Of a stretch of DNA of 64,000 bases, positions 1 through 64,000 are shown piece after piece. The DNA lies in the NCBI GenBank assembly GCA_029547805.1, contig JAKPOP010000014.1:232962-296961 (forward strand). Reading direction: 5' to 3'. The stretch comes from Deltaproteobacteria bacterium (GTDB lineage: Bacteria; Myxococcota_A; UBA9042; DTJE01). The notes beneath the pieces were generated by a model. That model did not search any database and was not told the origin of the DNA. It was given only the letters and a program-made list of their open reading frames with translations. A program made the translations under genes and the position numbers. Every line of letters begins with the position of its first letter. Position 1 is the stretch's first letter.

Positions 1-232
1 CGTGGAGGCGCGGCCTCGGGGCATCGGGGGCGGGACGTTGGCCACCCGGGTTCGCCGGGGAGGCTGGCCCGCGGTGGTCTGGGCCCGGCAGGACGGAACG
101 GCCCACCAGCCCAACGAGTATTGCTGGCTGCCGAACATCCTGGGCGATGCCCGGGTCCTGCTTCGGTTGATGATCGAGGAGGAGCGCCCCGAGGGGACCG
201 AACCCGGAGGGGCCGCGCAGGGAGGGACGTGA
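1..232 (+). CDS. M20-family metallopeptidase, C-terminal fragment
   Basis: This is the last 76 codons of a gene cut by the left edge of the window. The motif GGGT near the start and the stretch WARQDGTAHQPNEY match the C-terminal end of M20 peptidases and succinyl-diaminopimelate desuccinylase-like enzymes. In that family, a GGGT loop and a late His followed by a PNE segment belong to the catalytic domain that binds the zinc pair. The substrate cannot be told from this fragment. Its TGA stop overlaps the ATG of the next gene (TGATG), so the two are almost certainly co-transcribed and translationally coupled. The short tail rich in Glu, Gly and Pro looks disordered. Confidence 0.75.
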   Translation, partial: VEARPRGIGGGTLATRVRRGGWPAVVWARQDGTAHQPNEYCWLPNILGDARVLLRLMIEEERPEGTEPGGAAQGGT

Positions 233-1407
233 TGGAGATTCAGAGGCTGCAGCGGGCGATTCGGGAGGCGGGGTTCGACGGGTGGCTGTTCTGCGATTTC
301 CACAACCGGGACCCCCTGGCCTACCGGATCCTGGGCATGGATGGGGGGAAGTTCACCTCCCGGCGGTGGTTCTACTGGGTACCGGCCCAGGGAGAACCGG
401 TCCGCCTGGTGAGTCGCGTCGAGCCGTCTCGACTGGACGAGATTCCGGGGCAGAAGCGGTTCTACCTGTCGTTCCAGGAGTTGCAGGGGGCGTTGGCCGG
501 GCTGCTCCAGGGGCGTCGCGTGGCGATGCAGTGGTCGCCGGACCACGCCATTCCCTACGTCAGCACCGTGGACGGCGGGATGGTGGACCTGGTGCGGTCG
601 GCGGGGGCCGAGGTCGTCTCCTCGGCGGACCTGGTCCAGGTCTTCGAGGCGGTGCTCGACGAGGAGGGCTACCGGAGCCACCTCTCGGCCGGGGAGCGGG
701 TGCACCGGGTCAAGGACGAGGCCTTCCAGCGGATCCGGGAGTCCCGGGCCAGCGGGAACCCGGTCACGGAATACGAGGTGCAGTGCTTCATCGTGCAGCG
801 CTTCGAGGACCTCGGCCTCACCTGCGAGGGGGAGCGGCCCATCGTCGGGGTCAACGACCACCCGGCCGACCCCCACTTCGAGCCGACGCCCGAGAATGCC
901 CGGCCCATCCGTCCCGGAGACACCGTGCTGATCGACCTCTGGGCTCGGGATCGGGCCCCCGGGAGCATCTGGCACGACATCACCTGGTGCGGCGTTGTCG
1001 GAGACCGCCCCCCGGAGGAGTACGTCCGGATCTTCGACGTGGTGCGCCGGGCCCGGGACGCCTGCATCGCCTTCATCCGGGACCGCCTGGGCCAGGGACA
1101 GGAGTGCCGGGGCTACGAGGCCGACGAGGCCTGTCGGGCGGTGGTCCGGGAGGCGGGCTACGGCGACTTCTTCATCCATCGGACGGGGCACTCCATCGGC
1201 ACCGCCGTGCATGGCAACGGAGCGAACCTCGACGGCCTGGAGACCCGGGACCTGCGGCGGCTGGTCCCGGGGATCTGCTTCAGTGTCGAACCGGGGATCT
1301 ACCTGCCGGGCCGCATGGCGGTCCGGACCGAGGTGGACGTCTTCATCCGCCCCGACGGGCAGGTGGAGGTCACGGGCCCGGCCCAGCAGGAACTGCTGCT
1401 GCTGTGA
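232..1407 (+). CDS. M24-family metallopeptidase (Xaa-Pro aminopeptidase/creatinase fold)
   Basis: The protein has 391 residues: an N-terminal creatinase-like domain (about 1-150) followed by the pita-bread M24 domain. All five expected dinuclear-metal ligands can be picked out: Asp235 (VLIDLW), Asp249 (WHDITW), His320 (RTGHSIG), Glu353 (SVEPGIY) and Glu367 (RTEVDV). The catalytic site is therefore intact, and the length fits family members of about 360-440 residues. It probably acts in the cytoplasm on proline-containing peptides. I chose ATG 232 because GGAGGG lies 5 nt upstream and the ATG overlaps the stop of the M20 gene. An upstream in-frame extension to 121 has no such support. The exact substrate is not visible. 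Confidence 0.85.
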   Translation: MEIQRLQRAIREAGFDGWLFCDFHNRDPLAYRILGMDGGKFTSRRWFYWVPAQGEPVRLVSRVEPSRLDEIPGQKRFYLSFQELQGALAGLLQGRRVAMQWSPDHAIPYVSTVDGGMVDLVRSAGAEVVSSADLVQVFEAVLDEEGYRSHLSAGERVHRVKDEAFQRIRESRASGNPVTEYEVQCFIVQRFEDLGLTCEGERPIVGVNDHPADPHFEPTPENARPIRPGDTVLIDLWARDRAPGSIWHDITWCGVVGDRPPEEYVRIFDVVRRARDACIAFIRDRLGQGQECRGYEADEACRAVVREAGYGDFFIHRTGHSIGTAVHGNGANLDGLETRDLRRLVPGICFSVEPGIYLPGRMAVRTEVDVFIRPDGQVEVTGPAQQELLLL

Positions 1408-1430
1408 ATCCCCTGGCAGGGGGAGGGGAT
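1408..1430 (+). terminator. Weak hairpin after the M24 gene
   Basis: The arms ATCCCCT and AGGGGAT form a 7-bp stem with a 9-nt loop directly after the M24 stop codon. No T-tract follows, so its role as an intrinsic terminator is uncertain. The rest of the 141-nt convergent gap to 1549 shows nothing I recognise. Confidence 0.2.
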
Positions 1431-1548
1431 CCGCCCGTCTCCGCACGCCGCGCACGGTAGCGGTTCGCCCGCTTCCGGAGGGCTTCGCGCCCCGTCATCC
1501 GGCTGCCACGCGTGAGCGGTCCGTCCGGGCGGCCGGGACCTGGCGTCC

Positions 1549-2268
1549 TCACTCGGGGGAGGACTCCCGGACCCAGCGCCGGAGCCGCCAGGGCATCTTC
1601 AGGGACTCCCAGAAGATCCCGCCGGCCAGCTTGGACTCGCCGCGGGTCCGGTCCGGGAAGGTGATGGGCACCTCGACGATGCGCTTGCCGGCCCGGTGGG
1701 CCCGGTAGTTCATCTCCATCTGGAAGGCGTAGCCCGTGGCCCGGACCTTGCGGAGGTCGATGTCCAGCAGGGTCTGGCGGCGCCAGGCCTTGAAACCGCC
1801 CGTCAGGTCCCGGACCTGCATGCCGAGGATCGTCCGGGCATAGAGGTTGCCTCCCTGGCTCAGGAGTCGCCGCTTCCAGGGCCAGGACTCGGTCTCGCCG
1901 CCCTTCACGTAGCGGCTGCCGATGACCAGGTCCGCCTGTTCCAGGGCCGCCAGCAGCGACGGGAGCAGTCGGGGCTGGTGGCTGAAATCGCAGTCCATCT
2001 GGACGATCACCTCGAATCCCCGGTCCAGGCACCAGGTGAAGCCCGCGACGTAGGCCCGCCCCAGGCCCTCCTTGCCTTCCCGGGCCAGCAGGTGGATCGC
2101 GGGGTCCGTCGCGGCCATCCGCTCCACCAGGGCCCCGGTGCCGTCGGGGCTGTGGTCGTCCACGACCAGGACCTCCGCCTCCGGGACCACCCGGCGGACC
2201 TCCGGGATCAGCAGGGGGACGTTCTCGGCCTCGTTGTAGGTCGGGATGACGATGATCGTCCGGTCCAT
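1549..2268 (-). CDS. GT2 polyprenol-phosphate mannosyltransferase (DPM1-like)
   Basis: The 239-residue protein is a soluble GT2 enzyme of the dolichol/polyprenol-phosphate mannose synthase group. It shows the N-terminal VIPTYNEAENV, the nucleotide-binding VVDDHSPDGT (Asp37-38) and the metal-binding DCD at 92-94, then a conserved DLTGGFKAWRR region. There is no C-terminal membrane anchor, as in the soluble DPM1 class. Such enzymes transfer mannose (sometimes glucose) from the sugar nucleotide to a lipid phosphate, giving a donor used by GT-C enzymes. Its neighbour 80 nt upstream in the same direction is a GT87-like membrane enzyme, a plausible user of that donor. GGAGG lies about 10 nt before ATG 2268. 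An apparent long upstream extension of the frame is only stop-free DNA inside the neighbour. Confidence 0.85.
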   Translation of the reverse strand: MDRTIIVIPTYNEAENVPLLIPEVRRVVPEAEVLVVDDHSPDGTGALVERMAATDPAIHLLAREGKEGLGRAYVAGFTWCLDRGFEVIVQMDCDFSHQPRLLPSLLAALEQADLVIGSRYVKGGETESWPWKRRLLSQGGNLYARTILGMQVRDLTGGFKAWRRQTLLDIDLRKVRATGYAFQMEMNYRAHRAGKRIVEVPITFPDRTRGESKLAGGIFWESLKMPWRLRRWVRESSPE

Positions 2269-2348
2269 CGGGGAGCCCTCCGCCACCAGCACGGCGGCAT
2301 TGTGCCACAGTTCGGGGATCGGAGGTCGGACCCCCTGCGTTCCTGCGC

Positions 2349-3494
2349 TCACCGTGGAGGTGGCATCTCGTTCTGGCGCACGACCAGAAGGACCGCCGCC
2401 AGCGGGACCAGGGTCGGGACCAGGGCCAGGAACGGCCATCGCGGTGTCCAGAAGAGGGCCGGGAATGCCGAGACCCCCGCCACCAGGGCCGTGGTTCCCC
2501 AGTGGATCGCCGCGGCGGAAGGCCCTCTCCCGGCGACGAAGGCCCCCTGGGCGCCCTGCCGGACCAGCAGCATCCCGGCCAGGAAGACCTGGGGAAAGGA
2601 CATCGTCCAGGCGATGGGGGCGCAGGCATGGACGAGGGTCCCCAGCAGCGCCCACTCGGGCACCGGGTCCCGCCGCGTCCCCGGCCGGCGTCGCCACCCC
2701 AGCATCCAGGCGGCGAGAATTCCCGCCGCCAGCGCCGGCCATGGGGAGGGGGGCTCCCCGCCGAAGGTCCACCAGGCCAGAGAGACGAGGGAGAAGTTCC
2801 GGACCTCCCGGGCATGGAGGTCCACCTGGCCCCCCGAGAGGCGGAGGAATTCCTCCGTGTGGGGGAGCAGCAGGCTCCCGGCGGCCACCAGGAGGCCCGC
2901 CATCGCTGCCCGGGCCAGGGAGGACTCCCGGTGCCGGAGGGCCGCTGCGACCAGGAAGACCAGATAGATCCCCGGCATCGTCTTCAGGAGGGTCGCGGCG
3001 CCCAGCAGCAACCCTGCCGGGATCGGGGCGCGGCGCAGGCCGATCAGGGCCAGCAGCGGCAGCCAGGCGACCCAGATGGCGATGTTGCCGGTGCCGATGG
3101 ACCCCAGGGTCACCGGCGAGAACAGCCAGAAGGCCGACAGCAGCCCCAGGGGCTGACGCCCCAGTCCCGCGGCCAGGGGCAGCGTGACGACCACTCCGAG
3201 GGACGCGGCGGTGTTGAGCCAGAAGGCCAGGCGGGCCCGATCCAGCGGGGCCGGGTCCGGCAGCAGCGAGAGGCCCAGGGCCAGTGCCGGCGGGTAGAGG
3301 TAGCACCGCTCCCCCTCCTGGTAGGGGCTTCGCCCCTCCCGGATCGCCCGGGCCGCCTCGGCATAGCACTGGACGTCGTTGTCCACCTGGGGACGGACGG
3401 CCGGTTCCAGACGCCAGGTCCACCAGGCGACGCCCAGGGCCACCCAGGCCAGCAGCCACACGGGCAGGCTCAGCGGACGCGACAGGGCGTTCAT
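2349..3494 (-). CDS. GT87/DUF2029-type membrane glycosyltransferase
   Basis: This 381-residue protein is hydrophobic almost throughout and should span the inner membrane about nine to eleven times. Features of the GT87 (PimE-like alpha-mannosyltransferase, DUF2029) family are visible: an early Asp-rich external loop (VDNDVQCYAEAARAIREG), the YPPALAL segment, and LLKTMPGIYL in the middle. Family members use polyprenyl-phosphate mannose on the outer face of the membrane. That fits the downstream DPM1-like gene, 80 nt away and in the same direction. ATG 3494 has GGAGG about 10 nt upstream and gives a sensible N-terminus running straight into the first membrane helix. The 65-codon upstream extension is Pro/Arg-rich and unlikely to be real. 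Confidence 0.75.
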   Translation of the reverse strand: MNALSRPLSLPVWLLAWVALGVAWWTWRLEPAVRPQVDNDVQCYAEAARAIREGRSPYQEGERCYLYPPALALGLSLLPDPAPLDRARLAFWLNTAASLGVVVTLPLAAGLGRQPLGLLSAFWLFSPVTLGSIGTGNIAIWVAWLPLLALIGLRRAPIPAGLLLGAATLLKTMPGIYLVFLVAAALRHRESSLARAAMAGLLVAAGSLLLPHTEEFLRLSGGQVDLHAREVRNFSLVSLAWWTFGGEPPSPWPALAAGILAAWMLGWRRRPGTRRDPVPEWALLGTLVHACAPIAWTMSFPQVFLAGMLLVRQGAQGAFVAGRGPSAAAIHWGTTALVAGVSAFPALFWTPRWPFLALVPTLVPLAAVLLVVRQNEMPPPR

Positions 3495-3608
3495 GACCGG
3501 GGGCCTCCGTCCCGGAACCGATGATGCCATGAAACCCCGGGAGTCCGGCAGGACGGGGGCCCCCGAGGTCCCTGGCGGGGGCGGTGGCCCGCCGGACCCG
3601 CGACTTTC

Positions 3609-3637
3609 TTGACAGGCCGGGGGCCTCGCCCTAGGCT
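3609..3637 (+). promoter_or_regulatory. Sigma-70-type promoter of the barrel-protein gene
   Basis: TTGACA (3609-3614), 17 nt, then TAGGCT (3632-3637). The start codon lies 18 nt further on, with AGGAGG between. The same -35/-10 style recurs before many genes in the window. Confidence 0.55.
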
Positions 3638-3654
3638 CCCGGCAGGAGGCCTCC

Positions 3655-4572
3655 ATGCCGGCGAGTCGTTGGGTCCTGGTCCTGGCCACCCTGCTGGCGA
3701 CGGCCGTGCCGGCCCGGGCCCGGGAGGACGGGGCGCCGGCCCGGGCCCTGGGGATGTCCGACGCAGTGCGGTCCCTGGGCTTCGGAACCTCCGGGCTCTA
3801 CTTCAATCCGGCAGCGATGTCCCAGGTCATGTCCTACACCATCGACATCGGCTACGGCTGGCGGTCCTGGGGCGGGGCCCACAATGCCCACCTCTCCTTC
3901 GTGGACAGCAAGACCAACCCCGACGTCGCCGGCGGGGCCGGGTACACCTATGCCCACCGGAGGAAGGGAGACTTCACGACCCAGACCCACGACCTCCGGT
4001 TCGGGGTCAGTTCCGTGGTCCGGGGAAAGGGGATTCTCTTCTGCTATGGCGGGGGCTTCCGGTACATGAAGGTCGAGCGCAACGGGCCCGGGACCACCTA
4101 CGACATGAACAAGTGGGCCCCGACGCTGGACCTGGGGGTCCTGCTGGGCGTCAACGACCTGATCTTCATCGGCATCTCGGCCCAGAACATCCTCAAGATG
4201 CCCGTGGCCAAGGCGCCCCAGGCCCAGGATCGGATCTTCTTCGGGCCTCGGACCGTCGGGATCGGGGTCGGGTTGCAGTACTCGATCCTCCACTGGGGCG
4301 TGGACGTGGACATCGACCTCCAGAGCAAGGGGGACAACAAGGCGACCGTGAGTCCGATGACGGGACTCGAGGTGGTGCTGGCCCAGACCATCGCCCTCCG
4401 GGTCGGGTTCCACTGGGACCGGGTCAGCAATCTGGCCCACGACCAGTATCGAATCTCCGGGGGTCTGGGCTACATCAGCCGCTATGTTGGAGTGGACGTG
4501 GGCTATTCCCACGACGTGAAGCACGCCTCGGACTACGTCATCGAGTCCTCGATCCGGGTCTTCTTGCCCTGA
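3655..4572 (+). CDS. Secreted outer-membrane beta-barrel-like protein of unknown function
   Basis: The 305-residue protein begins with a clear signal peptide (about 1-22, ending AVPARA). The mature part has an N-terminal stretch of the type SLGFGTSGLYFNPAAMSQ, as seen in PorV/PorQ/FadL-like and UPF0164-like barrels. Alternating hydrophobic/polar strands rich in Gly and aromatic residues follow, and the chain ends in a strand-like IRVFLP. I infer an outer-membrane barrel of about 12-14 strands, but the family is not certain. The gene stands alone behind its own promoter, and AGGAGG lies just before the ATG. A lipid or hydrophobic-compound transporter, or a scaffold protein, are both possible. 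Confidence 0.65.
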   Translation: MPASRWVLVLATLLATAVPARAREDGAPARALGMSDAVRSLGFGTSGLYFNPAAMSQVMSYTIDIGYGWRSWGGAHNAHLSFVDSKTNPDVAGGAGYTYAHRRKGDFTTQTHDLRFGVSSVVRGKGILFCYGGGFRYMKVERNGPGTTYDMNKWAPTLDLGVLLGVNDLIFIGISAQNILKMPVAKAPQAQDRIFFGPRTVGIGVGLQYSILHWGVDVDIDLQSKGDNKATVSPMTGLEVVLAQTIALRVGFHWDRVSNLAHDQYRISGGLGYISRYVGVDVGYSHDVKHASDYVIESSIRVFLP

Positions 4573-4598
4573 CGGTCCCGATTGTCTTACAGTAGGTT
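4569..4598 (+). promoter_or_regulatory. Promoter-like pair before the Kazal lipoprotein gene
   Basis: CTGACG, 18 nt, then TAGGTT. It overlaps the stop codon of the preceding gene and lies 24 nt before ATG 4622, with GGGAGG in between. Confidence 0.4.
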
Positions 4599-4621
4599 CG
4601 TGTGTCTGGCGGGAGGATCCG

Positions 4622-6049
4622 ATGCGGAACGGACTGTGGACCGGGATGCTTGCCCTGGCCCTGGCCTGTGGCGGTGGGGGTGGCAATCGGGATGTCGGAA
4701 TTCCCGACGAGGGTCCCGGGGACATCCAGGACGTTCCACTCCTGGACGAGGTCCCGGTGGATCCGGGAAATCCGGATGACGGTTCGGTGCGGGACCTCGG
4801 GGAGGACCCGGGCCAGGACCTCGCGCTGGACGAGGGCATCGGCCCGGTGGACCAGGGGGGCCAGGATCAGGTCCAGCCGCCCCAGGACGTCGAGGACACG
4901 ACCATCCCGCCCCTCTGCCCCTGCGACGAGACCATCCAGGAGCCGGTCTGCTGGCTCGACGGCCAGCAGAAGGTCGAGTTCAAGAACGACCGCTGCGCCA
5001 GGTGCGCCCTCTGCGCCCCGGGGCCCGACTGCGTCGGATGCACCGGCACGAAGCAGGACTGCGTGGACGTCCCGGCCCCGAACTACATCTCCTGGAAGGG
5101 GTCGTGCAGCGAGTGCCCCTGCCGGCTCCAGGACGAGTGCGACCTCCTGACCTATCCCGCCTGCGGCAGGGTCTGTGCGGACAAGGGGGGCGTCCCGACC
5201 GAGTACGCGGACCTCTGCGCGATGAAGGCCGACTTCGGCTGCTACCCGGACTACGCGGAAAACCTGCTGAACTTCGGGGGGTGCGTGGCCCCGGCCTGCG
5301 AGGCCTGCCTGGGCCTGACCCAGAACCCGGTCTGCGGCAGCGACGGCAAGACCTACCGGAACCAGTGCGAACTGGTGAACTGCCCCTCGGAGGCCGGCGT
5401 GACCCGGACCTGCCTGGGGGCCTGCGTGGGCCGCGACTTCTGCCCGTCATGCCCCGTGGCCTGCGACCCGGTCTGCGGCGACGACAACGTGACCTACGGC
5501 AGCCCCTGCGCGGCGACCCAGTGCGGCACGAAGGCCCGGCAGGTCCAGTATGCAGGCCCCTGCTGTCCCGAGTGCGAGGGGGACCCGCTGGTGGAGACCT
5601 GCGCCAACGACGGCAAGGCCTACCCGAACCTCTGCGTGCTGCTCTGCCAGGGGAAGCAGCCCTGCGGCGACGCGGGCCCCCAGGTCTGCGGGCTGGACGG
5701 GAAGACCTGGCCCAATCTCTGCTGGGCGACCTGCAAGGCCGGGGGCCAGTACCACGCCGGGGCCTGCACCCGCCTGTGCGAGACCTGCCCCGCCGAATAT
5801 CACCCGGTCTGTGCCACCTCGCCGGCGGGGACGCCCCAGACCTACCAGAGCGACTGCCACAAGACCTGCCTCGGGGGTACCGGCGGGACCCCGGGCCAGT
5901 GTGGTGCCTGCACGACCATCTGCGGCACCTACGAGAATCCGAACGACCCCAATGGCCCGGTCTGCGGGGAGGACGGCATCACCTATCCCTCCTCCTGCTT
6001 CCCCCAGAAGTGCCTGAACATCTCCTGGAGGGCCGGGTCCTGCACTTGA
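4622..6049 (+). CDS. Lipoprotein with multiple Kazal-type protease-inhibitor domains
   Basis: This 475-residue protein starts with a lipoprotein signal peptide (LALAC, Cys16), followed by an acidic Asp/Pro/Gly linker to about residue 95. The remainder is Cys-rich. At least six modules carry the Kazal core xVCGxDGxTYxNxCxxxxC, for example VCGSDGKTYRNQC, VCGDDNVTYGSPC, VCGLDGKTWPNLC and VCGEDGITYPSSC. Kazal domains are tight-binding serine-protease inhibitors. On a surface lipoprotein they would protect the cell from its own or foreign proteases, which suits a bacterium living among proteolytic predators. The reactive-site (P1) residues differ between modules, so specificity may be broad. A disulfide-forming VKOR-DsbA protein lies 30 kb away. 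The next gene overlaps its stop codon. Confidence 0.8.
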   Translation: MRNGLWTGMLALALACGGGGGNRDVGIPDEGPGDIQDVPLLDEVPVDPGNPDDGSVRDLGEDPGQDLALDEGIGPVDQGGQDQVQPPQDVEDTTIPPLCPCDETIQEPVCWLDGQQKVEFKNDRCARCALCAPGPDCVGCTGTKQDCVDVPAPNYISWKGSCSECPCRLQDECDLLTYPACGRVCADKGGVPTEYADLCAMKADFGCYPDYAENLLNFGGCVAPACEACLGLTQNPVCGSDGKTYRNQCELVNCPSEAGVTRTCLGACVGRDFCPSCPVACDPVCGDDNVTYGSPCAATQCGTKARQVQYAGPCCPECEGDPLVETCANDGKAYPNLCVLLCQGKQPCGDAGPQVCGLDGKTWPNLCWATCKAGGQYHAGACTRLCETCPAEYHPVCATSPAGTPQTYQSDCHKTCLGGTGGTPGQCGACTTICGTYENPNDPNGPVCGEDGITYPSSCFPQKCLNISWRAGSCT

Positions 6050-6936
6050 GGGGCGACCAGAGGTCACTGCCGGCCTGCCGGTCCCGGATGCTCTCGCTGG
6101 CGATCTGCCTGGGGCTCCTGGGGTGTCCCGGGGAAAAGACCTCCCCGGGGCCGGCGCCCGACGGGCCAGCCCGCCGCATCGTGAGCCTGCTTCCGAACGC
6201 CACCGAGATCCTCTTCGCCCTCGGGGCCGGGGACCGGGTCGTCGGGGTCACCCGCTACTGCGACCGGCCTCAAGAGGCCCTCGGTCTGCCCCGGGTGGGG
6301 GGCATCCTGGACGTCTCGGCCGAGGCGGTGCTGGACCTGCGTCCGGACCTGGTGGTGGGGTCTCCGACGGTGCTCCGGGGTCCCCTGGCGGACCTCCTGG
6401 ATCGGGCAGGCGTGGGGCGCCTGGCGTTGACCTTCGAGGGGGCCGGGGACGTGGAGCCGGGCATCCGGGCCCTCGGGAAGGCCCTGGGGCTTCAGGCCGA
6501 GGCCGAGGCCCTCTGCCGGACCTGGCGACAGGAGTGGGACGCCCTCCGGGACGCCCTGCGCCGGGACCCGCCCCTTCGAGTCCTGGTCGTGGTGGGTCGG
6601 GCCCCCCTGGTGGTTGCCGGGGAGGAGTCGTTGCTGGGGGCCCTGGTGCGGCACCTGGGCCTCGAGAACGTCGTCCCGGGACCCCTGGCCTGGCCCATCT
6701 GGTCCCGGGAGGAGGTCCTGCGGGCCCGGCCGGACCTGGTCGTGGACGCGGTGGCGGAGGAGGACGCCGCCGGGGGCCCCGAGGACCTCGGGCTGCCGGG
6801 GACCCCGGTGGTCCCGATCCCGGATCGGGGAATCCTGCGCCCGGGGCCTGGCTTTCCGGCAGCGGCGGCGGCCCTGGTTCGGGAGATTGGCCGCCGGTGG
6901 GAGGGCCGTCCGGGGGTCCGGGGGGACTCCCGATGA
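6046..6936 (+). CDS. BtuF/FecB-type substrate-binding lipoprotein of an ABC importer
   Basis: This is a class III periplasmic binding protein. After a lipobox (GLLGC) comes the typical RIVSLLPNATEILFALGAG start, then DRVVGVTRYCDRP and a second lobe ending near residue 290. The family carries cobalamin, haem or ferric siderophores to a BtuCD/FecDE importer, encoded directly downstream with 4-nt overlaps. The start is uncertain. ATG 6088 would leave a signal peptide with no positive charge, so I prefer TTG 6046. That start overlaps the Kazal stop codon, adds several arginines, and has GGAGGG 13 nt upstream. No TonB receptor is in the window, so the ligand (B12 most likely, iron chelate possible) remains open. 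Confidence 0.75.
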   Translation: MRGDQRSLPACRSRMLSLAICLGLLGCPGEKTSPGPAPDGPARRIVSLLPNATEILFALGAGDRVVGVTRYCDRPQEALGLPRVGGILDVSAEAVLDLRPDLVVGSPTVLRGPLADLLDRAGVGRLALTFEGAGDVEPGIRALGKALGLQAEAEALCRTWRQEWDALRDALRRDPPLRVLVVVGRAPLVVAGEESLLGALVRHLGLENVVPGPLAWPIWSREEVLRARPDLVVDAVAEEDAAGGPEDLGLPGTPVVPIPDRGILRPGPGFPAAAAALVREIGRRWEGRPGVRGDSR

Positions 6937-7940
6937 GGCGACGGTGGTCCCCCCCGGTCTTCCTGGGCGTCTCGGCGGTCCTGCTGGGGGTCTTCCTGGT
7001 CCTGTCGTGGGTCGTCGGGGCCACGGCGCTGGACGTCGGGGCCGCCTGGAACGACCCCGGGTCCATCGATCGCCTGATCCTGCTTCGGGAGCGGATTCCC
7101 CGGTCCCTCCTGGGGGCGATGGTCGGGGCGGCCCTCTCGGTGTCGGGCCTCGTCTTCCAGGCCGTGCTCGCGAACCCCCTCGCCGACCCCTACGTGATCG
7201 GGGTCGCCGGCGGTGCGGCCCTCGGGGGGGCCGTGGTCCTGGCGGTGCCGCTGATCGCCGCCGGGGGTCAGGCGACGGTCTCCCTGGGGGCCTTCGCCGG
7301 GGGCCTGCTGGCCATCGCCTTGAACTGGACCCTGTCCCGAGGCCGCCGGGGGACCCTCCGGGCCTACCACTTCCTGCTGGTGGGGGTGGTGCTCAATGCC
7401 GTGGCCTCGGCGGCGGTGATGTTTCTCAAGACGGTGGTCCGGGCCGAGAAGGCCCAGGAGATGCTCCTGTGGTTGATGGGCACCCTCTCGACGGACGTCC
7501 GGGAGCCGTCCACCCTCGGGGTCGTCTTCGGGTTGGTGGCCCTGGCATTTCTGTGGCTGTACCGGCTGGCCCCGGCCCTCAACGCCCTGACCCTGGGCGC
7601 CGAGGGGGCCTCGGTGCTGGGCGTCGACCCGGTCCGCACGACCCGGCAGGTCTTCCTGGCCGGTTCGCTGCTGGTGGCCACGGCGGTTTCGGTTTCGGGC
7701 CTGATCGGCTTTGTGGGGCTCATCGTGCCCCACGCCGTCCGGCGGGTGATCGGGTCGGACCACCGCTGGACCCTGCCGGCCTGCGCCTGCGCAGGCGCCG
7801 CCTTCCTGGTCCTGGCCGACTGGGGGGTCCGGGCCCTCTTCCCGGTCTTCCATACCGAGTCCCCCGTGGGGGTCCTGACGGCCCTCGTGGGTGGTCCCGC
7901 CTTCGTCTGGCTGCTGCATCGCACCGAGGAGGTCCCGTGA
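6933..7940 (+). CDS. BtuC/FecCD-family ABC importer permease
   Basis: This 335-residue membrane protein has about nine to ten helices. It shows family hallmarks: RIPRSLLGAMVGAALSVSG near the start, the NPLADPYVIGVAGGAALG segment, the LGVDP loop (GASVLGVDPVRTT) and the cytoplasmic GLIGFVGLIVPHAVR that couples to the ATPase. Two copies would form the channel for cobalamin or a ferric siderophore. The gene overlaps the binding-protein stop codon (ATGA) and is itself overlapped by the ATPase (GTGA), so the three form one unit. Confidence 0.88.
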   Translation: MRRRWSPPVFLGVSAVLLGVFLVLSWVVGATALDVGAAWNDPGSIDRLILLRERIPRSLLGAMVGAALSVSGLVFQAVLANPLADPYVIGVAGGAALGGAVVLAVPLIAAGGQATVSLGAFAGGLLAIALNWTLSRGRRGTLRAYHFLLVGVVLNAVASAAVMFLKTVVRAEKAQEMLLWLMGTLSTDVREPSTLGVVFGLVALAFLWLYRLAPALNALTLGAEGASVLGVDPVRTTRQVFLAGSLLVATAVSVSGLIGFVGLIVPHAVRRVIGSDHRWTLPACACAGAAFLVLADWGVRALFPVFHTESPVGVLTALVGGPAFVWLLHRTEEVP

Positions 7941-8779
7941 AGCCCGATCCGGCTGCCCAGGGGCCCGCGCTGGAGATGCGCAGCGTCACGTTCCGCTGGC
8001 CCGGGGCGGTCGCCGCCACCCTGCAGGGGGTCTCGCTCCGGTGCGAGCCGGGGGAATTCCTCGGGATTCTGGGCCCCAACGGCGTGGGCAAGTCCACCCT
8101 GCTGCGTCTGGCCTGCGGCCTGCTGGCTCCCGAGGTCGGGGAGGTCGTCGCGGCGGGCCTCGCGCCGGGTCGGGCCAGGCGTCGGGAGGTCGCCCGGCGG
8201 GTGGCCCTGGTGCCCGCGTGGGTGGTGCCGGGCTTTCCCATGACGGTCCGGGACCTGGTGGCCCTGGGCCGGACCCCGCACCTGCGGGGCCTCTTCGAGT
8301 CCCGGCAGGACCGGGACGCGATCGACCACGCGATGTCCCTGGCGGAGGTGGCGGACCTGGCGGACCGGCCCTTCCAGGAACTCTCGGCCGGGGAGCAGCG
8401 CCGGGTGCTGGTGGCCCGGGCCCTGGCCCAGGACCCGCGGCTGCTGTTGCTGGACGAACCCACGGCCAACCTCGACGTCGCCCACTCGGTCCGCCTGCTG
8501 GAGGGCGTCCTGGGCCTGGCCCGGCAGTCGGGCCTGGGGGTGGTGGCGGCGATCCACGACCTCAACGTGGCCTTGCTGGTCTGCGACCGCGTGGCACTGC
8601 TGCACCGGGGACGGGTCCGGGCCTTCGGGGACCCGGACGACGTGATGCGTTGGGCCTTGCTGCGGGAGGTCTTCGGGTGCGACCTCTACATCGGCCGCAA
8701 CGAGATGAACGGTCGCCTCTTCGTCGCACCGATGGGAAGCGCCAGGGAACCGGCTGCGATCACGGACACTTCTTGCTGA
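7937..8779 (+). CDS. BtuD/FecE-type ABC importer ATPase
   Basis: The 280-residue ATPase starts at GTG 7937, overlapping the permease stop. Visible motifs are Walker A GPNGVGKS (46-53), signature LSAGE (149-153), Walker B LLLLDEP (about 168-174) and the switch His207 (AIHD). The position that normally holds the Q-loop glutamine is Ala94 in ALVPAWVV, where relatives have LPQ or similar. That glutamine helps bind magnesium and talks to the permease, so its loss is unusual, although everything else suggests a working ATPase. The C-terminal 40 residues beyond the core are poorly conserved. The 3' end overlaps the convergent small lipoprotein gene by 20 nt. Confidence 0.85.
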   Translation: MKPDPAAQGPALEMRSVTFRWPGAVAATLQGVSLRCEPGEFLGILGPNGVGKSTLLRLACGLLAPEVGEVVAAGLAPGRARRREVARRVALVPAWVVPGFPMTVRDLVALGRTPHLRGLFESRQDRDAIDHAMSLAEVADLADRPFQELSAGEQRRVLVARALAQDPRLLLLDEPTANLDVAHSVRLLEGVLGLARQSGLGVVAAIHDLNVALLVCDRVALLHRGRVRAFGDPDDVMRWALLREVFGCDLYIGRNEMNGRLFVAPMGSAREPAAITDTSC

Positions 8780-9164
8780 CGTCGTAGGCCATCCGGGTGA
8801 CCCACTCCGTGTCCTTCGCCGCCTCGATCCAGGCCTTCGTGAAGGCCTGGGGCGTCTCGAAGCCGAATTCCTTGTAGATCGACAGGATCCGGCTCATCTC
8901 GCCCTTCTTCTGGGCGCAATAGACCGCGGTGTAGCATCGGGCCAGGGCGTCCCGGTCCAGCGCCTGGGCCCCCTCGGCCTCGGCCGGAGGGGCCGGGACC
9001 GCCGGGGCCTGCGCCGCGTCGGGGGCCGCCGCAGGCGGTGGCTCGGGGGCATCGGTCTTCGCCTGGGCGACGGGGGCCGAGGGGGCCTCGGGTCGGACCG
9101 GGGCGGGGGCCTTGCTGCAGGCCGCCAGCGTCAGCATCGCCAGGGGAACGAGGAACCGGAACAT
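8760..9164 (-). CDS. Small lipoprotein of unknown function
   Basis: The 134-residue protein has a clean lipoprotein signal (LTLAAC, Cys16). An Ala/Pro-rich disordered linker (about 20-65) follows, then a small, probably helical domain ending in YDVSKKCP. Two Cys (CYTAVYC) near the domain start and one near the C-terminus may form disulfides. I do not recognise the family. ATG 9164 has GGGAGG about 7 nt upstream and an extended -10 site about 27 nt upstream. On this strand the frame stays open for a further 8.4 kb upstream, but that part is the antisense of the giant lipoprotein gene. Confidence 0.7.
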   Translation of the reverse strand: MFRFLVPLAMLTLAACSKAPAPVRPEAPSAPVAQAKTDAPEPPPAAAPDAAQAPAVPAPPAEAEGAQALDRDALARCYTAVYCAQKKGEMSRILSIYKEFGFETPQAFTKAWIEAAKDTEWVTRMAYDVSKKCP

Positions 9165-9191
9165 GGGCGAACCTCCCGTCCAGGGCGCCCG

Positions 9192-9200
9192 AGTATAGCA
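9192..9200 (-). promoter_or_regulatory. Extended -10 promoter of the small lipoprotein gene
   Basis: Read on the minus strand this is TGCTATACT, a TGnTATACT extended -10 element 28 nt before the start codon. No good -35 hexamer accompanies it, as is common for extended -10 promoters. Confidence 0.4.
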
Positions 9201-9293
9201 TGGCGGGATCGTCCATGGGCCTGTCCTGGCTGCCCCGGTCGAGGACCGCGGAGTGCCCGCCCCCAAGAAGACCGTTCGTCCCCGTCCCGGGTT

Positions 9294-9310
9294 CTGGCAC
9301 AAAACATGCT
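9294..9310 (+). promoter_or_regulatory. Candidate sigma-54 (-24/-12) promoter of the giant lipoprotein gene
   Basis: CTGGCACAAAACATGCT keeps the YTGGCAC core at -24 and a TGC at -12. The GG and GC dinucleotides sit at exactly the spacing sigma-54 requires. One base departs from the TTGC consensus (ATGC). An activator site and an enhancer-binding protein gene are not visible nearby. Confidence 0.45.
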
Positions 9311-9470
9311 GGAAAGAATCCTGGCGGCTTGGTGTCCGCCGGATCGAGCGGGTGTGGAGAAACATAACCCCCGGAGTTTCCAGGGGGTAGGTGCCCAGGG
9401 GGGGCCCGGGCGCCGGCTGGGGTGTGAAATGTTTGCGACTTCCGGTGTCATCCGCAGTCAAGGAGGCGAC

Positions 9471-12400
9471 ATGAATCTCCGCCGTCCTCAGATGGGATTG
9501 TGGGTCCTGGCCTGTGCGGGTCTCTTCATCGGGGCGGGGTGCCAGCCCGCCGAGGAGGAGGGCGACGCGCTGTCCCCGGCCTCCGAGGCCGCCAGCGCGA
9601 CGGAGGGAGATGCCTCGGGGAGGGTCCTCTCGGCCCTGCGGAAGGCGTGCACCCAGCCGGTCGACGGCCTCGTGATCACCGAGTTCATGCCGGACCCCAA
9701 CGGCAACCCGCCCAACTCGGTCCCGGACAACTACGGCGAGTGGATCGAGGTCTACAACCCCACCGGGGCTCCCATCGACCTGCAGGGCATGTGGCTCAAG
9801 GACAACGGGACGAACAGCCACCAGATCATCGCCTCCGTGGTGGTGCCGTCCCTGGGCTACGCGGTCCTCTGCCGGGAGAGCAATCCCTCGCTGAACGGCG
9901 GCGTCACCTGCAACTACCAGTACTCGAACTTCAGCCTGGTGAACACCGGCGGCGACGCGATCCGCCTCTGCCAGGACTCGGCCTGCAACACCCTGATCGA
10001 CGAGGTGGTCTACACCGGAACGGCCCCGACGGGCTACTCCATCGAGTTGCGTCACCCCTACCTGCCCCACGCGACGCTGGCCATCCCTGCGTCCCCAAAC
10101 AACCCGGCCTCCTGGAGCGCGTTGAACTTCGGCATCTCCTCCACGGTGCTGCCGGGCGGCGACAAGGGGACCCCGGGGGCCCGGAACTCCGTCTGGCAGG
10201 AGGTCGAGGACCCGACCTGCGATGACGGCAATGCCTGCACCTGGGACCTCTGCGAGAAGAGCGAGTGCCGGAACGCCTGGAAGGCCGGGTGCTGCCTGGT
10301 GGACGAGGACTGCAACGACAGTCAGGCCTGCACGCGGGACACCTGTGACGTCGGGACCCACACGTGCAGCCACGAGGCGATTCCCGATTGCTGCACGACC
10401 GCTGCCGACTGCATCGACGCGAACCCCTGCAACGCCGACTACTGCTCCTTCAACCGGTGCGTCCACTCGGCCTACAACATCGTCCCCGGGTGCTGCTACT
10501 CGGAGACGAGCAATCAGGACGAGGCCGATGCCCAGTGCGACGACAAGAACATCTGCACGGCGAACCACTGCGACCAGGGCACCAACCGCTGCTACTACGA
10601 CCCGCCCCGGCCGGACTGCTGCATCACCGGCGACGAGTGCGACGACGGGGACCCCTGCACCTACGACCAGTGCTGGAACAACACCTGCTACAACCCGAAG
10701 ATCAGCCCCACCTGCTGCCGGACCGATGCCAACTGCAACGACAACAACCCCTGCACCGACGACCGCTGCGTGATCAACTCCTGCCGGTTCTTCTGGAACT
10801 CGACCCAGTGCTGCTATGACAACGCCTGGTGCCAGACCTACGCGAACGACAACAACGCATGCACCGACGAGCGGTGCGTGCTGGATGCCGGCACCGGCCG
10901 CTACGAGTGCCAGCACCCCTACAAGCCCAACTGCTCCATCGACCTGCCGTACGTCCAGCCCTTCGAGGACGCCTCGGACTTCGACGGCATCGGCTGGAAG
11001 GTCGTCGATTACGGAACGGCGGCGTCGAATCACTGGTCCATCGACTCCGGGACCACCGGGGGCCTCGGGCCGGATCGCTACGTGCGGTTCAACTGGACCC
11101 CGACCACGATGCTGGTCCAGAGCGTGCTGCACTCCCCGGGCCTCAACGCGACGATCTCTCAGAACGACGGCTACAACTTCTACAAGAAGACCACGCTCCA
11201 GTGGCGGATGATCTACAAGCACTCCCAGCCCTCGGCCTACGTGACGCTCAAGGTGGTCGGGACCACCACCAGCGACTTCCAGGGCGGGACCGTGCTCTGG
11301 GAGGCCCGGACCAACGAGGACATCCCCTACACCCTCTACTCGGTGGAACTGCCGGACAACCTGAAGTTCAGCCCGACATTGAAGATCGGCTTCATGGTGG
11401 ATACCGAGGACGGCAGCACCTTCCGGATGGACAACCTCCAGATTGATGACGTGAAGGTGGCGGCGGGACGGACGAACCAGTACGTGAAGTCGATGGTCTA
11501 TCGGTGCCCCACCGACGGCCGTCCCTGCAACCAGCTTTACGCGACCCTGGTCTCCCAGGCGGTAGCCCCGGACCCGATTCCCCTGCTGACCGCGAGCGTC
11601 TGCGACTGGCACCGGATCTACCTGTGCATGTGGGACCCCGACGCCCGCTACTTCACCTGGAACTACTTCGGGTTCCCGGGGTCCTTCCTCGATGGCGACC
11701 CGATGGATCACCCGTCCTTCATCTTCTCGGCCCCCGACGTGGGTCAGGCCAACGGGTGCGAGTCCAACCCGAACTTCGTGCAGGCGGTCTGCGGCGTGCC
11801 GGCCCTGGCGGTGCCCGGCTACTTCTTCTGCGGCATCGATGTGAAGCCCCAGTGCGCCGACACGGCGGCCGGCGCCTGGAAGTCGGCCCTGGTGGTGAAG
11901 GACGAGTTCGACCCGACGCTGCCGCTCCACAGCCCCTTCGAGACGCAGGTGAAGTTCGACACGTTCCTGCTCCTGGCCGACGGCTACCTGGTCTGGGCGC
12001 CCCAGGGGCGGTCCGATCCGGCCGCGGTGGCCATCCGGGATGCAATCCAGGCCAGCGGTCGGAAGGCCCAGATCGTGCCGGACCTCTCGATGGTGCCGGA
12101 CCTGACGCCCTTCGACGGCGTGATCGGCGTGCTGGGCGTCTATGGGAACAATCACCCGGTCTCGGCCTCCGAGGCCGCCCGGCTCGCGGCCTATCTGGAA
12201 GGGGGCGGCCGGGTCTACCTGGAGGGCGGCGAGTACTTCTGGGCCCAGAAGACGGACCCGGTGCTGGTCCCCTACTTCCGGATCACGGCGACCGCCGACG
12301 GTGTCGCGAAGCAGGACGGGCCCCTGGCCGGCCGCAACTTCCTGGATGGATACAACTTCAACCTGAGCCAGGCCGCGGGCCTCAACGCCTGGAACGACCG

Positions 12401-15400
12401 TCTGGTGCACACGCCCGAGGCCGGCGGCCGGGAGATCCTCCGGAACGCCGGGACCGCGACCTTCGCCTCGATGGTCTCCTACGAGGGCATCTCGGCCCTG
12501 GGGCACGTCTATCGGACGATTGGATCCTCGGTGCTCTTTGCGGCGCTGGAGGAGCAGCCCGGCGGGGCCACAACGGTCCAGTTGATGGGCAAGTTGCTGG
12601 ACTTCCTGGAGAACGGCTACCCGGGGTGCTCCCGGGTGGCCCAGTGCGAGGACGACGAGGTCTGCACCGACGACGCCTGCACCGCGGGCCAGTGCGTGAA
12701 CGCCCCGCGTCCCGGGTGCATCGCCTGCCAGGACGACCAGTTCCGGCCCGACGGCTCTCTGGCCTGCCCGCTGAACCAGGCCTGCCGGGTGGACCTGGGC
12801 TACTGCGTGGATATCCCGTACGAGGACCGGTTCGACTTCCAGGACGGTACCTGCGGCAAGTTCTTTGGGTCCGGTCCGACGTCGGCCTTCTGCACGATCA
12901 ACGTGACGAAGCCGGCCTCGCTGGACGACCTGCACGTCAAGGTGAAGGTGAACCACCTCTACCGGGGCGACGTGCGCCTGCGCCTGCTGGGACCGGGCGG
13001 CGACGAGGTGCTGCTCAAGCAGGAGAACCCCGCTGACGCCAAGCGAAACGTCTATTTCACCTATGACGCGGGCGTTCCGGCGGCAGGGGACCTCAACGCC
13101 TTCAACGGCAAGCACATGGAGGGGACCTGGACCCTGGTCGCCGAGGACCTGGATCCGGCGATCTACAACGGCATGCTGGAGGGCTTCCACCTCTACGCGA
13201 CTCACAGCCCCCTGGGCTGCGCGGACGACAGCGAGTGCCCCCCGGACCCCTGCGCCGCGGTCTCCTGCTACGACGAGGACGGCAACGGCAGCAAGGAGTG
13301 CGTCTATGCCGAGATGGACTGCGACGACGGCAAGGACTGCACGATCGACTACTGCGACCCGAACACCCAGGAGTGCGTCCACGAGCCCATCTCCGGATCG
13401 GGATGCGCCTGCATCCGCCACGACGAGTGCCCCACCGACGAGGCCTGCCTGAACCAGGCCGAGACGGCAACCTGCGACCCCGTGGGCGACCGGGACCCCC
13501 TGACCGGGGAGATCCTTTGCCAGTGCACGCCCGTGGTCGGGACGCCCTACCGGCTCACGGCGGGTCTGCCGGCTGCCATCCCCGACAACGACTCCAACGG
13601 GCTCACGAAGACCCTGGTGCTCTCGGCCCCGGGTTACGTGAACTCGTTGAAGGTCCGCCTGCGGACGGACCACACCGCGGTGGGCGACCTCCGGGCGAAA
13701 CTCTGTCACCTGGGCGTCTGTGTGACGCTTCGGAACCTCCGGGGCGGTGCGGTGGCGGGCTTCCACGATGTCTACGACTTCGACCCGGTGGACGGTCCGG
13801 GCTCTCTGGCCGACTTCCGGCGTCTGGCGGTGGCCGGGACCTGGACCCTGACCGTGTCGGACCACATCGCCGGCGACACGGGGTCGCTGCTGGGCATGGT
13901 GATCTACATGCAGGCGGCGGACTGCTTCCAGGCTGCGGACTGCGACGACGGCAATCCCTGCACCACTGACACCTGCCAGAATCCCTCCACGGGCGGCACC
14001 TGCGAGCACACCACGGTGACCTGTGCGCCCTCGTCGGACCCCTGCCAGGCCAACGTCTGCAACCCGGCCAACGGCCAGTGCGAACTGGTCAACCAGCCCA
14101 ACGGGACCGCCTGTGAGGACGGCCTCTTCTGCTCCGAGGACGACACCTGCCAGGGCGGCGTCTGCACCGCCGGGCCCGCGAAGTCCTGCTCCTTCCTGGA
14201 TGGCACCTGCGTGGTGGGCGTCTGCAGCGAGACGCTCCGGCAGTGCGTGCGCGAGACGGCCCCCGACGGGGCGGCGTGCAATGACGGGGAGATCTGCACC
14301 GGCGGCGACCAGTGCCAGGCGGGCGTCTGCCGGCCCGGGACCCAGTTGCTCTGCTCCTGCCCCGGTGGCAACGACGCCGAGTGCCTGGACGACGGCAACA
14401 AGTGCAACGGCACCCAGTGGCGGTGCAATGCCCAGAAGTTGTGCGAACTCGTGGACGGCCCGGTGATCTGTCCCGACACGGGCGTCCAGTGCGTGAAGAA
14501 GGTCTGCGACCCGTTCGACGGGGTCTGCCGGACCCAGACGGACCTGAACTACATGCCCTGCGAGGACGGGGCCTACTGCACCGTCGCGGACTACTGCCTG
14601 ACGGGCGTCTGCCGGCCCGGCACGGCCCGGGACTGCTCGGCCCTGGACGAGGAGTGCAAGACCGGGGTCTGCAACGAGGCCGAGGATGCCTGCCAGCCCC
14701 AGCCGAAGGCCGACGGGACGATCTGCGAGAAGGACGGCGCCGGCTGCACGATCGACCAGTGCACGGCCGGGGTCTGCGACTTCCAGGAGAACGTGAACTG
14801 CTCGGTCGTGGCCGACGACTGCAACGACGGTGTCTGCCAGAACGTCGGCTGGGGCGGCCACGTCTGCGTGAAGGGACCCCTGCCCGACGGCACCGTCTGC
14901 ACCGACGAGCCGAATCCCTGCACCGATGACAAGTGCTCGTCGGGTTTCTGCGTCCACACGGTGCTGCAGAACTGCAACGGGCCCTGCGGCGGCGAGCACG
15001 CCTTCGACGCCGGCGACGACGACTGCGGCATCGAGGACTCGTGCCAGAACGGCATCCAGGGCTACCCGAACGGGTCCTGCGTGCCGACCTGCATCGCCCC
15101 GAACTGCGTCCAGGCGGCCTCCGGGCCCGTCGAACTGCCCATCGACGAGCGCCTCGGCTGCACGGTCTCGGCCCTGAACCTCTCGACGGCCTACTCCTAT
15201 GTCGATTCCGTGGAAGCCAAGGTCCGGCTGGACCACGGCTATCTGGCGGACCTCACCATCGACGTGATCGACCCCCAGGGCTATGCCCACCGGGTCTGGA
15301 ACCACGTCGGCGGGGCCAACCAGGGCTTTGCGAATACCTTCGACCTGTCCTTCCCGGTTCCGTACCCGGGGATCCCGACCTCCGGCGTGCCGATGTGCTC

Positions 15401-17882
15401 CCTGAAGGGGGAGGTGGCCTCGGGGACCTGGTACCTGCGGGTCTGCGACACCGGCAACGGCAACGGCGGCGTGCTGCACGACTGGAAGCTCTACGTGCGC
15501 GGCAGCAACAGCACGACGTTGAACCAGGGCCACCGGTGCGAGGACGCCATCGACCTGGGCACCCACCCGGTGGTGCCCACGGTGACGGTGGACGGGACGA
15601 CCGAGTGCTCCCTGAACGCGGTCTCCGACAGCGGGTGCGGCGGTCAGCTGGGTCCTGACCGACTCTACAAGTTCACGCTCACGGCGCCACGTCGGGTCAC
15701 GATCCGCCTCTTCCAGCCGGACCGGGACCTGATCCTGGTGCTCAAGCAGGAGGACTCGGGGACCTGCGGGCCCGGGGCGCTGGAGTGCCAGCAGCTCCAT
15801 GGGGCCGGCGGCGACCCGGAGGTGATCGACCGGCAGTTGCAGCCCGGCGTGTACTACGTCGCGGTGGATACCGCAGGCGGGCCCTACGACTACGGAACCT
15901 TCCGGTTCGAGATCCGGATCAAGGACCTGCTGCCGGACGGCGCCGACTGCGTCGGGGACCTGGGTCCCCAGGACCTGGACTGCCTGTCGATGCACTGCCA
16001 GAACGGCTACTGCTGCGCCGCAGGGGACTGCTGTCCCGGTGGCGCCTGGCCGGTGCCCCCCGACGGGGAGAACCCCTACCTGATCCGATCCAACGCGGAC
16101 TGGATCTCCGCCGACCAGGTGTGCCCCGCCCAGTACAAGGAGGCGGCGGCCTGCAACCCGAGCGTGGGCGGGATCAACGAGTGCCAGGGCCAGCGCTACG
16201 ATGCGAACTGCGTGAGCCACATCTGCGTGAAGACCCGGGTCGATGACGACACGGCCTGCGACGAGTCGGTCCAGGCGGACCCCTGCGGGCTCTTCATGTC
16301 GGAGTATTGCGGCGGGGAGGGACCTTACGTGCCCGGGGCCCAGGTGAAGCCCGCCTGCCCGACATCCTGCGGACAGGACGCCGACTGCGATCCTCAGGCC
16401 CACTGCGACCCGGCCGTGGCCACGGACCCGGACCAGACCGTGCCGCCCTTCACGATGACCTGCCAGCTGGACCGGGTCAACGGATCCACCTGCAACGAGA
16501 ACTCGGACTGCGTGAGCAACCACTGCCAGAACGGGTTCTGCTGCGACTCCGGCGACTGCTGCCCCACGGACGACACGGCCGGGGCCCTGGCCTGCCCGTC
16601 GTCCTACTACACGACTCCGTGGTGCAGCGACGCGACCTCCTGCGAGGGCTACCGGAAGGACCCGGTCTGCTCGAACAACCAGTGCGGCCAGGTGCTGGTC
16701 CGGGACGACTGCGCGTGTGGCGGCAACCTGTCGGACAATTGCGGCTTCTTCATCCCGGTCTACTGCGGCCTGCCGCTGTCTGGCACCTGCCCGGCGACCC
16801 CGGTGGGTGGCGGGACCTTCGAGGCAGGGGTGCCCCAGTGCCTGACCTCGTGCCTGACCAACGGGGTGGAGGACGACTCCAAGTGCGACGACATCGCCCG
16901 CTGCGACCCCTGCGACCAGGACGCCGTGGACCGGGGTCTGTGCGCCCCGTCGCAACTGGGCAACGACTCGGTCTGCATCGGCAATGCCCCGAACGGCTAT
17001 CCCTGCGACGAGGCCAGCGACTGCGCGAACAAGCTCTACCTGCCAGGCGGCGGGCACTGCCAGAACGGGTTCTGCTGCGACTACGGCGACTGCTGCGCCC
17101 AGGCCAGCGACTGCCCGGCGGGCTACACGAATCCTCCGGCCTGCGACGACACCACGACCTGCCAGGGGCACCGGGTGGACCCGGTCTGCTCGGGGGCCTT
17201 CGTCTGCGGGACCACCAACGTGGACGACGACCGGGCCTGCGTCTACGACCTGAACAACCCGGCCAACGAGTGCGGCTACTACAAGCCGATCTTCTGCAAC
17301 GGCCAGGCGGATCAGACGCCGCCCCAGTGCCCGACGACCTGCCTCGTGGGCGGGGTCGAGGACGACAACGCCTGCGACGCCAATGCCCACTGCGACCCGG
17401 ACCGGAACCTGCCGAACCAGATCAACAGCATCTGCCAGGCGGACCTGTCCAACAACGAGTTCTGCGACGAGCCCAGCGACTGTGTCAGCAACTACTGCCA
17501 GATCCATTTCTGTTGCGACGCCGGCGGCTGCTGCAACGGCTGCCGGGTGGACACGGCGGTGCTGAACTTCGCCTCGGCGGGCCATGACAGCAAGAACGGC
17601 GGGTACTTCCTGCCCGACGGGACCGCGGTGCTGAACACGGTCGGCCAGCCCTCGCCGGTGGGACGCACCGGGGGCGTCAACCGCGTCGTGGACGTGGGCT
17701 TCCTGGCCGGCTCCACGGTGCCGGTGTACTGCTCCGACGGTGTCCGCAACGTCGATGAGACCGACGTGGACTGCGGTGGCCCGACCTGCAAGAAGTGCGC
17801 GTCAGGCAAGGAGTGCCGCGGCAACTCCGACTGCCTGAGCAATTCCTGCACGGTCCAGGGGGTCACGAGCCGTTGCCAGTAG
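9471..17882 (+). CDS. Giant Cys-rich multidomain surface lipoprotein (2,803 residues)
   Basis: A signal peptide with lipobox GAGC (Cys24) is followed by several regions. Residues about 64-240 form a lamin-tail-like domain (GEWIEVYNPTG and LQGMWLKDNG). Residues about 245-490 are CDDGNxCTxDxC repeats. About 490-670 is a jelly-roll/MAM-like region, and about 670-1050 contains a GATase-like alpha/beta segment (VIGVLGVYGNN, LEGGGRVYLEGGEYFW). Three proprotein-convertase P-type beta domains (near nt 12830-13200, 13540-13910 and 15130-15510) are interleaved with long Cys-repeat blocks, and a prepeptidase-like C-terminal domain lies near nt 15530-15930. About 3.5 copies of a 155-175-residue Cys module (CQNGFCCDxGDCC) precede a terminal VDETDVDCGGPTC motif. 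AAGGAGG precedes ATG 9471. No catalytic domain is evident. I infer an adhesive or structural surface protein. Confidence 0.85.
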   Translation: MNLRRPQMGLWVLACAGLFIGAGCQPAEEEGDALSPASEAASATEGDASGRVLSALRKACTQPVDGLVITEFMPDPNGNPPNSVPDNYGEWIEVYNPTGAPIDLQGMWLKDNGTNSHQIIASVVVPSLGYAVLCRESNPSLNGGVTCNYQYSNFSLVNTGGDAIRLCQDSACNTLIDEVVYTGTAPTGYSIELRHPYLPHATLAIPASPNNPASWSALNFGISSTVLPGGDKGTPGARNSVWQEVEDPTCDDGNACTWDLCEKSECRNAWKAGCCLVDEDCNDSQACTRDTCDVGTHTCSHEAIPDCCTTAADCIDANPCNADYCSFNRCVHSAYNIVPGCCYSETSNQDEADAQCDDKNICTANHCDQGTNRCYYDPPRPDCCITGDECDDGDPCTYDQCWNNTCYNPKISPTCCRTDANCNDNNPCTDDRCVINSCRFFWNSTQCCYDNAWCQTYANDNNACTDERCVLDAGTGRYECQHPYKPNCSIDLPYVQPFEDASDFDGIGWKVVDYGTAASNHWSIDSGTTGGLGPDRYVRFNWTPTTMLVQSVLHSPGLNATISQNDGYNFYKKTTLQWRMIYKHSQPSAYVTLKVVGTTTSDFQGGTVLWEARTNEDIPYTLYSVELPDNLKFSPTLKIGFMVDTEDGSTFRMDNLQIDDVKVAAGRTNQYVKSMVYRCPTDGRPCNQLYATLVSQAVAPDPIPLLTASVCDWHRIYLCMWDPDARYFTWNYFGFPGSFLDGDPMDHPSFIFSAPDVGQANGCESNPNFVQAVCGVPALAVPGYFFCGIDVKPQCADTAAGAWKSALVVKDEFDPTLPLHSPFETQVKFDTFLLLADGYLVWAPQGRSDPAAVAIRDAIQASGRKAQIVPDLSMVPDLTPFDGVIGVLGVYGNNHPVSASEAARLAAYLEGGGRVYLEGGEYFWAQKTDPVLVPYFRITATADGVAKQDGPLAGRNFLDGYNFNLSQAAGLNAWNDRLVHTPEAGGREILRNAGTATFASMVSYEGISALGHVYRTIGSSVLFAALEEQPGGATTVQLMGKLLDFLENGYPGCSRVAQCEDDEVCTDDACTAGQCVNAPRPGCIACQDDQFRPDGSLACPLNQACRVDLGYCVDIPYEDRFDFQDGTCGKFFGSGPTSAFCTINVTKPASLDDLHVKVKVNHLYRGDVRLRLLGPGGDEVLLKQENPADAKRNVYFTYDAGVPAAGDLNAFNGKHMEGTWTLVAEDLDPAIYNGMLEGFHLYATHSPLGCADDSECPPDPCAAVSCYDEDGNGSKECVYAEMDCDDGKDCTIDYCDPNTQECVHEPISGSGCACIRHDECPTDEACLNQAETATCDPVGDRDPLTGEILCQCTPVVGTPYRLTAGLPAAIPDNDSNGLTKTLVLSAPGYVNSLKVRLRTDHTAVGDLRAKLCHLGVCVTLRNLRGGAVAGFHDVYDFDPVDGPGSLADFRRLAVAGTWTLTVSDHIAGDTGSLLGMVIYMQAADCFQAADCDDGNPCTTDTCQNPSTGGTCEHTTVTCAPSSDPCQANVCNPANGQCELVNQPNGTACEDGLFCSEDDTCQGGVCTAGPAKSCSFLDGTCVVGVCSETLRQCVRETAPDGAACNDGEICTGGDQCQAGVCRPGTQLLCSCPGGNDAECLDDGNKCNGTQWRCNAQKLCELVDGPVICPDTGVQCVKKVCDPFDGVCRTQTDLNYMPCEDGAYCTVADYCLTGVCRPGTARDCSALDEECKTGVCNEAEDACQPQPKADGTICEKDGAGCTIDQCTAGVCDFQENVNCSVVADDCNDGVCQNVGWGGHVCVKGPLPDGTVCTDEPNPCTDDKCSSGFCVHTVLQNCNGPCGGEHAFDAGDDDCGIEDSCQNGIQGYPNGSCVPTCIAPNCVQAASGPVELPIDERLGCTVSALNLSTAYSYVDSVEAKVRLDHGYLADLTIDVIDPQGYAHRVWNHVGGANQGFANTFDLSFPVPYPGIPTSGVPMCSLKGEVASGTWYLRVCDTGNGNGGVLHDWKLYVRGSNSTTLNQGHRCEDAIDLGTHPVVPTVTVDGTTECSLNAVSDSGCGGQLGPDRLYKFTLTAPRRVTIRLFQPDRDLILVLKQEDSGTCGPGALECQQLHGAGGDPEVIDRQLQPGVYYVAVDTAGGPYDYGTFRFEIRIKDLLPDGADCVGDLGPQDLDCLSMHCQNGYCCAAGDCCPGGAWPVPPDGENPYLIRSNADWISADQVCPAQYKEAAACNPSVGGINECQGQRYDANCVSHICVKTRVDDDTACDESVQADPCGLFMSEYCGGEGPYVPGAQVKPACPTSCGQDADCDPQAHCDPAVATDPDQTVPPFTMTCQLDRVNGSTCNENSDCVSNHCQNGFCCDSGDCCPTDDTAGALACPSSYYTTPWCSDATSCEGYRKDPVCSNNQCGQVLVRDDCACGGNLSDNCGFFIPVYCGLPLSGTCPATPVGGGTFEAGVPQCLTSCLTNGVEDDSKCDDIARCDPCDQDAVDRGLCAPSQLGNDSVCIGNAPNGYPCDEASDCANKLYLPGGGHCQNGFCCDYGDCCAQASDCPAGYTNPPACDDTTTCQGHRVDPVCSGAFVCGTTNVDDDRACVYDLNNPANECGYYKPIFCNGQADQTPPQCPTTCLVGGVEDDNACDANAHCDPDRNLPNQINSICQADLSNNEFCDEPSDCVSNYCQIHFCCDAGGCCNGCRVDTAVLNFASAGHDSKNGGYFLPDGTAVLNTVGQPSPVGRTGGVNRVVDVGFLAGSTVPVYCSDGVRNVDETDVDCGGPTCKKCASGKECRGNSDCLSNSCTVQGVTSRCQ
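15946..17560 (+). repeat. Diverged tandem protein repeat, about 3.5 copies of 155-175 residues
   Basis: Copies begin near nt 15946, 16470, 16980 and 17443. Each has a DC-rich lead, then HCQNGxCCxxGDCC, a P-C-C segment, DPVC, a Cys-Gly-Tyr/Phe-x-P segment, CPTxC and HCDP. The last copy stops after GGCCNGC. The DNA copies have diverged, so this is an old duplication and not a fresh expansion. Confidence 0.75.
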
Positions 17883-17894
17883 CCGGCGTCCCGA

Positions 17895-17916
17895 CGGGGG
17901 GACCACGGGACCCCCG
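17895..17916 (+). terminator. GC hairpin after the giant gene
   Basis: CGGGGG and CCCCCG can pair across a 10-nt loop, 12 nt past the stop codon. There is no T-tract. It may end the 8.4-kb transcript. Confidence 0.25.
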
Positions 17917-17979
17917 CCAAGGGCTGCCCCCCTTACGTCCCCGTCGCCCCCTCCCGGGTCCTGCTGGAGTCCCATCCCG

Positions 17980-19278
17980 ATGTGGTCCCGGTTCCGAGGT
18001 CTGGTTCCCTGGCTGGTTGCGGCCCTGGCGCTCCTCTGGGTCGCCTTCCATCTTCCGGTCGGCGACGGTCGCCTCTCCCTGGTCGGGCAGGAGTGGTTCG
18101 GGAGGTGGGTCGTGCGGCCCGCGGTGGCGATGGGCCTCGTGGTTGCGGTCTCGACCGTCTGGCGGATCGTGCTGTGGGCCCTGTATCGCCCCGGGGACCC
18201 GGTGGACCCGGAGGCCCTGCCCCCGGTGACGGTGGCCGTGCCGGCCTATCAGGAGGGGCCCCGTGCCGGGGAGTGCCTCCGGTCCATCCTGGCCTCCCAC
18301 TACCCTCGGGACCGATTGCGGGTGGTCGCGGTGGACGACGGGTCCCGGGACGACACCCGGCAACACCTGGAGGCCGTGGCCCGGGAGGACGACCGGGTGG
18401 AAGTGGTGGGCTGTTCCGAAAATCGGGGCAAGCGAGCCGCCCTCCTGGAGGCCTTCGAGCGGGTTCGGTCCCCGATCGTGGTCACGGTGGACTCGGACAC
18501 CATCGTGGAGCCCGAGGCGATCCGGCGCCTCGTGGGGCCTCTGGTCCGGGATGCCCGGGTCGGGGCGGTCGCCGGGCGAATCGAGGCCTGGAACCGCCGG
18601 CAGAACGCCCTGACGCGGATGCTGGGGGTCCGCTACCGCTATGGATTCGACTTCATCCGGGCCTACCAGTCGATGATCGGCGGGGTGCTGGTCTGTCCCG
18701 GGGCCCTGTCGGCCTGGCGCATGGAGGCCATCGGACCGGGGCTCGGGGCCTGGCGGCACCAGCGGTTCCTGGGGCGGGAGTGCCGCAACGGCGACGACCA
18801 TGCCCAGACCAACGCGGTGCTGTCCCGGGGCTATCGGACGGTCTACCAGGGCGACGCGGTGGCCCTCACGCACGTCCCGGCCACCTACGGGGGACTCTCC
18901 CGGATGTACCTCCGGTGGGCCCGAAGCAATCTCCGGGAGAGCCTGCGCTACCTGGCCTTCGCCCCCCGCCTGGCCCGGGACCCCCGTCGCCTGGCATCGG
19001 TGATCGACGCGGTGACGCTCTTCGTGCAGATCCCCCTGCGGCTCTATCTCCTGCCCCTCTCGTGGGCCGTGACCCTGACCCACCCGGCGGTGCTGGTCCC
19101 CGCGGTGCTGTCGGCGATGGTCGCCTCGTTGCTGCCGGCCCTGGTCAGCTTCCGGTCCGAGCGGGGCCTCGAGGGGGCCTGGGCGGTCCTCTACGGGGTC
19201 TTTTCGCTGCTGACGCTCCAGTGGATCTATCCCGCTGCGGCGGTGACGGTGCGATCGAATCGATGGCTCACCCGGTGA
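17980..19278 (+). CDS. Membrane GT2 processive-type glycosyltransferase (NodC/hyaluronan-synthase-like)
   Basis: This 432-residue protein has two N-terminal helices (about 8-25 and 47-68), a cytoplasmic GT2 domain and about three C-terminal helices. Catalytic landmarks are VAVPAYQEGPR, VDDGSRDDT (Asp119-120), DSD (171-173), a GDDHAQTN acceptor segment, and LRWARS in place of the usual Q/RxxRW. Together these indicate a family of chain-forming or N-acetylglucosamine-type synthases. It probably adds sugars at the inner face of the membrane for a surface glycan. It stands alone on the plus strand, convergent with a radical-SAM gene. The product cannot be named. Confidence 0.8.
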   Translation: MWSRFRGLVPWLVAALALLWVAFHLPVGDGRLSLVGQEWFGRWVVRPAVAMGLVVAVSTVWRIVLWALYRPGDPVDPEALPPVTVAVPAYQEGPRAGECLRSILASHYPRDRLRVVAVDDGSRDDTRQHLEAVAREDDRVEVVGCSENRGKRAALLEAFERVRSPIVVTVDSDTIVEPEAIRRLVGPLVRDARVGAVAGRIEAWNRRQNALTRMLGVRYRYGFDFIRAYQSMIGGVLVCPGALSAWRMEAIGPGLGAWRHQRFLGRECRNGDDHAQTNAVLSRGYRTVYQGDAVALTHVPATYGGLSRMYLRWARSNLRESLRYLAFAPRLARDPRRLASVIDAVTLFVQIPLRLYLLPLSWAVTLTHPAVLVPAVLSAMVASLLPALVSFRSERGLEGAWAVLYGVFSLLTLQWIYPAAAVTVRSNRWLTR

Positions 19279-19292
19279 CGGGACCCCTCTGG

Positions 19293-19309
19293 GCGCCCGG
19301 TCAGGGCGC
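19293..19309. terminator. Hairpin between convergent genes
   Basis: GCGCCC and GGGCGC pair around the 5-nt loop GGTCA, overlapping the stop codon of the minus-strand gene. It could slow polymerase from either side. No T-tract is present. Confidence 0.3.
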
Positions 19310-20383
19310 GCGGCGCATCCGGAGGGGGACGTAGTTGCAGAAGGGCTCCTCGTCCAGCACGTCGCCGGTCACCGCGTAGGCCCGGGCCCGGCATCCTCCG
19401 CAGACCTTGCGGAACTCGCAGGCTCCACAGCGTCCATGGTAGCCGTCGAAGTCCCGCATGGCCTGCATCAGCGGCGACTCCTCCCAGATCTGGCGGAACG
19501 GGGTCTGGAGGACGTTGCCCGCCGACTGCTCCATGTAGGAGCAGGGGTGGACCTCCCCGAAGGCATCGATCATGCAGATGGTCTGTCCAGCCACGCAGCC
19601 CTTGCCGGCACCGGTGCTGAAGGTCAGGTCCCGGCGCTTGAAACGGGAGCCGTCCCGGGCGGCCCACTGGGGGACCAGTCGGTAATAGTGGGGGGCGCAG
19701 GTGGGGCGCATGAGGATCTCGGTCTCCTGCCTCTCCTGCTGGTAGTGCCACTCGAGGATCAGGTCGTAGTGTTCCGGGTCGATCAGTTCGTCGAAGAGTT
19801 CCCGGCCTCGGCCCGTGGGGACGATCAGGAACATGTACCAGGCCTTGGCCCCGAGTTCCTTCGCCAGCCGGAAGGTCTCGCCGATGTAGGCCTGGTTGCG
19901 TTTCGTGAAGGAGGAGTTGAACAGGAAGGGGATCCCGTGTTCCCGGAACCGGTGGACCGCCTGCAGAGTCGCCTCGAAGGCCCCGGGCATCCGGCGGAAG
20001 TCGTCATGGATCGCGGCGTTGGGGCCGTCGAGGGACAGGGAGACCATCTGGATCCCCGTCTCGATCATCTGGCGACAGGTCTCGTCGGTGACGAGGGACC
20101 CGTTGGTGGCCATGCACATCCGGAAGCCCAGGGAGGTGCCGTAGGCCGCCAGGTCGAAGATGTCCGGGCGCATCAGGGGTTCGCCTCCGGACAGGACCAG
20201 CACCGGTTTCACGTAGGAGGCGATGTCGTCCATCAGGGCGAGGGCCCGGGGGGTGTCGAAGGCCCCCTGGGGCGAGGTGGCCTCGGAGGAGCACCGGCAG
20301 TGAACGCACCGGAGGTTGCACCGCCGGGTCGTCTCCCAGGCGATCCACTTGGGGAGGAACTGGCTGGGGTCGGTCAGGGCCAT
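19301..20383 (-). CDS. Radical-SAM/SPASM protein (AhbD/NirJ-like)
   Basis: The 360-residue protein carries the radical-SAM cluster motif CNLRCVHC (Cys22, 26, 29) and the GGEP motif (LSGGEPLMRP). Its C-terminal SPASM domain includes CVAGQTICMID, a GEVHPCSYM segment and CGACEFRKVCGGCRARAY. That last motif is typical of the haem-biosynthesis branch (AhbD Fe-coproporphyrin decarboxylase, NirJ) and of peptide-modifying relatives. No AhbA/B/C, nir gene or small precursor peptide lies nearby, so a role in haem is only one option. ATG 20383 is preceded by GGAGG. TTGACT at 20434-20439 (minus strand) may be a -35 site. A short hairpin overlaps the ribosome-binding site. Confidence 0.8.
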   Translation of the reverse strand: MALTDPSQFLPKWIAWETTRRCNLRCVHCRCSSEATSPQGAFDTPRALALMDDIASYVKPVLVLSGGEPLMRPDIFDLAAYGTSLGFRMCMATNGSLVTDETCRQMIETGIQMVSLSLDGPNAAIHDDFRRMPGAFEATLQAVHRFREHGIPFLFNSSFTKRNQAYIGETFRLAKELGAKAWYMFLIVPTGRGRELFDELIDPEHYDLILEWHYQQERQETEILMRPTCAPHYYRLVPQWAARDGSRFKRRDLTFSTGAGKGCVAGQTICMIDAFGEVHPCSYMEQSAGNVLQTPFRQIWEESPLMQAMRDFDGYHGRCGACEFRKVCGGCRARAYAVTGDVLDEEPFCNYVPLRMRRAP

Positions 20384-20390
20384 CGGGTCC

Positions 20391-20403
20391 TCCCCGGCGG
20401 GGA
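20391..20403 (-). promoter_or_regulatory. Small hairpin masking the ribosome-binding site
   Basis: On the minus strand, TCCCC and GGGGA pair across GCC. The GGGGA arm runs into the GGAGG ribosome-binding site of the SPASM gene, so translation may depend on melting this 5-bp stem. Confidence 0.25.
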
Positions 20404-20435
20404 ACGATGATGGATGCCCGGAACCGCCGCCAAAG

Positions 20436-22265
20436 TCAAGGCAAGTCGTCCCGCGGCTTGCTGGAAGGCCCCGTGAGGGCCTCGACGAACCGTGGGTCCG
20501 GGGTGACCCCCAGTCGGCGGGCCTGGTCCAGGGCCTCCAGGGCCTCTTCCCGCCGTCCCAGGGCGTGGAGGGCCAGGGCCAGGTTGTAGGCCGTGCGGCC
20601 GTCGGGCCGGGCGCCCAGGGCCGCCCGATAGTGGTCCACGGCCTCGGCGGTGCGGCCGATCTCGTCCAGGGTCACGGCCAGGTCGTTCTGGGCCGCGGCA
20701 TCCGTCGGGGCCAGGTCCACGGCGACCTGGAGCGACCGCACCGCCCGGTCCCGGTCCCCGGCCCGCCGCAGGGCGAGTCCCAGGTTGTAGTGCGCCGAGG
20801 CGAGGTCCGGGTCGAGTCGGAGGGCCCGGACACTGAAGGCGATGGCCCGGTTCAGGTCGCCTCGGGCCAGCCAGGCGGCCCCCAGGTTCGCCGGGGCCTC
20901 GGCGGTGACCCGGGGCAGGGGGTAGGGGATCGCCGAGACGGATCCCACGAGCGCCAGCAGCAAGGAGCCTGCGGCCAGGGGTCGCCAGCGCCTCCCGGTC
21001 GCCGCGTCCCGGAGGTCCCACAGACCCTGGCCGGCGAAGGGGGCCAGGAGGGGCGTGGCGGGAAACCGGTAGCGGAAGGAGACCGAGAAGACCACCAGGG
21101 CCAGCACGATGGCAACGGCCCCCAGCAGGCCCAGGCGGGCATCGTCCCCGAGGGAGCCCCGGCGCCGGACCGCCGCGAACAGGGCGAGGCCCAGCATCAG
21201 CGGGAAGGGCACCGCCAGCAGCCGCAGCAGCGGAACCAGGTCGGCCTCCTGGTAGAGGTTGTAGACGTCCCGGGCCTCCCGGCCATGGAGGGTCCAGAGG
21301 ACCTTCCGGGCCCAGAGGGAGGCGAACCGGAGGGGCTGTTCCCGGGCGAACCGGAGCCCCTGGCGGAACCACCAGGACGAGGACTCCGAGGGACGGGCCG
21401 GGTGGCCCAGGGCCCTGGAGGCAACGGCGATCTCCTGCTGCTGTTGTTCCTCGATCCGGGGCGTGAAGCCCGGGAGAATCGTGCTGACTCCGTTCGCGTC
21501 GGGGTGGTTGCCCTGGGCGAAGACGATGCCCCCGTTGGAGGAGATCAGGACGAGATCACCGCCGACCACGAGGTTGCGGAGGGTGACCGGCGCCAGCGTC
21601 AGCAGGAAGGCGACCGTTGCGAGGACCAGCGACCGGGCCGGGGCCAGGGGACGGCCCCGGAGGGCCCGCCAGAGGGCCCAGGCCCCGACCAGCATCGCCA
21701 GGGCCAGGAAGTTGGGCCGGGCCAGGGAGGCCAGGCCCAGGGCCATTCCGGTCCCGAGGAACCGGTGGGGGCGGTCGGGCCGCTCCAGCGCCCGGCCCGC
21801 CAGCACCAGGGTGACCAGCAGCAGGAAGACCGAGAGGGTCTCGGTCAGGATCTTCGTCTCCAGGAAGATCATCGGGGCATGAAACGAGAGCAGCAGCGCC
21901 CCGGTTCCTGCGGCCCGGGTCCCGAACCACCGTCGGCCCAGGTGGTAGACCATCGCCAGGGACGCGAGGCCCAGGGGCAACTGGACCAGCGGGACCCACT
22001 CCGGGTGGGGTCCCACGAGGCGGTAGAACCAGCCCAGGAGCCAGGGGTAGAGGGGCGCCATGTAGAAGGGAGAGGGACCGTATCCCTCCCCGGAGGCGAC
22101 CCGGAGGGCCCAGGCGTGGTAGTAGGCCGAGTCGGAGATCGGGAAGTCCAGGAAGGGGACCTCTCGCCGGTACCAGAGCAGGTAGGCGATGCGCAGCCCC
22201 GCGGCCACCAGCAGCAGGAGGCCCAGGGCGGCCCTCTCCCCGAGACGGGGGGCGGTTCGGGGCAT
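20436..22265 (-). CDS. GT39/ArnT-like membrane glycosyltransferase with C-terminal TPR domain
   Basis: The 609-residue protein has roughly ten membrane helices in its first 430 residues. An early external loop with FLDFPISDSAYYHAWA is where GT-C enzymes keep the catalytic acidic pair, and FYMAPLYPWLLG follows. The last 170 residues form four to five TPR units (for example NLGLALRRAGDRDRAVRSLQ), probably periplasmic and protein-binding. ATG 22265 is favoured because a strong promoter (22299-22328) would start RNA just upstream of it. The longer frame back to 22505 would overlap a divergent gene and lie upstream of the promoter. I infer sugar transfer from a lipid-linked donor, coupled to a partner protein through the TPRs. 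Confidence 0.8.
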   Translation of the reverse strand: MPRTAPRLGERAALGLLLLVAAGLRIAYLLWYRREVPFLDFPISDSAYYHAWALRVASGEGYGPSPFYMAPLYPWLLGWFYRLVGPHPEWVPLVQLPLGLASLAMVYHLGRRWFGTRAAGTGALLLSFHAPMIFLETKILTETLSVFLLLVTLVLAGRALERPDRPHRFLGTGMALGLASLARPNFLALAMLVGAWALWRALRGRPLAPARSLVLATVAFLLTLAPVTLRNLVVGGDLVLISSNGGIVFAQGNHPDANGVSTILPGFTPRIEEQQQQEIAVASRALGHPARPSESSSWWFRQGLRFAREQPLRFASLWARKVLWTLHGREARDVYNLYQEADLVPLLRLLAVPFPLMLGLALFAAVRRRGSLGDDARLGLLGAVAIVLALVVFSVSFRYRFPATPLLAPFAGQGLWDLRDAATGRRWRPLAAGSLLLALVGSVSAIPYPLPRVTAEAPANLGAAWLARGDLNRAIAFSVRALRLDPDLASAHYNLGLALRRAGDRDRAVRSLQVAVDLAPTDAAAQNDLAVTLDEIGRTAEAVDHYRAALGARPDGRTAYNLALALHALGRREEALEALDQARRLGVTPDPRFVEALTGPSSKPRDDLP

Positions 22266-22298
22266 CTCCACCGGGGATTCCTGCGCTTCCACGACGGC

Positions 22299-22328
22299 AG
22301 TGTAAGGGGAGGCCTTCCCGGGCGTCAA
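22299..22328 (-). promoter_or_regulatory. Strong promoter of the GT39-TPR gene
   Basis: On the minus strand: TTGACG, 18 nt, TACACT. Transcription would begin about 26 nt before ATG 22265. Confidence 0.6.
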
Positions 22329-22402
22329 ACCGGGGCCGGCGGATCCAGGAACGAACTGGGCCGTGGATTCCAGCGCGGGGAGGGGCAGCGTCGTCTCCCG
22401 CG

Positions 22403-22432
22403 TTGACCATCGTCGGGCCAGTGGGGTAGAAG
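22403..22432 (+). promoter_or_regulatory. Promoter of the ferritin-like gene
   Basis: TTGACC, 18 nt, TAGAAG, ending 27 nt before ATG 22459, which is preceded by GGGAGGA. Confidence 0.5.
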
Positions 22433-22458
22433 AGATCGGGAGACGCCGGGAGGAACGC

Positions 22459-22923
22459 ATGGCCGACGGGAGCACCCTCGCCGAGGAAATCCTGGGGATC
22501 GCCATCGAGATGGAACGGCAGGAACGGGCCTTCTACCTGGACTGGGCGGCCCGGATCGGCCATCCCGGGGCGGCCCGCCTGCTGGTCGAACTGGCCCGGG
22601 AGGAGGAGGAGCACGAGGCGCTGTTCCGGCGGATCCGGGAGCGGGGGGACGTTCGGGAACTGGCCCGGGGGGAGGTGCCCCCGGACCTGCACCTGGACGA
22701 ATACCTGGTGACGGCCCCCCCGGGTCCCGAGAGCACGCCCCAGGACGTCCTGATCCATGCCATCCGGACCGAGCAGAACGCCATCGATCTCTACTCGGCC
22801 TGGGCCTCCCTCCACGCGGGAACCGACCTGGAGCCCCTGCTGGATGGGCTCGTGGAGGAAGAGCGGCGCCACAAGGCGCGCCTGGAGGCCCTCTACCAGG
22901 ATCAGTTCCTGGAGGACTGGTAG
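22459..22923 (+). CDS. Ferritin-like/rubrerythrin-type diiron protein
   Basis: The 154-residue all-helical protein has the spacing of a ferritin-like four-helix bundle. Acidic residues in helix A (IEMERQERAFY), a Glu-rich EEEEHE in helix B, RTEQNAIDLY in helix C and EEERRHK in helix D supply the usual diiron ligands. It lacks the C-terminal rubredoxin domain of classical rubrerythrin. Relatives act in peroxide or oxygen defence or in iron handling in the cytoplasm. The neighbouring minus-strand gene encodes a His/Cys-rich protein that could also bind metal, though the two genes converge and are not co-transcribed. Confidence 0.75.
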   Translation: MADGSTLAEEILGIAIEMERQERAFYLDWAARIGHPGAARLLVELAREEEEHEALFRRIRERGDVRELARGEVPPDLHLDEYLVTAPPGPESTPQDVLIHAIRTEQNAIDLYSAWASLHAGTDLEPLLDGLVEEERRHKARLEALYQDQFLEDW

Positions 22924-22976
22924 ACAGGGGCCCTCTGCGGGTCGCGATCCGGGCCTCGTCGGACCCGGGGCCCGGG

Positions 22977-23411
22977 TCAGGGCTGGGATTCCTCGGTCGG
23001 CGGGGGAGTCGGGGCCTTCCGGGGCCGACCGCGCCGACGGCCCGGGGCCTTGGCCTCGGCCGGGGTCCGGCGGGGGCGTCTCGTTCGGGCAGGGGCCGTG
23101 GGGGCCACGGTGCCCTGCTCCTCGGCGATCTCCTCCTTCAGGTCCGCGATGGCCTCCCGCACACCCTGGGCCTCGTTCTGCAGTTCCGAGAGGTACCACT
23201 CCAGGGCCTCGAGCATCTCGGCCTTGCTGACGAACTGGCGCCGGAAACCGAAATCCGGTCCCTGGCGGTGACAGTCGCAGTCCGGTCCGCAGTTGCAGTC
23301 TGGCCCGCAGCAGCAGTCCGGACCGCAGTCGGGCCCGCGGTCACGGTCTCTGTGGTCCCGATGGTCCCAGTGGTCCCGGGGGCCGAAGTCACGGGGATGG
23401 TCGTGGTGCAT
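22977..23411 (-). CDS. His/Asp/Cys-rich small protein with CGPDC repeats (DUF5320-like layout)
   Basis: This 144-residue protein has three parts. The N-terminus (1-50) is rich in His, Asp and Arg and contains tandem CGPDC units that look like a metal site. The middle (about 58-95, SKAEMLEALEWYLSELQNEA) is a predicted coiled coil. The C-terminus is basic and Pro/Ala-rich and includes RRRGRPRK, an AT-hook-like run. The first two parts resemble the DUF5320 layout (Met/Gly/Cys-rich head plus a short coiled coil). A function is not known to me. It has its own strong promoter. The Cys pattern (single and clustered, between Pro-Asp) does not match a standard zinc finger. Confidence 0.7.
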   Translation of the reverse strand: MHHDHPRDFGPRDHWDHRDHRDRDRGPDCGPDCCCGPDCNCGPDCDCHRQGPDFGFRRQFVSKAEMLEALEWYLSELQNEAQGVREAIADLKEEIAEEQGTVAPTAPARTRRPRRTPAEAKAPGRRRGRPRKAPTPPPTEESQP

Positions 23412-23443
23412 GGAATCCCTCCTGTTCAGGTGACACCGTCCCC

Positions 23444-23472
23444 ACCGTAACCGATGAATGCAGGAAAGTCAA
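23444..23472 (-). promoter_or_regulatory. Promoter of the CGPDC-repeat gene
   Basis: Minus strand: TTGACT, 17 nt, TACGGT. The -35 overlaps the stop codon of the upstream gene. GGAGGG precedes ATG 23411. Confidence 0.55.
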
Positions 23473-24806
23473 AGAGTTTTGGTTGAGGGAGGCATCGGCG
23501 CCCCGGCGGGAGGGGTCCAGTGCAGGCGCTGGCCCGAGAGGGACCCGGGGCAGTAGGTCGGGAGCCAGTCCTCGGTCCGCTCCGGGGATCGCCAGCCCTT
23601 CAGGGCGAGGCGTCGGGTCGCGGAGATGCCCCGGACCTCCAGGCGTCCCTCGGCATCGAGGCGCACCTCGGTTCCCGGCACCAGGGTGCCTCGGGCATCG
23701 GGCACGGGCAGCCGATCCAGTGTCCAGAGGTCCGCGGCGACCAGCGGCCCCCGGGCCAGAAAGGTGGTCACCTGGAAGGCGGCGAAGGTGTCTGCTGCAC
23801 GGTCCGAGAGGTCCCCCAGCACCACCAGCCGGTCCAGGCGCCCGCCGATCAGGGCCTTGAGCACCGATCGTCCCGAGTGCCCCACCAGGGCATCGAGGAC
23901 CGCCACGAGGGGGTCGTTGCGCCCGGGGCCCGTGGCTGCCCGGACCGCCCATCGGGCCAGACGGCCGTTCCAGCCGGCGGCCCCGGCCACCTCCTCCAGG
24001 AGCCGGTCGGCCAGTTGCTCGGCCTCCCGGGCCCGGGTCACCGCGACGGTGGGATGGATGCGCCAGAGCCCCTCCATCGGGTCCGCCACGTCGGGGACCA
24101 GGCCGACGATTCCTCCGCTGATCCAGGCGGGGGCCAGGCCGGCGGTATAGGGAGCCGCCCCGTAGCCCGGTACTGGGACCCACCAGACGTCCTGTTCGGT
24201 CCCGCCCAGTTCCAGGCCCACCCGTTCCCCGAGTCCCAGCAGGTTGCGCTGGGTCAGGAGGCGGGCCAGCACCAGGTCCGCGGACCCTTCCGGGAGCACG
24301 GCCACGGCGGCCCCGTCGGGTCCCGAGGGCACGAGCCCCTCCAGCCGGGGGTCCTCGGTCCCGTCCAGGGGGCGCCCCGTCGGGGGAATCGGCTCCGGGA
24401 CCGGGAGGACCGGCACGTCCGGGAGGTCCCCCATCAGGGCCTCGAGGCGGTCGGCCGGAAGACCGCGATGCATCACGAGGGGAACCTCGGTGGCTCGGGC
24501 GGCATCGGACAGGCGATCGACCGGGAGGTCCGGCGCCAGCCGGATCGCAAAGCACTGGACGGCCTGGAGGGCCAGTTCGGTCAACAGGGTCTCGGGGGAG
24601 GGCCTGCCGGCCAGCAGCACGGGACTGCGAGGGCACAGGCCCCGGTCCAGGAATTCCGTTGCCTGTCGCCGGACCTCCATCCACAGGTCCGCAAAGGTCC
24701 AGAGGGCATCTCCACGGGGAGTCGAGACGATCAGGGCGGGCTTGGGCCCCAGGGAACGGGCCCGGCTCCGGAGGAAGGCCGGGAGGCTCGGGGAGCGTTC
24801 GGGCAT
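23469..24806 (-). CDS. Degenerate adenylate-forming (acyl-CoA-synthetase-like) protein
   Basis: This 445-residue protein aligns by eye with long-chain acyl-CoA synthetases. It has an N-terminal TFADLWMEV segment, a TQRNLL segment equivalent to the THxNLL that follows the P-loop, a VAVTRAREAEQLADRL segment, and a GTLVPGTEVRLDAEG segment near the end. However, the P-loop (normally TSGTTGxPKG) reads LPEGSADLVLAR. The TGD hinge region is replaced by WLPTYCPG, and the C-terminal lysine domain is missing. It should not be able to bind and activate acyl-AMP in the normal way. I infer a pseudo-enzyme or regulatory paralogue. It starts 22 nt after the upstream lipoprotein gene, so they probably share a transcript. 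Confidence 0.65.
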   Translation of the reverse strand: MPERSPSLPAFLRSRARSLGPKPALIVSTPRGDALWTFADLWMEVRRQATEFLDRGLCPRSPVLLAGRPSPETLLTELALQAVQCFAIRLAPDLPVDRLSDAARATEVPLVMHRGLPADRLEALMGDLPDVPVLPVPEPIPPTGRPLDGTEDPRLEGLVPSGPDGAAVAVLPEGSADLVLARLLTQRNLLGLGERVGLELGGTEQDVWWVPVPGYGAAPYTAGLAPAWISGGIVGLVPDVADPMEGLWRIHPTVAVTRAREAEQLADRLLEEVAGAAGWNGRLARWAVRAATGPGRNDPLVAVLDALVGHSGRSVLKALIGGRLDRLVVLGDLSDRAADTFAAFQVTTFLARGPLVAADLWTLDRLPVPDARGTLVPGTEVRLDAEGRLEVRGISATRRLALKGWRSPERTEDWLPTYCPGSLSGQRLHWTPPAGAPMPPSTKTL

Positions 24807-24828
24807 GACAGGTCGGGTCCTCCTGGAG

Positions 24829-25836
24829 TCAGGGCTTGGGGAAGTCGCAGGTTCCGGGTTCGGCGTGGCACTGGCCGACCACGCAGAAACCCACGTCGCA
24901 GTCCTGGTCCGCGTGGCACCCCAGGCGCTGGCACTGCGGCGCATCCTGGATGGGGCAGCGGTGGTTCACCGGACAGTCCTTGGGGCCCCGGCAGATCCGG
25001 GGAGCGCAATGCCCGGTCTCCGGGTCGCACTGCTCGGAGACAGGGTCGCAGGGGATCGGGGATGCGGGGTCGTCGCACCGTGGCTGGCACTCCAGGGCTC
25101 CCGGCTCGCAGAGGCAGGGCCTCTGGCTCGGGGCGCAGATGGGCGTCTCGGGGACGTCGAGGCAGTCGGCATCGTTCCCGCAGGGGTGCTCGACCCGGAA
25201 GCAGATGCCGCAGGAGGGGGAGGCCCCGGGCGGCAGGCAGGACCCCATGGGCTCGAGGCAGTCCTCCCGGTTCCGGCAGCGGCCCTCCGGGAGCGGGGGC
25301 GCATCGGGTCCCGGATCGACGGCGAGGTCGGACGGGGGCAGGTCCTCCAGGGCATCGGGACATCCGGGAATCAGGCACGCATCGGTGGCCTGGCAGCCCC
25401 AGGTTCCCCCGGTGCAGGTGCAGACCAGCGAGGGATGGCACTGGCCGCAGCAGCACTCCTGGCCATACGCGCACTGGAGGGCGCCCGTGCAGGTCCCCTG
25501 CAGGACCGGCTCGGCGGGGCATCCCCCCGGTCCTGCATCCCCCGGGTCCGGCGGCAGGTCGAGGGGGGACGGCACGTCGGCGGAGGGGTCCTCCTCGCAG
25601 AGGTCCTCGGGGGACGCATCGGGCACGTCGGTGACGCACGAGGGACTCACGCAACTCCAGAGGCCCTGGCGGCATCGGCACTCCTCGTCGTACCCGCAGG
25701 CCGAGGCGCCGTAGCCGCAAACGGCCCCCTCGGAGAGGCAGGGACGGTTCCGGGGCGGGTCGGCGGGACAGGTGTCCTCCCGATGCGGGAGGCAGGCGAC
25801 GGCAGGGATCAGCAACAGGAAGGTGCCTCGTTTCAT
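24829..25836 (-). CDS. Cys-rich lipoprotein of unknown function
   Basis: The 335-residue protein has a signal peptide with lipobox PAVAC (Cys15). Cys-rich segments of the type DCDVGFCVVGQC, CGNDADCLDVP and CSEG/CYG-like units follow, separated by Asp/Pro-rich linkers. No enzyme motif is visible. The pattern (disulfide-dense islands in an acidic linker) matches the other Cys-rich lipoproteins in this window and implies export and oxidative folding. It has its own promoter, back-to-back with that of tRNA-Lys, and is followed 22 nt later by the degenerate synthetase gene. Confidence 0.7.
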   Translation of the reverse strand: MKRGTFLLLIPAVACLPHREDTCPADPPRNRPCLSEGAVCGYGASACGYDEECRCRQGLWSCVSPSCVTDVPDASPEDLCEEDPSADVPSPLDLPPDPGDAGPGGCPAEPVLQGTCTGALQCAYGQECCCGQCHPSLVCTCTGGTWGCQATDACLIPGCPDALEDLPPSDLAVDPGPDAPPLPEGRCRNREDCLEPMGSCLPPGASPSCGICFRVEHPCGNDADCLDVPETPICAPSQRPCLCEPGALECQPRCDDPASPIPCDPVSEQCDPETGHCAPRICRGPKDCPVNHRCPIQDAPQCQRLGCHADQDCDVGFCVVGQCHAEPGTCDFPKP

Positions 25837-25863
25837 GGGCCCGTCCCCTTCCGAGGGATCTTC

Positions 25864-25892
25864 AGCATAGGCAATGGCTCCCCCCTTGGCAA
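25864..25892 (-). promoter_or_regulatory. Promoter of the Cys-rich lipoprotein gene
   Basis: Minus strand: TTGCCA, 17 nt, TATGCT, with the start codon 28 nt downstream at 25836. Confidence 0.5.
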
Positions 25893-25898
25893 ATGGAC

Positions 25899-25927
25899 TG
25901 GACAAGGGAGGAATGTTGCCTTACACT
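25899..25927 (+). promoter_or_regulatory. Promoter of tRNA-Lys
   Basis: TGGACA, 17 nt, TACACT, about 21 nt before the first base of the tRNA. A single lysine tRNA lies behind it. Confidence 0.55.
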
Positions 25928-25948
25928 CCTCCTCGCCTTGTGGCGGTC

Positions 25949-26024
25949 GGGCCCATAGCTCAATCGGTAGAGCAGCGGACTCTTAATCCGGAGGTTGCAG
26001 GTTCGATTCCTGCTGGGCTCACCA
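25949..26024 (+). tRNA. tRNA-Lys (anticodon CTT), CCA encoded
   Basis: The 76-nt cloverleaf has a 7-bp acceptor stem (GGGCCCA with TGGGCTC, one G-T pair), D arm GCTC/GAGC, anticodon loop CTCTTAA giving CTT, and T arm GCAGG/CCTGC with loop TTCGATT. The terminal ACCA is encoded. The first pair of the anticodon stem (27-43) is G with G, a mismatch. The other four pairs are normal. Confidence 0.93.
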
Positions 26025-26100
26025 GGCATTCCAGACAATTCCAGGGTCTTCCGAGAACCGGACACCTTCGGCCATCCCCGGTGACAGGCGGCGAGACTCT

Positions 26101-26115
26101 CCCCCCCAAAGGGGG
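26101..26115. terminator. Hairpin between tRNA-Lys and guaA
   Basis: Seven C and five G flank an AAA loop, giving a compact GC stem between the convergent tRNA and guaA. There is no long T-tract on either strand. Confidence 0.3.
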
Positions 26116-26146
26116 ATGGGGTTGGACAGGGCGAGGCGACCGGGGC

Positions 26147-27970
26147 CTACTCCCACTCGATGGTTCCCGGGGGTTTCGAGGTGAGGTCCAGCACGAGGCC
26201 CGAGACCCCCGGGAGGGCCAGCAGCGAGGCCCGCAGTTCGCCCAGCAGCGCCGCAGGCAGCGGGGCCGCGGTGGCGGTCATCGCCCGCTCGGAGCGGATC
26301 GGACGGACCACCACCAGTTCCCGTCCGGTCCCGTCCACCTCCAGGGGAACCAGCACCGTCGGGCACTGCCAGATGGCATCGTGGACGCCATGGCGCCGGA
26401 GGCCCTCCATCACCAGGGCGTCGGCCTCCCGGAGGAGGTCCAGGCGGTCCCGCGTGACCCGGGCGGGCAGGGGGCGCGCCTGCCGGAACTCCTGGGGACC
26501 CAGGTTCCAGACGCAGCGATTGAGCCCCGGGACCTCCTTCATCATCGCGCCCATCGTCTCCTGGAGGACCTCCCAGGGGGCCTCGCCGTGGACCACCACC
26601 GGGTGCTCGTAGCACCGCAGGTCCGCCTTCACCCCCACGGACCGGACCGGCAGCACGGTGGCCCGGAGGCCCCGGGCCGCCGCGATCCTCCCGGCAGCCT
26701 GCTGCAGCGGGTCCAGGTCCTCCCGGGGGGCCTCTCCCGTGGAGCAGAGCAGGCGGACCCCCAGCCCCGGGCCCGGGAAGGGGTGTCGCCAGAGGGCCTC
26801 CCGGGGGAGACCCAGCGTGGCCCCCAGTTCCCGGACCTCGACCTTGTAGAGGTCCGCCAGGGGCTCCACCACGCGTCCAGCGGCGATCATCTCCTCGATC
26901 ACGGGGACCCGGTTGTGGTGGGTCTTGATCAGGTCGGCCCTCCGGGTGCCGCCGGTCTCGATCGTGTCGGGATAGATCGTCCCCTGGCCCAGCAGGTGGT
27001 CCTGGATGCCCAGGCGCCGGGCCTCCCGTTCGAAGACCCGGACGAAGGTGTCCCCGATGGCCCGGCGCTTGGCCTCCGGTTCCACCAGTCCCTCCAGGGC
27101 CTGGAGGAAGTCCTCCGAGGCATCGACGAAATGGAGGTGGTGCCCCAGTCCCAGGTCCTCGAAGAGGCGGAGCACCTGGGCGCTCTCGCCCTTGCGCATC
27201 AGGCCGTTGTCGATGTGCAGCAGGTGCAGCCCGTCAGGACCCACCACCTCCCCGAGCAACCGGGCGCAGACCGTCGAGTCCACCCCGCCGGAGACCAGCA
27301 GGAAGACCGACCGGGTCCCGATCCGCCGCCGGAGGTCCTGCACCAGATCGGCCCGCCAGGCCTCGGGGGTCCAGGTGGGCTTGCAGCCGCAGATCCCCAG
27401 CACGAAGTTCGCGATCATCCGATCGCCGTGCAACGAGTCGTCCACCTCCGGGTGGAACTGGAAGCCGTAACGCCGCAGGGCGTCGGAGGCGATGGCGGCG
27501 AAGCGATGGGGCTCCCCGTCCTCCCCCAGGCGGGTCCAGCCGATCTCCCGGAAGGTCGGTCCGACGGCCACGACGGAATCGAAATGGCTCTGGAAGACCT
27601 GGTCCCCCTCCGGGACCCCCTCGAGCAGCGGATGGGGCTCTCCGGCGCGGTAGAGCCGGGCCGCTCCCCACTCCCGTCCGCCGTGGATCACCGTCCCGCC
27701 GTAGTGCTTGGCGATCTCCTGATGTCCGTAGCAGAAGCCCAGGATCGGGATCGGAAGGTCCAGAATCGTCCGGTTGAAGTCCTCCCCCTCGCCGCAGGAG
27801 GCCAGGGAGGGGCTTCCCGACAGGATGATGCCCCGGAACCCCTCGAACCGCTCCAGGGGGTCCTCCGGTTGGCGAATCTCCGCATGGACCCGGAGTCTGC
27901 GGACCTTGGTCGCGATCAGGTGGGCATACTGGCCGCCGAAATCGACCACGGCAATGGCATCGTGCTGCAT
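26147..27970 (-). CDS. guaA: GMP synthase (glutamine-hydrolysing), long eukaryote-like form
   Basis: The 607-residue enzyme makes GMP from XMP, ATP and glutamine. The amidotransferase domain has Cys80 (GFCYGHQ), His173 and Glu175 (FHPEV). The ATP-pyrophosphatase domain has SGGVDST (227-233), and the chain ends LTSKPPGTIEWE. E. coli GuaA has 525 residues. The extra length lies after PGPGLGVRLL, where two successive dimerisation-type lobes can be seen. The first is VLPVRSVGVKADLRCYEH through EVPGLNRCVW, the second LREADALVMEGLRRHG through LPGVSGLVLDLTSKPP. This matches the human-type layout more than the usual bacterial one. It is preceded 93 nt upstream by dnaA in the same direction. Confidence 0.93.
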   Translation of the reverse strand: MQHDAIAVVDFGGQYAHLIATKVRRLRVHAEIRQPEDPLERFEGFRGIILSGSPSLASCGEGEDFNRTILDLPIPILGFCYGHQEIAKHYGGTVIHGGREWGAARLYRAGEPHPLLEGVPEGDQVFQSHFDSVVAVGPTFREIGWTRLGEDGEPHRFAAIASDALRRYGFQFHPEVDDSLHGDRMIANFVLGICGCKPTWTPEAWRADLVQDLRRRIGTRSVFLLVSGGVDSTVCARLLGEVVGPDGLHLLHIDNGLMRKGESAQVLRLFEDLGLGHHLHFVDASEDFLQALEGLVEPEAKRRAIGDTFVRVFEREARRLGIQDHLLGQGTIYPDTIETGGTRRADLIKTHHNRVPVIEEMIAAGRVVEPLADLYKVEVRELGATLGLPREALWRHPFPGPGLGVRLLCSTGEAPREDLDPLQQAAGRIAAARGLRATVLPVRSVGVKADLRCYEHPVVVHGEAPWEVLQETMGAMMKEVPGLNRCVWNLGPQEFRQARPLPARVTRDRLDLLREADALVMEGLRRHGVHDAIWQCPTVLVPLEVDGTGRELVVVRPIRSERAMTATAAPLPAALLGELRASLLALPGVSGLVLDLTSKPPGTIEWE

Positions 27971-28063
27971 CGGTGCTCCCGCGGCTGCAAGAAGGGTCTT
28001 CCCGGTCCCAGGGGCCTTCCTTGATACCGCATTTCGCCCGTTCCGAGAAGTCCCCGGAGGGGG

Positions 28064-29374
<1,311 letters not shown>

Positions 29375-29455
29375 GGAAAACCCATACTCCTGCCCCACCG
29401 TCGGGGCTGCGCTTCCTTCCTGTTGGAAAAAGTGGCGGGTTCGGCCCGCAGAGGA

Positions 29456-29484
29456 ACCGTAGCGGAGATGGTGCAGACGTTCAA
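29456..29484 (-). promoter_or_regulatory. dnaA: Promoter of dnaA
   Basis: Minus strand: TTGAAC, 17 nt, TACGGT, the same -10 as the CGPDC-repeat gene. It leaves a leader of about 75 nt. Two copies of TTTTCCA (near 29374 and 29424) lie in the leader and might be weak DnaA-binding sites. Confidence 0.5.
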
Positions 29485-29677
29485 CCGGCCCGGACAGCGG
29501 TTCGCGGAAGATCAAGAAAAGCGGGAAGTTGCCGGAGCCCGGGGGAGCGGGGCAGGTGCCATTGCCATTGATCCAACCCTCCACATTTCTTCGATTCCAC
29601 CAGATTCATGAAAGATTCCCAAAGGTTTCCGGTTGTGATCGGCAACTCTGCGTGCGGAAAGGAGTTTCCGGGTGGGG
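29485..29677. other. A+T-rich intergenic stretch upstream of dnaA, possible oriC
   Basis: Bases 29561-29640 contain 45 A/T out of 80 by my count, against well under a third in most of the window. Runs such as CATTTCTTCGATTCC and GATTCATGAAAGATTCCC stand out. No perfect TTATCCACA box is present. The closest are partial matches, so assignment as the origin rests on position and composition only. Confidence 0.35.
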
Positions 29678-30886
29678 TCACGAGGCCTCCGGGGGAGGCG
29701 AGCAGAGGCCCTCGGTGCACTGCTCCCCGGGGTCGCAGTCCTGGTCCGCGAGACAGGGAAACACCAGATCCAGCACCGTGGGACAACCGGTGGAGCAGGT
29801 ACCCCCTCCCGATGGGACCACGGTCCGGGTCTGGCTCTCCGGGACGCCCTCCCGGGAGAGGTGGGCCTCCAGGCGGGCCTGGGTACCCGCGGGGGCCTTG
29901 AGGCAGAAGGTGCCCTCGGCGGCGCCGGCCTGTCGGTCCAGGTGTTGCTTCAGGGCGCCCCGGAGGTCCGTTTCCCAGAGGTCCACCATGTCGCCGGGGG
30001 CCGGCCGTCGGCCCCGGAGCACCCGGGCGGTGACACAGGTGGCCGTGGGATCGGACCGGGCCCAGAGCCAGAGGCCCGTGCGGACGGCCGCGAAGAAGAC
30101 CTTCGGTCCCGGATCGACGCGTCCCTCGGCCAGCCGTTCGACGGTGCCGGTGACGGGGTCCACCAGGAAGAGGTCGCGGGTCTCGGCGGAGATTCCCGGG
30201 AAGGCAATGTCCCCGTAGCGACAGAAGGCCTCGATGCCCACCCCGGGATCGGGGTTCGGGGCGCCCCGATCCAGGTCGAACCACACTGCCGCCAGGGGCT
30301 GGAGCCGGATGTCGGTCGAGGAGGAGGCGGTGGGAAGGCGGGGCATCGGGATCGTCCAGGCGTCGGGTTGGACCTCGGGGGGCCAGGAAGGGTCCCAGGT
30401 GGCCACCGAGACCTGGACGGTGCCCTGGAGCACGGTGCCGTCCCGGGCATCGACCAGGGAGTCCCGGCGGAATCGCAGGGTCCCGTTCTGGTCCTCCACC
30501 AGGGCCTCGTTCTCTCCGGTCGGGATCTGGACCTGGACGGTCCGTGCGGGCTGGGCCATCCAGGTCTCCAGCGTCGATTCCTCTCCGGGAAAGGCCCGGA
30601 AGGTCTCAAGGACCGGGGCGAACCCCTCCTGGAGGAACCGCACCGCCGTCTCCTCCGAACCCCCGTCCGGGGCCTCGGGCAGGCGGGTGACGAGCCGGAA
30701 CGACCCGTCGGGACCCGTGAGGGTCGAGGCGCCGGTTCGGGGGACCTCGACCCGGACGCCCTCCCGACCCTGTTCCATGTCGGGGCCCGTCCAGACGCGT
30801 CCGGTCAGGACCACCCGGACTCCCTCCTCGCCACCGCAGGCCAGTGGCGCCAGCAGCAACACCAGCGGAACGCGAAGCCGGACCAT
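29678..30886 (-). CDS. Lipoprotein with a carboxypeptidase-regulatory-like N-domain
   Basis: The 402-residue protein has a lipoprotein signal (LAPLAC, Cys17). A beta-sandwich-like segment follows (LTGRVWTGPD through GASTLTGPDGSFRLVTRLP) that resembles carboxypeptidase-regulatory or transthyretin-like domains. The middle (about 130-330) is unfamiliar. The C-terminus holds a small Cys cluster ending DQDCDPGEQCTEGLC. No catalytic residues are evident. Proteins of this build are frequent among surface proteins of Myxococcota. ATG 30886 is supported by the promoter 30 nt upstream. The 3' end faces the A+T-rich dnaA upstream region. Confidence 0.65.
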   Translation of the reverse strand: MVRLRVPLVLLLAPLACGGEEGVRVVLTGRVWTGPDMEQGREGVRVEVPRTGASTLTGPDGSFRLVTRLPEAPDGGSEETAVRFLQEGFAPVLETFRAFPGEESTLETWMAQPARTVQVQIPTGENEALVEDQNGTLRFRRDSLVDARDGTVLQGTVQVSVATWDPSWPPEVQPDAWTIPMPRLPTASSSTDIRLQPLAAVWFDLDRGAPNPDPGVGIEAFCRYGDIAFPGISAETRDLFLVDPVTGTVERLAEGRVDPGPKVFFAAVRTGLWLWARSDPTATCVTARVLRGRRPAPGDMVDLWETDLRGALKQHLDRQAGAAEGTFCLKAPAGTQARLEAHLSREGVPESQTRTVVPSGGGTCSTGCPTVLDLVFPCLADQDCDPGEQCTEGLCSPPPEAS

Positions 30887-30915
30887 CGATGCCTCCCGCG
30901 CGGTCTCCGGAAAGA

Positions 30916-30944
30916 AGCATAGGGGAGAATCGGTGGAATGTCCC
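30916..30944 (-). promoter_or_regulatory. Promoter-like pair before the regulatory-domain lipoprotein gene
   Basis: Minus strand: GGGACA, 17 nt, TATGCT, ending 30 nt before ATG 30886. Confidence 0.4.
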
Positions 30945-30975
30945 CGGTCCCGTGCCGGTTCCGGGGCCGAATCGG

Positions 30976-33312
30976 TCAGGCGTCCGAGGGAATGGCGGGC
31001 CGCCGCCTCCGGCAGGCCGGGACCCCGAGGAGGGGCCAGAACCACCCGGGAATGGGCCCGCCCCGGCCATTGGCGGCGCATCCGGCCTTCCGGGGCGCTG
31101 GTGGGAGGTCATCGCCGGCATCCCGGTCCGGGGCCCCCGGGTCGCTCCCGGAGGCCTCCCGGGACGGGTCCGGTCCCGAGTCCGGGGAACCCTCGAAGGC
31201 CTCCTCGGGGGAGGCCTCCGGGGGCCCCTCGGGGGGACCTTCCAGCGGGGCTTCCGGGGGGCTGCCCAGGTCCTCCGCGTCCGAGAGGTCCGGCGGGGAA
31301 ACCGCGAGGCAGGAGGGCACGTCCACCACCGGATCGGCCTGGAGCAGCCACAGCAGCAGCGCCCCGGCTCCAAACCCCATCATGGGCACCGCTCCCTGGT
31401 AGTCCGCCGTGGTCTCGTCATAGAGTTCCGCGGGCTGGTCCAGATTGGCCCGGGTCTGGTCCAGGACCCACCGGGCGATCTCTTGGGCCTCCTGGTCTCG
31501 CCCGGCCCGGCGCAGGGTCTCTGCCACTCGCAGGTCGATGAAGACCCATTCCTGGCGGTCGTACCAGTCCCCGTCGTCGTTGCGCCGCAGGCCCGGAGGC
31601 ACCGCGAGGCCCTGCAGCAGGGCGTCCAGGGTCCGGGCCGCCACCTCGCCCGTCGGGGGCAGCACGCCCCAGAGGAAGGTCTCCACCACCGCGGCATCGA
31701 GGAACCGCCCCGAGGGGATCTCCTCCAGGGAACCCGCCAGCACGCCTCCGGGGGTCACCAGCGAGTGCTCGATGGCCCGGGCGACGGTCCGGGCAGCGTC
31801 CCGCCAGGAGGAGGCCCGGGGGTCGCCGAGGCGCTCGCCCAACTCCCAGGCGGCGCAGAGGCCCAGCACGGCGGTGGCCTGGGTGTAGGTGAAGTGCTTC
31901 TCCCGGCCATTCCAGTGCCGTTCCCAGATGGAGGAGTCGGGTCGGATCAGCCCCGACGGCTGGACCAGCGCCGCCAGGGGCGCCGCCACCCGGTCCCCGG
32001 CCCAGGACCACACCTCGGCCGGCAGGTCCGGGCGTCGGGCGGCCACCTCGGCCAGGGACCACAGGGCCAGTCCGAAGCCGTCAAACTCGATGTTGGGGCC
32101 CTCCAGGGCCGGGTCCCCGTCCGATTCCTCCTCTCCCAGCCCGAGGTAGCGGCAGACGCTGACCCCATAGTCCATGCCGACCTGGTCGCGGAAGGTCCCC
32201 ACCCGGGCACGGGACAGGAAGCCCACGGCCTCCGCAGCCAGGTCCGGGTGTCCTGCGGCGGCCAGGGCGGCGATGGAATAGGCCTGGTCCCGGACCCAGG
32301 TGCGGTTCCAGGCCCCGGGGGGGAGGGAGGCCAGGACCTGACCATGGGGGGTCCCCCAGGAGCCGTTCGGTTCCCGCACCTGGCCCATCACGAGCCAGGC
32401 AAGGGCCTGCCGGGCGGTGGCCAGGGCGTCGCCGCGGAGGGCATCGGGCCACGGGGTCTCCCCGTGAACGGTCCGCCAGTACTCCCGCTCCCGCTCCAGG
32501 GGGTCGGCCTCGAGCCACGACCGGATCGCTCGGGCCAGCGGCAAGGGTTCCCCGGCCTCCGTCAGGCCCAGGACCACGACCACGGACCGCTCGCCCCCCG
32601 GGGGCAGCGGCGGGAAGTCCCAGGCGAGGGCCGACACGGCATCGTCCATCGCCTCCTGGGGTCCCATCGTCCCGAGGGTCCCGTCAAGGGGAAACTGGAG
32701 ATAGGGATTCGAGGGGCTCGACGCCCGATGGTCCGGTTCCGGGAACGGGATCGCCACCCCGGCCCGGCCCGAGAGGGCCCCCTGCTCCACCAGGCAGTCG
32801 CAGTCGTCGTCCCAGGCGATGCGCTCCCGGTCCGAGGAGGCCTCGGGGGATCCCACCCCGACGTGCAGGTTCAACAGGTAGGCGACCTGGAGGCCCGAGA
32901 TGGTCTCCGACCCGAGATTGCGGACCGTCAGGTGGGCGACGACCGCAGCCGCCGGGAGGGTCATCGGGGCGAACCAACGCTCGGTGAGGCGCAGGTCCAA
33001 GGACTCCCGGACCACCACGAAGATGCCGGTGCCGTTCTCGTAGGACTCGGTGATCGGGGCCAGGGAGGGGTTCCAGAGACCTGGTCCCCCCCGGGAGATG
33101 CCGAAGTAGGCGTCCCAGAGGAGGTCCGGGGTCGTGCGGCCCGGTTCGGCTTCTCGATAGGCATGGGGCCAGGCGTCTCGAAGACGCGAGGTCTCCCGGT
33201 CGAAGACCGCCGCCGCGAAGCCGTTCGCGAGGGTGGCCGAGGGCCAGGAGGCATGGGGGGGGCGGGCCAGCGAGAGAGCGGGGATCAAGGTCAGCAGCGC
33301 CAGGGTGCCCAT
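30976..33312 (-). CDS. GH15-type glucoamylase/glucodextranase with MYXO-CTERM-like tail
   Basis: A 778-residue exported glycoside hydrolase. After a signal peptide comes a beta-sandwich domain (about 20-270) and an (alpha/alpha)6 barrel. The barrel contains WNRTWVRDQAYSIAAL (substrate-binding Arg-Asp), FDGFGLALW, HFTYTQATAVLG and ELYDETTADYQGAVPMMGF, all typical of glucoamylase-like enzymes that release glucose or related sugars from chain ends. The last 90 residues are a Pro/Glu/Ser spacer, then GCAANGRGG, a short hydrophobic segment and a Cys-Arg-Arg-Arg-Arg run. That is the form of MYXO-CTERM sorting tails, so the enzyme is probably anchored at the surface. Start ATG 33312 follows the Cys-rich lipoprotein gene by 38 nt. 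Confidence 0.8.
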   Translation of the reverse strand: MGTLALLTLIPALSLARPPHASWPSATLANGFAAAVFDRETSRLRDAWPHAYREAEPGRTTPDLLWDAYFGISRGGPGLWNPSLAPITESYENGTGIFVVVRESLDLRLTERWFAPMTLPAAAVVAHLTVRNLGSETISGLQVAYLLNLHVGVGSPEASSDRERIAWDDDCDCLVEQGALSGRAGVAIPFPEPDHRASSPSNPYLQFPLDGTLGTMGPQEAMDDAVSALAWDFPPLPPGGERSVVVVLGLTEAGEPLPLARAIRSWLEADPLEREREYWRTVHGETPWPDALRGDALATARQALAWLVMGQVREPNGSWGTPHGQVLASLPPGAWNRTWVRDQAYSIAALAAAGHPDLAAEAVGFLSRARVGTFRDQVGMDYGVSVCRYLGLGEEESDGDPALEGPNIEFDGFGLALWSLAEVAARRPDLPAEVWSWAGDRVAAPLAALVQPSGLIRPDSSIWERHWNGREKHFTYTQATAVLGLCAAWELGERLGDPRASSWRDAARTVARAIEHSLVTPGGVLAGSLEEIPSGRFLDAAVVETFLWGVLPPTGEVAARTLDALLQGLAVPPGLRRNDDGDWYDRQEWVFIDLRVAETLRRAGRDQEAQEIARWVLDQTRANLDQPAELYDETTADYQGAVPMMGFGAGALLLWLLQADPVVDVPSCLAVSPPDLSDAEDLGSPPEAPLEGPPEGPPEASPEEAFEGSPDSGPDPSREASGSDPGAPDRDAGDDLPPAPRKAGCAANGRGGPIPGWFWPLLGVPACRRRRPAIPSDA

Positions 33313-33329
33313 GGCTCCCTCCCAGGGGC

Positions 33330-33347
33330 CCGGTCCGGTGGGACCGG
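33330..33347 (-). terminator. Hairpin between the Cys-rich lipoprotein and GH15 genes
   Basis: CCGGTCC and GGACCGG form a perfect 7-bp stem with a 4-nt loop, 3 nt past the lipoprotein stop. Lacking a T-tract, it may attenuate or protect RNA instead of ending it. Confidence 0.35.
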
Positions 33348-33350
33348 GGT

Positions 33351-34328
33351 TCAAGGGAAGGGGGTGCAGGCCGCCTGGCCGGCCAGGAAGGGGGACCGGC
33401 CGCATCCCTCGGTCCGGGCATCCCGGCAGGACTGCCACTCGAAGTAGCCGTCCAGGCAGACCTTCAGGTAGACGTCCTCGCAGTCCGACACCGCCCCCTG
33501 ACAGTCGGTGCCCGTGGGGCCGCAGACCTCCGGCAGGTACCGTGCCCAGAGGTCCTCGGCCGACACGTCGGGATGGTCGTTGATCCAGCCCTGGGAACAG
33601 GACCGCCGGCTGTCCGTGAGGCCCGCGCAGTCCACCGAGGCCTCCCGGCCCCCGAGGCACCAGACGAGGCGGTTCTCGGCGCACCGGGGGTAGGGGTTCC
33701 CATCGGCATCCTCGGTGGCCGAGCAGGCGTTTCCCCGGCCCACACACTGGAGGCCCGAGGCGCCGTGGCCGCAGGTCAGCCCGAGGGCCCCGCAGAGGAC
33801 CTCCCGGCGTCGGCCGTCGTCACCGCAGACGATCAGGGTGTCCCCGTCACAGGAGTTCGAGACGCAGGTGGAGGCGACGCAGGTCCCCTCCCGGCACGAG
33901 AGGCCCGCGGCGGCGCAGTCCAGATCGAACCGTCGCCGGGCGCCCTGGACGTCGCGGCAGTCCTGGAGGACATCTCCCTGGCAGGATCGCCCGGCGACGT
34001 CGCAGGGGGGAGGCGGCAGCCCGTCGTTCCAGGCCGTCAGCAGGTCCTCGCAGGTCCGGGCGGACAGCATCGCGTCGTAGCGGCCCTTCCAGAAACGTCC
34101 CCAGGCGGCCTGGGTGCCGTCCAGCACCGGGAGGGCATCCCGGGGTCCCTGGAACCACGCTTCCAGCAGGGAGGCATCGCCGGTGCACGCCGCCAGTTTC
34201 CCCAGGGCCACGTACTCCTCGACCCGAAACTGGGCCGTCAGCAGGCCGCCTCGGGTCGGGTCCGGCTCCCCCTCGCAGGCGGCCAGCACCAGGACCGACC
34301 CGAGGACCCATCGCAAGGTGCGGTTCAT
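33351..34328 (-). CDS. Cys-rich lipoprotein of unknown function
   Basis: The 325-residue protein has lipobox LAAC (Cys18), a helical N-terminal part (about 25-105), and then repeated small Cys modules such as SCQGDVLQDCRD, SCDGDTLIVCGDD and RCAENRLVWCLGG. These share the pattern CxG(D/N)xLxxC followed by CAxxGLxC. Units of this sort are common in Myxococcota surface lipoproteins and have no known activity. The upstream -10 element (34371) fits ATG 34328. The GH15 gene is downstream in the same direction, so the two may be co-expressed. Confidence 0.7.
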   Translation of the reverse strand: MNRTLRWVLGSVLVLAACEGEPDPTRGGLLTAQFRVEEYVALGKLAACTGDASLLEAWFQGPRDALPVLDGTQAAWGRFWKGRYDAMLSARTCEDLLTAWNDGLPPPPCDVAGRSCQGDVLQDCRDVQGARRRFDLDCAAAGLSCREGTCVASTCVSNSCDGDTLIVCGDDGRRREVLCGALGLTCGHGASGLQCVGRGNACSATEDADGNPYPRCAENRLVWCLGGREASVDCAGLTDSRRSCSQGWINDHPDVSAEDLWARYLPEVCGPTGTDCQGAVSDCEDVYLKVCLDGYFEWQSCRDARTEGCGRSPFLAGQAACTPFP

Positions 34329-34370
34329 CTCTCCTCCTGGATCCGATGCCGGCTGGAGACCCGGCGGTCC

Positions 34371-34376
34371 ATTCTA
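34371..34376 (-). promoter_or_regulatory. -10 element before the Cys-rich lipoprotein gene
   Basis: Minus strand TAGAAT, 42 nt before ATG 34328. The region 17-18 nt upstream (CGCGAC) is a poor -35. Confidence 0.3.
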
Positions 34377-34505
34377 CGGCAAACAGGCCTGTCGTCGCGC
34401 GGGGATGTTCGGGGCGCCAGGGCGATCCGGCTTCCAGGGCCCGACCGGGGTTCCTGGTTCGAAGGAGGAATCCTGGACGGGTCGGGGAGATGGAAGAACC
34501 GGGCC

Positions 34506-34527
34506 TTGAAAAGTGGGGACGTTCCCC
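34506..34527 (+). promoter_or_regulatory. Possible -35 plus operator before the VKOR operon
   Basis: TTGAAA (34506-34511) is followed by GGGGA-CGT-TCCCC (34515-34527), a perfect 5+5 inverted repeat placed where a -35/-10 spacer would be. The matching -10 is weak. The rest of the 228-nt divergent gap shows nothing else. Confidence 0.25.
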
Positions 34528-34556
34528 GGAGGATAGGAGCCGTTCGGGAGGGGATC

Positions 34557-35795
34557 ATGGCGGATCCGGACGGTTTGGCGGGCAAGAGGCCGGACGAGGG
34601 GCGGGCCCGGGTCGCCCTCGCGGCCGTGATGCTCCTGTGTCTGGTGGGACTCGCGGTCTCCTGGGAACTCACCCGGGTGTGGCTCCTTTCCCGGACCGAC
34701 CCGGACTACCACTCCTTCTGCGCGGTCACCGAGGGCATGAACTGCGAGACGGTGGCCCTCTCCCGGTGGTCGGTGGTCCTGGGGGCCCCGAACAGCACCT
34801 GGGCGATGGCTGCCTACCTTTACATCCTGGGACTGGCGATCATCGCCTGGCGGCGGCCGGGAAGGGGCCTGCTCTGGGGCATGGGGGTGCTGGTCTCGCT
34901 GGCCTCGATCTGGTTGCTGGGGGTGATGCACTTCGCCATCGGGTCCCTCTGCATCCTCTGCCTCGCCCTCGACGTGGTGAACTGGGCGGTGCTCGCCTTT
35001 GCCTGGGTGGCCCTCCGGGGCTCCGGGACCTCCATCGCCATCGCCCTCCGGGACGACTGTGCCTGGCTCTGGCGGCACCGGCTGGCCGGCGTCGCGATGG
35101 CGGTGGCGGGTCTGGGCCTGCTGGGAGGCGCCTGGGCGTTTGGCCACGGCCTGGTACACGAGGTCCAGGCAGGGAGCGGCCAGGTCTCGGGTCCCGTTCC
35201 GAAAGGGGCCTGTGGCGAGGTCGAGGAGCGGGAGCAGGCCGTCTCGAGCGGCACCACACCCGAGGGGGCCTTCTGGATCGGGTCGCCCTCGCCCGTGCTG
35301 ACCATCGAGGAGTTCACCGACTATCAGTGTCCCCATTGCCGTCGGGCCCACTTCCGAGTCCGGCAGTTGCTGGCCGGTGCCGGGTCCCGCATCCGGGTCA
35401 TTCACCGGCACCTGCCCCTGGACAATCACTGCAATCCGGCCATCGAGCGTTCCTTCCATGAACGTGCCTGCGAGTTGTCCCGGGCAGCGATCTGTGCCGG
35501 TCGTCAGGGGCGATTCTGGGAGATGAACGACCTGCTGTTCCAGCAGGCCGACGAGATCCGACAGCAGGACCTCCCGGTGCGGGTGCTGGCGGAACGGCTG
35601 GCCCTCTCCCTGGAGGAGTTCGACTGCTGCATGGAGGACCCGGCCACCGCTGAACGGCTGGCGCGGGACATTGCCGAGGGGAACCGGCTGGGCATCCGGG
35701 GGACGCCGGCCTTCCGGATCGACGGCCAGATCCATTACGGAAAGATCCCGGAAGAACGACTGCAGGCCGTGGGGATCACCCCGCCGCCTCCGTGA
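34557..35795 (+). CDS. VKOR-DsbA fusion protein (disulfide-bond formation)
   Basis: The 412-residue protein joins a vitamin K epoxide reductase-like quinone oxidoreductase to a DsbA-like thioredoxin domain. The VKOR part has a loop Cys pair (Cys55, Cys63) and the membrane CILC (Cys132, Cys135) with about five helices. The thioredoxin part has CPHC at 257-260 and the cis-proline segment RGTPAF near the end. Such fusions replace the DsbA/DsbB pair: the thioredoxin oxidises exported proteins and passes electrons through VKOR to quinones. This suits a genome full of Cys-rich exported lipoproteins. GGAGGGG lies 4 nt before ATG 34557. lgt follows after 39 nt. Confidence 0.9.
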   Translation: MADPDGLAGKRPDEGRARVALAAVMLLCLVGLAVSWELTRVWLLSRTDPDYHSFCAVTEGMNCETVALSRWSVVLGAPNSTWAMAAYLYILGLAIIAWRRPGRGLLWGMGVLVSLASIWLLGVMHFAIGSLCILCLALDVVNWAVLAFAWVALRGSGTSIAIALRDDCAWLWRHRLAGVAMAVAGLGLLGGAWAFGHGLVHEVQAGSGQVSGPVPKGACGEVEEREQAVSSGTTPEGAFWIGSPSPVLTIEEFTDYQCPHCRRAHFRVRQLLAGAGSRIRVIHRHLPLDNHCNPAIERSFHERACELSRAAICAGRQGRFWEMNDLLFQQADEIRQQDLPVRVLAERLALSLEEFDCCMEDPATAERLARDIAEGNRLGIRGTPAFRIDGQIHYGKIPEERLQAVGITPPPP

Positions 35796-35834
35796 GACCC
35801 GCGGGACCCGGGGCCCGTGACGGAAGGAGGATCG

Positions 35835-36692
35835 ATGCTGCCCTACGTCTTTCTGGGGGAGTGGATCAGCCCCCACCTGGCCTGGCTCAAGATCGGATCC
35901 TACGGCGTGATGATGGCCCTCGGCTTCTTGACCGCGGCCTGGCTGCTCACCCGGGAACTGAAGCGGCGCAACATCCCGCCGGCCCATGCCGACACGATCA
36001 TCCTGCTGGGCATCGTCGGAGGCGTCCTCGGGTCGAAACTGGCGTACATGATCACCGAGGCGGAGGAGTTCCACTGGGGGGACCTCCTCTCGGGGGCCGG
36101 GCTGACCTGGCACGGGGGCCTGATCCTCGCGGCGGCGTTGATCATCGGCTGGTTCTACTGGAAGCGGTTGCCTCTTCCGGTGATGCTGGATGCCGTGGCG
36201 CCCATGCTGGCGTCGGGGTATGCCTTCGGTCGCCTGGGGTGCCAGATCAGCGGGGACGGCTGCTACGGACTGCCCTGCGGGCCCGATGCGGTGGACCGCG
36301 TGCTGTGCATGGCCTATCCCCACGGGATCGTCCCGACCCACGACGAGGTCCATCCGACGCCTCTCTACGAGGCGGCGGTGAACTTCCTGCTCTTCGCGCT
36401 CTTGTGGAAACTACGGACCCGGATCCGGAATCCCGGCGTGCTCTTCGCCCTCTACCTGATCGGGTCCGGTCTGTCTCGCTTCGCGATCGAGTTCATCCGC
36501 CGCCCCGACGGGCGGCCCGACCGCTTCTGGGGCCTGCGGGATGCCCACCTGGTGGCCCTGGGCCAGGTGCTGCTGGGGGTGATCCTGGGGATCTGGTGGG
36601 GCCTCCGGCGGGTCCCGGCCCTTCCGGAGTACGGCATCCTGGCTCCGGCGGAGGTCCCGGCTCCCGGGACCCGGAGGAAGAAGCATCGATGA
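35835..36692 (+). CDS. lgt: Prolipoprotein diacylglyceryl transferase
   Basis: Lgt moves a diacylglyceryl group from phosphatidylglycerol to the lipobox cysteine, the first step in lipoprotein maturation. The 285-residue membrane protein has the TWHGGL motif, the Lgt signature in the variant form GRLGCQISGDGCYG (E. coli has GRIGNFINGE), PTPLYEAAV and an EFIRRPDGR loop. The variant signature is, to my knowledge, common in deltaproteobacterial-type Lgt. ATG 35835 is chosen because GGAAGGAGG sits just before it; GTG 35817 is upstream of that site. Co-transcription with the VKOR-DsbA gene links lipidation and disulfide formation. Confidence 0.92.
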   Translation: MLPYVFLGEWISPHLAWLKIGSYGVMMALGFLTAAWLLTRELKRRNIPPAHADTIILLGIVGGVLGSKLAYMITEAEEFHWGDLLSGAGLTWHGGLILAAALIIGWFYWKRLPLPVMLDAVAPMLASGYAFGRLGCQISGDGCYGLPCGPDAVDRVLCMAYPHGIVPTHDEVHPTPLYEAAVNFLLFALLWKLRTRIRNPGVLFALYLIGSGLSRFAIEFIRRPDGRPDRFWGLRDAHLVALGQVLLGVILGIWWGLRRVPALPEYGILAPAEVPAPGTRRKKHR

Positions 36693-37855
36693 GGGCCTGT
36701 CTGCTGGGGTGCGTCCTCCTGCTGCTGTCCGCCTGCCGCGCCTCTCCACCGGCTCCCGGGGCGGCGACGGGTCCCATCTGGCACCTGGGGCGGCCCGTGA
36801 TCGACAGTCATGTGCACATCGCACCGAATCTCCAGTCCCTGGCCGAGGCCCTCGAGATCTTCCAACGGGTCGGGATCGGCCAGTTCGCCGTGAAGAGCGG
36901 CGGCTTTCCGGGTTCCCCGAGGTACCAGGCAACGATGGCGATGCAGCGGATGCTCGGGGACCGGATGCGGGTCTTCGGGAACCTGGACTGGCAGTCCTAC
37001 AACGGCCAGCCCGAATGGGTCCAGGCTCAGGTCCGGCTCCTGGAACAGATGAAGCGGGACGGGGTCGCCGGGGTCAAGGTCTTCAAGAACCTCGGCCTGA
37101 CGGTCCGGCGCCCCGACGGGACCCTCCTGGCCCCCGACGACCCGTCCCTGGACCCGATCTTCGAGGCCTGCGGGCGTCTGGGCCTGATCTTCGCCTGGCA
37201 CGTGGCAGACCCGGTGGCCTTCTTTGAGCCTCCGACCCCGGACAACGAGCGGTACGAGGAACTGCAGATCGCGAAGGCCTGGTCCTTCCATGGTCCCGAA
37301 TATCCCTCCTTCGAGTCCCTGATGGAGGCCCAGGAGCGCCGGATCGCCCGTCATCCCGGCACCACGTTCCTGCTGATTCACATGGGGAATCACGCCGAGG
37401 ACCTGGACGCGGTGGATCGACTGCTGGACACCTACCCCAACGTCTTCACCGACACCTCGGCGCGGGTTCCGGAGTTCGGACGTCATCCGGCGGAGAAGGT
37501 CCGGGCCTTCTTCGTGAAGCACCAGGACCGGATCCTGTTCGGTTCGGACCTGGTCGTGGACATGAACGGGGCCTTGCAACTGGGGTCCGTCTCTCGGAAG
37601 GAGCCCACGATCGACGACGCGTTGGTCTTCTACGAGCGGCACTGGCGCTATTTCGAGACCACCGACCGGCAGATCGATCATCCGACGCCGATCCAGGGCC
37701 GATGGAAGGTGGATGCCATCGGCCTGCCACCCGAGGTGCTGCAAAAACTCTACGTCGGAAACGCGGAACGCCTGATCTGGAAGGCCCACCCGCTTCCACC
37801 CGAGGTCCCGCCCGGGGGCTTGATTCCGGCCCCAGGGGGACCTCCGGCGGACTAG
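36689..37855 (+). CDS. Amidohydrolase-family lipoprotein
   Basis: The 388-residue protein has a lipoprotein signal (LLLSAC, Cys16), followed by an amidohydrolase-2-type TIM barrel. Metal-site residues are DSHVHI near residue 40, a Lys-containing GVKVFKNLGL strand, WHVAD, LIHMGNH and LFGSDL with the final Asp. Family members hydrolyse or decarboxylate small cyclic substrates, and the one here is unknown. Being a lipoprotein, it would act outside the cytoplasm, which is uncommon for this family. It overlaps the lgt stop (ATGA), so the three genes form one operon. It ends in a 4-nt overlap of stop codons with the convergent kinase gene. Confidence 0.8.
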   Translation: MRACLLGCVLLLLSACRASPPAPGAATGPIWHLGRPVIDSHVHIAPNLQSLAEALEIFQRVGIGQFAVKSGGFPGSPRYQATMAMQRMLGDRMRVFGNLDWQSYNGQPEWVQAQVRLLEQMKRDGVAGVKVFKNLGLTVRRPDGTLLAPDDPSLDPIFEACGRLGLIFAWHVADPVAFFEPPTPDNERYEELQIAKAWSFHGPEYPSFESLMEAQERRIARHPGTTFLLIHMGNHAEDLDAVDRLLDTYPNVFTDTSARVPEFGRHPAEKVRAFFVKHQDRILFGSDLVVDMNGALQLGSVSRKEPTIDDALVFYERHWRYFETTDRQIDHPTPIQGRWKVDAIGLPPEVLQKLYVGNAERLIWKAHPLPPEVPPGGLIPAPGGPPAD

Positions 37856-39633
37856 CGGGTCCCGTCCCGGGGACGCCCGAGGCCCAGGCCCAGCAGTCGG
37901 GCAACCGTGAAGATCACCGAGAGGGCCGTGGCCGACAGCAGCAACCCGAGGGTCCAGAAGGCCTTCCGGGTCGCCTCGAGGCGACGATCCTCCCCTTGCA
38001 GGGACTTTTCCGCCAGCATCACGGCGATGACCTGCCCTTCCGGGACCTCCTGGTGGCAGGTCCGGCAGGTCGAACGGTTGAAGATGGGCCTCAGGACCAC
38101 CATCCGGGCGTCCTGTCCCGGCTCGTGGCTCCGGGTCACCACGACCTGGCGCAGGTGCACGGCCCGCTGCCAGTCCTCCGGGGAGATCCCCTCGGGAATC
38201 GACTCCCGGGTGCCCACGGCCCTGGGAGGGTCCTCCAGGAAACCGGCGGGGGATCCGTCGGGTCGGAGCACCTCCAGCCGGGAGACTCCCGAGACGTGTC
38301 CCGTCCGCGGGATCAGTTCCCGGGCCATGGCCGGCTGGCCCTGGAGCATCGCGATCTGCAATGCCTGTTCCAGGGCCTCGGTCTGGTCCAGCATCGCGGT
38401 CCGCCCAAACCGGAGCAGTTCCTCCCGGTGGCGCTGGGTGCTGATCACCAGCATCGAACCGAAGAGGGACACGGTCACGAGCACCGCCGTGAGCAGCACC
38501 GCCGCCCACGTCCAGGTCTCCCGGTACCGGTCCAGATGCCGCCCCCATCGTTCCCGGAGGGACCAGGGGCGCACCGAGACGGGACGCCCCCCGACCCAGC
38601 GTTCGAGGTCCTCTGCCAGGGCCAGGGCGCTCTGGTAGCGACGGGCCGGGTTCTTCTCCATCGCCCGCTGACAGATGGCCTTCAGGTCCCGGGGAACCGG
38701 ACGGCCCAGGTTCCGGATTCCCAGGGGCTCGGGGTCGGGGGGGGGCTTTCGGATCACGTCCATCAATACCGCGAGGGCGTTGGGGCCCGAGAAGGGGGGC
38801 TGTCCTGCCAGCAGGTGGTAGAGGGTCGCTCCCAGGGAGTAGATGTCCGTCGGGGGGCCCACCTCGCTGCGGTCCCCCCGGGCCTGCTCCGGGGACATGT
38901 ACCAGGGGGTGCCGACTGGCTGTCCCTGGATGCTCTGGGTGCGTTGCTGGTCCACCGAGACGGCCAGACCGAAGTCTCCGACATGGGGACGACCCTCCCG
39001 GTCCAGCAGGATGTTGTCGGGCTTCAGGTCCCGGTGCACGATGCCGTGGAGGTGGGCATGGTGAATCGCCCGGGCCACGACGGCCAGCACCTCGACGCCC
39101 CGGCGCAGGTCCGCCTCGGTCCTGGCCTGCAACAACGAGGCGAAGGACCCCCTTTCCAGAAACTCCATCACCAGGTAGGGCTGGCCCCGGTCCTCTCCGG
39201 CGTCGAAGACCCGCACGATGGCCGGGTGGTCCAGGCGGGCCGCCAGCACCGCCTCGTTCTGGAAGCGCCGGAGTTCGGTCGCCGAGGCGATCGAACCGCC
39301 CCCCAGGGTCTTCACGGCGCAGACTCGCCCCAGGCGCAGGGCCCAGGCCCGATAGACCACCCCCGCGGAGCCTCGCCCCACCGGGTCCAGAAGGTCATAG
39401 TCCCAGAGCGGGCGAGTCACCGCACTCCAGAGATGGGGCGCCTCCAGGACCCGGCGGGGATCGACCTCGCCGGCGGTCCAGGGCTGTCCCGAGTCGGTCC
39501 GGACGTGTCCGTCGGGGTAGCGGACCAGGAAGCCCGGAGGAGCGTCCGACAGGGGGGAGGGATCGACCGCGCCGCAGACGGAGCAGGGCACTCCGGGGTC
39601 GGGTCGGTTGCCTCCGCATCGGGGGCATCGCAT
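37852..39633 (-). CDS. Transmembrane Ser/Thr protein kinase with extracytoplasmic CxxCH (c-type haem) domain
   Basis: The 593-residue protein has an N-terminal zinc ribbon (CPRC and CSVC, 3-20). A complete Pkn2-type kinase domain follows (about 79-345): GRGSAGVV, Lys108, HRDLKPDN (200-207), DFG (220-222) and SPEQAR. A membrane helix (about 373-397), an extracytoplasmic domain and a second helix (about 557-580) complete it. Near the end of the external domain is CRTCH (523-527), the haem c attachment motif, inside NRSTCRTCHQEVPEG. A sensor with one covalent haem would let the kinase respond to redox state, oxygen or NO. Such haem sensors are known in Geobacter-type chemoreceptors, and I know of no kinase of this type. 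It is divergent from a histidine kinase gene 139 nt away. Confidence 0.88.
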   Translation of the reverse strand: MRCPRCGGNRPDPGVPCSVCGAVDPSPLSDAPPGFLVRYPDGHVRTDSGQPWTAGEVDPRRVLEAPHLWSAVTRPLWDYDLLDPVGRGSAGVVYRAWALRLGRVCAVKTLGGGSIASATELRRFQNEAVLAARLDHPAIVRVFDAGEDRGQPYLVMEFLERGSFASLLQARTEADLRRGVEVLAVVARAIHHAHLHGIVHRDLKPDNILLDREGRPHVGDFGLAVSVDQQRTQSIQGQPVGTPWYMSPEQARGDRSEVGPPTDIYSLGATLYHLLAGQPPFSGPNALAVLMDVIRKPPPDPEPLGIRNLGRPVPRDLKAICQRAMEKNPARRYQSALALAEDLERWVGGRPVSVRPWSLRERWGRHLDRYRETWTWAAVLLTAVLVTVSLFGSMLVISTQRHREELLRFGRTAMLDQTEALEQALQIAMLQGQPAMARELIPRTGHVSGVSRLEVLRPDGSPAGFLEDPPRAVGTRESIPEGISPEDWQRAVHLRQVVVTRSHEPGQDARMVVLRPIFNRSTCRTCHQEVPEGQVIAVMLAEKSLQGEDRRLEATRKAFWTLGLLLSATALSVIFTVARLLGLGLGRPRDGTR

Positions 39634-39772
39634 CCGGGGTCTCCAGTGGCGGGGCCCACCTCGGATGATACTGGATGGATCCCGGAGGGGAAGGCGAGGA
39701 CAGGGGGGATCTGGCCAGGAAAGAGGCAACAGGATAGGAAGGAGGTCCTGGGCGCAGGACACGGAGGGACCG

Positions 39773-41128
39773 ATGGCCGACAGACGCCGATGGAGGTGGA
39801 TCGGGTGGGGAGGGGCGGCGCTGGCGGTCGGGATGCTGCTGGCGACCTGGCCCGCGGGTCGGGGATGGATGGCCGGGGTGCTGGCCGGGGCCGGGATCGG
39901 CCTGGGGGTCTGCTGGGAACGTCATCGGCGCCGGTGGAAGCGTCTGGTCGCCAACCTGCAGCCGATCTGGCTGCGCCTGCGGGACCTGGGGGTCGGTCTG
40001 CCCGAGGAACCGATCCGGGACCCACGGGAGATCGGGACCCGGCTGCAACGGGTCGGGGACTTCCTGACCAGCACCGTGACCCGGATGCGGGCCGAGAGCC
40101 GGCTGGTCCGGTCGATCCTGGAGGCCATGCGGGAAGGGGTGTTGGCCGTGGACCGGGATGGTCGGATCGTGCTGGTCAATTCCGGGATGCTGCGCCTCGT
40201 GGGGTTTTCCAGCAGCGCCCTGGGCCTGGCGCCCGGCGAGGTCCTCGGGTCGGGGGAACTGGTGGATGCCATCGAGGCGGCCCTGGGGGGGGCTCCCCAG
40301 AGCCGGGAGGTCGTGCTGGGGGAGGGGAACCCCCGGGTGCTGATGGCCAACGCCTCCCCGCTCGCAGAAGGGGAAGGAGCCCTGCTGGTGGTCCATGACA
40401 CGACCGAGACGCATCGCATCCACCAGATCCGGCGGGACTTCGTGGCCAACGTCAGCCACGAACTGCGCAATCCCCTGGCGACGATCCAGGGGGCCGTGGA
40501 GACGCTCCAGGGGATCTGGGAGGATCGGACGGTCTCGGAGGACGAGCAGCGCCTGCTGGACTCGGTGGCCCGGCAGACGGCCCGAATGTCGGCCCTGGTG
40601 CGGGATCTTCTGGGTCTGGCGCGCCTCGAGAGCGGCCAGGAGACCCTCCACCGCATCGAGGTGGACCTCGGGGACTTCCTGGCATCGCTGCTGGCGGTCT
40701 TCCAGGAACGGGCGGAACGCAAGGGGATCTCCCTGCAGTGGGACGTCGACCCGGGGGCCTCGTGTTCGTGCCTGGTGGACCCTTCGGCGCTGCACACGGT
40801 TCTGGGCAATCTCGTGGACAATGCCATCCGGTACTCCCGACCCGGCGATCAGGTGCAGGTGGTCGCCCTCGCCGGGCCCCCCGGCGAGGTCTGCCTCGAG
40901 GTGCGGGACACGGGGCCCGGGATCGGAGAGGCCCATCTCCCGAGGATCTTCGAGCGCTTCTACCGGGTGGACCCGGGCCGGTCCCGAGAGGAGGGGGGAA
41001 CGGGCCTGGGCCTGGCGCTGGTGAAGCACCTGGTCGCGGCGATGGGGGGCCAGGTCTCGGTGAAGTCCTCTCTGGGCCAGGGGACGGTCTTCACGGTGCG
41101 GCTCCCGGCGGGGGCCTCGGGGACCTGA
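39773..41128 (+). CDS. PhoR-like sensor histidine kinase (orphan)
   Basis: The 451-residue kinase has two N-terminal membrane helices with almost no periplasmic loop (about 8-50), a PAS-like domain (about 112-210), the HisKA domain with VSHELRNPL (His229), and an HATPase domain with N, G1 (DTGPGIG), F and G2 (GGTGLGLAL) boxes. It resembles PhoR/ResE kinases. No response regulator gene is adjacent. The nearest are the hybrid kinase and the GGDEF regulator 5-8 kb downstream. It is divergent from the haem-type Ser/Thr kinase, so they may share regulatory DNA. AGGAGG lies well upstream of ATG 39773, and GGAGGG is 4 nt before it. Confidence 0.85.
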   Translation: MADRRRWRWIGWGGAALAVGMLLATWPAGRGWMAGVLAGAGIGLGVCWERHRRRWKRLVANLQPIWLRLRDLGVGLPEEPIRDPREIGTRLQRVGDFLTSTVTRMRAESRLVRSILEAMREGVLAVDRDGRIVLVNSGMLRLVGFSSSALGLAPGEVLGSGELVDAIEAALGGAPQSREVVLGEGNPRVLMANASPLAEGEGALLVVHDTTETHRIHQIRRDFVANVSHELRNPLATIQGAVETLQGIWEDRTVSEDEQRLLDSVARQTARMSALVRDLLGLARLESGQETLHRIEVDLGDFLASLLAVFQERAERKGISLQWDVDPGASCSCLVDPSALHTVLGNLVDNAIRYSRPGDQVQVVALAGPPGEVCLEVRDTGPGIGEAHLPRIFERFYRVDPGRSREEGGTGLGLALVKHLVAAMGGQVSVKSSLGQGTVFTVRLPAGASGT

Positions 41129-41235
41129 GGGCCCCGGCCGACGCTGACGGGGGGCGGGAGGACCCGTCCCCGATTCCGAGGGCCTCCCTCCCCCTCGCCA
41201 ACCATCGTTGGAGGAGTTGCAGGAACGCCGTCTCG

Positions 41236-41265
41236 TTGCTTGGATGGGCCGGTTGATCATACTCT
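41236..41265 (+). promoter_or_regulatory. Promoter of the acylation operon
   Basis: TTGCTT, 18 nt, TACTCT, 31 nt before ATG 41297. This is the only promoter-like site I can find in front of the six-gene run. Confidence 0.4.
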
Positions 41266-41296
41266 CCGGTACGGTCCTCGAGGGGGTTTGACGGCG

Positions 41297-42370
41297 ATGG
41301 GGGCGGGCGTGGACGGGAGGGTGTCCCGGTGGCGGGGCGTCGTGTCGCCTTGCATCACGGGGGCCTCGGCCGTGCTCACGGTCGTTCTGTGCGACCTGGC
41401 CCTGGGGATGCTGGCCCCGCCCATTCTCCTCCGGGAGGTGGACGACGCCCTGAAGGAGTTGCGGAACAGCGACCCGACGGTGCTGGTCGTGGGGTCCAGC
41501 CACGCCCGGTCCTTCGTCCCGGTGGCCCGGGAACTGGAGGACCTCTCGGGAGGCCGCCAGCGGATGATCGCGGTGCCGGTGGAGTGGGGCAAGTGGACCT
41601 CCTATGAGTGGGTGATCGAAAACCGCCTCTGGCCCGAACTGGACCGGAAGGGCCAGGGGAGATGCGGTCCCGGAGGACCTTCCTGGGTGCTGCTCGTGAC
41701 CGAGTGGTGGGACTCGACGGCCCTGGACCCCGGGACCGGGCGGATCGACATGAACCTGCCGGCCCGGTCCTGGACCCTTGTCCATTTCCTGCGGGACGTC
41801 GCGGCGAACGGCCTGACTCCCTACAACCAGAACTTCCTCCAGAAGGTCTGGCGGGAGTGGTTCCGGGGATCGGCCCTGGTCCAGGATCGGGGCCTTGAGC
41901 GCATCCCCGAGGCGGTGAAGGATCGCCTCCGGGGACCCGAACCGGAACGCAAGGAGGCCAGTCGCCGCCGGCGGCTCGCCGGCTGGCGGCAGATGGTCGA
42001 GGCGGGGGAGGCGGCCCTCTTCGATCGGGACCAGGAGGCGGCCTTCGATCGCATCGTCGAGACCGTCCGGTCCCGGGGCTGCCACCTGGGGGTGCTGCTC
42101 TACCCGCGGATGCCCGGAACCCTGACGGACCGGGCCCGCCAGGGGACCCTCCAGTCCTTCTCCCGGCGCCTTCAGGAACGGTGTCGGCGCCAGGGCATCC
42201 CCTTCTGGGACCACACCACCGATGCCCCGTTGACCGACGAGGACTTCGCCGAGGACTTCGACCACATCCTCCCCGAGGGCAACCGGCGCCTGGCGCACTT
42301 CCTGCTCCAGGGCAGCCTTCGGTGGTTCTGGGACCCGGCGGTCCCGGGCCCGCAACAGGAGGCCCCATGA
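41297..42370 (+). CDS. Membrane-anchored SGNH-fold protein (DltD/AlgJ-like partner of MBOAT)
   Basis: The 357-residue protein has one N-terminal membrane helix (about 15-40) and an extracytoplasmic SGNH-type domain. The catalytic-type motif is VLVVGSSHARS (Ser68 in GxSH), and the matching Asp/His segment is EDFDHILPEGN near the C-terminus. Proteins of this build (DltD, AlgJ/AlgX, PatB-like) work with a neighbouring MBOAT to place acyl groups on a polymer outside the membrane. The next gene is that MBOAT, with an ATGA overlap. GAGGGGG precedes ATG 41297. The target polymer is unknown. Flippase and glycosyltransferase genes 8-12 kb downstream suggest a surface glycan. Confidence 0.75.
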   Translation: MGAGVDGRVSRWRGVVSPCITGASAVLTVVLCDLALGMLAPPILLREVDDALKELRNSDPTVLVVGSSHARSFVPVARELEDLSGGRQRMIAVPVEWGKWTSYEWVIENRLWPELDRKGQGRCGPGGPSWVLLVTEWWDSTALDPGTGRIDMNLPARSWTLVHFLRDVAANGLTPYNQNFLQKVWREWFRGSALVQDRGLERIPEAVKDRLRGPEPERKEASRRRRLAGWRQMVEAGEAALFDRDQEAAFDRIVETVRSRGCHLGVLLYPRMPGTLTDRARQGTLQSFSRRLQERCRRQGIPFWDHTTDAPLTDEDFAEDFDHILPEGNRRLAHFLLQGSLRWFWDPAVPGPQQEAP

Positions 42371-43854
42371 GTCTGGCCGGGCTCGAGATGGTCTTCTTCC
42401 TGCCGGCGGTGCTGCTGCTCTACTGGGCCGGTCCCCGGCACCGACACTGGCAGAACGGGGTCCTGGCGGTCGCTTCGGCGCTGTTCTACTTCACCTGGAG
42501 CCCTCGGCTCCTCGGGCTGCTGGCGGCGGCCATCGGGGTCTCCTTCGGGGCCGGGCGGTGGCTCCAGGTCCTGCCCCTGGAGGGGGTGTCCCAGGAGGAG
42601 GCGACGGTCCGGCGTCGCCGCCGGCGCTGGATCGTCACCGGGGCGGTGCTGGCCGAGGTGGGGATCCTGGGGGTCTTCAAGTATGCGGGCTTCTTCACGA
42701 ACTCCCTCGCGGCGATCCTCGACGCCCTGGGCCTCCCCGTCTCGTGGCCGGTGCTGCATCTGGCCCTGCCGCTGGGCATCTCCTACACGACCCTGATCCA
42801 GGTCGGCTACCTGCTGGAGGTCTACTGGGAGCGGACCCCGGCCTGTCGGGACCCACTGGCCTACGGGGTCTTCGTCGCCTTCTTCCCCCAGTTGATCGCC
42901 GGTCCCATCGCCCGGGCCCGGGAGCAGCTGCCCCAGTACCTGGAGGTCCGACGGCCGACCCCCGAGGCCGTCGCCACTGGGAGCCGCGAGTTCCTGCTGG
43001 GGTTCACGCTGAAGGCCTTCGTGGCCGACTGGGCGGCGCCGCACCTGGTCGACCCGGTCTTCCAGTCCCCCCTGGCCTTCGGGGCCGCTGCCGCCTGGGC
43101 GGGCCTGCTGGGGTATGCGGTGCAGCTCTTCAGCGACTTCGCGGGCTACAGCCTGATGGCCCTGGGGGTGGGTCGCCTCTTCGGGGTCGTCCTGCCGGTG
43201 AACTTCCGGCACCCCTATCTCTCGAAGAGCCTGGCGGAGTTCTGGAGGCGCTGGCACATCAGCCTCAACACCTGGCTCTTCGACTATCTCTTCGCGCCGC
43301 TGACCACCGGTCGGTCCTGGTTCCGGGGCAAGGCGGGGCCTGCCTTCGTGGTGGTGTTCCTGGTGTCCGGCCTCTGGCATGGGCCCACGTGGACCTATGT
43401 CCTGTGGGGAGGCCTCCACGGGGTGGCCCTCTGGGTCCACCATGCCTGGGACGAGACCTACAAGGGCCTCTGTCGCCGGGATCGGGCCTGGGTGGCCCGG
43501 CGCCGGTCCTCCTCCTACCTGCTGGCCTCCTGGGTCCTGACCCAGGGCTTCTTCCTGCTGACGCTGATTCCCTTCCGGGCGCCGAACCTCGGGGTCGCTG
43601 CGGACCTCGTCCGGGCGATGGCCGGTGGCGGGTCCGGGGGGACGCTGCCGGAGGGTCTGGGGTTCCAGGGGGCGGCGGCCCTGGCGTTCTTCGTGGCCTG
43701 GCACGTGGCCGAGTTCCGCCCCGGCGCCTGGGCCATCGGGTGGTTCGAACGCCTTCCGGCGCCGGTTCGGGGAGTCGCCTACGGCCTCTGGGTGGTGTTC
43801 CTGGCCATCTACGTTCCCCTGGGGGCGGCGACGTTCATCTACGGGCAGTTCTGA
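42367..43854 (+). CDS. MBOAT-family O-acyltransferase (AlgI/DltB-like)
   Basis: This 495-residue membrane protein has about eleven helices. MBOAT landmarks are the FWRRWHISL segment with His297 and the conserved SGLWHGPTW with His338, plus VNFRHPYLSKS before it. These are the two histidines of the AlgI/DltB/PatA type, which move an acyl group across the membrane to an acceptor. The gene overlaps the SGNH gene by 4 nt and precedes the acyl carrier gene by 21 nt, the order expected if it takes the acyl group from that carrier. Confidence 0.9.
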   Translation: MSLAGLEMVFFLPAVLLLYWAGPRHRHWQNGVLAVASALFYFTWSPRLLGLLAAAIGVSFGAGRWLQVLPLEGVSQEEATVRRRRRRWIVTGAVLAEVGILGVFKYAGFFTNSLAAILDALGLPVSWPVLHLALPLGISYTTLIQVGYLLEVYWERTPACRDPLAYGVFVAFFPQLIAGPIARAREQLPQYLEVRRPTPEAVATGSREFLLGFTLKAFVADWAAPHLVDPVFQSPLAFGAAAAWAGLLGYAVQLFSDFAGYSLMALGVGRLFGVVLPVNFRHPYLSKSLAEFWRRWHISLNTWLFDYLFAPLTTGRSWFRGKAGPAFVVVFLVSGLWHGPTWTYVLWGGLHGVALWVHHAWDETYKGLCRRDRAWVARRRSSSYLLASWVLTQGFFLLTLIPFRAPNLGVAADLVRAMAGGGSGGTLPEGLGFQGAAALAFFVAWHVAEFRPGAWAIGWFERLPAPVRGVAYGLWVVFLAIYVPLGAATFIYGQF

Positions 43855-43875
43855 GGCATCTCATGGGAGGGGGAC

Positions 43876-44145
43876 ATGGACCGGGGCGCCTTGCGGCAGC
43901 GGATCATCGATTGGCTGGACGACCAGTACCACTTCGGGGAGGCGGAACAGAAGATCGGGGATGACGACGCCTCGTTCCTGGACCGGGGAGTCCTGGACTC
44001 CCTGGGCTTCGTGGCGTTGATCGTCTGGCTCGAGGACCTCTTGCACCTGGCGATCGATCGCAGGAACATCAGCCGGGAGAACTTCGACAGCATGAACAAG
44101 ATCCTGGACTACGTCGAGCGACGCCTCGCCGGGGAGCGTTCATGA
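43876..44145 (+). CDS. Acyl carrier protein (DltC-like)
   Basis: The 89-residue carrier has the 4'-phosphopantetheine attachment site GVLDSLGF (Ser42) in a typical acidic helix II. The stretch around ISRENFDSMNKI resembles the DltC helix III region (DREEWATPNKI) more than fatty-acid ACP. GGAGGGGG precedes ATG 43876. Lying between an MBOAT and an acyl-activating enzyme, and overlapping the latter by 4 nt, it is the likely carrier of the transferred acyl group. Confidence 0.88.
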   Translation: MDRGALRQRIIDWLDDQYHFGEAEQKIGDDDASFLDRGVLDSLGFVALIVWLEDLLHLAIDRRNISRENFDSMNKILDYVERRLAGERS

Positions 44146-46157
44146 GCGACGGAACCGTGATCCACCAGCCGGATCCTCGCCGGGCCGCGGCGTCCCAGAT
44201 GGCCTCCTTTCAGCGCCTCTGCGAGGACCGGGTGGGGCGGCGCTTCGGCTCCTGGCCCGAGTTCCATCGATGGTCGGTGGAGTGTTTCCGGGACTTCTGG
44301 CGCCTCTTCCTGGAGTGGGCCGACCCGGCGGTGGAGGGCGATCGGGATCCCGTCTGCGAGGGCCAGGACATCGAGACGGCCGCCTTTTTCCCCCGGCTCC
44401 GACTCAACCACTCCTGGAACCTGCTGCGCCCCGGTCCCGGCCAGGAGGAGGAGACGGCCCTGATCGCCCGGGACGAGACGGGTCGCCGGGTCACCTGGAC
44501 CCGGCGCCGGCTCCGGAAACGGGTCGCCGAGGTGGCGCAGGCGCTCCGGGCTCGTGGCGTGGGGCCCGGGGACCGGGTGGTGGCCATTGCCCGGAACGAC
44601 GAGGCGGCGGTGGTGGCGAGCCTTGCCGCGACGGCCCTCGGGGCCGCCTGGTCGTCCATCGGACCGGATCAGGGCGTCGATGCGGTGCTCTCCCGGTTCC
44701 GGCAACTGGACCCGAAGGTCCTCTTCGCCACGGGGCACCGCTTCTACCAGGGCCAGCGGGTGGACCTGCTGCCCCTGCTCCGGGAGGTCGTCCCGGCGCT
44801 GCCGACGGTGGAGAGGGTCCTCTCCCTCGATGCATCGGACCTCGGGAGCCTGGCCTCGGGCCGCCTGGAGGACCTGGGTGACGGGGCCGGTGGCGAGGCC
44901 TTCGATTGGCCCCGCTTCCCCTTCTCCCATCCGCTCTACGTGATGTTCAGCAGCGGCACCACCGGGGTCCCCAAGTGCATCCTTCACGGGGCTGGCGGGT
45001 CGTTGCTGGAGCACCTGAAGGAGCACCGGCTGCACTCGGACATGGGGCCCGGAGACCGGCTGCTCTTCACCACCAGCGCCGGGTGGATGATGTGGAACTG
45101 GCAGGTCTCGGCCCTGGCGTCCGGGACCACGGTGGTGGCCTACGACGGTTCGCCGACCTGGCCGACGCCGGATGCCCTGTGGCGGGTGGTCGCCGAGGAG
45201 AAGGTCACGGTCTTCGGCACCAGTCCGGCCTTCCTCCAGTTCTGCCGGGAATCGGGACTGGAACCGGGGCGATCCCTGGACCTCTCGGCCCTTCGGACGA
45301 TCCAGTCCACGGGGTCCGTGCTCCATGGCGACCTCTATCCCTGGGTCCGGGAGGCCGTGGGAGACCTGCCGCTCCACTCCATCTCCGGGGGCACCGACAT
45401 CCTCGGGTGCTTCGTGCTGGGCCACCCGATGCTGCCGGTGCGCCAGGGACGCAGTCCGTGCGTGAGCCTGGCCATGGACGTCCGTTCCCTGAGGGCCCCG
45501 GGGGTCCCGGAGGACGGCGTCGGGGAACTGGTCTGCGGGACGCCCTTCCCTTCCCGGCCCGTGGGCTTCCACGGGGACCCGGACGGCACGCGCTTCCATG
45601 CGGCCTACTTCGCCCAGAACCCCGGCTTCTGGACCCACGGGGACTTCCTGCGCCTGTTCCCGGACGGCAGTGCGGCGGTGCTGGGCCGCAGCGACGGCGT
45701 GATGAACATCCGGGGCGTCCGGATCGGGCCCGCGGAGATCTATGCCATCCTGAGGGACGTCTTGGAGATTCGTCAGGCGATGGCGCTGGAACAGCAGGCC
45801 CCCGAGGACCCCGGTGGGACGCGGCTCGTGCTGCTGGTCCAGATGCAGCCGGGGCAGGTGCTGGATCGCCCGTTGACTCTGCGCATCAAGCGGGAACTGA
45901 GCCGCCGGGCCTCCCGGGTCCATGTCCCGGCGGTGGTGGTGGAGGTCCCGGACCTCCCGGTCACCCACAACGGCAAGGTCTCGGAAAAGGCTGCCCGGGA
46001 GGCCATCCACGGCCGCCTTCCCGCGAACCTCCAGGCCCTCCGGAATCCCGAGTGCCTGGACCTCCTGCGCGAGCATCCCGATCTGGGAGGACGCTTCCTT
46101 CGGGCGTCGAGGGACGCCCAGGTGGAGGGGACCCATGACCATCGGACCCGCCAGTGA
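44142..46157 (+). CDS. Acetoacetyl-CoA-synthetase-like acyl-activating enzyme
   Basis: The 671-residue adenylate-forming enzyme is laid out like acetoacetyl-CoA synthetase (EC 6.2.1.16). It has an N-terminal ACS cap (FHRWSVECFRDFW), P-loop SSGTTGVPK (270-278), an ISGGTDI segment, THGDFLRLFPDG, GRSDGVMNIRGVRIGPAEIY and a C-terminal catalytic lysine (THNGKVSEKA). All core motifs are intact. The stop of the carrier gene overlaps its ATG (ATGA). By analogy with DltA, I infer that it may load an acyl group (acetoacetyl or another short 3-oxo/hydroxy acid) on the carrier. An ordinary role in ketone-body or PHB metabolism would not need that placement. Confidence 0.82.
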   Translation: MSDGTVIHQPDPRRAAASQMASFQRLCEDRVGRRFGSWPEFHRWSVECFRDFWRLFLEWADPAVEGDRDPVCEGQDIETAAFFPRLRLNHSWNLLRPGPGQEEETALIARDETGRRVTWTRRRLRKRVAEVAQALRARGVGPGDRVVAIARNDEAAVVASLAATALGAAWSSIGPDQGVDAVLSRFRQLDPKVLFATGHRFYQGQRVDLLPLLREVVPALPTVERVLSLDASDLGSLASGRLEDLGDGAGGEAFDWPRFPFSHPLYVMFSSGTTGVPKCILHGAGGSLLEHLKEHRLHSDMGPGDRLLFTTSAGWMMWNWQVSALASGTTVVAYDGSPTWPTPDALWRVVAEEKVTVFGTSPAFLQFCRESGLEPGRSLDLSALRTIQSTGSVLHGDLYPWVREAVGDLPLHSISGGTDILGCFVLGHPMLPVRQGRSPCVSLAMDVRSLRAPGVPEDGVGELVCGTPFPSRPVGFHGDPDGTRFHAAYFAQNPGFWTHGDFLRLFPDGSAAVLGRSDGVMNIRGVRIGPAEIYAILRDVLEIRQAMALEQQAPEDPGGTRLVLLVQMQPGQVLDRPLTLRIKRELSRRASRVHVPAVVVEVPDLPVTHNGKVSEKAAREAIHGRLPANLQALRNPECLDLLREHPDLGGRFLRASRDAQVEGTHDHRTRQ

Positions 46158-48171
46158 GGCCGGAACGCCGGTCGAGGACCTCCAGAGGGCCTTGCAGGAG
46201 ACTCGCGCCGAACTGCGGGAGGCCCTGCGGGTCAAGAGCGAGTTCCTGGCGGTCATCAGCCACGAGATCCGGACTCCCCTGAACGCCATCGTGGGGATGA
46301 CCCGGCTGACTCTGGACACCCCCCTGACCGACGAGCAGCGGGAGAACCTCACGGTGATCCAGGAGGCCACCGAGGACCTTCTGCGTCTGGTCAACGATGT
46401 CCTGGACATGAGTTGGAGCGAGTGGGGCCGCGGGGAGCTGCAGGAGATCCCCTTCGACCTCCGGGTGGCGGTGGACCGGGCCCTGGACACGGTGGTCTTC
46501 CGGGCCCATGAGAAGGGCCTCGAACTGATCTCCCTGATCGACGCCGAGGTCCCGGCCCGGCTCGTGGGGGACCCTGGACGGATCCGGCAGGTGCTGGTGA
46601 ACCTGCTGTCCAATGCCGTGAAGTTCACCGAGAAGGGAGAAGTGGCGATGGAGGTCCGCCAGGACCCGTCGGTCGCTCGGATTCCCGAGGAGGTGGGGAT
46701 CCACTTCGCGGTGGTGGATACGGGGATCGGCATCGCCGAGGACCAGGTCGCCCGGATCTTCGAGCCCTTCACCCAGGGGGACGGGTCGATCCGGCGGCGC
46801 TATGGCGGGACCGGGCTGGGGCTCGCCATCTGCCGGACGCTGGTCGAGCGGATGGGGGGACGACTGGAGGTGGAGTCCCGGCCGGGCCTGGGGAGCACCT
46901 TCCACTGCCGCGTTCCTCTGCGGCGCCAGGCGGGGGAGCAGGCATCGACGGCCACCCGGGCGGACCTCCGGGGGATGCGGGTGCTCGTGGCCGACGACAC
47001 GCCGAGCAACCAGTACGTGCTGACCCGCATGCTGGCCCAGTGGGGCTGCCAGCCCCAGGCGGTCCCCGACGGGGAGCAGGCCCTGGAGGTCCTGGTGCGG
47101 GCCCGGCGGGAGGGGAATCCCTTTCGCCTGCTGTTGCTGGACATGATGATGGAGCCCTGGGACGGCGAGGAGACGGCCCGGCGGGTCAAGAATCATCCCG
47201 AGGTCCGGGAGACCTCGATCCTGGTGCTGACCTCCCTGGGGCGACGGGGGGATGCCCGTCGGCTGCAGCAACTGGGCGTGGAGGGCTACCTGCTGAAGCC
47301 CGTGAAGCAGACCCAGTTGCTGGACGCCATCCGGCAGGTGGTGGATCCCGCGAACGGCCGGCATCGCCCCATGGTGACCCGCCACACCGTGGAGGAGCGG
47401 AGTTTCGAGGGGGTCCAGGTGCTGCTGGTGGAGGACCAGCCCCTGAACCAGAAGGTGGCGATCCGCTACCTGCAGCGTCAGGGCATCCGGGTGGTCACGG
47501 CGGACAGCGGTGCGGCGGCGCTGGCGGCCCTCCGGGACCACCGGGTGGACCTGGTGCTGATGGACCTCCAGATGCCGGGCATGGACGGGCTCGAGACGAC
47601 GCGGCGCATCCGGGAGGCGGAGCAGCAGGAGGGGCGACCCAGGCTGCCGATCCTGGCGATGACTGCCCATGTCCTCCCGGGGGACCGGGAGCGGTGCCTC
47701 GAGGCGGGAATGGACGACTACCTCACGAAGCCCCTGGACAAGGACGTCTTCTTCCAGGTCCTCGGGCAGTGGCTGCCCCTCGGGGCCCAGGGCGAGTCGG
47801 CCCGGGGAGTCCGGGACAGCCTGTCGGGGGAGTTGCAGGCGGTCTGGGATCGCCACGGGGAGGACCCGGCCTTCTTCCGGGAACTGGCCACGGTGTTCCT
47901 GGAGGATACGCCTCGTAACCTCCAGGCCCTCCAGCATGCCCTGGACCGCCCGGACCCGGAGGCGGCGATGCGTCTGGCCCACGCCCTCAAAGGGACGACC
48001 CGCACCTTTGGCCTGGAGAGCCTGGCGATGCTCTTCCTGCGCATCGAGTGGGCCTGCCGGGAACGGCGGTTCCTGGAGGCCCGGGAGGCCCTGGCCCGGG
48101 CTCAGGCGCAGTACGATCGCGTCGAACGGTCGCTCCAGGCCTTCCTGGAGCACCGGGAAGGAGGGGAGTGA
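46135..48171 (+). CDS. Cytosolic hybrid histidine kinase with two receivers and Hpt
   Basis: The 678-residue protein has no membrane helix or sensor domain: coiled coil (about 12-35), HisKA with ISHEIRTPL (His43), HATPase (DTGIGI, GGTGLGLA), receiver 1 (Asp336 in LLLLDMMM), receiver 2 (Asp477 in LVLMDLQMPGMDG) and an Hpt domain (His617 in AHALKGTTR). It is thus a one-protein phosphorelay. Input must come from another protein, perhaps through the N-terminal helix. It overlaps the ligase gene by 23 nt and meets the GGDEF gene at TGATG, so all three are one unit. Confidence 0.9.
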   Translation: MTIGPASEAGTPVEDLQRALQETRAELREALRVKSEFLAVISHEIRTPLNAIVGMTRLTLDTPLTDEQRENLTVIQEATEDLLRLVNDVLDMSWSEWGRGELQEIPFDLRVAVDRALDTVVFRAHEKGLELISLIDAEVPARLVGDPGRIRQVLVNLLSNAVKFTEKGEVAMEVRQDPSVARIPEEVGIHFAVVDTGIGIAEDQVARIFEPFTQGDGSIRRRYGGTGLGLAICRTLVERMGGRLEVESRPGLGSTFHCRVPLRRQAGEQASTATRADLRGMRVLVADDTPSNQYVLTRMLAQWGCQPQAVPDGEQALEVLVRARREGNPFRLLLLDMMMEPWDGEETARRVKNHPEVRETSILVLTSLGRRGDARRLQQLGVEGYLLKPVKQTQLLDAIRQVVDPANGRHRPMVTRHTVEERSFEGVQVLLVEDQPLNQKVAIRYLQRQGIRVVTADSGAAALAALRDHRVDLVLMDLQMPGMDGLETTRRIREAEQQEGRPRLPILAMTAHVLPGDRERCLEAGMDDYLTKPLDKDVFFQVLGQWLPLGAQGESARGVRDSLSGELQAVWDRHGEDPAFFRELATVFLEDTPRNLQALQHALDRPDPEAAMRLAHALKGTTRTFGLESLAMLFLRIEWACRERRFLEAREALARAQAQYDRVERSLQAFLEHREGGE

Positions 48172-49091
48172 TGCGGGTGCTGGTGGTGGACGACGACCGC
48201 CTGACCCGGCGGATGCTGGAGCGCTACCTGACCGACCTGGGCTACGAGGTCATCGCGGCCCAGGACGGGGCCGAGGCGCTGCGGATCCTGGAGACCCGCC
48301 GCGTTCCCATCGTGCTGACGGACTGGGAGATGCCCGGGATCAGCGGACTGGAACTGGTGCGAAGGATCCGGGAGGACCCGGAGGCCCCCTTCCGCTACCT
48401 GATCTTCCTGACGGTGCGGGAGTCCCGGGAGGACCTGGTCCGGGGCATCGAGGCCGGGGCCGACGACTACATTCGCAAGCCCTTCGATCGGTCCGAACTG
48501 GCGGTCCGGGTCCGGGCCGGGGAGCGGATCGTGCGCCTCCAGGAGCGCCTGGAACGCCTGGCGGACACGGACCCCCTGACCGACACGCTGAACCGCCGGG
48601 GCCTGGAGCGGTGGCTTCGGGAGCAGGAGGAGGACCGGATGCGGGAGGGCCAGCGAATGGCCTTCGTGATGGTGGACCTGGACCACTTCAAGAGCATCAA
48701 CGACCTCTTCGGCCATGCCACGGGGGATCGCTTCCTCTGCCAGGCCGCCCGGTGTCTGGTGGACCACTTCCCCCCGGGGTCTCGGGTCGCCCGGATGGGC
48801 GGCGAGGAGTTCCTGGCCATCTTCCCCGTGGCCCGGGTCGAGGAGGCGCTGCAGGCCGCCGAGAGGGTCCGGGCGGCCCTGCCCGCCATGCCGGTGTTCC
48901 CCACGCGGGATGGGGCTCCCGTTCACCTGAAGGCCTCCCTGGGCGTGGCCATTCTCGAAGGCCCCCTGGACGCCGACGCCTTCGACCGCCTGCTCCGGAG
49001 GGCCGATGCCGCCCTCTACCGGTCCAAGGACCTGGGACGCAACCGGGTGACCCTGTGGGAGCCGGGCATGATCCCCCACGAGGGCTCCTGA
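48171..49091 (+). CDS. Response regulator with GGDEF output (diguanylate cyclase)
   Basis: The 306-residue protein has an N-terminal receiver (VVDDD, phospho-acceptor Asp in VLTDWEMPG, Lys in IRKPF) and a GGDEF domain with the active motif RMGGEEF and the VDLDHFKSIND segment. It should make c-di-GMP when phosphorylated. The inhibitory site (RxxD five residues before GGEEF) is absent (PPGSRVARM), so product feedback at that site is unlikely. Coupled at TGATG to the hybrid kinase with its Hpt domain, it is the obvious end of that relay, which would put c-di-GMP made here in charge of surface modification. Confidence 0.9.
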   Translation: MRVLVVDDDRLTRRMLERYLTDLGYEVIAAQDGAEALRILETRRVPIVLTDWEMPGISGLELVRRIREDPEAPFRYLIFLTVRESREDLVRGIEAGADDYIRKPFDRSELAVRVRAGERIVRLQERLERLADTDPLTDTLNRRGLERWLREQEEDRMREGQRMAFVMVDLDHFKSINDLFGHATGDRFLCQAARCLVDHFPPGSRVARMGGEEFLAIFPVARVEEALQAAERVRAALPAMPVFPTRDGAPVHLKASLGVAILEGPLDADAFDRLLRRADAALYRSKDLGRNRVTLWEPGMIPHEGS

Positions 49092-49131
49092 GGACGGTTT
49101 CCGCTCCTGGGGGTGTTTCCGAGGGACTCCG

Positions 49132-49161
49132 TTGACAGGCCCGGCGGGCGGGTGCTACCAG
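49132..49161 (+). promoter_or_regulatory. Promoter of the HEAT-type lipoprotein gene
   Basis: TTGACA, 18 nt, TACCAG, 25 nt before ATG 49187. AGGAGG lies between. It suggests the lipoprotein-flippase pair is a unit separate from the acylation operon. Confidence 0.45.
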
Positions 49162-49186
49162 AGTCCCGGGGTCAGGAGGTCGGCAG

Positions 49187-50578
49187 ATGCGACGGGCGAT
49201 CGGTCTGGTGGTGGCCGGGTGGCTGCTGGCGGGGTGTCGGGGGTCGGCGCCGGAGGATTTCGGGAAGATGGCCCGCAGCGAGGCGGGTCAGCGGCGGATT
49301 GCCGCCTGGGTGGCCGACGTCTCCCACCCGATGGAGCAGCGGGTGCAGGCCCTGGTGGCCGTGGCGACCGAGGGATTTCCGGGCCGGGTCCGGGGCATGG
49401 TCGAGGGGGCCCCGGACCGGGAGGTCCTCGCGGAGAAGACGGCCGGGGCGCTCGTGGATCGCCTTCCTCAGCGATTCCAGGCCCCCGAGGAGGCGGCCTA
49501 CCTCCGGGAGGCGGCACTGGCGGTGCTGCTCCACGTCCCCGAGGACCGCCGCCTGCCGATCCAGGAGGGCCTGGCCCGGTGGGTCTTCGGGACCCTGACC
49601 CTGGACAGTACGGCCGACGAGGTGAAGCAGCAGGTGGAACCTCGCCTGCCGATCCACCAGTTGCCCTTGCTGGGGCCTCCCGGGGCGAAGGGGGCCACCG
49701 TGCTGGTTCGACACGGGTTCTCCGTGGATGCGGTGGCCCGCTACGTCCTCGCCCAGCCGGACCCCGAGGCCCATCGGCTGCTGCTGGAGGCCTTCCGGCG
49801 GCTCCACCAGACCCCGGATCTGGAGATCCCGGCATCCCACCTGCAGGCCATCGGGGACATCCGGGACCCGGCGGCGGCCGTCTACCTGCTGGACATGGCC
49901 CAGGACCAGAACCAGTCCTCGGACATCCGGGCCATCGCCTTCAACGAGGCCGCGGACCTCATGGAGGACCCGGCCCTGGCGGCAGGCAGCCGGGAGGCCC
50001 TCCGGGAGCGGTTGCAGCGACTGATGCAGTCCGGAGACCCCGACGACCGGTGGAGCGCCGCGAACTTCCTGTTCCGGCTCGACGGAGAGGCGGCCCTGCC
50101 GGGGATCCTCCAGGGGATGAAGGATGACGGGGTCTGGCCCAACGCCACCGAGGACCCGATGAAGTCCATGGTGGATTTCTGCAAGGGGACCTTCTGGAAG
50201 GGCGGGGCGACTGCCGGGAAGTGGGCCGCCGTCCAGGGGATGATCCAGAGCCGCAACCGGGTCCACCGGGCCCTGGGGCTGATCTGCCTGAAGGCCTCCC
50301 AGGACCCGGATCAGGCGGGCCTGGCCCGGCGGTCCCGGGGGAGCCGGGCGGACCTGTTCCCGGTCCTGGGAGTCCGGTTGCGGGAGGACGTCCTGGCCCA
50401 GAACGTCATCGAGGGGCTCCAGATGGACGCGGAACTCGCCAGGGACGAGGCCGCCGGGCGCGTCGATGCGGCCGATGCAAAGCGCCTGCGGTTCATCATC
50501 CTGGTGAACCTGACAGACACCGGGCGGAACTACCGCGTGGCGGTGGCGGACCGGTTCAAGGCGGAACGGGCGCCGTGA
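49187..50578 (+). CDS. Lipoprotein with helical-repeat (HEAT-like) body
   Basis: The 463-residue protein has a signal with lipobox LLAGC (Cys17). Its body is almost entirely alpha-helical, with irregular repeats such as HRLLLEAFRRLHQTP and AAVYLLDMAQDQNQ, which suggests a HEAT-like solenoid for protein binding. No enzyme motif is seen. The start overlaps nothing upstream and has its own promoter; the downstream flippase gene overlaps its stop (GTGA). I infer a scaffold in the envelope connected with glycan export, but this is guesswork from position. Confidence 0.65.
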   Translation: MRRAIGLVVAGWLLAGCRGSAPEDFGKMARSEAGQRRIAAWVADVSHPMEQRVQALVAVATEGFPGRVRGMVEGAPDREVLAEKTAGALVDRLPQRFQAPEEAAYLREAALAVLLHVPEDRRLPIQEGLARWVFGTLTLDSTADEVKQQVEPRLPIHQLPLLGPPGAKGATVLVRHGFSVDAVARYVLAQPDPEAHRLLLEAFRRLHQTPDLEIPASHLQAIGDIRDPAAAVYLLDMAQDQNQSSDIRAIAFNEAADLMEDPALAAGSREALRERLQRLMQSGDPDDRWSAANFLFRLDGEAALPGILQGMKDDGVWPNATEDPMKSMVDFCKGTFWKGGATAGKWAAVQGMIQSRNRVHRALGLICLKASQDPDQAGLARRSRGSRADLFPVLGVRLREDVLAQNVIEGLQMDAELARDEAAGRVDAADAKRLRFIILVNLTDTGRNYRVAVADRFKAERAP

Positions 50579-52104
50579 GCCACCCTGCCGGGACGGAGGA
50601 GGCGAGGGACCTCCGGGAGGCCGGTCGCGGCTTCCTGTGGATCACCGGGGCCAAGGTCTGGTTCCTGGTCACCGCGACCGTTTCCTCCCTGGCCTTCCCC
50701 AGGCTCTTCGGGGACCCGGTCCTCTACGGCCAGTACCGGGTGGTCTCGGGGGTCCTCAACGTCGTCACGATGGTGATCATCGGCGGGACCGTCCAGGCGG
50801 TCTCGCGGCTGACCTCGGAGGTCGGATCGGGTCCCGGGGCGGTGCGGCGGGTGGGCCTGCGGGTGGCCACGGCCCTCTTCGTGCCGGTGGGCCTGGCGGG
50901 ACTGCTGGGGGCCGGGTGGCTGGCCCGGGTGCTGCTGCGGGACGAGGCCCTGGCCGGGCCCATCCGGGCCGCATCGGGGGTGGTGATCGCCTACGCCTTC
51001 TACGCCGTGATCGTGGGGGTCCTGAACGGGCGGCGGTTCTTCGCCCGCCAGGCGGCCCTGGACATGACCTTCAGCACCCTCAAGACCGCCTCGATGGTGG
51101 CCGTGGTGGCCTGGACCGGTTCGGTGACCGGGGCCTTCGGGGCCTTCGCAGCCTCGGCGGCGGCGGTCCTGGGGCTGGCCCTGTGGATGGGCCGGGTCTC
51201 GGAGGCCTCCGGGCCGGGGGACCGGACTCCCGGCGTCCGGGACCTGTTGCACTACCTGGTGCCCCTGGGAGGCTATGCCCTGGTGCTGAACCTGCTGCTG
51301 CAGGCGGACGTCATCGCCCTCAAGGCCTTCCTGGGGGCCGTCGGGGAGGGACCCGAGGGGGCCTCGGCGGTGGCCGGGGTCTATGGGGCCGCCCGGAACG
51401 TCTCGCTGCTGCCCTATCAGGCGGTCATCTCGCTGACCTTCGTGGTCTTCCCCCTGGTCTCCCGGGCGACCAGCGCCGGGGAGGTGGAGGCCGCCGGGCG
51501 CACCGCCTCGGGGGCCCTGCGCCTGGCCTCGGTGCTGTCCTTTGGCGCTGTCGCGGTGCTGGGGGCGGCCCCGGGGCCCCTGCTGGGACTGCTCTTCGGG
51601 CCGGCGTTTCGGGCCGGGGCCGAGACGCTCCCGTGGTTGCTCGGGGGTGGGGCGCTCATGGCGGTGACCTCGGTGGGCAACGCGGTGCTGGCCTCCTCGG
51701 GGCGCCCGGCGGCCCCCCTCTGGAGCGGCCTGGTCTCCCTGGTGGTGCTGGCCCTGGGCCTGGGGGCCGGGCTGCCGTTGTCGGGAATCGACCCGAGCCG
51801 GGTGGCCGCCGGGTCCGTGGTGGCGGCGGCGCTCTGCGGGACCCTCGTGACCGGGTCCTGGGTGCGGCGTTCCTTCGGGGACTTGCCCTGGCTGCGGACC
51901 TTCTGGGTGGCGGCCCTCGGGGCCCTGGGGGCCTCCCTGGCGTCCCTGGCGGTCCCGTCGGAGTGGCCGATCGGGGCCACGGGAATCGCGGTGCTGGTCT
52001 TCCTGGGGATCCTGCTGGGGGGTCGGGGAGTGGTCCCCGAGGATGGACGACTCTTGCGCCAGGGGTTTCGCCGGCGGCCCCCCGCGGCTCCTCCCGGGGA
52101 GTGA
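50575..52104 (+). CDS. Wzx-type polysaccharide flippase (MVF/MATE-like)
   Basis: The 509-residue protein has about fourteen predicted helices and the general sequence character of polysaccharide-biosynthesis flippases (an N-terminal GAKVWFLVTATVSSLAFPR helix, a YGQYRVVSGVLN loop and a central YGAARNVSLLPYQ segment). These move lipid-linked glycan units across the inner membrane. The start is GTG 50575, overlapping the lipoprotein stop. A glycosyltransferase gene converges with it 36 nt downstream, and the acylation operon is just upstream. Confidence 0.8.
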   Translation: MSHPAGTEEARDLREAGRGFLWITGAKVWFLVTATVSSLAFPRLFGDPVLYGQYRVVSGVLNVVTMVIIGGTVQAVSRLTSEVGSGPGAVRRVGLRVATALFVPVGLAGLLGAGWLARVLLRDEALAGPIRAASGVVIAYAFYAVIVGVLNGRRFFARQAALDMTFSTLKTASMVAVVAWTGSVTGAFGAFAASAAAVLGLALWMGRVSEASGPGDRTPGVRDLLHYLVPLGGYALVLNLLLQADVIALKAFLGAVGEGPEGASAVAGVYGAARNVSLLPYQAVISLTFVVFPLVSRATSAGEVEAAGRTASGALRLASVLSFGAVAVLGAAPGPLLGLLFGPAFRAGAETLPWLLGGGALMAVTSVGNAVLASSGRPAAPLWSGLVSLVVLALGLGAGLPLSGIDPSRVAAGSVVAAALCGTLVTGSWVRRSFGDLPWLRTFWVAALGALGASLASLAVPSEWPIGATGIAVLVFLGILLGGRGVVPEDGRLLRQGFRRRPPAAPPGE

Positions 52105-52139
52105 CCGGACGGGCATGCGGCGGGGTGTCGAGAGGACGA

Positions 52140-53684
52140 TCACCGTCGGGGAACGACCCCCGGAGGGGTCGGGGACGGCGGTCGCCGGGCCTGTCGGCAG
52201 AGGTCCAGCAGGAAGGCCCGGTCCCGCTGCGCCTGGGCCGGGTCCAGGCGGGCCAGCCGGGAGGACCCGGCAAACCACCCCGTCGGAAGCAGCACCATGA
52301 TCGCCAGCACGAGCGCCCGGGCCCCGGGTTTCCGGACCAGGACCAGGACCGTCGTGACGGCCAGGGCCAGCCATCCCGCTCCGAGGACCAGCACGACGAG
52401 CGATGCCGGGAGGTCCAGGCGCATCGGGACCAGGCAGCCCTCCCGGGCCAGGGGCACCACGAGGTCGTGGAAGGGGTTCGGGAAGGACTCCGGGAGGTGG
52501 GGGAAGACCAGCGTCGAGGTGCCGGTCATCATCACCGAGCTGACCGCCAGGCCCGGGGCCAGGGCCCCGGCCCAGGGGGTGCGGGTCGCCAGCAGCGCCG
52601 CCGGGGTCACCAGCAGCGGCACCAGGGGCGTCAGGTGCCGCTGACCCACGGTCCATCCGCCGTCCCAGTAGACCATCGATGACACGAATGCGATGGGCAG
52701 GGCCACCTGGACCACCCGGAGCACCGCAAGGGGCCGAGGGGTCCGGCGGACATAGGACCAGACCCCCAGCAGGCCCAGGGCGGCCACCGGCGTGAAGAAC
52801 AGCAGGCCCTTGGAAGGACCGAAGAGGCTGCCGGCAAAGGGGACCCATCGGGGTCCCCGGACGCCCATGAAGCCCTGGGCGTGGACACTGGCGAAGAAGG
52901 GATTCGCGACGAAGGAATAGCCGGTCCGCCAGGGGGCCCCGAAGGCGGCCTCGTGGTAGAGGCCCAGGGCGATCAGGGGAGGCATGGCCCCGGCCAGGGC
53001 CATCAGGACCCGGGACGGCAGGGGACGGACCCGGGCCAGGAAGAAGGTCGCCAAAGGCAGCAGGTAGACCGCCGACTGGTACTCGGTGGCGACACAGAGG
53101 GCCGACAGGAAGCCCACCGCCGCCGCACCGGCCCGGGAGAGGGGGCCCGGGCGGATCAGGAGCCAGGTGACGGCGAAGACCAGCACCGCCACCAGCTGGT
53201 GCCCGTAGAACAGCACCGTGTACGGGAAGGCCAGGGTGCCCAGGCCGTAGGTGGCCAGGGCCAGGGCCCGGGCCGGGGGGGGCACCTCCAGCGTCGCCAT
53301 CTCCCGTCGCAGCAGGATCAGGAGCAGGAAGGTCGGCAGCACGCCGGCGACCAGCCGGGCCAGGAGCAGGTCCGCGGCGGGGTCTTCCGGGCCCCCGAGG
53401 GCCCGTCGCAGGGCCAGGGCCGGCAGGGCCACCAGGGCGGTTCCGGGGGGCTTGTCGCTGAACCACGAGTCGGCCACCCGGGACTTGTCGTTGATGTCCC
53501 CGTGCCGGGCCAGGAAGGGGCCGATCTCCACGTCGCCCTGGAGGAGGGCATAGGCGGTATAGAGGCGGGAGAGTTCGTTGGCCGAGTGGAGGTCCGGGTA
53601 CCAGGGCGCGACGACCAGGTGGGCCAGCAGCACGAGGCCCAGGGCCCATCCCTCCAGGGGAGCGACTCGGTGATGGTCGGCCAT
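52140..53684 (-). CDS. Multi-pass GT-C-type glycosyltransferase-like membrane protein
   Basis: The 514-residue protein has about eleven helices. The first loop holds SANELSRLYTAYALLQGD and a later RHGDINDKSRVADSWFSDKPPG, a lysine-proline-proline loop common in GT39/PMT-like enzymes of surface glycans. I infer a lipid-linked-sugar glycosyltransferase acting outside the inner membrane. The family assignment is from general layout only. The start is ATG 53684, with GGAGG about 9 nt upstream and a TAGCAT -10 candidate further up. Its 3' end faces the flippase. Confidence 0.7.
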   Translation of the reverse strand: MADHHRVAPLEGWALGLVLLAHLVVAPWYPDLHSANELSRLYTAYALLQGDVEIGPFLARHGDINDKSRVADSWFSDKPPGTALVALPALALRRALGGPEDPAADLLLARLVAGVLPTFLLLILLRREMATLEVPPPARALALATYGLGTLAFPYTVLFYGHQLVAVLVFAVTWLLIRPGPLSRAGAAAVGFLSALCVATEYQSAVYLLPLATFFLARVRPLPSRVLMALAGAMPPLIALGLYHEAAFGAPWRTGYSFVANPFFASVHAQGFMGVRGPRWVPFAGSLFGPSKGLLFFTPVAALGLLGVWSYVRRTPRPLAVLRVVQVALPIAFVSSMVYWDGGWTVGQRHLTPLVPLLVTPAALLATRTPWAGALAPGLAVSSVMMTGTSTLVFPHLPESFPNPFHDLVVPLAREGCLVPMRLDLPASLVVLVLGAGWLALAVTTVLVLVRKPGARALVLAIMVLLPTGWFAGSSRLARLDPAQAQRDRAFLLDLCRQARRPPSPTPPGVVPRR

Positions 53685-53747
53685 CGGCCCCTGCCTCCTG
53701 GCCCCAATGCTAGTGGAAAGGCCCGCTTTCGGGGAGGCCCGGAGGCG

Positions 53748-53756
53748 TGCTAGCGT
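53748..53756 (+). promoter_or_regulatory. Extended -10 candidate before the PLC/GDPD gene
   Basis: TGCTAGCGT, a TGnTAGNNT form, 46 nt before ATG 53803. The -35 region is poor. Confidence 0.3.
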
Positions 53757-53802
53757 TCCCCCGTCGGGGCGGCTTCCGGGCCGCCCGTGGCCGGGAGGCA
53801 TC

Positions 53803-55812
53803 ATGGAACGGTCCTGGAAGGGTCCTGGCTGGGGATGGGTGCTGGTGCTGGCGGCCTGCGGGTCCCCGTCGGCCGGGCCCGATGTCGTCGGGGACACCGT
53901 CGGGGATGTCCTGGCCCAAGAGGTGGATCCAGGCCCCGGGAGCCAGGATGTGGAGGACCGGGACGTCCAGGGGGACGATGGCGAGGACCTCCGTTGGCCC
54001 GGGGATGTCCCGGAAGCGGGGGACTGGGGACTCGATTCGGAGGGAGGGGGCGAGGAGCCGCCCCCTCCGGGGCCCCTGGACGACCGGCTGCGACTGGACC
54101 ACCTCCAGTGGGAGGGGACCCACAACTCCTACCACGTCGCGTCGCCCGGCGCGCCCCCCGAGTGGAACTACACCCATGCCCCGCTGAAGGTTCAACTGGA
54201 ACGCCAGGGGGTCCGGCAGGTCGAACTGGACGTCCACTGGGACCCGGACCTCCAGGCCTTCACGGTCTTTCACATCCCTTACATGGACCCGGAGACCACC
54301 TGCGCCACGTTCCGGGAGTGCCTGCAGGCGATCCGGGGATGGTCCGATGCCCACCGGGGCCACGCCCCGATCTTTGTCCTCGTGGAGCCCAAGGACGACA
54401 TGGACGACGTGCCGATCACGGGGCACCTGGAAGACCTGGACCGGGAGGTGCTGGGAGTCTTTCCGGCCTCCCGGCTCATGCTTCCCGATGACGTCCGGGG
54501 CCAGGGGACCTCGATCCGGGAGGCCATCGCGTCTCGAGGCTGGCCCACGCTGCGGCAGACCCGGGGGCGGGTGGTCTTCGTGCTGCTGGACGAGGGGGCC
54601 CACCGCGAGGCCTACCTGGACCTCCACCCGGACCTCTGGGGGGCCGTCTTCTTTGCCCGGGGAGGCGCCGGGGAGCCCTGGGGGGCGGTGATGGAGCACG
54701 GCAATCCCCTTCGGGACCAGGAGGCGGTCCGGCGGGACGTGGCGGCGGGCTACCTCGTGCGGTCCGGACCCGAGACCCGGGAGGAGGTGGAGGCGGCCCT
54801 GGAACTGGGAGTGCATCTGATCAGCACCGACCGGCCGGACCCGATCTTCGGGGCCCCTTTCGCGATGGGGATCCCCGGGGGACGGCCGATGGGGTGCAAC
54901 CCTGTGACGGCTCCTGAGGAGTGCACCGCGGCGGCCGTGGAGGACCTGGGACTGGGACCGGTGGTGCCACGGGCCGGGCCCCGACGTCCAGCGGACTGCC
55001 TGTGGGACCGCCGCTGCGACCGGGTGATGGTGGCGGCCCACCGGGGGGACCACCGGCGGCACCCGGAGAACTCCCTGGGCGGGATCCGGGGCGCCGCGGC
55101 CATCGGGGCGTCCCTGGCCGAGATCGATGTCCGGGAGACCCGGGACGGGGCCCTGGTGCTGATGCACGACCCCACCGTGGATCGCACCACCGACGGCAGC
55201 GGCCCCGTCTCGGAGATGACCCTGGCGGAGGTTCGGGAGCTGCGCCTCACGGGGCCCGGCGGTGATGGCCCCGAGGACCGCCAGGTGCCGACCTTCGAGG
55301 AGGCCCTGGCCCTGGCTCGGGAACTGGACCTGGTGCTCTACGTGGACCAGAAGACCTCGGACACGGACCGGGTGACGCGGGCCATCGCCGAGGCGGAGGC
55401 CTGGGACTGGGCGCTGGTCCGGGACGACTGGCCTGTGGCGGTGGCCCAGGGGCAGCGGGAGCCCCGGCTGCGGGTGATGCCCGCGGTGGACTCGGTGGCG
55501 GCCTTCGAGGCGGTGCAGGAGGGGCTGCCCGACGTCCGGATCGTCGAGGTCTCGGCCGGCGGGGTCGAGGCGGCCCTCTACCAGGCCATCCGGGGGGCGG
55601 GGGTCAAGATCCAGCAGGACGTGATGGCCGGGGGGGACCTCTTTGCGGCCGTAGGGGACTACTCGGCCTGGGGGGCGTTCCTGCGGGCCGGGGTGCAGGT
55701 CCCCCAGACGGACTGGCCCGCGGTGCTGGGGCCCCTGGGGGACCTGTTCAACCAGAGCGGCGGGTTTCCCGACGAGGGTCCGCTGCTGGAGGAGGCCGAC
55801 CCGACGCGGTGA
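53803..55812 (+). CDS. Lipoprotein fusing a Ca-dependent PI-PLC-like domain to a GDPD domain
   Basis: The 669-residue lipoprotein (lipobox VLAAC, Cys19) has an acidic linker and two phosphodiesterase barrels. The first (about 95-385) shows THNSYH (His107), VELDVHW (Glu141, Asp143) and a second His in FHIPYMD (His157), the layout of Ca-dependent phosphatidylinositol phospholipase C. The second (about 405-650) has AAHRGDHRRHPENS, EIDVRETRDG and LMHDPTVDRTTDG, the glycerophosphodiester phosphodiesterase signature with both histidines and the Glu/Asp metal site. Both catalytic sets look intact. The pair could degrade phospholipids stepwise, phospholipase first and then glycerophosphodiesters, outside the cell. 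RBS GGGAGG precedes ATG 53803. Confidence 0.85.
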   Translation: MERSWKGPGWGWVLVLAACGSPSAGPDVVGDTVGDVLAQEVDPGPGSQDVEDRDVQGDDGEDLRWPGDVPEAGDWGLDSEGGGEEPPPPGPLDDRLRLDHLQWEGTHNSYHVASPGAPPEWNYTHAPLKVQLERQGVRQVELDVHWDPDLQAFTVFHIPYMDPETTCATFRECLQAIRGWSDAHRGHAPIFVLVEPKDDMDDVPITGHLEDLDREVLGVFPASRLMLPDDVRGQGTSIREAIASRGWPTLRQTRGRVVFVLLDEGAHREAYLDLHPDLWGAVFFARGGAGEPWGAVMEHGNPLRDQEAVRRDVAAGYLVRSGPETREEVEAALELGVHLISTDRPDPIFGAPFAMGIPGGRPMGCNPVTAPEECTAAAVEDLGLGPVVPRAGPRRPADCLWDRRCDRVMVAAHRGDHRRHPENSLGGIRGAAAIGASLAEIDVRETRDGALVLMHDPTVDRTTDGSGPVSEMTLAEVRELRLTGPGGDGPEDRQVPTFEEALALARELDLVLYVDQKTSDTDRVTRAIAEAEAWDWALVRDDWPVAVAQGQREPRLRVMPAVDSVAAFEAVQEGLPDVRIVEVSAGGVEAALYQAIRGAGVKIQQDVMAGGDLFAAVGDYSAWGAFLRAGVQVPQTDWPAVLGPLGDLFNQSGGFPDEGPLLEEADPTR

Positions 55813-55875
55813 GGATTCCCGCCTGGCCCCGGGGAGGCGCCGGGGATCACCGTGGCCGAGACCTGGGCGGGGCCA

Positions 55876-55905
55876 CAGACAAGGGTCCTGGCGCTGGTCT
55901 AGAAT
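55876..55905 (+). promoter_or_regulatory. Promoter of the acyl-CoA dehydrogenase operon
   Basis: CAGACA, 18 nt, TAGAAT (55900-55905), 28 nt before ATG 55934. Confidence 0.45.
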
Positions 55906-55933
55906 CGTTGCATCCCACGGTGGAGGTCACCCG

Positions 55934-57178
55934 ATGATCGACCCCCTGCTGAGCGATGCCGGGAAGGCCCTCCGGGAGGAGGTCCGGGACTTCGTGAAGT
56001 CGGTGCCTCGCGACCTCATCCTGGCGATGGATCGGGACGAGGTCCAGTTCCCGAAGGAGTTCCTGGCCGAGGCGGGGCGCCGGAACCTGATGGGGGCCCG
56101 CTACCCCCGGGAGTGGGGCGGTCGAGGGCTCACCTGGGTGGACACCTGCATGGTGATGGAGGAGGTGGGGACGCTGGGCTACATCTTCGCCTGCATCTTC
56201 GGGGTGGGGGCGGAGCTGGTCTGCGATGCCGTCCTGATCCATGGCACCGACGAGCAGAAGGAACGCTACGTTCGGCCGCTGCTCCAGGGGCGGATCTTCG
56301 CCGCCGAGTGCCTCACCGAGCCCCGGGGCGGGTCGGACTTCTTCGGGGCCACCACCCGGGCGGTTCGGGACGGGGACGACTGGGTGATCAGCGGCGCCAA
56401 GCGGTTCATCGTGGGAGGGGCCGCGGCGGACTACTTCCTGGTCTATGCCCGGACGGACCCCGAGGCCCCGCCCCACAAGGGCATCACGGCCTTCCTGGTG
56501 GACCGGGGCCCCGGTGTCGAGACGGACTACCTCTACGGGCTGATGGGCTGCCGGGGCGGGGGTGCCGCCCGGGTGCGCTTCCACGAGGTCCGGGTGCCGG
56601 GACGCAACGTGCTGGGGCGGGTGAACGGGGGCGTCGAGGTCTTCTACACGATGATGATCCCCGAGCGCCTGGGCACCGCGGCGATGACCATCGGGGCCGC
56701 CCGGCCGGCCCTGGAGATCGCGACGCGCTACACCCGCCGACGCCGGGCCTTCGGACGTCCCATCAAGGAGTTCCAGGGGGTCTCGTTCCAGGTGGCCGAG
56801 TCGGCCATGCTGCTGGACGCCTGCCGGGCCATGGCCTACATGACCGCCCGGGCCGTGGACGCCGGGGAGCCGCCGGGGCGGGTCCGGCGGCTGGTCAGCG
56901 AGAGCAAGAAGTTCATCACCGAGTCCTGCCAGCAGGTGGCTCGCCACGCGATGCAGGTGATGGGGGGCATCGGGTACACCCGGGTCTATCCGGTGGAGCG
57001 GATCGTCCGGGACCTGGCCCTGGCCAGCATCTGGACCGGGACCTCGGAGATCATGAGCCAGATCATCGCCACCGAGTGGTACAAGGAGCGAGAGGCCCTG
57101 GAAGAGGCCCCGGAGACCCGGGACGTCGAGGGCGATGCCGAGGGGGCCGATGACCTGGAGGAGAAGGACTTCGGCTGA
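55934..57178 (+). CDS. Acyl-CoA dehydrogenase
   Basis: The 414-residue flavoprotein has the ACAD fold: an N-terminal helical domain, CLTEPRGGSDFFG and GAKRFIVGG in the middle, RRAFGRPIKEFQGV, and MQVMGGIGYTRVYPVER followed by WTGTSEIM. The position of the common late catalytic Glu (YEGT in medium-chain enzymes) is Thr here. A Glu in the helix-G position (Glu244, PERLG) probably serves instead, as in isovaleryl-CoA-type enzymes. It oxidises an acyl-CoA of unknown chain length. The last 30 residues are an acidic tail not needed for the fold. Two further genes follow in the same direction. Confidence 0.9.
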   Translation: MIDPLLSDAGKALREEVRDFVKSVPRDLILAMDRDEVQFPKEFLAEAGRRNLMGARYPREWGGRGLTWVDTCMVMEEVGTLGYIFACIFGVGAELVCDAVLIHGTDEQKERYVRPLLQGRIFAAECLTEPRGGSDFFGATTRAVRDGDDWVISGAKRFIVGGAAADYFLVYARTDPEAPPHKGITAFLVDRGPGVETDYLYGLMGCRGGGAARVRFHEVRVPGRNVLGRVNGGVEVFYTMMIPERLGTAAMTIGAARPALEIATRYTRRRRAFGRPIKEFQGVSFQVAESAMLLDACRAMAYMTARAVDAGEPPGRVRRLVSESKKFITESCQQVARHAMQVMGGIGYTRVYPVERIVRDLALASIWTGTSEIMSQIIATEWYKEREALEEAPETRDVEGDAEGADDLEEKDFG

Positions 57179-57190
57179 CCGGAGGAGATC

Positions 57191-57931
57191 ATGGAACCAG
57201 GACCCACCGCGGCGGTGCTGATCATTGGCAACGAGGTCCTGTCGGGTCGGACCCAGGACCAGAACCTGGCCTTCCTGGCCAGGCGCCTGGGGGAGATGGG
57301 GGTCCCGGTCATCGAGGCCCGGGTGGTCCGGGACCGGGAGGAGGAGATCGTCCAGGCGGTCCGCCAGTTGCGGGATCGGTGCACCTGGCTGTTCACCACC
57401 GGCGGCATCGGCCCGACCCACGACGACATCACCACCGGGGCCGTGGCCAGGGCCTTCGGCGTGCCGGTGGTCCGGCATCCCGAGGCCGAGGCGCGCCTTC
57501 GGGCCCACTATGCCCCTGGGGAGGTCACCGAGGCCCGGCTCAAGATGGCCGACGTGCCGGAGGGCGCCTCCCTGATCGACAACCCGGTCAGTACCGCGCC
57601 GGGCTACCGCATCGGCAACGTCTTCGTGCTGGCCGGGGTCCCGGTGATTGCCCAGGCGATGTTCGAGTCCCTGGCTCCGGCGCTGCAGGGGGGGCCGCCG
57701 ATCCGATCGCGGACCGTCCGGTGCCGGACCCCCGAGGGGGTGATGGCCGGGCCCCTGGGGGAGGTCCAGCGACGGCACCCGGAGGTGGAGATCGGGTCCT
57801 ATCCCTTCTTCCGCCGCGGGGAGGTGGGGGTCTCGCTGGTGGTCCGGGGGACGGACCCGGAGGCCCTGGAGGTCGTGGTCCGGGAGCTGGTGGAGATGCT
57901 TCGAGGCCTGGGCGACGACCCGGAGACGTGA
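57191..57931 (+). CDS. CinA-like protein with only the MoaB/MogA (molybdopterin-binding) domain
   Basis: The 246-residue protein has the MPT-binding fold of the CinA N-terminus, with IIGNEVLSGRTQDQN and the hallmark TTGGIGPTHDDITT. The C-terminal nicotinamide-nucleotide amidohydrolase domain of full CinA is missing, as in stand-alone COG1058 proteins. The likely role is ADP-ribose or nucleotide pyrophosphatase activity in nucleotide salvage, or none in competence. It is 12 nt downstream of the acyl-CoA dehydrogenase gene. Confidence 0.85.
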   Translation: MEPGPTAAVLIIGNEVLSGRTQDQNLAFLARRLGEMGVPVIEARVVRDREEEIVQAVRQLRDRCTWLFTTGGIGPTHDDITTGAVARAFGVPVVRHPEAEARLRAHYAPGEVTEARLKMADVPEGASLIDNPVSTAPGYRIGNVFVLAGVPVIAQAMFESLAPALQGGPPIRSRTVRCRTPEGVMAGPLGEVQRRHPEVEIGSYPFFRRGEVGVSLVVRGTDPEALEVVVRELVEMLRGLGDDPET

Positions 57932-57943
57932 CGGGAGGTGGCC

Positions 57944-58882
57944 ATGGAGGGGAGGTTGGTCGCCCGCCGGAGGTCCTGGGCCTGGGGAGTTGGGTTCCTG
58001 CCGGTGCTCTGGGCGGCGGTGGCCTGCGGGACCCGGCCGCCGCCGCCGGCCACGGGGCCCACGGATCGGAAACCCGCTCCCATGGCGGGGCGGGAGGGAC
58101 CAACGCCAGAGGAGGTCAGAGGGACGTCCGAGACCCCCCTGGAGGTCCCGGAGGGGATGGTCCACGTCCCCGAGGGCCCCTTTCCGATGGGGTGCGACCC
58201 GGGACGGGACGGTCCTTGCGCCCGGGCCGAGACCCCGGCCCGGACGCCCTGGGTCTCGGGGTTCTTCATCGACCGGACCGAGGTGACCGTCGCGGCCTAC
58301 CGGGCCTGCGTCGAGGCCGGGGTCTGTTCCCGGCCCGTGTCCTTCAGCCTGTGCAACTACGGGTCCCCCGACCGGGGGAACTTCCCGGTCAACTGCGTCA
58401 CCTGGGACCATGCGGCGACCTACTGTCGATGGCGCCACGGGCGGCTGCCGACCGAGGCCGAGTGGGAGAAGGCCGCCCGGGGCACCGACGGGCGTCCGTG
58501 GCCCTGGGGCCGGGAGCCGTTCGACGACGGTGGGGTCTTCCGGGCCAACCTCGGGGAGGGGTTCGCCTCGGTGCTCCGGTCCCGGGACCACTGGGAGCTG
58601 GATGCCCCGGTGGGCTTCTACCCCGAGGGGGCCAGTCCCTTCGGGGCCCTGGACATGGCCGGCAACCTGGCCGAGTGGGTCGAGGACGGCTACCGGGAGC
58701 CCTATGACCTCGGAGACCTCCGGGACCCCCGGGTCGGGGAGACCGCCGAGGGCCGGGTGGTCCGGGGCGGGTCCTTCCGGGACCCGGGCCGCCGCGCCCG
58801 GACCTACGCCCGGGAGTTCCATCCCCCCGAGTCCTGGTACGACCACGTGGGCTTCCGCTGTGTCCGCCCGGCGCCACGCTAG
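57944..58882 (+). CDS. SUMF1/FGE-fold lipoprotein, catalytic cysteines not conserved
   Basis: The 312-residue lipoprotein (lipobox AAVAC, Cys28) carries a formylglycine-generating-enzyme-type domain: VPEGPFPMGCD, FFIDRTEVTVAAYRACVEAG, CVTWDHAATYCRWRHGRLPTEAEWEKAARG, DMAGNLAEWVEDG and GGSFRDPGRRARTY. The C-terminal segment reads HVGFRCV and lacks the SYMCxxSYC-type cysteine pair needed for formylglycine formation. It is more likely a binding or structural SUMF1 domain. ATG 57944 has GGGAGG 5 nt upstream; GTG 57938 overlaps that site. It may form an operon with the two genes before it. Confidence 0.8.
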   Translation: MEGRLVARRRSWAWGVGFLPVLWAAVACGTRPPPPATGPTDRKPAPMAGREGPTPEEVRGTSETPLEVPEGMVHVPEGPFPMGCDPGRDGPCARAETPARTPWVSGFFIDRTEVTVAAYRACVEAGVCSRPVSFSLCNYGSPDRGNFPVNCVTWDHAATYCRWRHGRLPTEAEWEKAARGTDGRPWPWGREPFDDGGVFRANLGEGFASVLRSRDHWELDAPVGFYPEGASPFGALDMAGNLAEWVEDGYREPYDLGDLRDPRVGETAEGRVVRGGSFRDPGRRARTYAREFHPPESWYDHVGFRCVRPAPR

Positions 58883-59015
58883 CGGGGACGGTCTTCCGGC
58901 CGGCGTTCCTCGCGGGCTCCTGCAGGGTGCTCGCGGACCCACTGTCCACAGGTCCCGGGGGGCTCCGCCCGGTCTCGGCGACGACCGTTTTGGTCCGGGT
59001 CCCCCGGCACCGGGT

Positions 59016-59045
59016 TTGACCGGGAGCCCCTGGAGCCTCTAGTCT
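59016..59045 (+). promoter_or_regulatory. Promoter of the long GT-C-like gene
   Basis: TTGACC, 18 nt, TAGTCT, 29 nt before ATG 59075. Confidence 0.5.
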
Positions 59046-59047
59046 TC

Positions 59048-59062
59048 CCGGGAGACTCCCGG
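59048..59062 (+). promoter_or_regulatory. Perfect inverted repeat beside the promoter, candidate operator
   Basis: CCGGGAG-A-CTCCCGG is a 7+1+7 palindrome just after the -10 element, where a repressor would block the start of transcription. It could also form a small hairpin in the RNA leader. Confidence 0.3.
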
Positions 59063-59074
59063 TCCGGGGGCAGG

Positions 59075-61180
59075 ATGAGGCGGGGGATCGTCTGCTGCGC
59101 GACATGGCTGGCGCTGCTGGCGCCCCTGCCTGGGGAGGCTCGGGACCTGGCTGGAGAGGTCCTCCGGGATGCCGACGGCCGACCGGTCCGGGTCTTCGGG
59201 GAGCGGGAGGTCCGGGAGGTCCGGGAGGACCAGGCCCTCCACCTGCTCTTCGAGGATCCGACCGGCGTCACTGTCGAAGTGCGCCTGGAGGGTCCGCAGG
59301 CAGGTCCCGGGGCCCTGGAACACACCCCGTCGTTCCAGGTCCGTTTCCTGGGCCCGATGGTCGGGGACCGCCCGGCACCTCCCTGGGACCGGGTCGTGGC
59401 AGAGGTGGTCCGGGTCGTCCGCCAGAACGACCCCGGGGGACTGGCCTTGGCCGAGGCCCGTGCCCCGGGGCCCGACGACCACCCTCGAGGCCTGGTCTCG
59501 GAGCCCTTCCCCCAGATGCGGACCCCCGAGGACCGGCGTCGCATGGCCTCCCTGGATGCCTGGATGCGCGCCCTCGGATTGGTGCTGACCGCCCTCTTCG
59601 TGCTGACCTTGCCCTGGGCGGCCCGGGGGCTCGCCTGGGACCTCTTCCGGGGAGGAACGGGCCGGGGTCTCCGGGTCGTGGCAGCGGTGCTGCTGGCGGC
59701 GGGACTGCTGGTCCGGTTGATGGCGCCCCGTTTCCTGATCATGCACTACATGGGCTGGCAACTGGAGCACCAGGTCTGGGAGTGGACCGAGGTGCCCAAG
59801 TACGGCGCCGGGGCCCTGGCGGTCTACCGATGGCTCTTCCTGGTCACGGGCCCCTCGGCGGAGGCCATGACCTGGCTGAACTCGGCGCTGGGGTCCCTGA
59901 TGCCCCTGGCCGCCGGGGCCCTCATGGCGGGACTGGGGGCCGGGTCCATGGGGAGGCTGGCCGCTCTGGGCCTGGTGGCCCTGGCCCCGGTGATGGTCCG
60001 GGACGCCACGACCGAGAGCCTGCTGGTCCCGAACCTGCTGTGGACCCTCGGGGGACTCGCGCTGCTGCTCCGGGCCCGGCGTACCGGGTCCCTGGCGGAC
60101 CTGGCCCTGGCAGGGACGATGGTGGCCCTGGCGATGACATCCCGTCCCGAGTCCCTGGTGCTGGTGCCCCTGGCGGCAGCGGGAGTCCTCTGGGCGGCAC
60201 CCCGGGAGGGGCTCTTCCGGGCCCGGCACCTGTGGTGGATCGGGCTGCCCCTCGTGCTGGTCCTCGGAGCCCGGCTGGTCCACCTGGCCGCTGGCCTGGA
60301 GGTCGAGCGGTCCGTGGGCAACCTCCCGTCGGTCTTCTCCCCGTGGGCCTGGCCCGTGCTGCTGGCCCGGGACCTGCCCCGTCGCAGCCTCGTGACCTGG
60401 TTTCACCTCTTCCCGGCGGCGGCCACGGTGCTGGCGGCCTTCGCCCCCCTGGTCAGCGTCCGGCGGCGGGCGGCCTGGGTGCTCTGGGGCCTGGCGCTGG
60501 CCTGGACCGCCGTCTCCCTGGTGGACCTGCCCTATGTCTCGGTGCAGCGGGTCCAGGCCCCGGCGGCGGCCTTCGTGCTGATGGCGGCTGCCCTGGGCAT
60601 CGAGGGCCTCCTGGGCCTTCGGGATCGCCTGCCGAGGCCGTCCTTCGCGATGCTGGCCCTGGCGGTCGTGCTGGCCCTGGTCGGCAGCAGCCTGGTGACT
60701 GTGCCGGGACTCTGGGCCCGGACCCACGCCGCCGACGAGGAGGCCCTGATCGCCCGGGCCCTGCGGGAGGTCGGGTCCGGCCCCGCCGTGCTGGTTCGTC
60801 GGGGCTACCTGGACTCCCCGGGCGAGCGCCTGCACCTCCATTACCCCGACGACCGCTTCCACCTCCAGGGGGTGGTGACGCTGGGGCCCGACGCCTTTCT
60901 GGCCGCCGGTGCGCCCCTGGACGTGCCGGTCTTCTTCCTCCGGGGCACCCGGTGCTGGCTCCGGGCCTGCGACGCCTCGGCCGAGGAGCACCCTGCCTGC
61001 CGGGCCATGATGGACCGGTTTCGCCTGGAGCCGGTGGTGGAGCAGCGGATCCCCTTGCGGCCCCTGCCGGTGGACCGGGACGTGGGGCCCCGCCATGACC
61101 TGGACTTCCCGTGGTGCCTGGCCGACCCCGAGGGGATGACGATCGGCCTCTACCGGGTGCTGGGTCCCCGGGACCCCTGA
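59075..61180 (+). CDS. Multi-pass membrane protein, GT-C glycosyltransferase-like
   Basis: The 701-residue protein has a signal peptide (ending GEARD), an N-terminal soluble domain of about 140 residues, then about eleven helices (from residue about 165 to 540), then a C-terminal soluble domain of about 150 residues with several Cys. The membrane part has the character of GT-C enzymes: YMGWQLEHQVWEWTEVPKYG, MTSRPESLVL and a GLARxVH-type loop. It is an unusual layout, with soluble domains at both ends, probably outside the inner membrane. I cannot name donor or acceptor. It overlaps the convergent DegT gene by 31 nt. Confidence 0.65.
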   Translation: MRRGIVCCATWLALLAPLPGEARDLAGEVLRDADGRPVRVFGEREVREVREDQALHLLFEDPTGVTVEVRLEGPQAGPGALEHTPSFQVRFLGPMVGDRPAPPWDRVVAEVVRVVRQNDPGGLALAEARAPGPDDHPRGLVSEPFPQMRTPEDRRRMASLDAWMRALGLVLTALFVLTLPWAARGLAWDLFRGGTGRGLRVVAAVLLAAGLLVRLMAPRFLIMHYMGWQLEHQVWEWTEVPKYGAGALAVYRWLFLVTGPSAEAMTWLNSALGSLMPLAAGALMAGLGAGSMGRLAALGLVALAPVMVRDATTESLLVPNLLWTLGGLALLLRARRTGSLADLALAGTMVALAMTSRPESLVLVPLAAAGVLWAAPREGLFRARHLWWIGLPLVLVLGARLVHLAAGLEVERSVGNLPSVFSPWAWPVLLARDLPRRSLVTWFHLFPAAATVLAAFAPLVSVRRRAAWVLWGLALAWTAVSLVDLPYVSVQRVQAPAAAFVLMAAALGIEGLLGLRDRLPRPSFAMLALAVVLALVGSSLVTVPGLWARTHAADEEALIARALREVGSGPAVLVRRGYLDSPGERLHLHYPDDRFHLQGVVTLGPDAFLAAGAPLDVPVFFLRGTRCWLRACDASAEEHPACRAMMDRFRLEPVVEQRIPLRPLPVDRDVGPRHDLDFPWCLADPEGMTIGLYRVLGPRDP

Positions 61181-62343
61181 AACCGGGCCGCCACCTCGCA
61201 CACCCGGTCCACGTCCTCCTCCCGGAGGGCGTCGTGCATGGGCAGTTCCAGGGCGGTCTGGACCACCTCCCGGGCGCCGGGGGTCGCCGCCCCGTCCCCG
61301 CAGAGGGGCAGCACCTCGGAGCCGATCCCGCAATCGATGCCCTCCCGCCGGAGGAACCGGCCCAGGTCCCGGGCCTGGGGGTGGCGCACGACGAACATGT
61401 ACCAGAGGTGGGGCCGGTCCGGGGGGTCCAGGGGCAGGACCCAGGAGGCCGGCAAGCCCTGCCGGTACCGGCGGGCCAGGGCCGCCTTGCGCCGGACCTG
61501 GTCGTCGAAGGCGGTGATCTGGGGCTCCAGCAGGGCGGCCTGGAGGTCCGAGAACCCGGCGGTGGGGGCCCGGCTGGAGGCGTGCATGCGCCGGTAGATG
61601 CCCACGAAGAGGCGTCGTCCCTGCTCCTGGTGGAGCCACGGGGCGATCCAGCGGAACCCCGGCCGGGACCAGGCAAGGGCCTCGGCGGCGGTGTAGGCCA
61701 GTTTTCGGGCATCCTGCCAGCGCGACGGGGGCGGGAGGGCCAGGGTCGCCAGCGAGGCGGCGATCCGGGGGTCCCGACTGAACACCAGTCCACCGCCCAT
61801 CGCGTTGAGGGGCTTGCGGCTCTCGAAGCTGAAGAAGCCCCCGATCCCGAAGGTCCCGACCGGTTGCCCCTCCACGGTGGCCAGGGGGGCGTGGGCGCAG
61901 TCCTCCAGCAGGTCGATCCCCAGGTCCTCGGCAACCGACCGCAGGGCCGGCATCTCGGCTGGGAGGCCGAAGTAGTGGGTGACCAGGGCGATGCCGGGTC
62001 CCCGACAGGCCCGGCGCAGGAGGTCGGGGGTCAGGGACAGCGTGTCCGGGTCGATGTCCAGGGGGATCACCTCGAAGCCGCATCGGCGGAGGATCTCCGG
62101 GACCGCCTCGATGGTCAGGGTCGGGACGTATGCCCGGGTCCGGCCCAGGTCCCGGGCCAGTCGGGCCAGGACCTGGAGGCCTTCGCGGCCTGAGGCGGTG
62201 AAGCGGACCGCGGGACAGCCCAGACGCCTCCGAAACTCCTCGGCCACCCGGTCCCGGGTCGGCGTCGGCGTCTGGAACGGCCGGATCCTTGCCAGAGTGG
62301 ACGGGAAGGCCGTCACGCTGCGCCGGGGCACGGGGGGACGCAT
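61150..62343 (-). CDS. DegT/DnrJ/EryC1-family PLP aminotransferase
   Basis: The 397-residue enzyme is a sugar-aminotransferase-type protein. It has an N-terminal FTASGREGLQVLARL, LLEDCAHAP (Asp148, which binds the PLP nitrogen) and FFSFESRKPLNAMGGG with Lys177 as Schiff-base lysine. Relatives make amino sugars on nucleotide sugars for surface glycans or secondary metabolites. It starts at ATG 62343, overlapping the stop of the B12-type radical-SAM gene, so the two are one operon. No other sugar-nucleotide gene is near it. Confidence 0.82.
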   Translation of the reverse strand: MRPPVPRRSVTAFPSTLARIRPFQTPTPTRDRVAEEFRRRLGCPAVRFTASGREGLQVLARLARDLGRTRAYVPTLTIEAVPEILRRCGFEVIPLDIDPDTLSLTPDLLRRACRGPGIALVTHYFGLPAEMPALRSVAEDLGIDLLEDCAHAPLATVEGQPVGTFGIGGFFSFESRKPLNAMGGGLVFSRDPRIAASLATLALPPPSRWQDARKLAYTAAEALAWSRPGFRWIAPWLHQEQGRRLFVGIYRRMHASSRAPTAGFSDLQAALLEPQITAFDDQVRRKAALARRYRQGLPASWVLPLDPPDRPHLWYMFVVRHPQARDLGRFLRREGIDCGIGSEVLPLCGDGAATPGAREVVQTALELPMHDALREEDVDRVCEVAARFQGSRGPSTR

Positions 62344-63758
62344 CAGGCCTCCCGCTTCCAGGCATGGAGGATCATCCGGGCAGCGGTCCGGGCGCTCCGG
62401 ATCGCCTCGTCGGGCGACCGGAAGCGGGCGACCGCATGTCCGAGGTATCCCGGCCGGAAATAGAAGGCCAGATAGACGGCCTTGGTCCAGGCCTCGACCT
62501 CCCGGGCCGAGAGGTCCGTCCAGGGGGTCGGCAGGCGGTCCTCGGCGCGGCGGCCCAGGACCCACTCCCGCCAGGGGTCCGATCCCGTCACCTGGCACAC
62601 CTGGCGGTGCAGGTCGGTGCCGGGCTTCGCGATGGTCCGGGAGAACTGGGCATAGTCCAGGCCCAGGGAGAGGGCGTACCGGATGGTTCGGAGGATCGTC
62701 CTCCGGGTCTCTCCCGGGACCCCGGTCATGAAGAAGCCCAGGGGCCGGATGCCCACCTCCTGGGCGGCCCGGATCACCTCCTGGACCCGGGAGGTGTCCA
62801 GGCGCTTCTGCATCTTCTGGAGCAGCGTGTCGTCGGGGGTCTCGATCCCCAGGTAGACCTTCCGGCATCCCGCCTCGGCCATCCGGGCCAGGGTGGGTCG
62901 ATCCAGGGAGTCGATGCAGGAGCGGCAGGACCACTCCAGGTCCAGACGGCGATCCCGCAGGCCGTCGCAGAGGTCCCGGAGGCGTCCGCGACTGGCGGCC
63001 AGATCGGCGTCGAAGAAGTCGATCTCCCGGATGCCGAGCCCATGGACGCATTGCTCCACCTCCGCCAGCACCTGGTCCACGGGCCGGACCCGGTAGGGGA
63101 TGTGGGCGATGGGGCAGAAGGAGCAGTGCTGGGGACACCCGGTGGAGGTCAACATCACCGTGAAGTGCCGTCTCTGGGAGGTGATGGAGTAGTAGCGGTC
63201 GTTCGGGAGCAGGTGCCGGGCCGGAAAGGGGTGCCGGGCGAAGGCCCCCCGGTCCACCCGGGGCGGTTCCAGCCCGATCTCGTCCCCTCGGCGCCAGACC
63301 ACCCCGGGGATGCCCGCCGGATCCCGGTCCCGTTCCAGGGCCTCCAGCAGGGCCGGAAGGGCGTCCACCGCCAGACCCGAGACCCCGTAATCGACAACGC
63401 CGGTGGCCAGGGTCTCGCGGGGGTACAGGGAGAGGTTCACACCCCCGGCCAGGATGGGGACCTTCAGGGCCTCCCGGACGGCCCGGGCCCAGGCCAGCGT
63501 GTCGTGGAACATGTAGGTGGAGAAGTAGAACCCCGCGGCCTCGGTGCCGAAGGACCGCAGGCGCTGCAGGACCTCCGACAGGGACAGCCCCTCGGCCCTG
63601 GCGTCGATCAACTGGACCTGATGGCCCGCCTTCTCGGCGATGGCTGCCGCCCAGGCCAGATTGATCGGTGGCAGCAGCCCGAAGTCCTCGTCCACCACCT
63701 CGAGGTTCTCCGAGAAGCGCTTGTGGCGGTACGGGGCATAGACGAAGGAAAGGCGCAT
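62343..63758 (-). CDS. Cobalamin-binding-type radical-SAM enzyme
   Basis: The 471-residue protein has an N-terminal Rossmann-like domain (1-165) of the class that binds cobalamin in radical-SAM methylases and cyclases. The classic DxHxxG cobalamin motif is not obvious. The radical-SAM domain has STGCPQHCSFCP (Cys208, 212, 215), a later YLGIETPDD segment and MQKRLDTSRV. The family covers BchE-like, P-methylase and hopanoid-type enzymes, and the substrate cannot be read. It leads an operon with the DegT aminotransferase. Promoter 63782-63810 fits ATG 63758. Any lipid, sugar or peptide role is inference. Confidence 0.85.
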   Translation of the reverse strand: MRLSFVYAPYRHKRFSENLEVVDEDFGLLPPINLAWAAAIAEKAGHQVQLIDARAEGLSLSEVLQRLRSFGTEAAGFYFSTYMFHDTLAWARAVREALKVPILAGGVNLSLYPRETLATGVVDYGVSGLAVDALPALLEALERDRDPAGIPGVVWRRGDEIGLEPPRVDRGAFARHPFPARHLLPNDRYYSITSQRRHFTVMLTSTGCPQHCSFCPIAHIPYRVRPVDQVLAEVEQCVHGLGIREIDFFDADLAASRGRLRDLCDGLRDRRLDLEWSCRSCIDSLDRPTLARMAEAGCRKVYLGIETPDDTLLQKMQKRLDTSRVQEVIRAAQEVGIRPLGFFMTGVPGETRRTILRTIRYALSLGLDYAQFSRTIAKPGTDLHRQVCQVTGSDPWREWVLGRRAEDRLPTPWTDLSAREVEAWTKAVYLAFYFRPGYLGHAVARFRSPDEAIRSARTAARMILHAWKREA

Positions 63759-63781
63759 CGGACGTTCCCCCGGGAAGAAGA

Positions 63782-63810
63782 ACCCTACCCACGGCCTGCG
63801 AGGCTGTCAA
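63782..63810 (-). promoter_or_regulatory. Promoter of the radical-SAM/DegT operon
   Basis: Minus strand: TTGACA, 17 nt, TAGGGT, 24 nt before ATG 63758. This is one of the clearest matches to the window-wide promoter pattern. Confidence 0.6.
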
Positions 63811-63945
63811 ACGAACCCAGGCCCCGCCCAGGACTGACCGGTCAGGGGGCCAGGCCGGGCTCGGGCATGTTCCCGGCGCGTCGCGGCCCAGATCCGCAGG
63901 GATTTGGGCAGACTCCGTCCAGGGGGCTGAGGGTTTGAAGTCCCC

Positions 63946-63995
63946 GACTCGGCGACCAGACCATGTCTGGCGTGTGGGGGGCGGGTCGCCGAGTC
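63946..63995. other. Long perfect inverted repeat near the right edge
   Basis: GACTCGGCGACC (63946-63957) is matched exactly by GGTCGCCGAGTC (63984-63995), a 12-bp stem around a 26-nt spacer that also contains AGACCATGTCT, itself a small stem. It could be an RNA leader structure, a terminator or a protein-binding site for a gene beyond the edge. Confidence 0.5.
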
Positions 63996-64000
63996 AGATG

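Follow-up and report, generated by a model that had tools for sequence, protein, structure and literature searches.

Four adjacent genes in the stretch of DNA analyzed here (64,000 nucleotides, hereafter the window) form a real and conserved cassette, encoding an SGNH protein, an MBOAT O-acyltransferase, an acyl carrier protein and an AACS-like ligase. Based on their gene content and conserved motifs, we hypothesize, with a probability of roughly 0.7, that the cassette acylates a polymer of the envelope or the extracellular space, using an MBOAT–SGNH route fed by the carrier, which the ligase would load.

The cassette opens a run of six genes on the forward strand, at the positions given by the initial annotation, for which open reading frames and Pfam profile matches indicate the following features:

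41297..42370, + strand: SGNH/DltD/PatB-like protein, 357 aa, with a membrane helix at the N-terminus
42367..43854, + strand: MBOAT O-acyltransferase, 495 aa, with a DltB-like core (residues 1-413) and a C-terminal extension
43834..43851, + strand: hexapeptide FIYGQF (with Tyr492) at the MBOAT C-terminus, a putative acyl shuttle by analogy with PatA/DltX
43876..44145, + strand: acyl/peptidyl carrier protein, 89 aa, with Ser42 of the DSL motif as predicted phosphopantetheine site
44142..46157, + strand: AACS-like adenylate-forming ligase of the carrier-type clade, 671 aa, with K612 kept and positions 205, 587 and 593 non-basic
46135..48171, + strand: hybrid histidine kinase, HisKA-HATPase-REC-REC-Hpt, a lineage-specific neighbour
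48171..49091, + strand: receiver-GGDEF protein with a GGEEF active site, a lineage-specific neighbour

The junctions are, in order, a 4-nt overlap, a 21-nt gap, a 4-nt overlap, a 23-nt overlap and TGATG, so that the tight succession described initially holds in gene content, strand and every junction. The individual readings of the products were also borne out: both MBOAT histidines (H297 and H338), the DSL serine of the carrier and the catalytic K612 of an intact AACS-type ligase are in place, and Pfam recovers the domains of the hybrid kinase with its Hpt and of the receiver-GGDEF protein.

The conserved unit comprises the first four genes only. Among the 15 Myxococcota loci with a window-type ligase, the complete SGNH-MBOAT-carrier-ligase order is found at eight (the window and seven others), and an MBOAT is present at nine; a carrier-ligase pair with no MBOAT nearby occurs at L037, L154, L156 and L158, and L157 begins at a contig edge. 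The ligase and MBOAT homolog lists share 23 longest contigs of equal size, compared with 0-1 in the jittered controls; one shared length, 2,389 bases, leaves no room for both genes and must be a coincidence. Since the four-gene order recurs across families and, in genome G239, outside the window's class, it is not a chance arrangement unique to this genome, which the initial annotation had named, for the order of all six genes, as grounds for dismissing the operon.

The ligase matches the Pfam AMP-binding profile (150 bits) and passes the cut-off of the acetoacetate--CoA ligase equivalog TIGR01217 (638.6 vs. 520.9 bits). While this supports the AACS assignment made initially, our tree places the enzyme in a separate, carrier-type clade (73 sequences; support 1.0; stem 0.65) that excludes 91 canonical AACS sequences. 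The canonical set consists of 90 loci and 4wd1, with the distant L042 left out, and its Myxococcota members are 15 loci (L040, L041, L160-L172) taken among 50 genomes; the 97 unfused homologs are represented in the tree by 30 sampled out of 95. The scan of genome contigs covered the best 80 among the matches listed, G006:C338 (31% identity) was left out of the sequence set, and alignments A1 and A3 combined the window sequence with 27 and 51 of 120 homologs, respectively.

The clades also differ at positions 205, 587 and 593, where canonical AACS are basic (all three in 85 of 91 sequences, two in the other 6) and the window ligase has Q, S and V. None of the three basic residues is retained in 8 of the 15 cassette-linked ligases, one in four and two in three (L155, L157 and L158); the fused ligases described below retain none (23/28) or one (5/28), as do the 30 sampled unfused homologs (22 and 8). 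By contrast, the catalytic K612 is kept throughout (15/15 linked, 28/28 fused and 91/91 canonical). In acetyl-CoA synthetase (ACS), R584 contacts the 3'-phosphate of CoA, according to the available part of one study (PMC10455477), and, by sequence alignment, 587 is the only one of the three positions that maps onto a published contact, namely R584. At the position of ACS R191, canonical AACS likewise have an aromatic residue (Tyr, Phe or Trp), and this position is therefore uninformative either way. The three basic residues probably contact CoA in canonical AACS, although their correspondence with the CoA contacts of ACS is partial.

Natural fusions connect the same clade to carrier proteins. 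Ligases longer than 900 aa account for 23 of the 120 best homologs, 21 of which have a precomputed PP-binding domain, and eight of nine long relatives that we scanned carry a PP-binding domain with a thioesterase, GNAT or hexapeptide transferase domain after it. Taken together, the separate clade, the carrier fusions and the loss of most of the basic residues suggest that the ligase most likely loads a carrier rather than CoA.

The most likely partner is the adjacent carrier, which matches the Pfam PP-binding profile at 21.1 bits (cut-off 20.8). A carrier gene adjoins the ligase gene at 14 of the 15 Myxococcota loci, window included, and the two genes overlap by 4 nt (ATGA or GTGA) in the window and at 10 of 13 other loci; no carrier was found beside the carrier-type ligase of L153. 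A window-like carrier is absent from the 15 Myxococcota canonical-type loci and from 75 canonical-type loci of named genomes, some of which have short flanks.

The acyltransferase half of the cassette is of mixed character. The MBOAT (Pfam, 93.6 bits) matches DltB over residues 1-413, beyond which an extra tail ends in FIYGQF (residues 490-495). The pattern FxYxxF is present in 115 of 120 MBOAT homologs, as well as in the window MBOAT and all eight other cassette-linked MBOATs, and is described in the accessible text of PMC12148441 as the acyl-shuttle motif of PatA-type MBOATs; the DltB histidines and the DltX motif are treated in the corresponding part of PMC11035591. By analogy, the FIYGQF tail may act as an acyl shuttle. 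A PatA-type tail on a DltB-like MBOAT, together with a Dlt-like carrier and ligase, therefore points to a hybrid system. Thus, the initial label of a dlt-like operon is apt for the carrier-fed route but incomplete, since the PatA-type hexapeptide had been missed.

The SGNH partner scores below the Pfam cut-off (22 vs. 32.9), but its predicted structure is an SGNH/GDSL fold (pLDDT 91.5), and S68 and the Asp-x-x-His pair D320/H323 are in place, in agreement with its initial identification and as in PatA/AlgI-type systems. D320 and H323 are invariant across 57 aligned sequences (alignment A2, the window and 56 of 102 homologs); a strict motif scan of all 102 homologs recovered the Ser motif in 89 and Asp-x-x-His in only 48. 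Foldseek E-values for the model are weak for PatB (5.2e-3 and 6.1e-3) and DltD (6.5e-3) alike, and so the model is clear about the fold but does not distinguish PatB from DltD. The predicted role of this protein is acyl transfer from the MBOAT to the acceptor.

We therefore propose a route in which AcpS, whose gene acpS was found in the genome, would attach phosphopantetheine to Ser42 of the carrier. The ligase would then adenylate a short carboxylic acid and transfer it to the carrier thiol instead of CoA; this acid may be of the 3-oxo or 3-hydroxy type, for example acetoacetate or 3-hydroxybutyrate. At the cytoplasmic face, the MBOAT would take the acyl group from the carrier and pass it to Tyr492 of its own tail at the outer face, from which the SGNH protein would accept it on Ser68 and deliver it to the acceptor. 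The acetoacetyl or hydroxybutyryl group, also favored initially, is a guess from the enzyme family and its retained motifs. The genome's matches to PHB dehydrogenase are all under cut-off, and its match to 3-oxoacid CoA-transferase subunit A exceeds the cut-off, so that acetoacetyl-CoA can probably be made by another route as well; neither observation settles which acid is used. N-linked 3-hydroxybutanoyl groups on sugars are reported in PMC3726653, the available portion of which does not describe a carrier system.

Alternatively, the ligase might be an ordinary acyl-CoA synthetase, with the MBOAT using acyl-CoA and the carrier serving something else. Such a model would account for the TIGR01217 score and has a precedent in PatA, which bears the same type of C-terminal motif and uses acetyl-CoA (PMC12148441, in the part available). 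However, we consider it quite unlikely given the carrier at nearly all linked loci, the natural ligase-carrier fusions, the largely missing basic residues, the clade apart from canonical AACS and the probable CoA-transferase route to acetoacetyl-CoA. It is very improbable that the genes constitute a true Dlt pathway placing D-alanine on a polymer, although Dlt (DltA, DltB, DltC, DltD and DltX; teichoic acid D-alanylation) likewise encodes a ligase, a carrier, a DltB-fold MBOAT and an SGNH protein together, the carrier is DltC-like and DltD is among the fold matches. We rejected Dlt membership because the ligase belongs to the AACS-like clade and is not DltA-type, while the equivalog cut-offs are missed for DltB (168.6 vs. 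375) and DltC (PRK05087, 34.8 vs. 68 bits; TIGR01688, 22.4 vs. 52.35). Further, the shuttle motif is the tail of the MBOAT itself. The four cassette genes are tightly packed, and no separate DltX-like gene was seen among them.

It is also conceivable, though unlikely, that the carrier and ligase belong to a small-molecule or lipid pathway, whose product the MBOAT and SGNH protein export or acylate instead of a polymer. At L155, MBOAT, carrier and ligase genes adjoin a PKS-NRPS gene, and the product of that locus may therefore differ; the fused relatives in Geodermatophilus and Paraburkholderia have a ligase-carrier-thioesterase arrangement. Moreover, the genes flanking the six in the window encode a kinase and a HEAT-repeat-like protein rather than glycan enzymes, and the nearest glycosyltransferase among the scanned genes lies about 22 kb upstream of the cassette. 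On the other hand, no PKS/NRPS-like neighbour was seen by eye among the ORFs listed for the window and for the other complete cassettes with such a list (a minority of the neighbours being domain-scanned), and an MBOAT–SGNH pair with an FxYxxF tail is a known polymer apparatus (PMC12148441, same part).

The carrier-fed acylation of a polymer that we favor had initially been extended to the two downstream genes, as control by a phosphorelay and c-di-GMP. These genes do adjoin the cassette, but kinase and GGDEF genes follow only four (G000, G001, G011 and G012) of the seven complete cassettes for which downstream sequence could be examined, and these four belong to two genera of one family; neither was found near the cassettes of G005, G026 and G015. 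The G239 stretch also lacks them, but was left out of the count because only about 1.2 kb of its contig remains beyond the ligase. Hence, of the six families whose co-occurrence was sought in other genomes, the first four recur together and the last two only in part, and phosphorelay/c-di-GMP control may, tentatively, be a lineage-specific addition. The kinase has HisKA, HATPase, two receiver stretches and Hpt by Pfam, with no hydrophobic membrane segment found; the receiver-GGDEF protein has no RxxD I-site just upstream of GGEEF, and an upstream response regulator like that at L034 was not found in the window.

Compared with known systems, the cassette shares with PatA/PatB and AlgI-type pathways an MBOAT with a C-terminal FxYxxF and an SGNH partner, but, as judged from its genes, it also encodes a carrier and a ligase next to the MBOAT. 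According to the available part of a 2025 study (PMC12148441), MBOAT–SGNH pathways other than Dlt have no carrier, evidently because they use acyl-CoA. With acetoacetate--CoA ligase (TIGR01217; 4wd1), the window ligase shares family, length, catalytic lysine and the GGTD...CF motif, but it differs in its clade, its non-basic positions and its adjoining (in relatives, fused) carrier. The AACS-carrier-thioesterase, -GNAT and -hexapeptide-transferase fusions belong to the same ligase clade; their carrier is covalently joined, whereas that of the window is separate, and no window-like MBOAT or SGNH gene was found at five named fused loci searched for these and the carrier (fusion domains scanned in four). 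No paper uniting MBOAT, SGNH and acyl carrier protein was found in a search mostly outside the subscription literature, which makes this a weak absence.

What is new here is a variant of MBOAT–SGNH acylation that combines two routes usually described separately. On balance, we favor placing it in a third class of envelope acylation by MBOAT–SGNH pairs, distinct from both Dlt and Pat/Alg and defined by a self-tailed MBOAT, a dedicated carrier and a large, unrecognised clade of putative carrier ligases annotated as acetoacetate--CoA ligase. If so, the cassette would be an exception to the carrier-less non-Dlt MBOAT–SGNH pathways, joining both mechanisms, and bacteria would be able to attach 3-oxo- or 3-hydroxyacyl groups to surface polymers independently of the CoA pool. 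TIGR01217 would then give two enzyme types the same name, and therefore many annotated acetoacetate--CoA ligases may load carriers.

The six genes of the initial annotation (41297..49091: SGNH protein, MBOAT, carrier, acetoacetyl-CoA-synthetase (AACS)-like ligase, hybrid kinase and receiver-GGDEF protein) match the window sequence in their order and spacings, in a genome of 4.08 Mb (G000). The ligase was searched in 52 relatives and, across the phylum (Myxococcota), in 282 genomes. Alignment A1, built from the window ligase and 27 of its 120 homologs, was matched at E 1e-100 or better in 65 of the 282 phylum genomes, and 15 of these 65, the window's included, have a window-type ligase, with a score of more than 800 bits. 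Among the 15 window-type loci, the full SGNH-MBOAT-carrier-ligase order occurs in eight, which are covered by four families (codes f1, f4, f8 and f47), MBOAT occurs in nine (the window, L033-L036, L038, L039, L155 and L159), and a window-like carrier gene adjoins the ligase in 14, the sole exception being L153, where no carrier was found. In the window and at 10 of 13 other loci, the last bases of the carrier gene are shared with the start codon of the ligase gene (ATGA or GTGA). Conversely, the window-like carrier is absent from each of 13 canonical (AACS-type) loci read in the phylum, and likewise from the canonical-type loci L040 and L041.

Some loci depart from this arrangement. At L155:4535-12487 (genome G100), the MBOAT, carrier and ligase genes adjoin a gene for a 2650-aa PKS-NRPS (condensation, adenylation, KS, AT and aminotransferase domains), which occupies the place of the SGNH gene in other cassettes. 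Carrier-ligase pairs without an adjoining MBOAT are found at L037, L154, L156 and L158, and also at L157, which is cut by the contig edge and has an aromatic acid exporter-like gene after the pair.

The initial annotation also held that the operon continues into a kinase and a GGDEF gene. This is so in the window's genome and in G001, G011 and G012, but not in G005, G026 and G015, where no kinase and GGDEF genes follow the cassette; G239 was left out of this tally since its contig stops too soon past the cassette. The two genes look like a lineage-specific addition to the cassette, and its control by c-di-GMP is speculative. The G011 kinase frame (L034:11857-14259), lying directly after the ligase stop, has extra N-terminal sequence that appears PAS-like by eye, unlike the window kinase (46135-48171), whose start is close to HisKA. 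A further kinase gene (PAS-HisKA-HATPase, window:39608-41128) lies 168 nt upstream of the cassette, and a kinase match upstream of the cassette was also obtained at L033-L036. Elsewhere in the window, the protein encoded at 53707-55812 joins two domains in one chain, PI-PLC-C1 and GDPD phosphodiesterase, a pairing that seems unusual.

In wider public data, equal lengths of the longest contigs between hit lists served as a proxy for co-occurrence (119 AACS entries with a length, 120 MBOAT hits). The AACS and MBOAT lists have 23 length values in common, compared with 0-1 in a jittered control, although one of these (2,389 bases) is too short to hold both genes. The SGNH list shares 10 values with AACS, one of them from the contig of the window itself, and 18 with MBOAT; 8 values occur in all three lists. 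These shared values, which say nothing of gene order, suggest further cassettes.

The ligase passes the cut-off of the equivalog model for acetoacetate--CoA ligase, and 4wd1 is its closest solved structure by sequence; its closest named homolog, P0002 (source: Myxococcota bacterium), is 87% identical. A tree of 165 sequences places the 15 window-type ligases together with 28 fused ligases and 30 sampled homologs in a single clade (support 1.0, stem 0.65), separate from 91 canonical ones, which comprise 4wd1 and the sequences of 90 loci. The two groups also differ in basic residues at window positions 205, 587 and 593. All three are present in 85 of the 91 canonical sequences and two in the other six, while among cassette-linked ligases (n = 15) none is kept in eight, one in four and two in three. 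Fused ligases (n = 28) keep none in 23 cases and one in five, and the 30 sampled unfused homologs none in 22 and one in eight.

Position 587 aligns with R584 of acetyl-CoA synthetase (8rpk alignment; Salmonella numbering). This arginine contacts the CoA 3'-phosphate, according to one report (PMC10455477), and we infer that positions 205 and 593 are CoA contacts too. Since the catalytic K612 is conserved throughout all compared groups and the GGTD...CF motif is present, the window ligase should, as predicted from sequence, still activate an acid. Positions 310, 321 and 422, near active-site motifs, differ between the groups, and for this reason the acid may be one other than acetoacetate.

Natural fusions support the carrier as the partner of the ligase. 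Among the 120 best ligase homologs are 23 proteins of more than 900 aa, and precomputed annotation gives 21 of these a PP-binding domain. When nine long relatives were scanned, a Pfam PP-binding domain followed the ligase in eight, succeeded by a thioesterase (five), GNAT (two) or hexapeptide transferase (one) domain. Ligase-carrier-thioesterase fusions are:
L043 and L044, loci of Paraburkholderia piptadeniae
L045 and L048, loci of Geodermatophilus
P0112, a homologous protein
Long homologs similar to these thioesterase fusions are named acetoacetate--CoA ligase at source. In the ninth of the scanned relatives, P0108, a hexapeptide transferase is likewise present, and a stretch that resembles a DSL carrier can be made out by eye but is not matched by Pfam.

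For activation of the carrier the genome has acpS, at 78.3 bits against a cut-off of 59.8, and on the side of acid supply it has a match of 273.4 bits to 3-oxoacid CoA-transferase subunit A, for which the cut-off is 128.5. From the directly observed genes, their order, motifs and predicted folds, the ligase clade, the residue differences and the fusions, we infer a route in which the ligase would load an acid onto the carrier, the acyl group would move to Tyr492 in the MBOAT tail (FIYGQF), and the SGNH protein would carry out onward transfer to an acceptor at the cell surface. That the acyl group is acetoacetyl or 3-hydroxybutyryl is speculative. Taken together, we rate the cassette as a hybrid of the carrier-fed Dlt pathway and the MBOAT-SGNH pathways of the PatA/AlgI kind.
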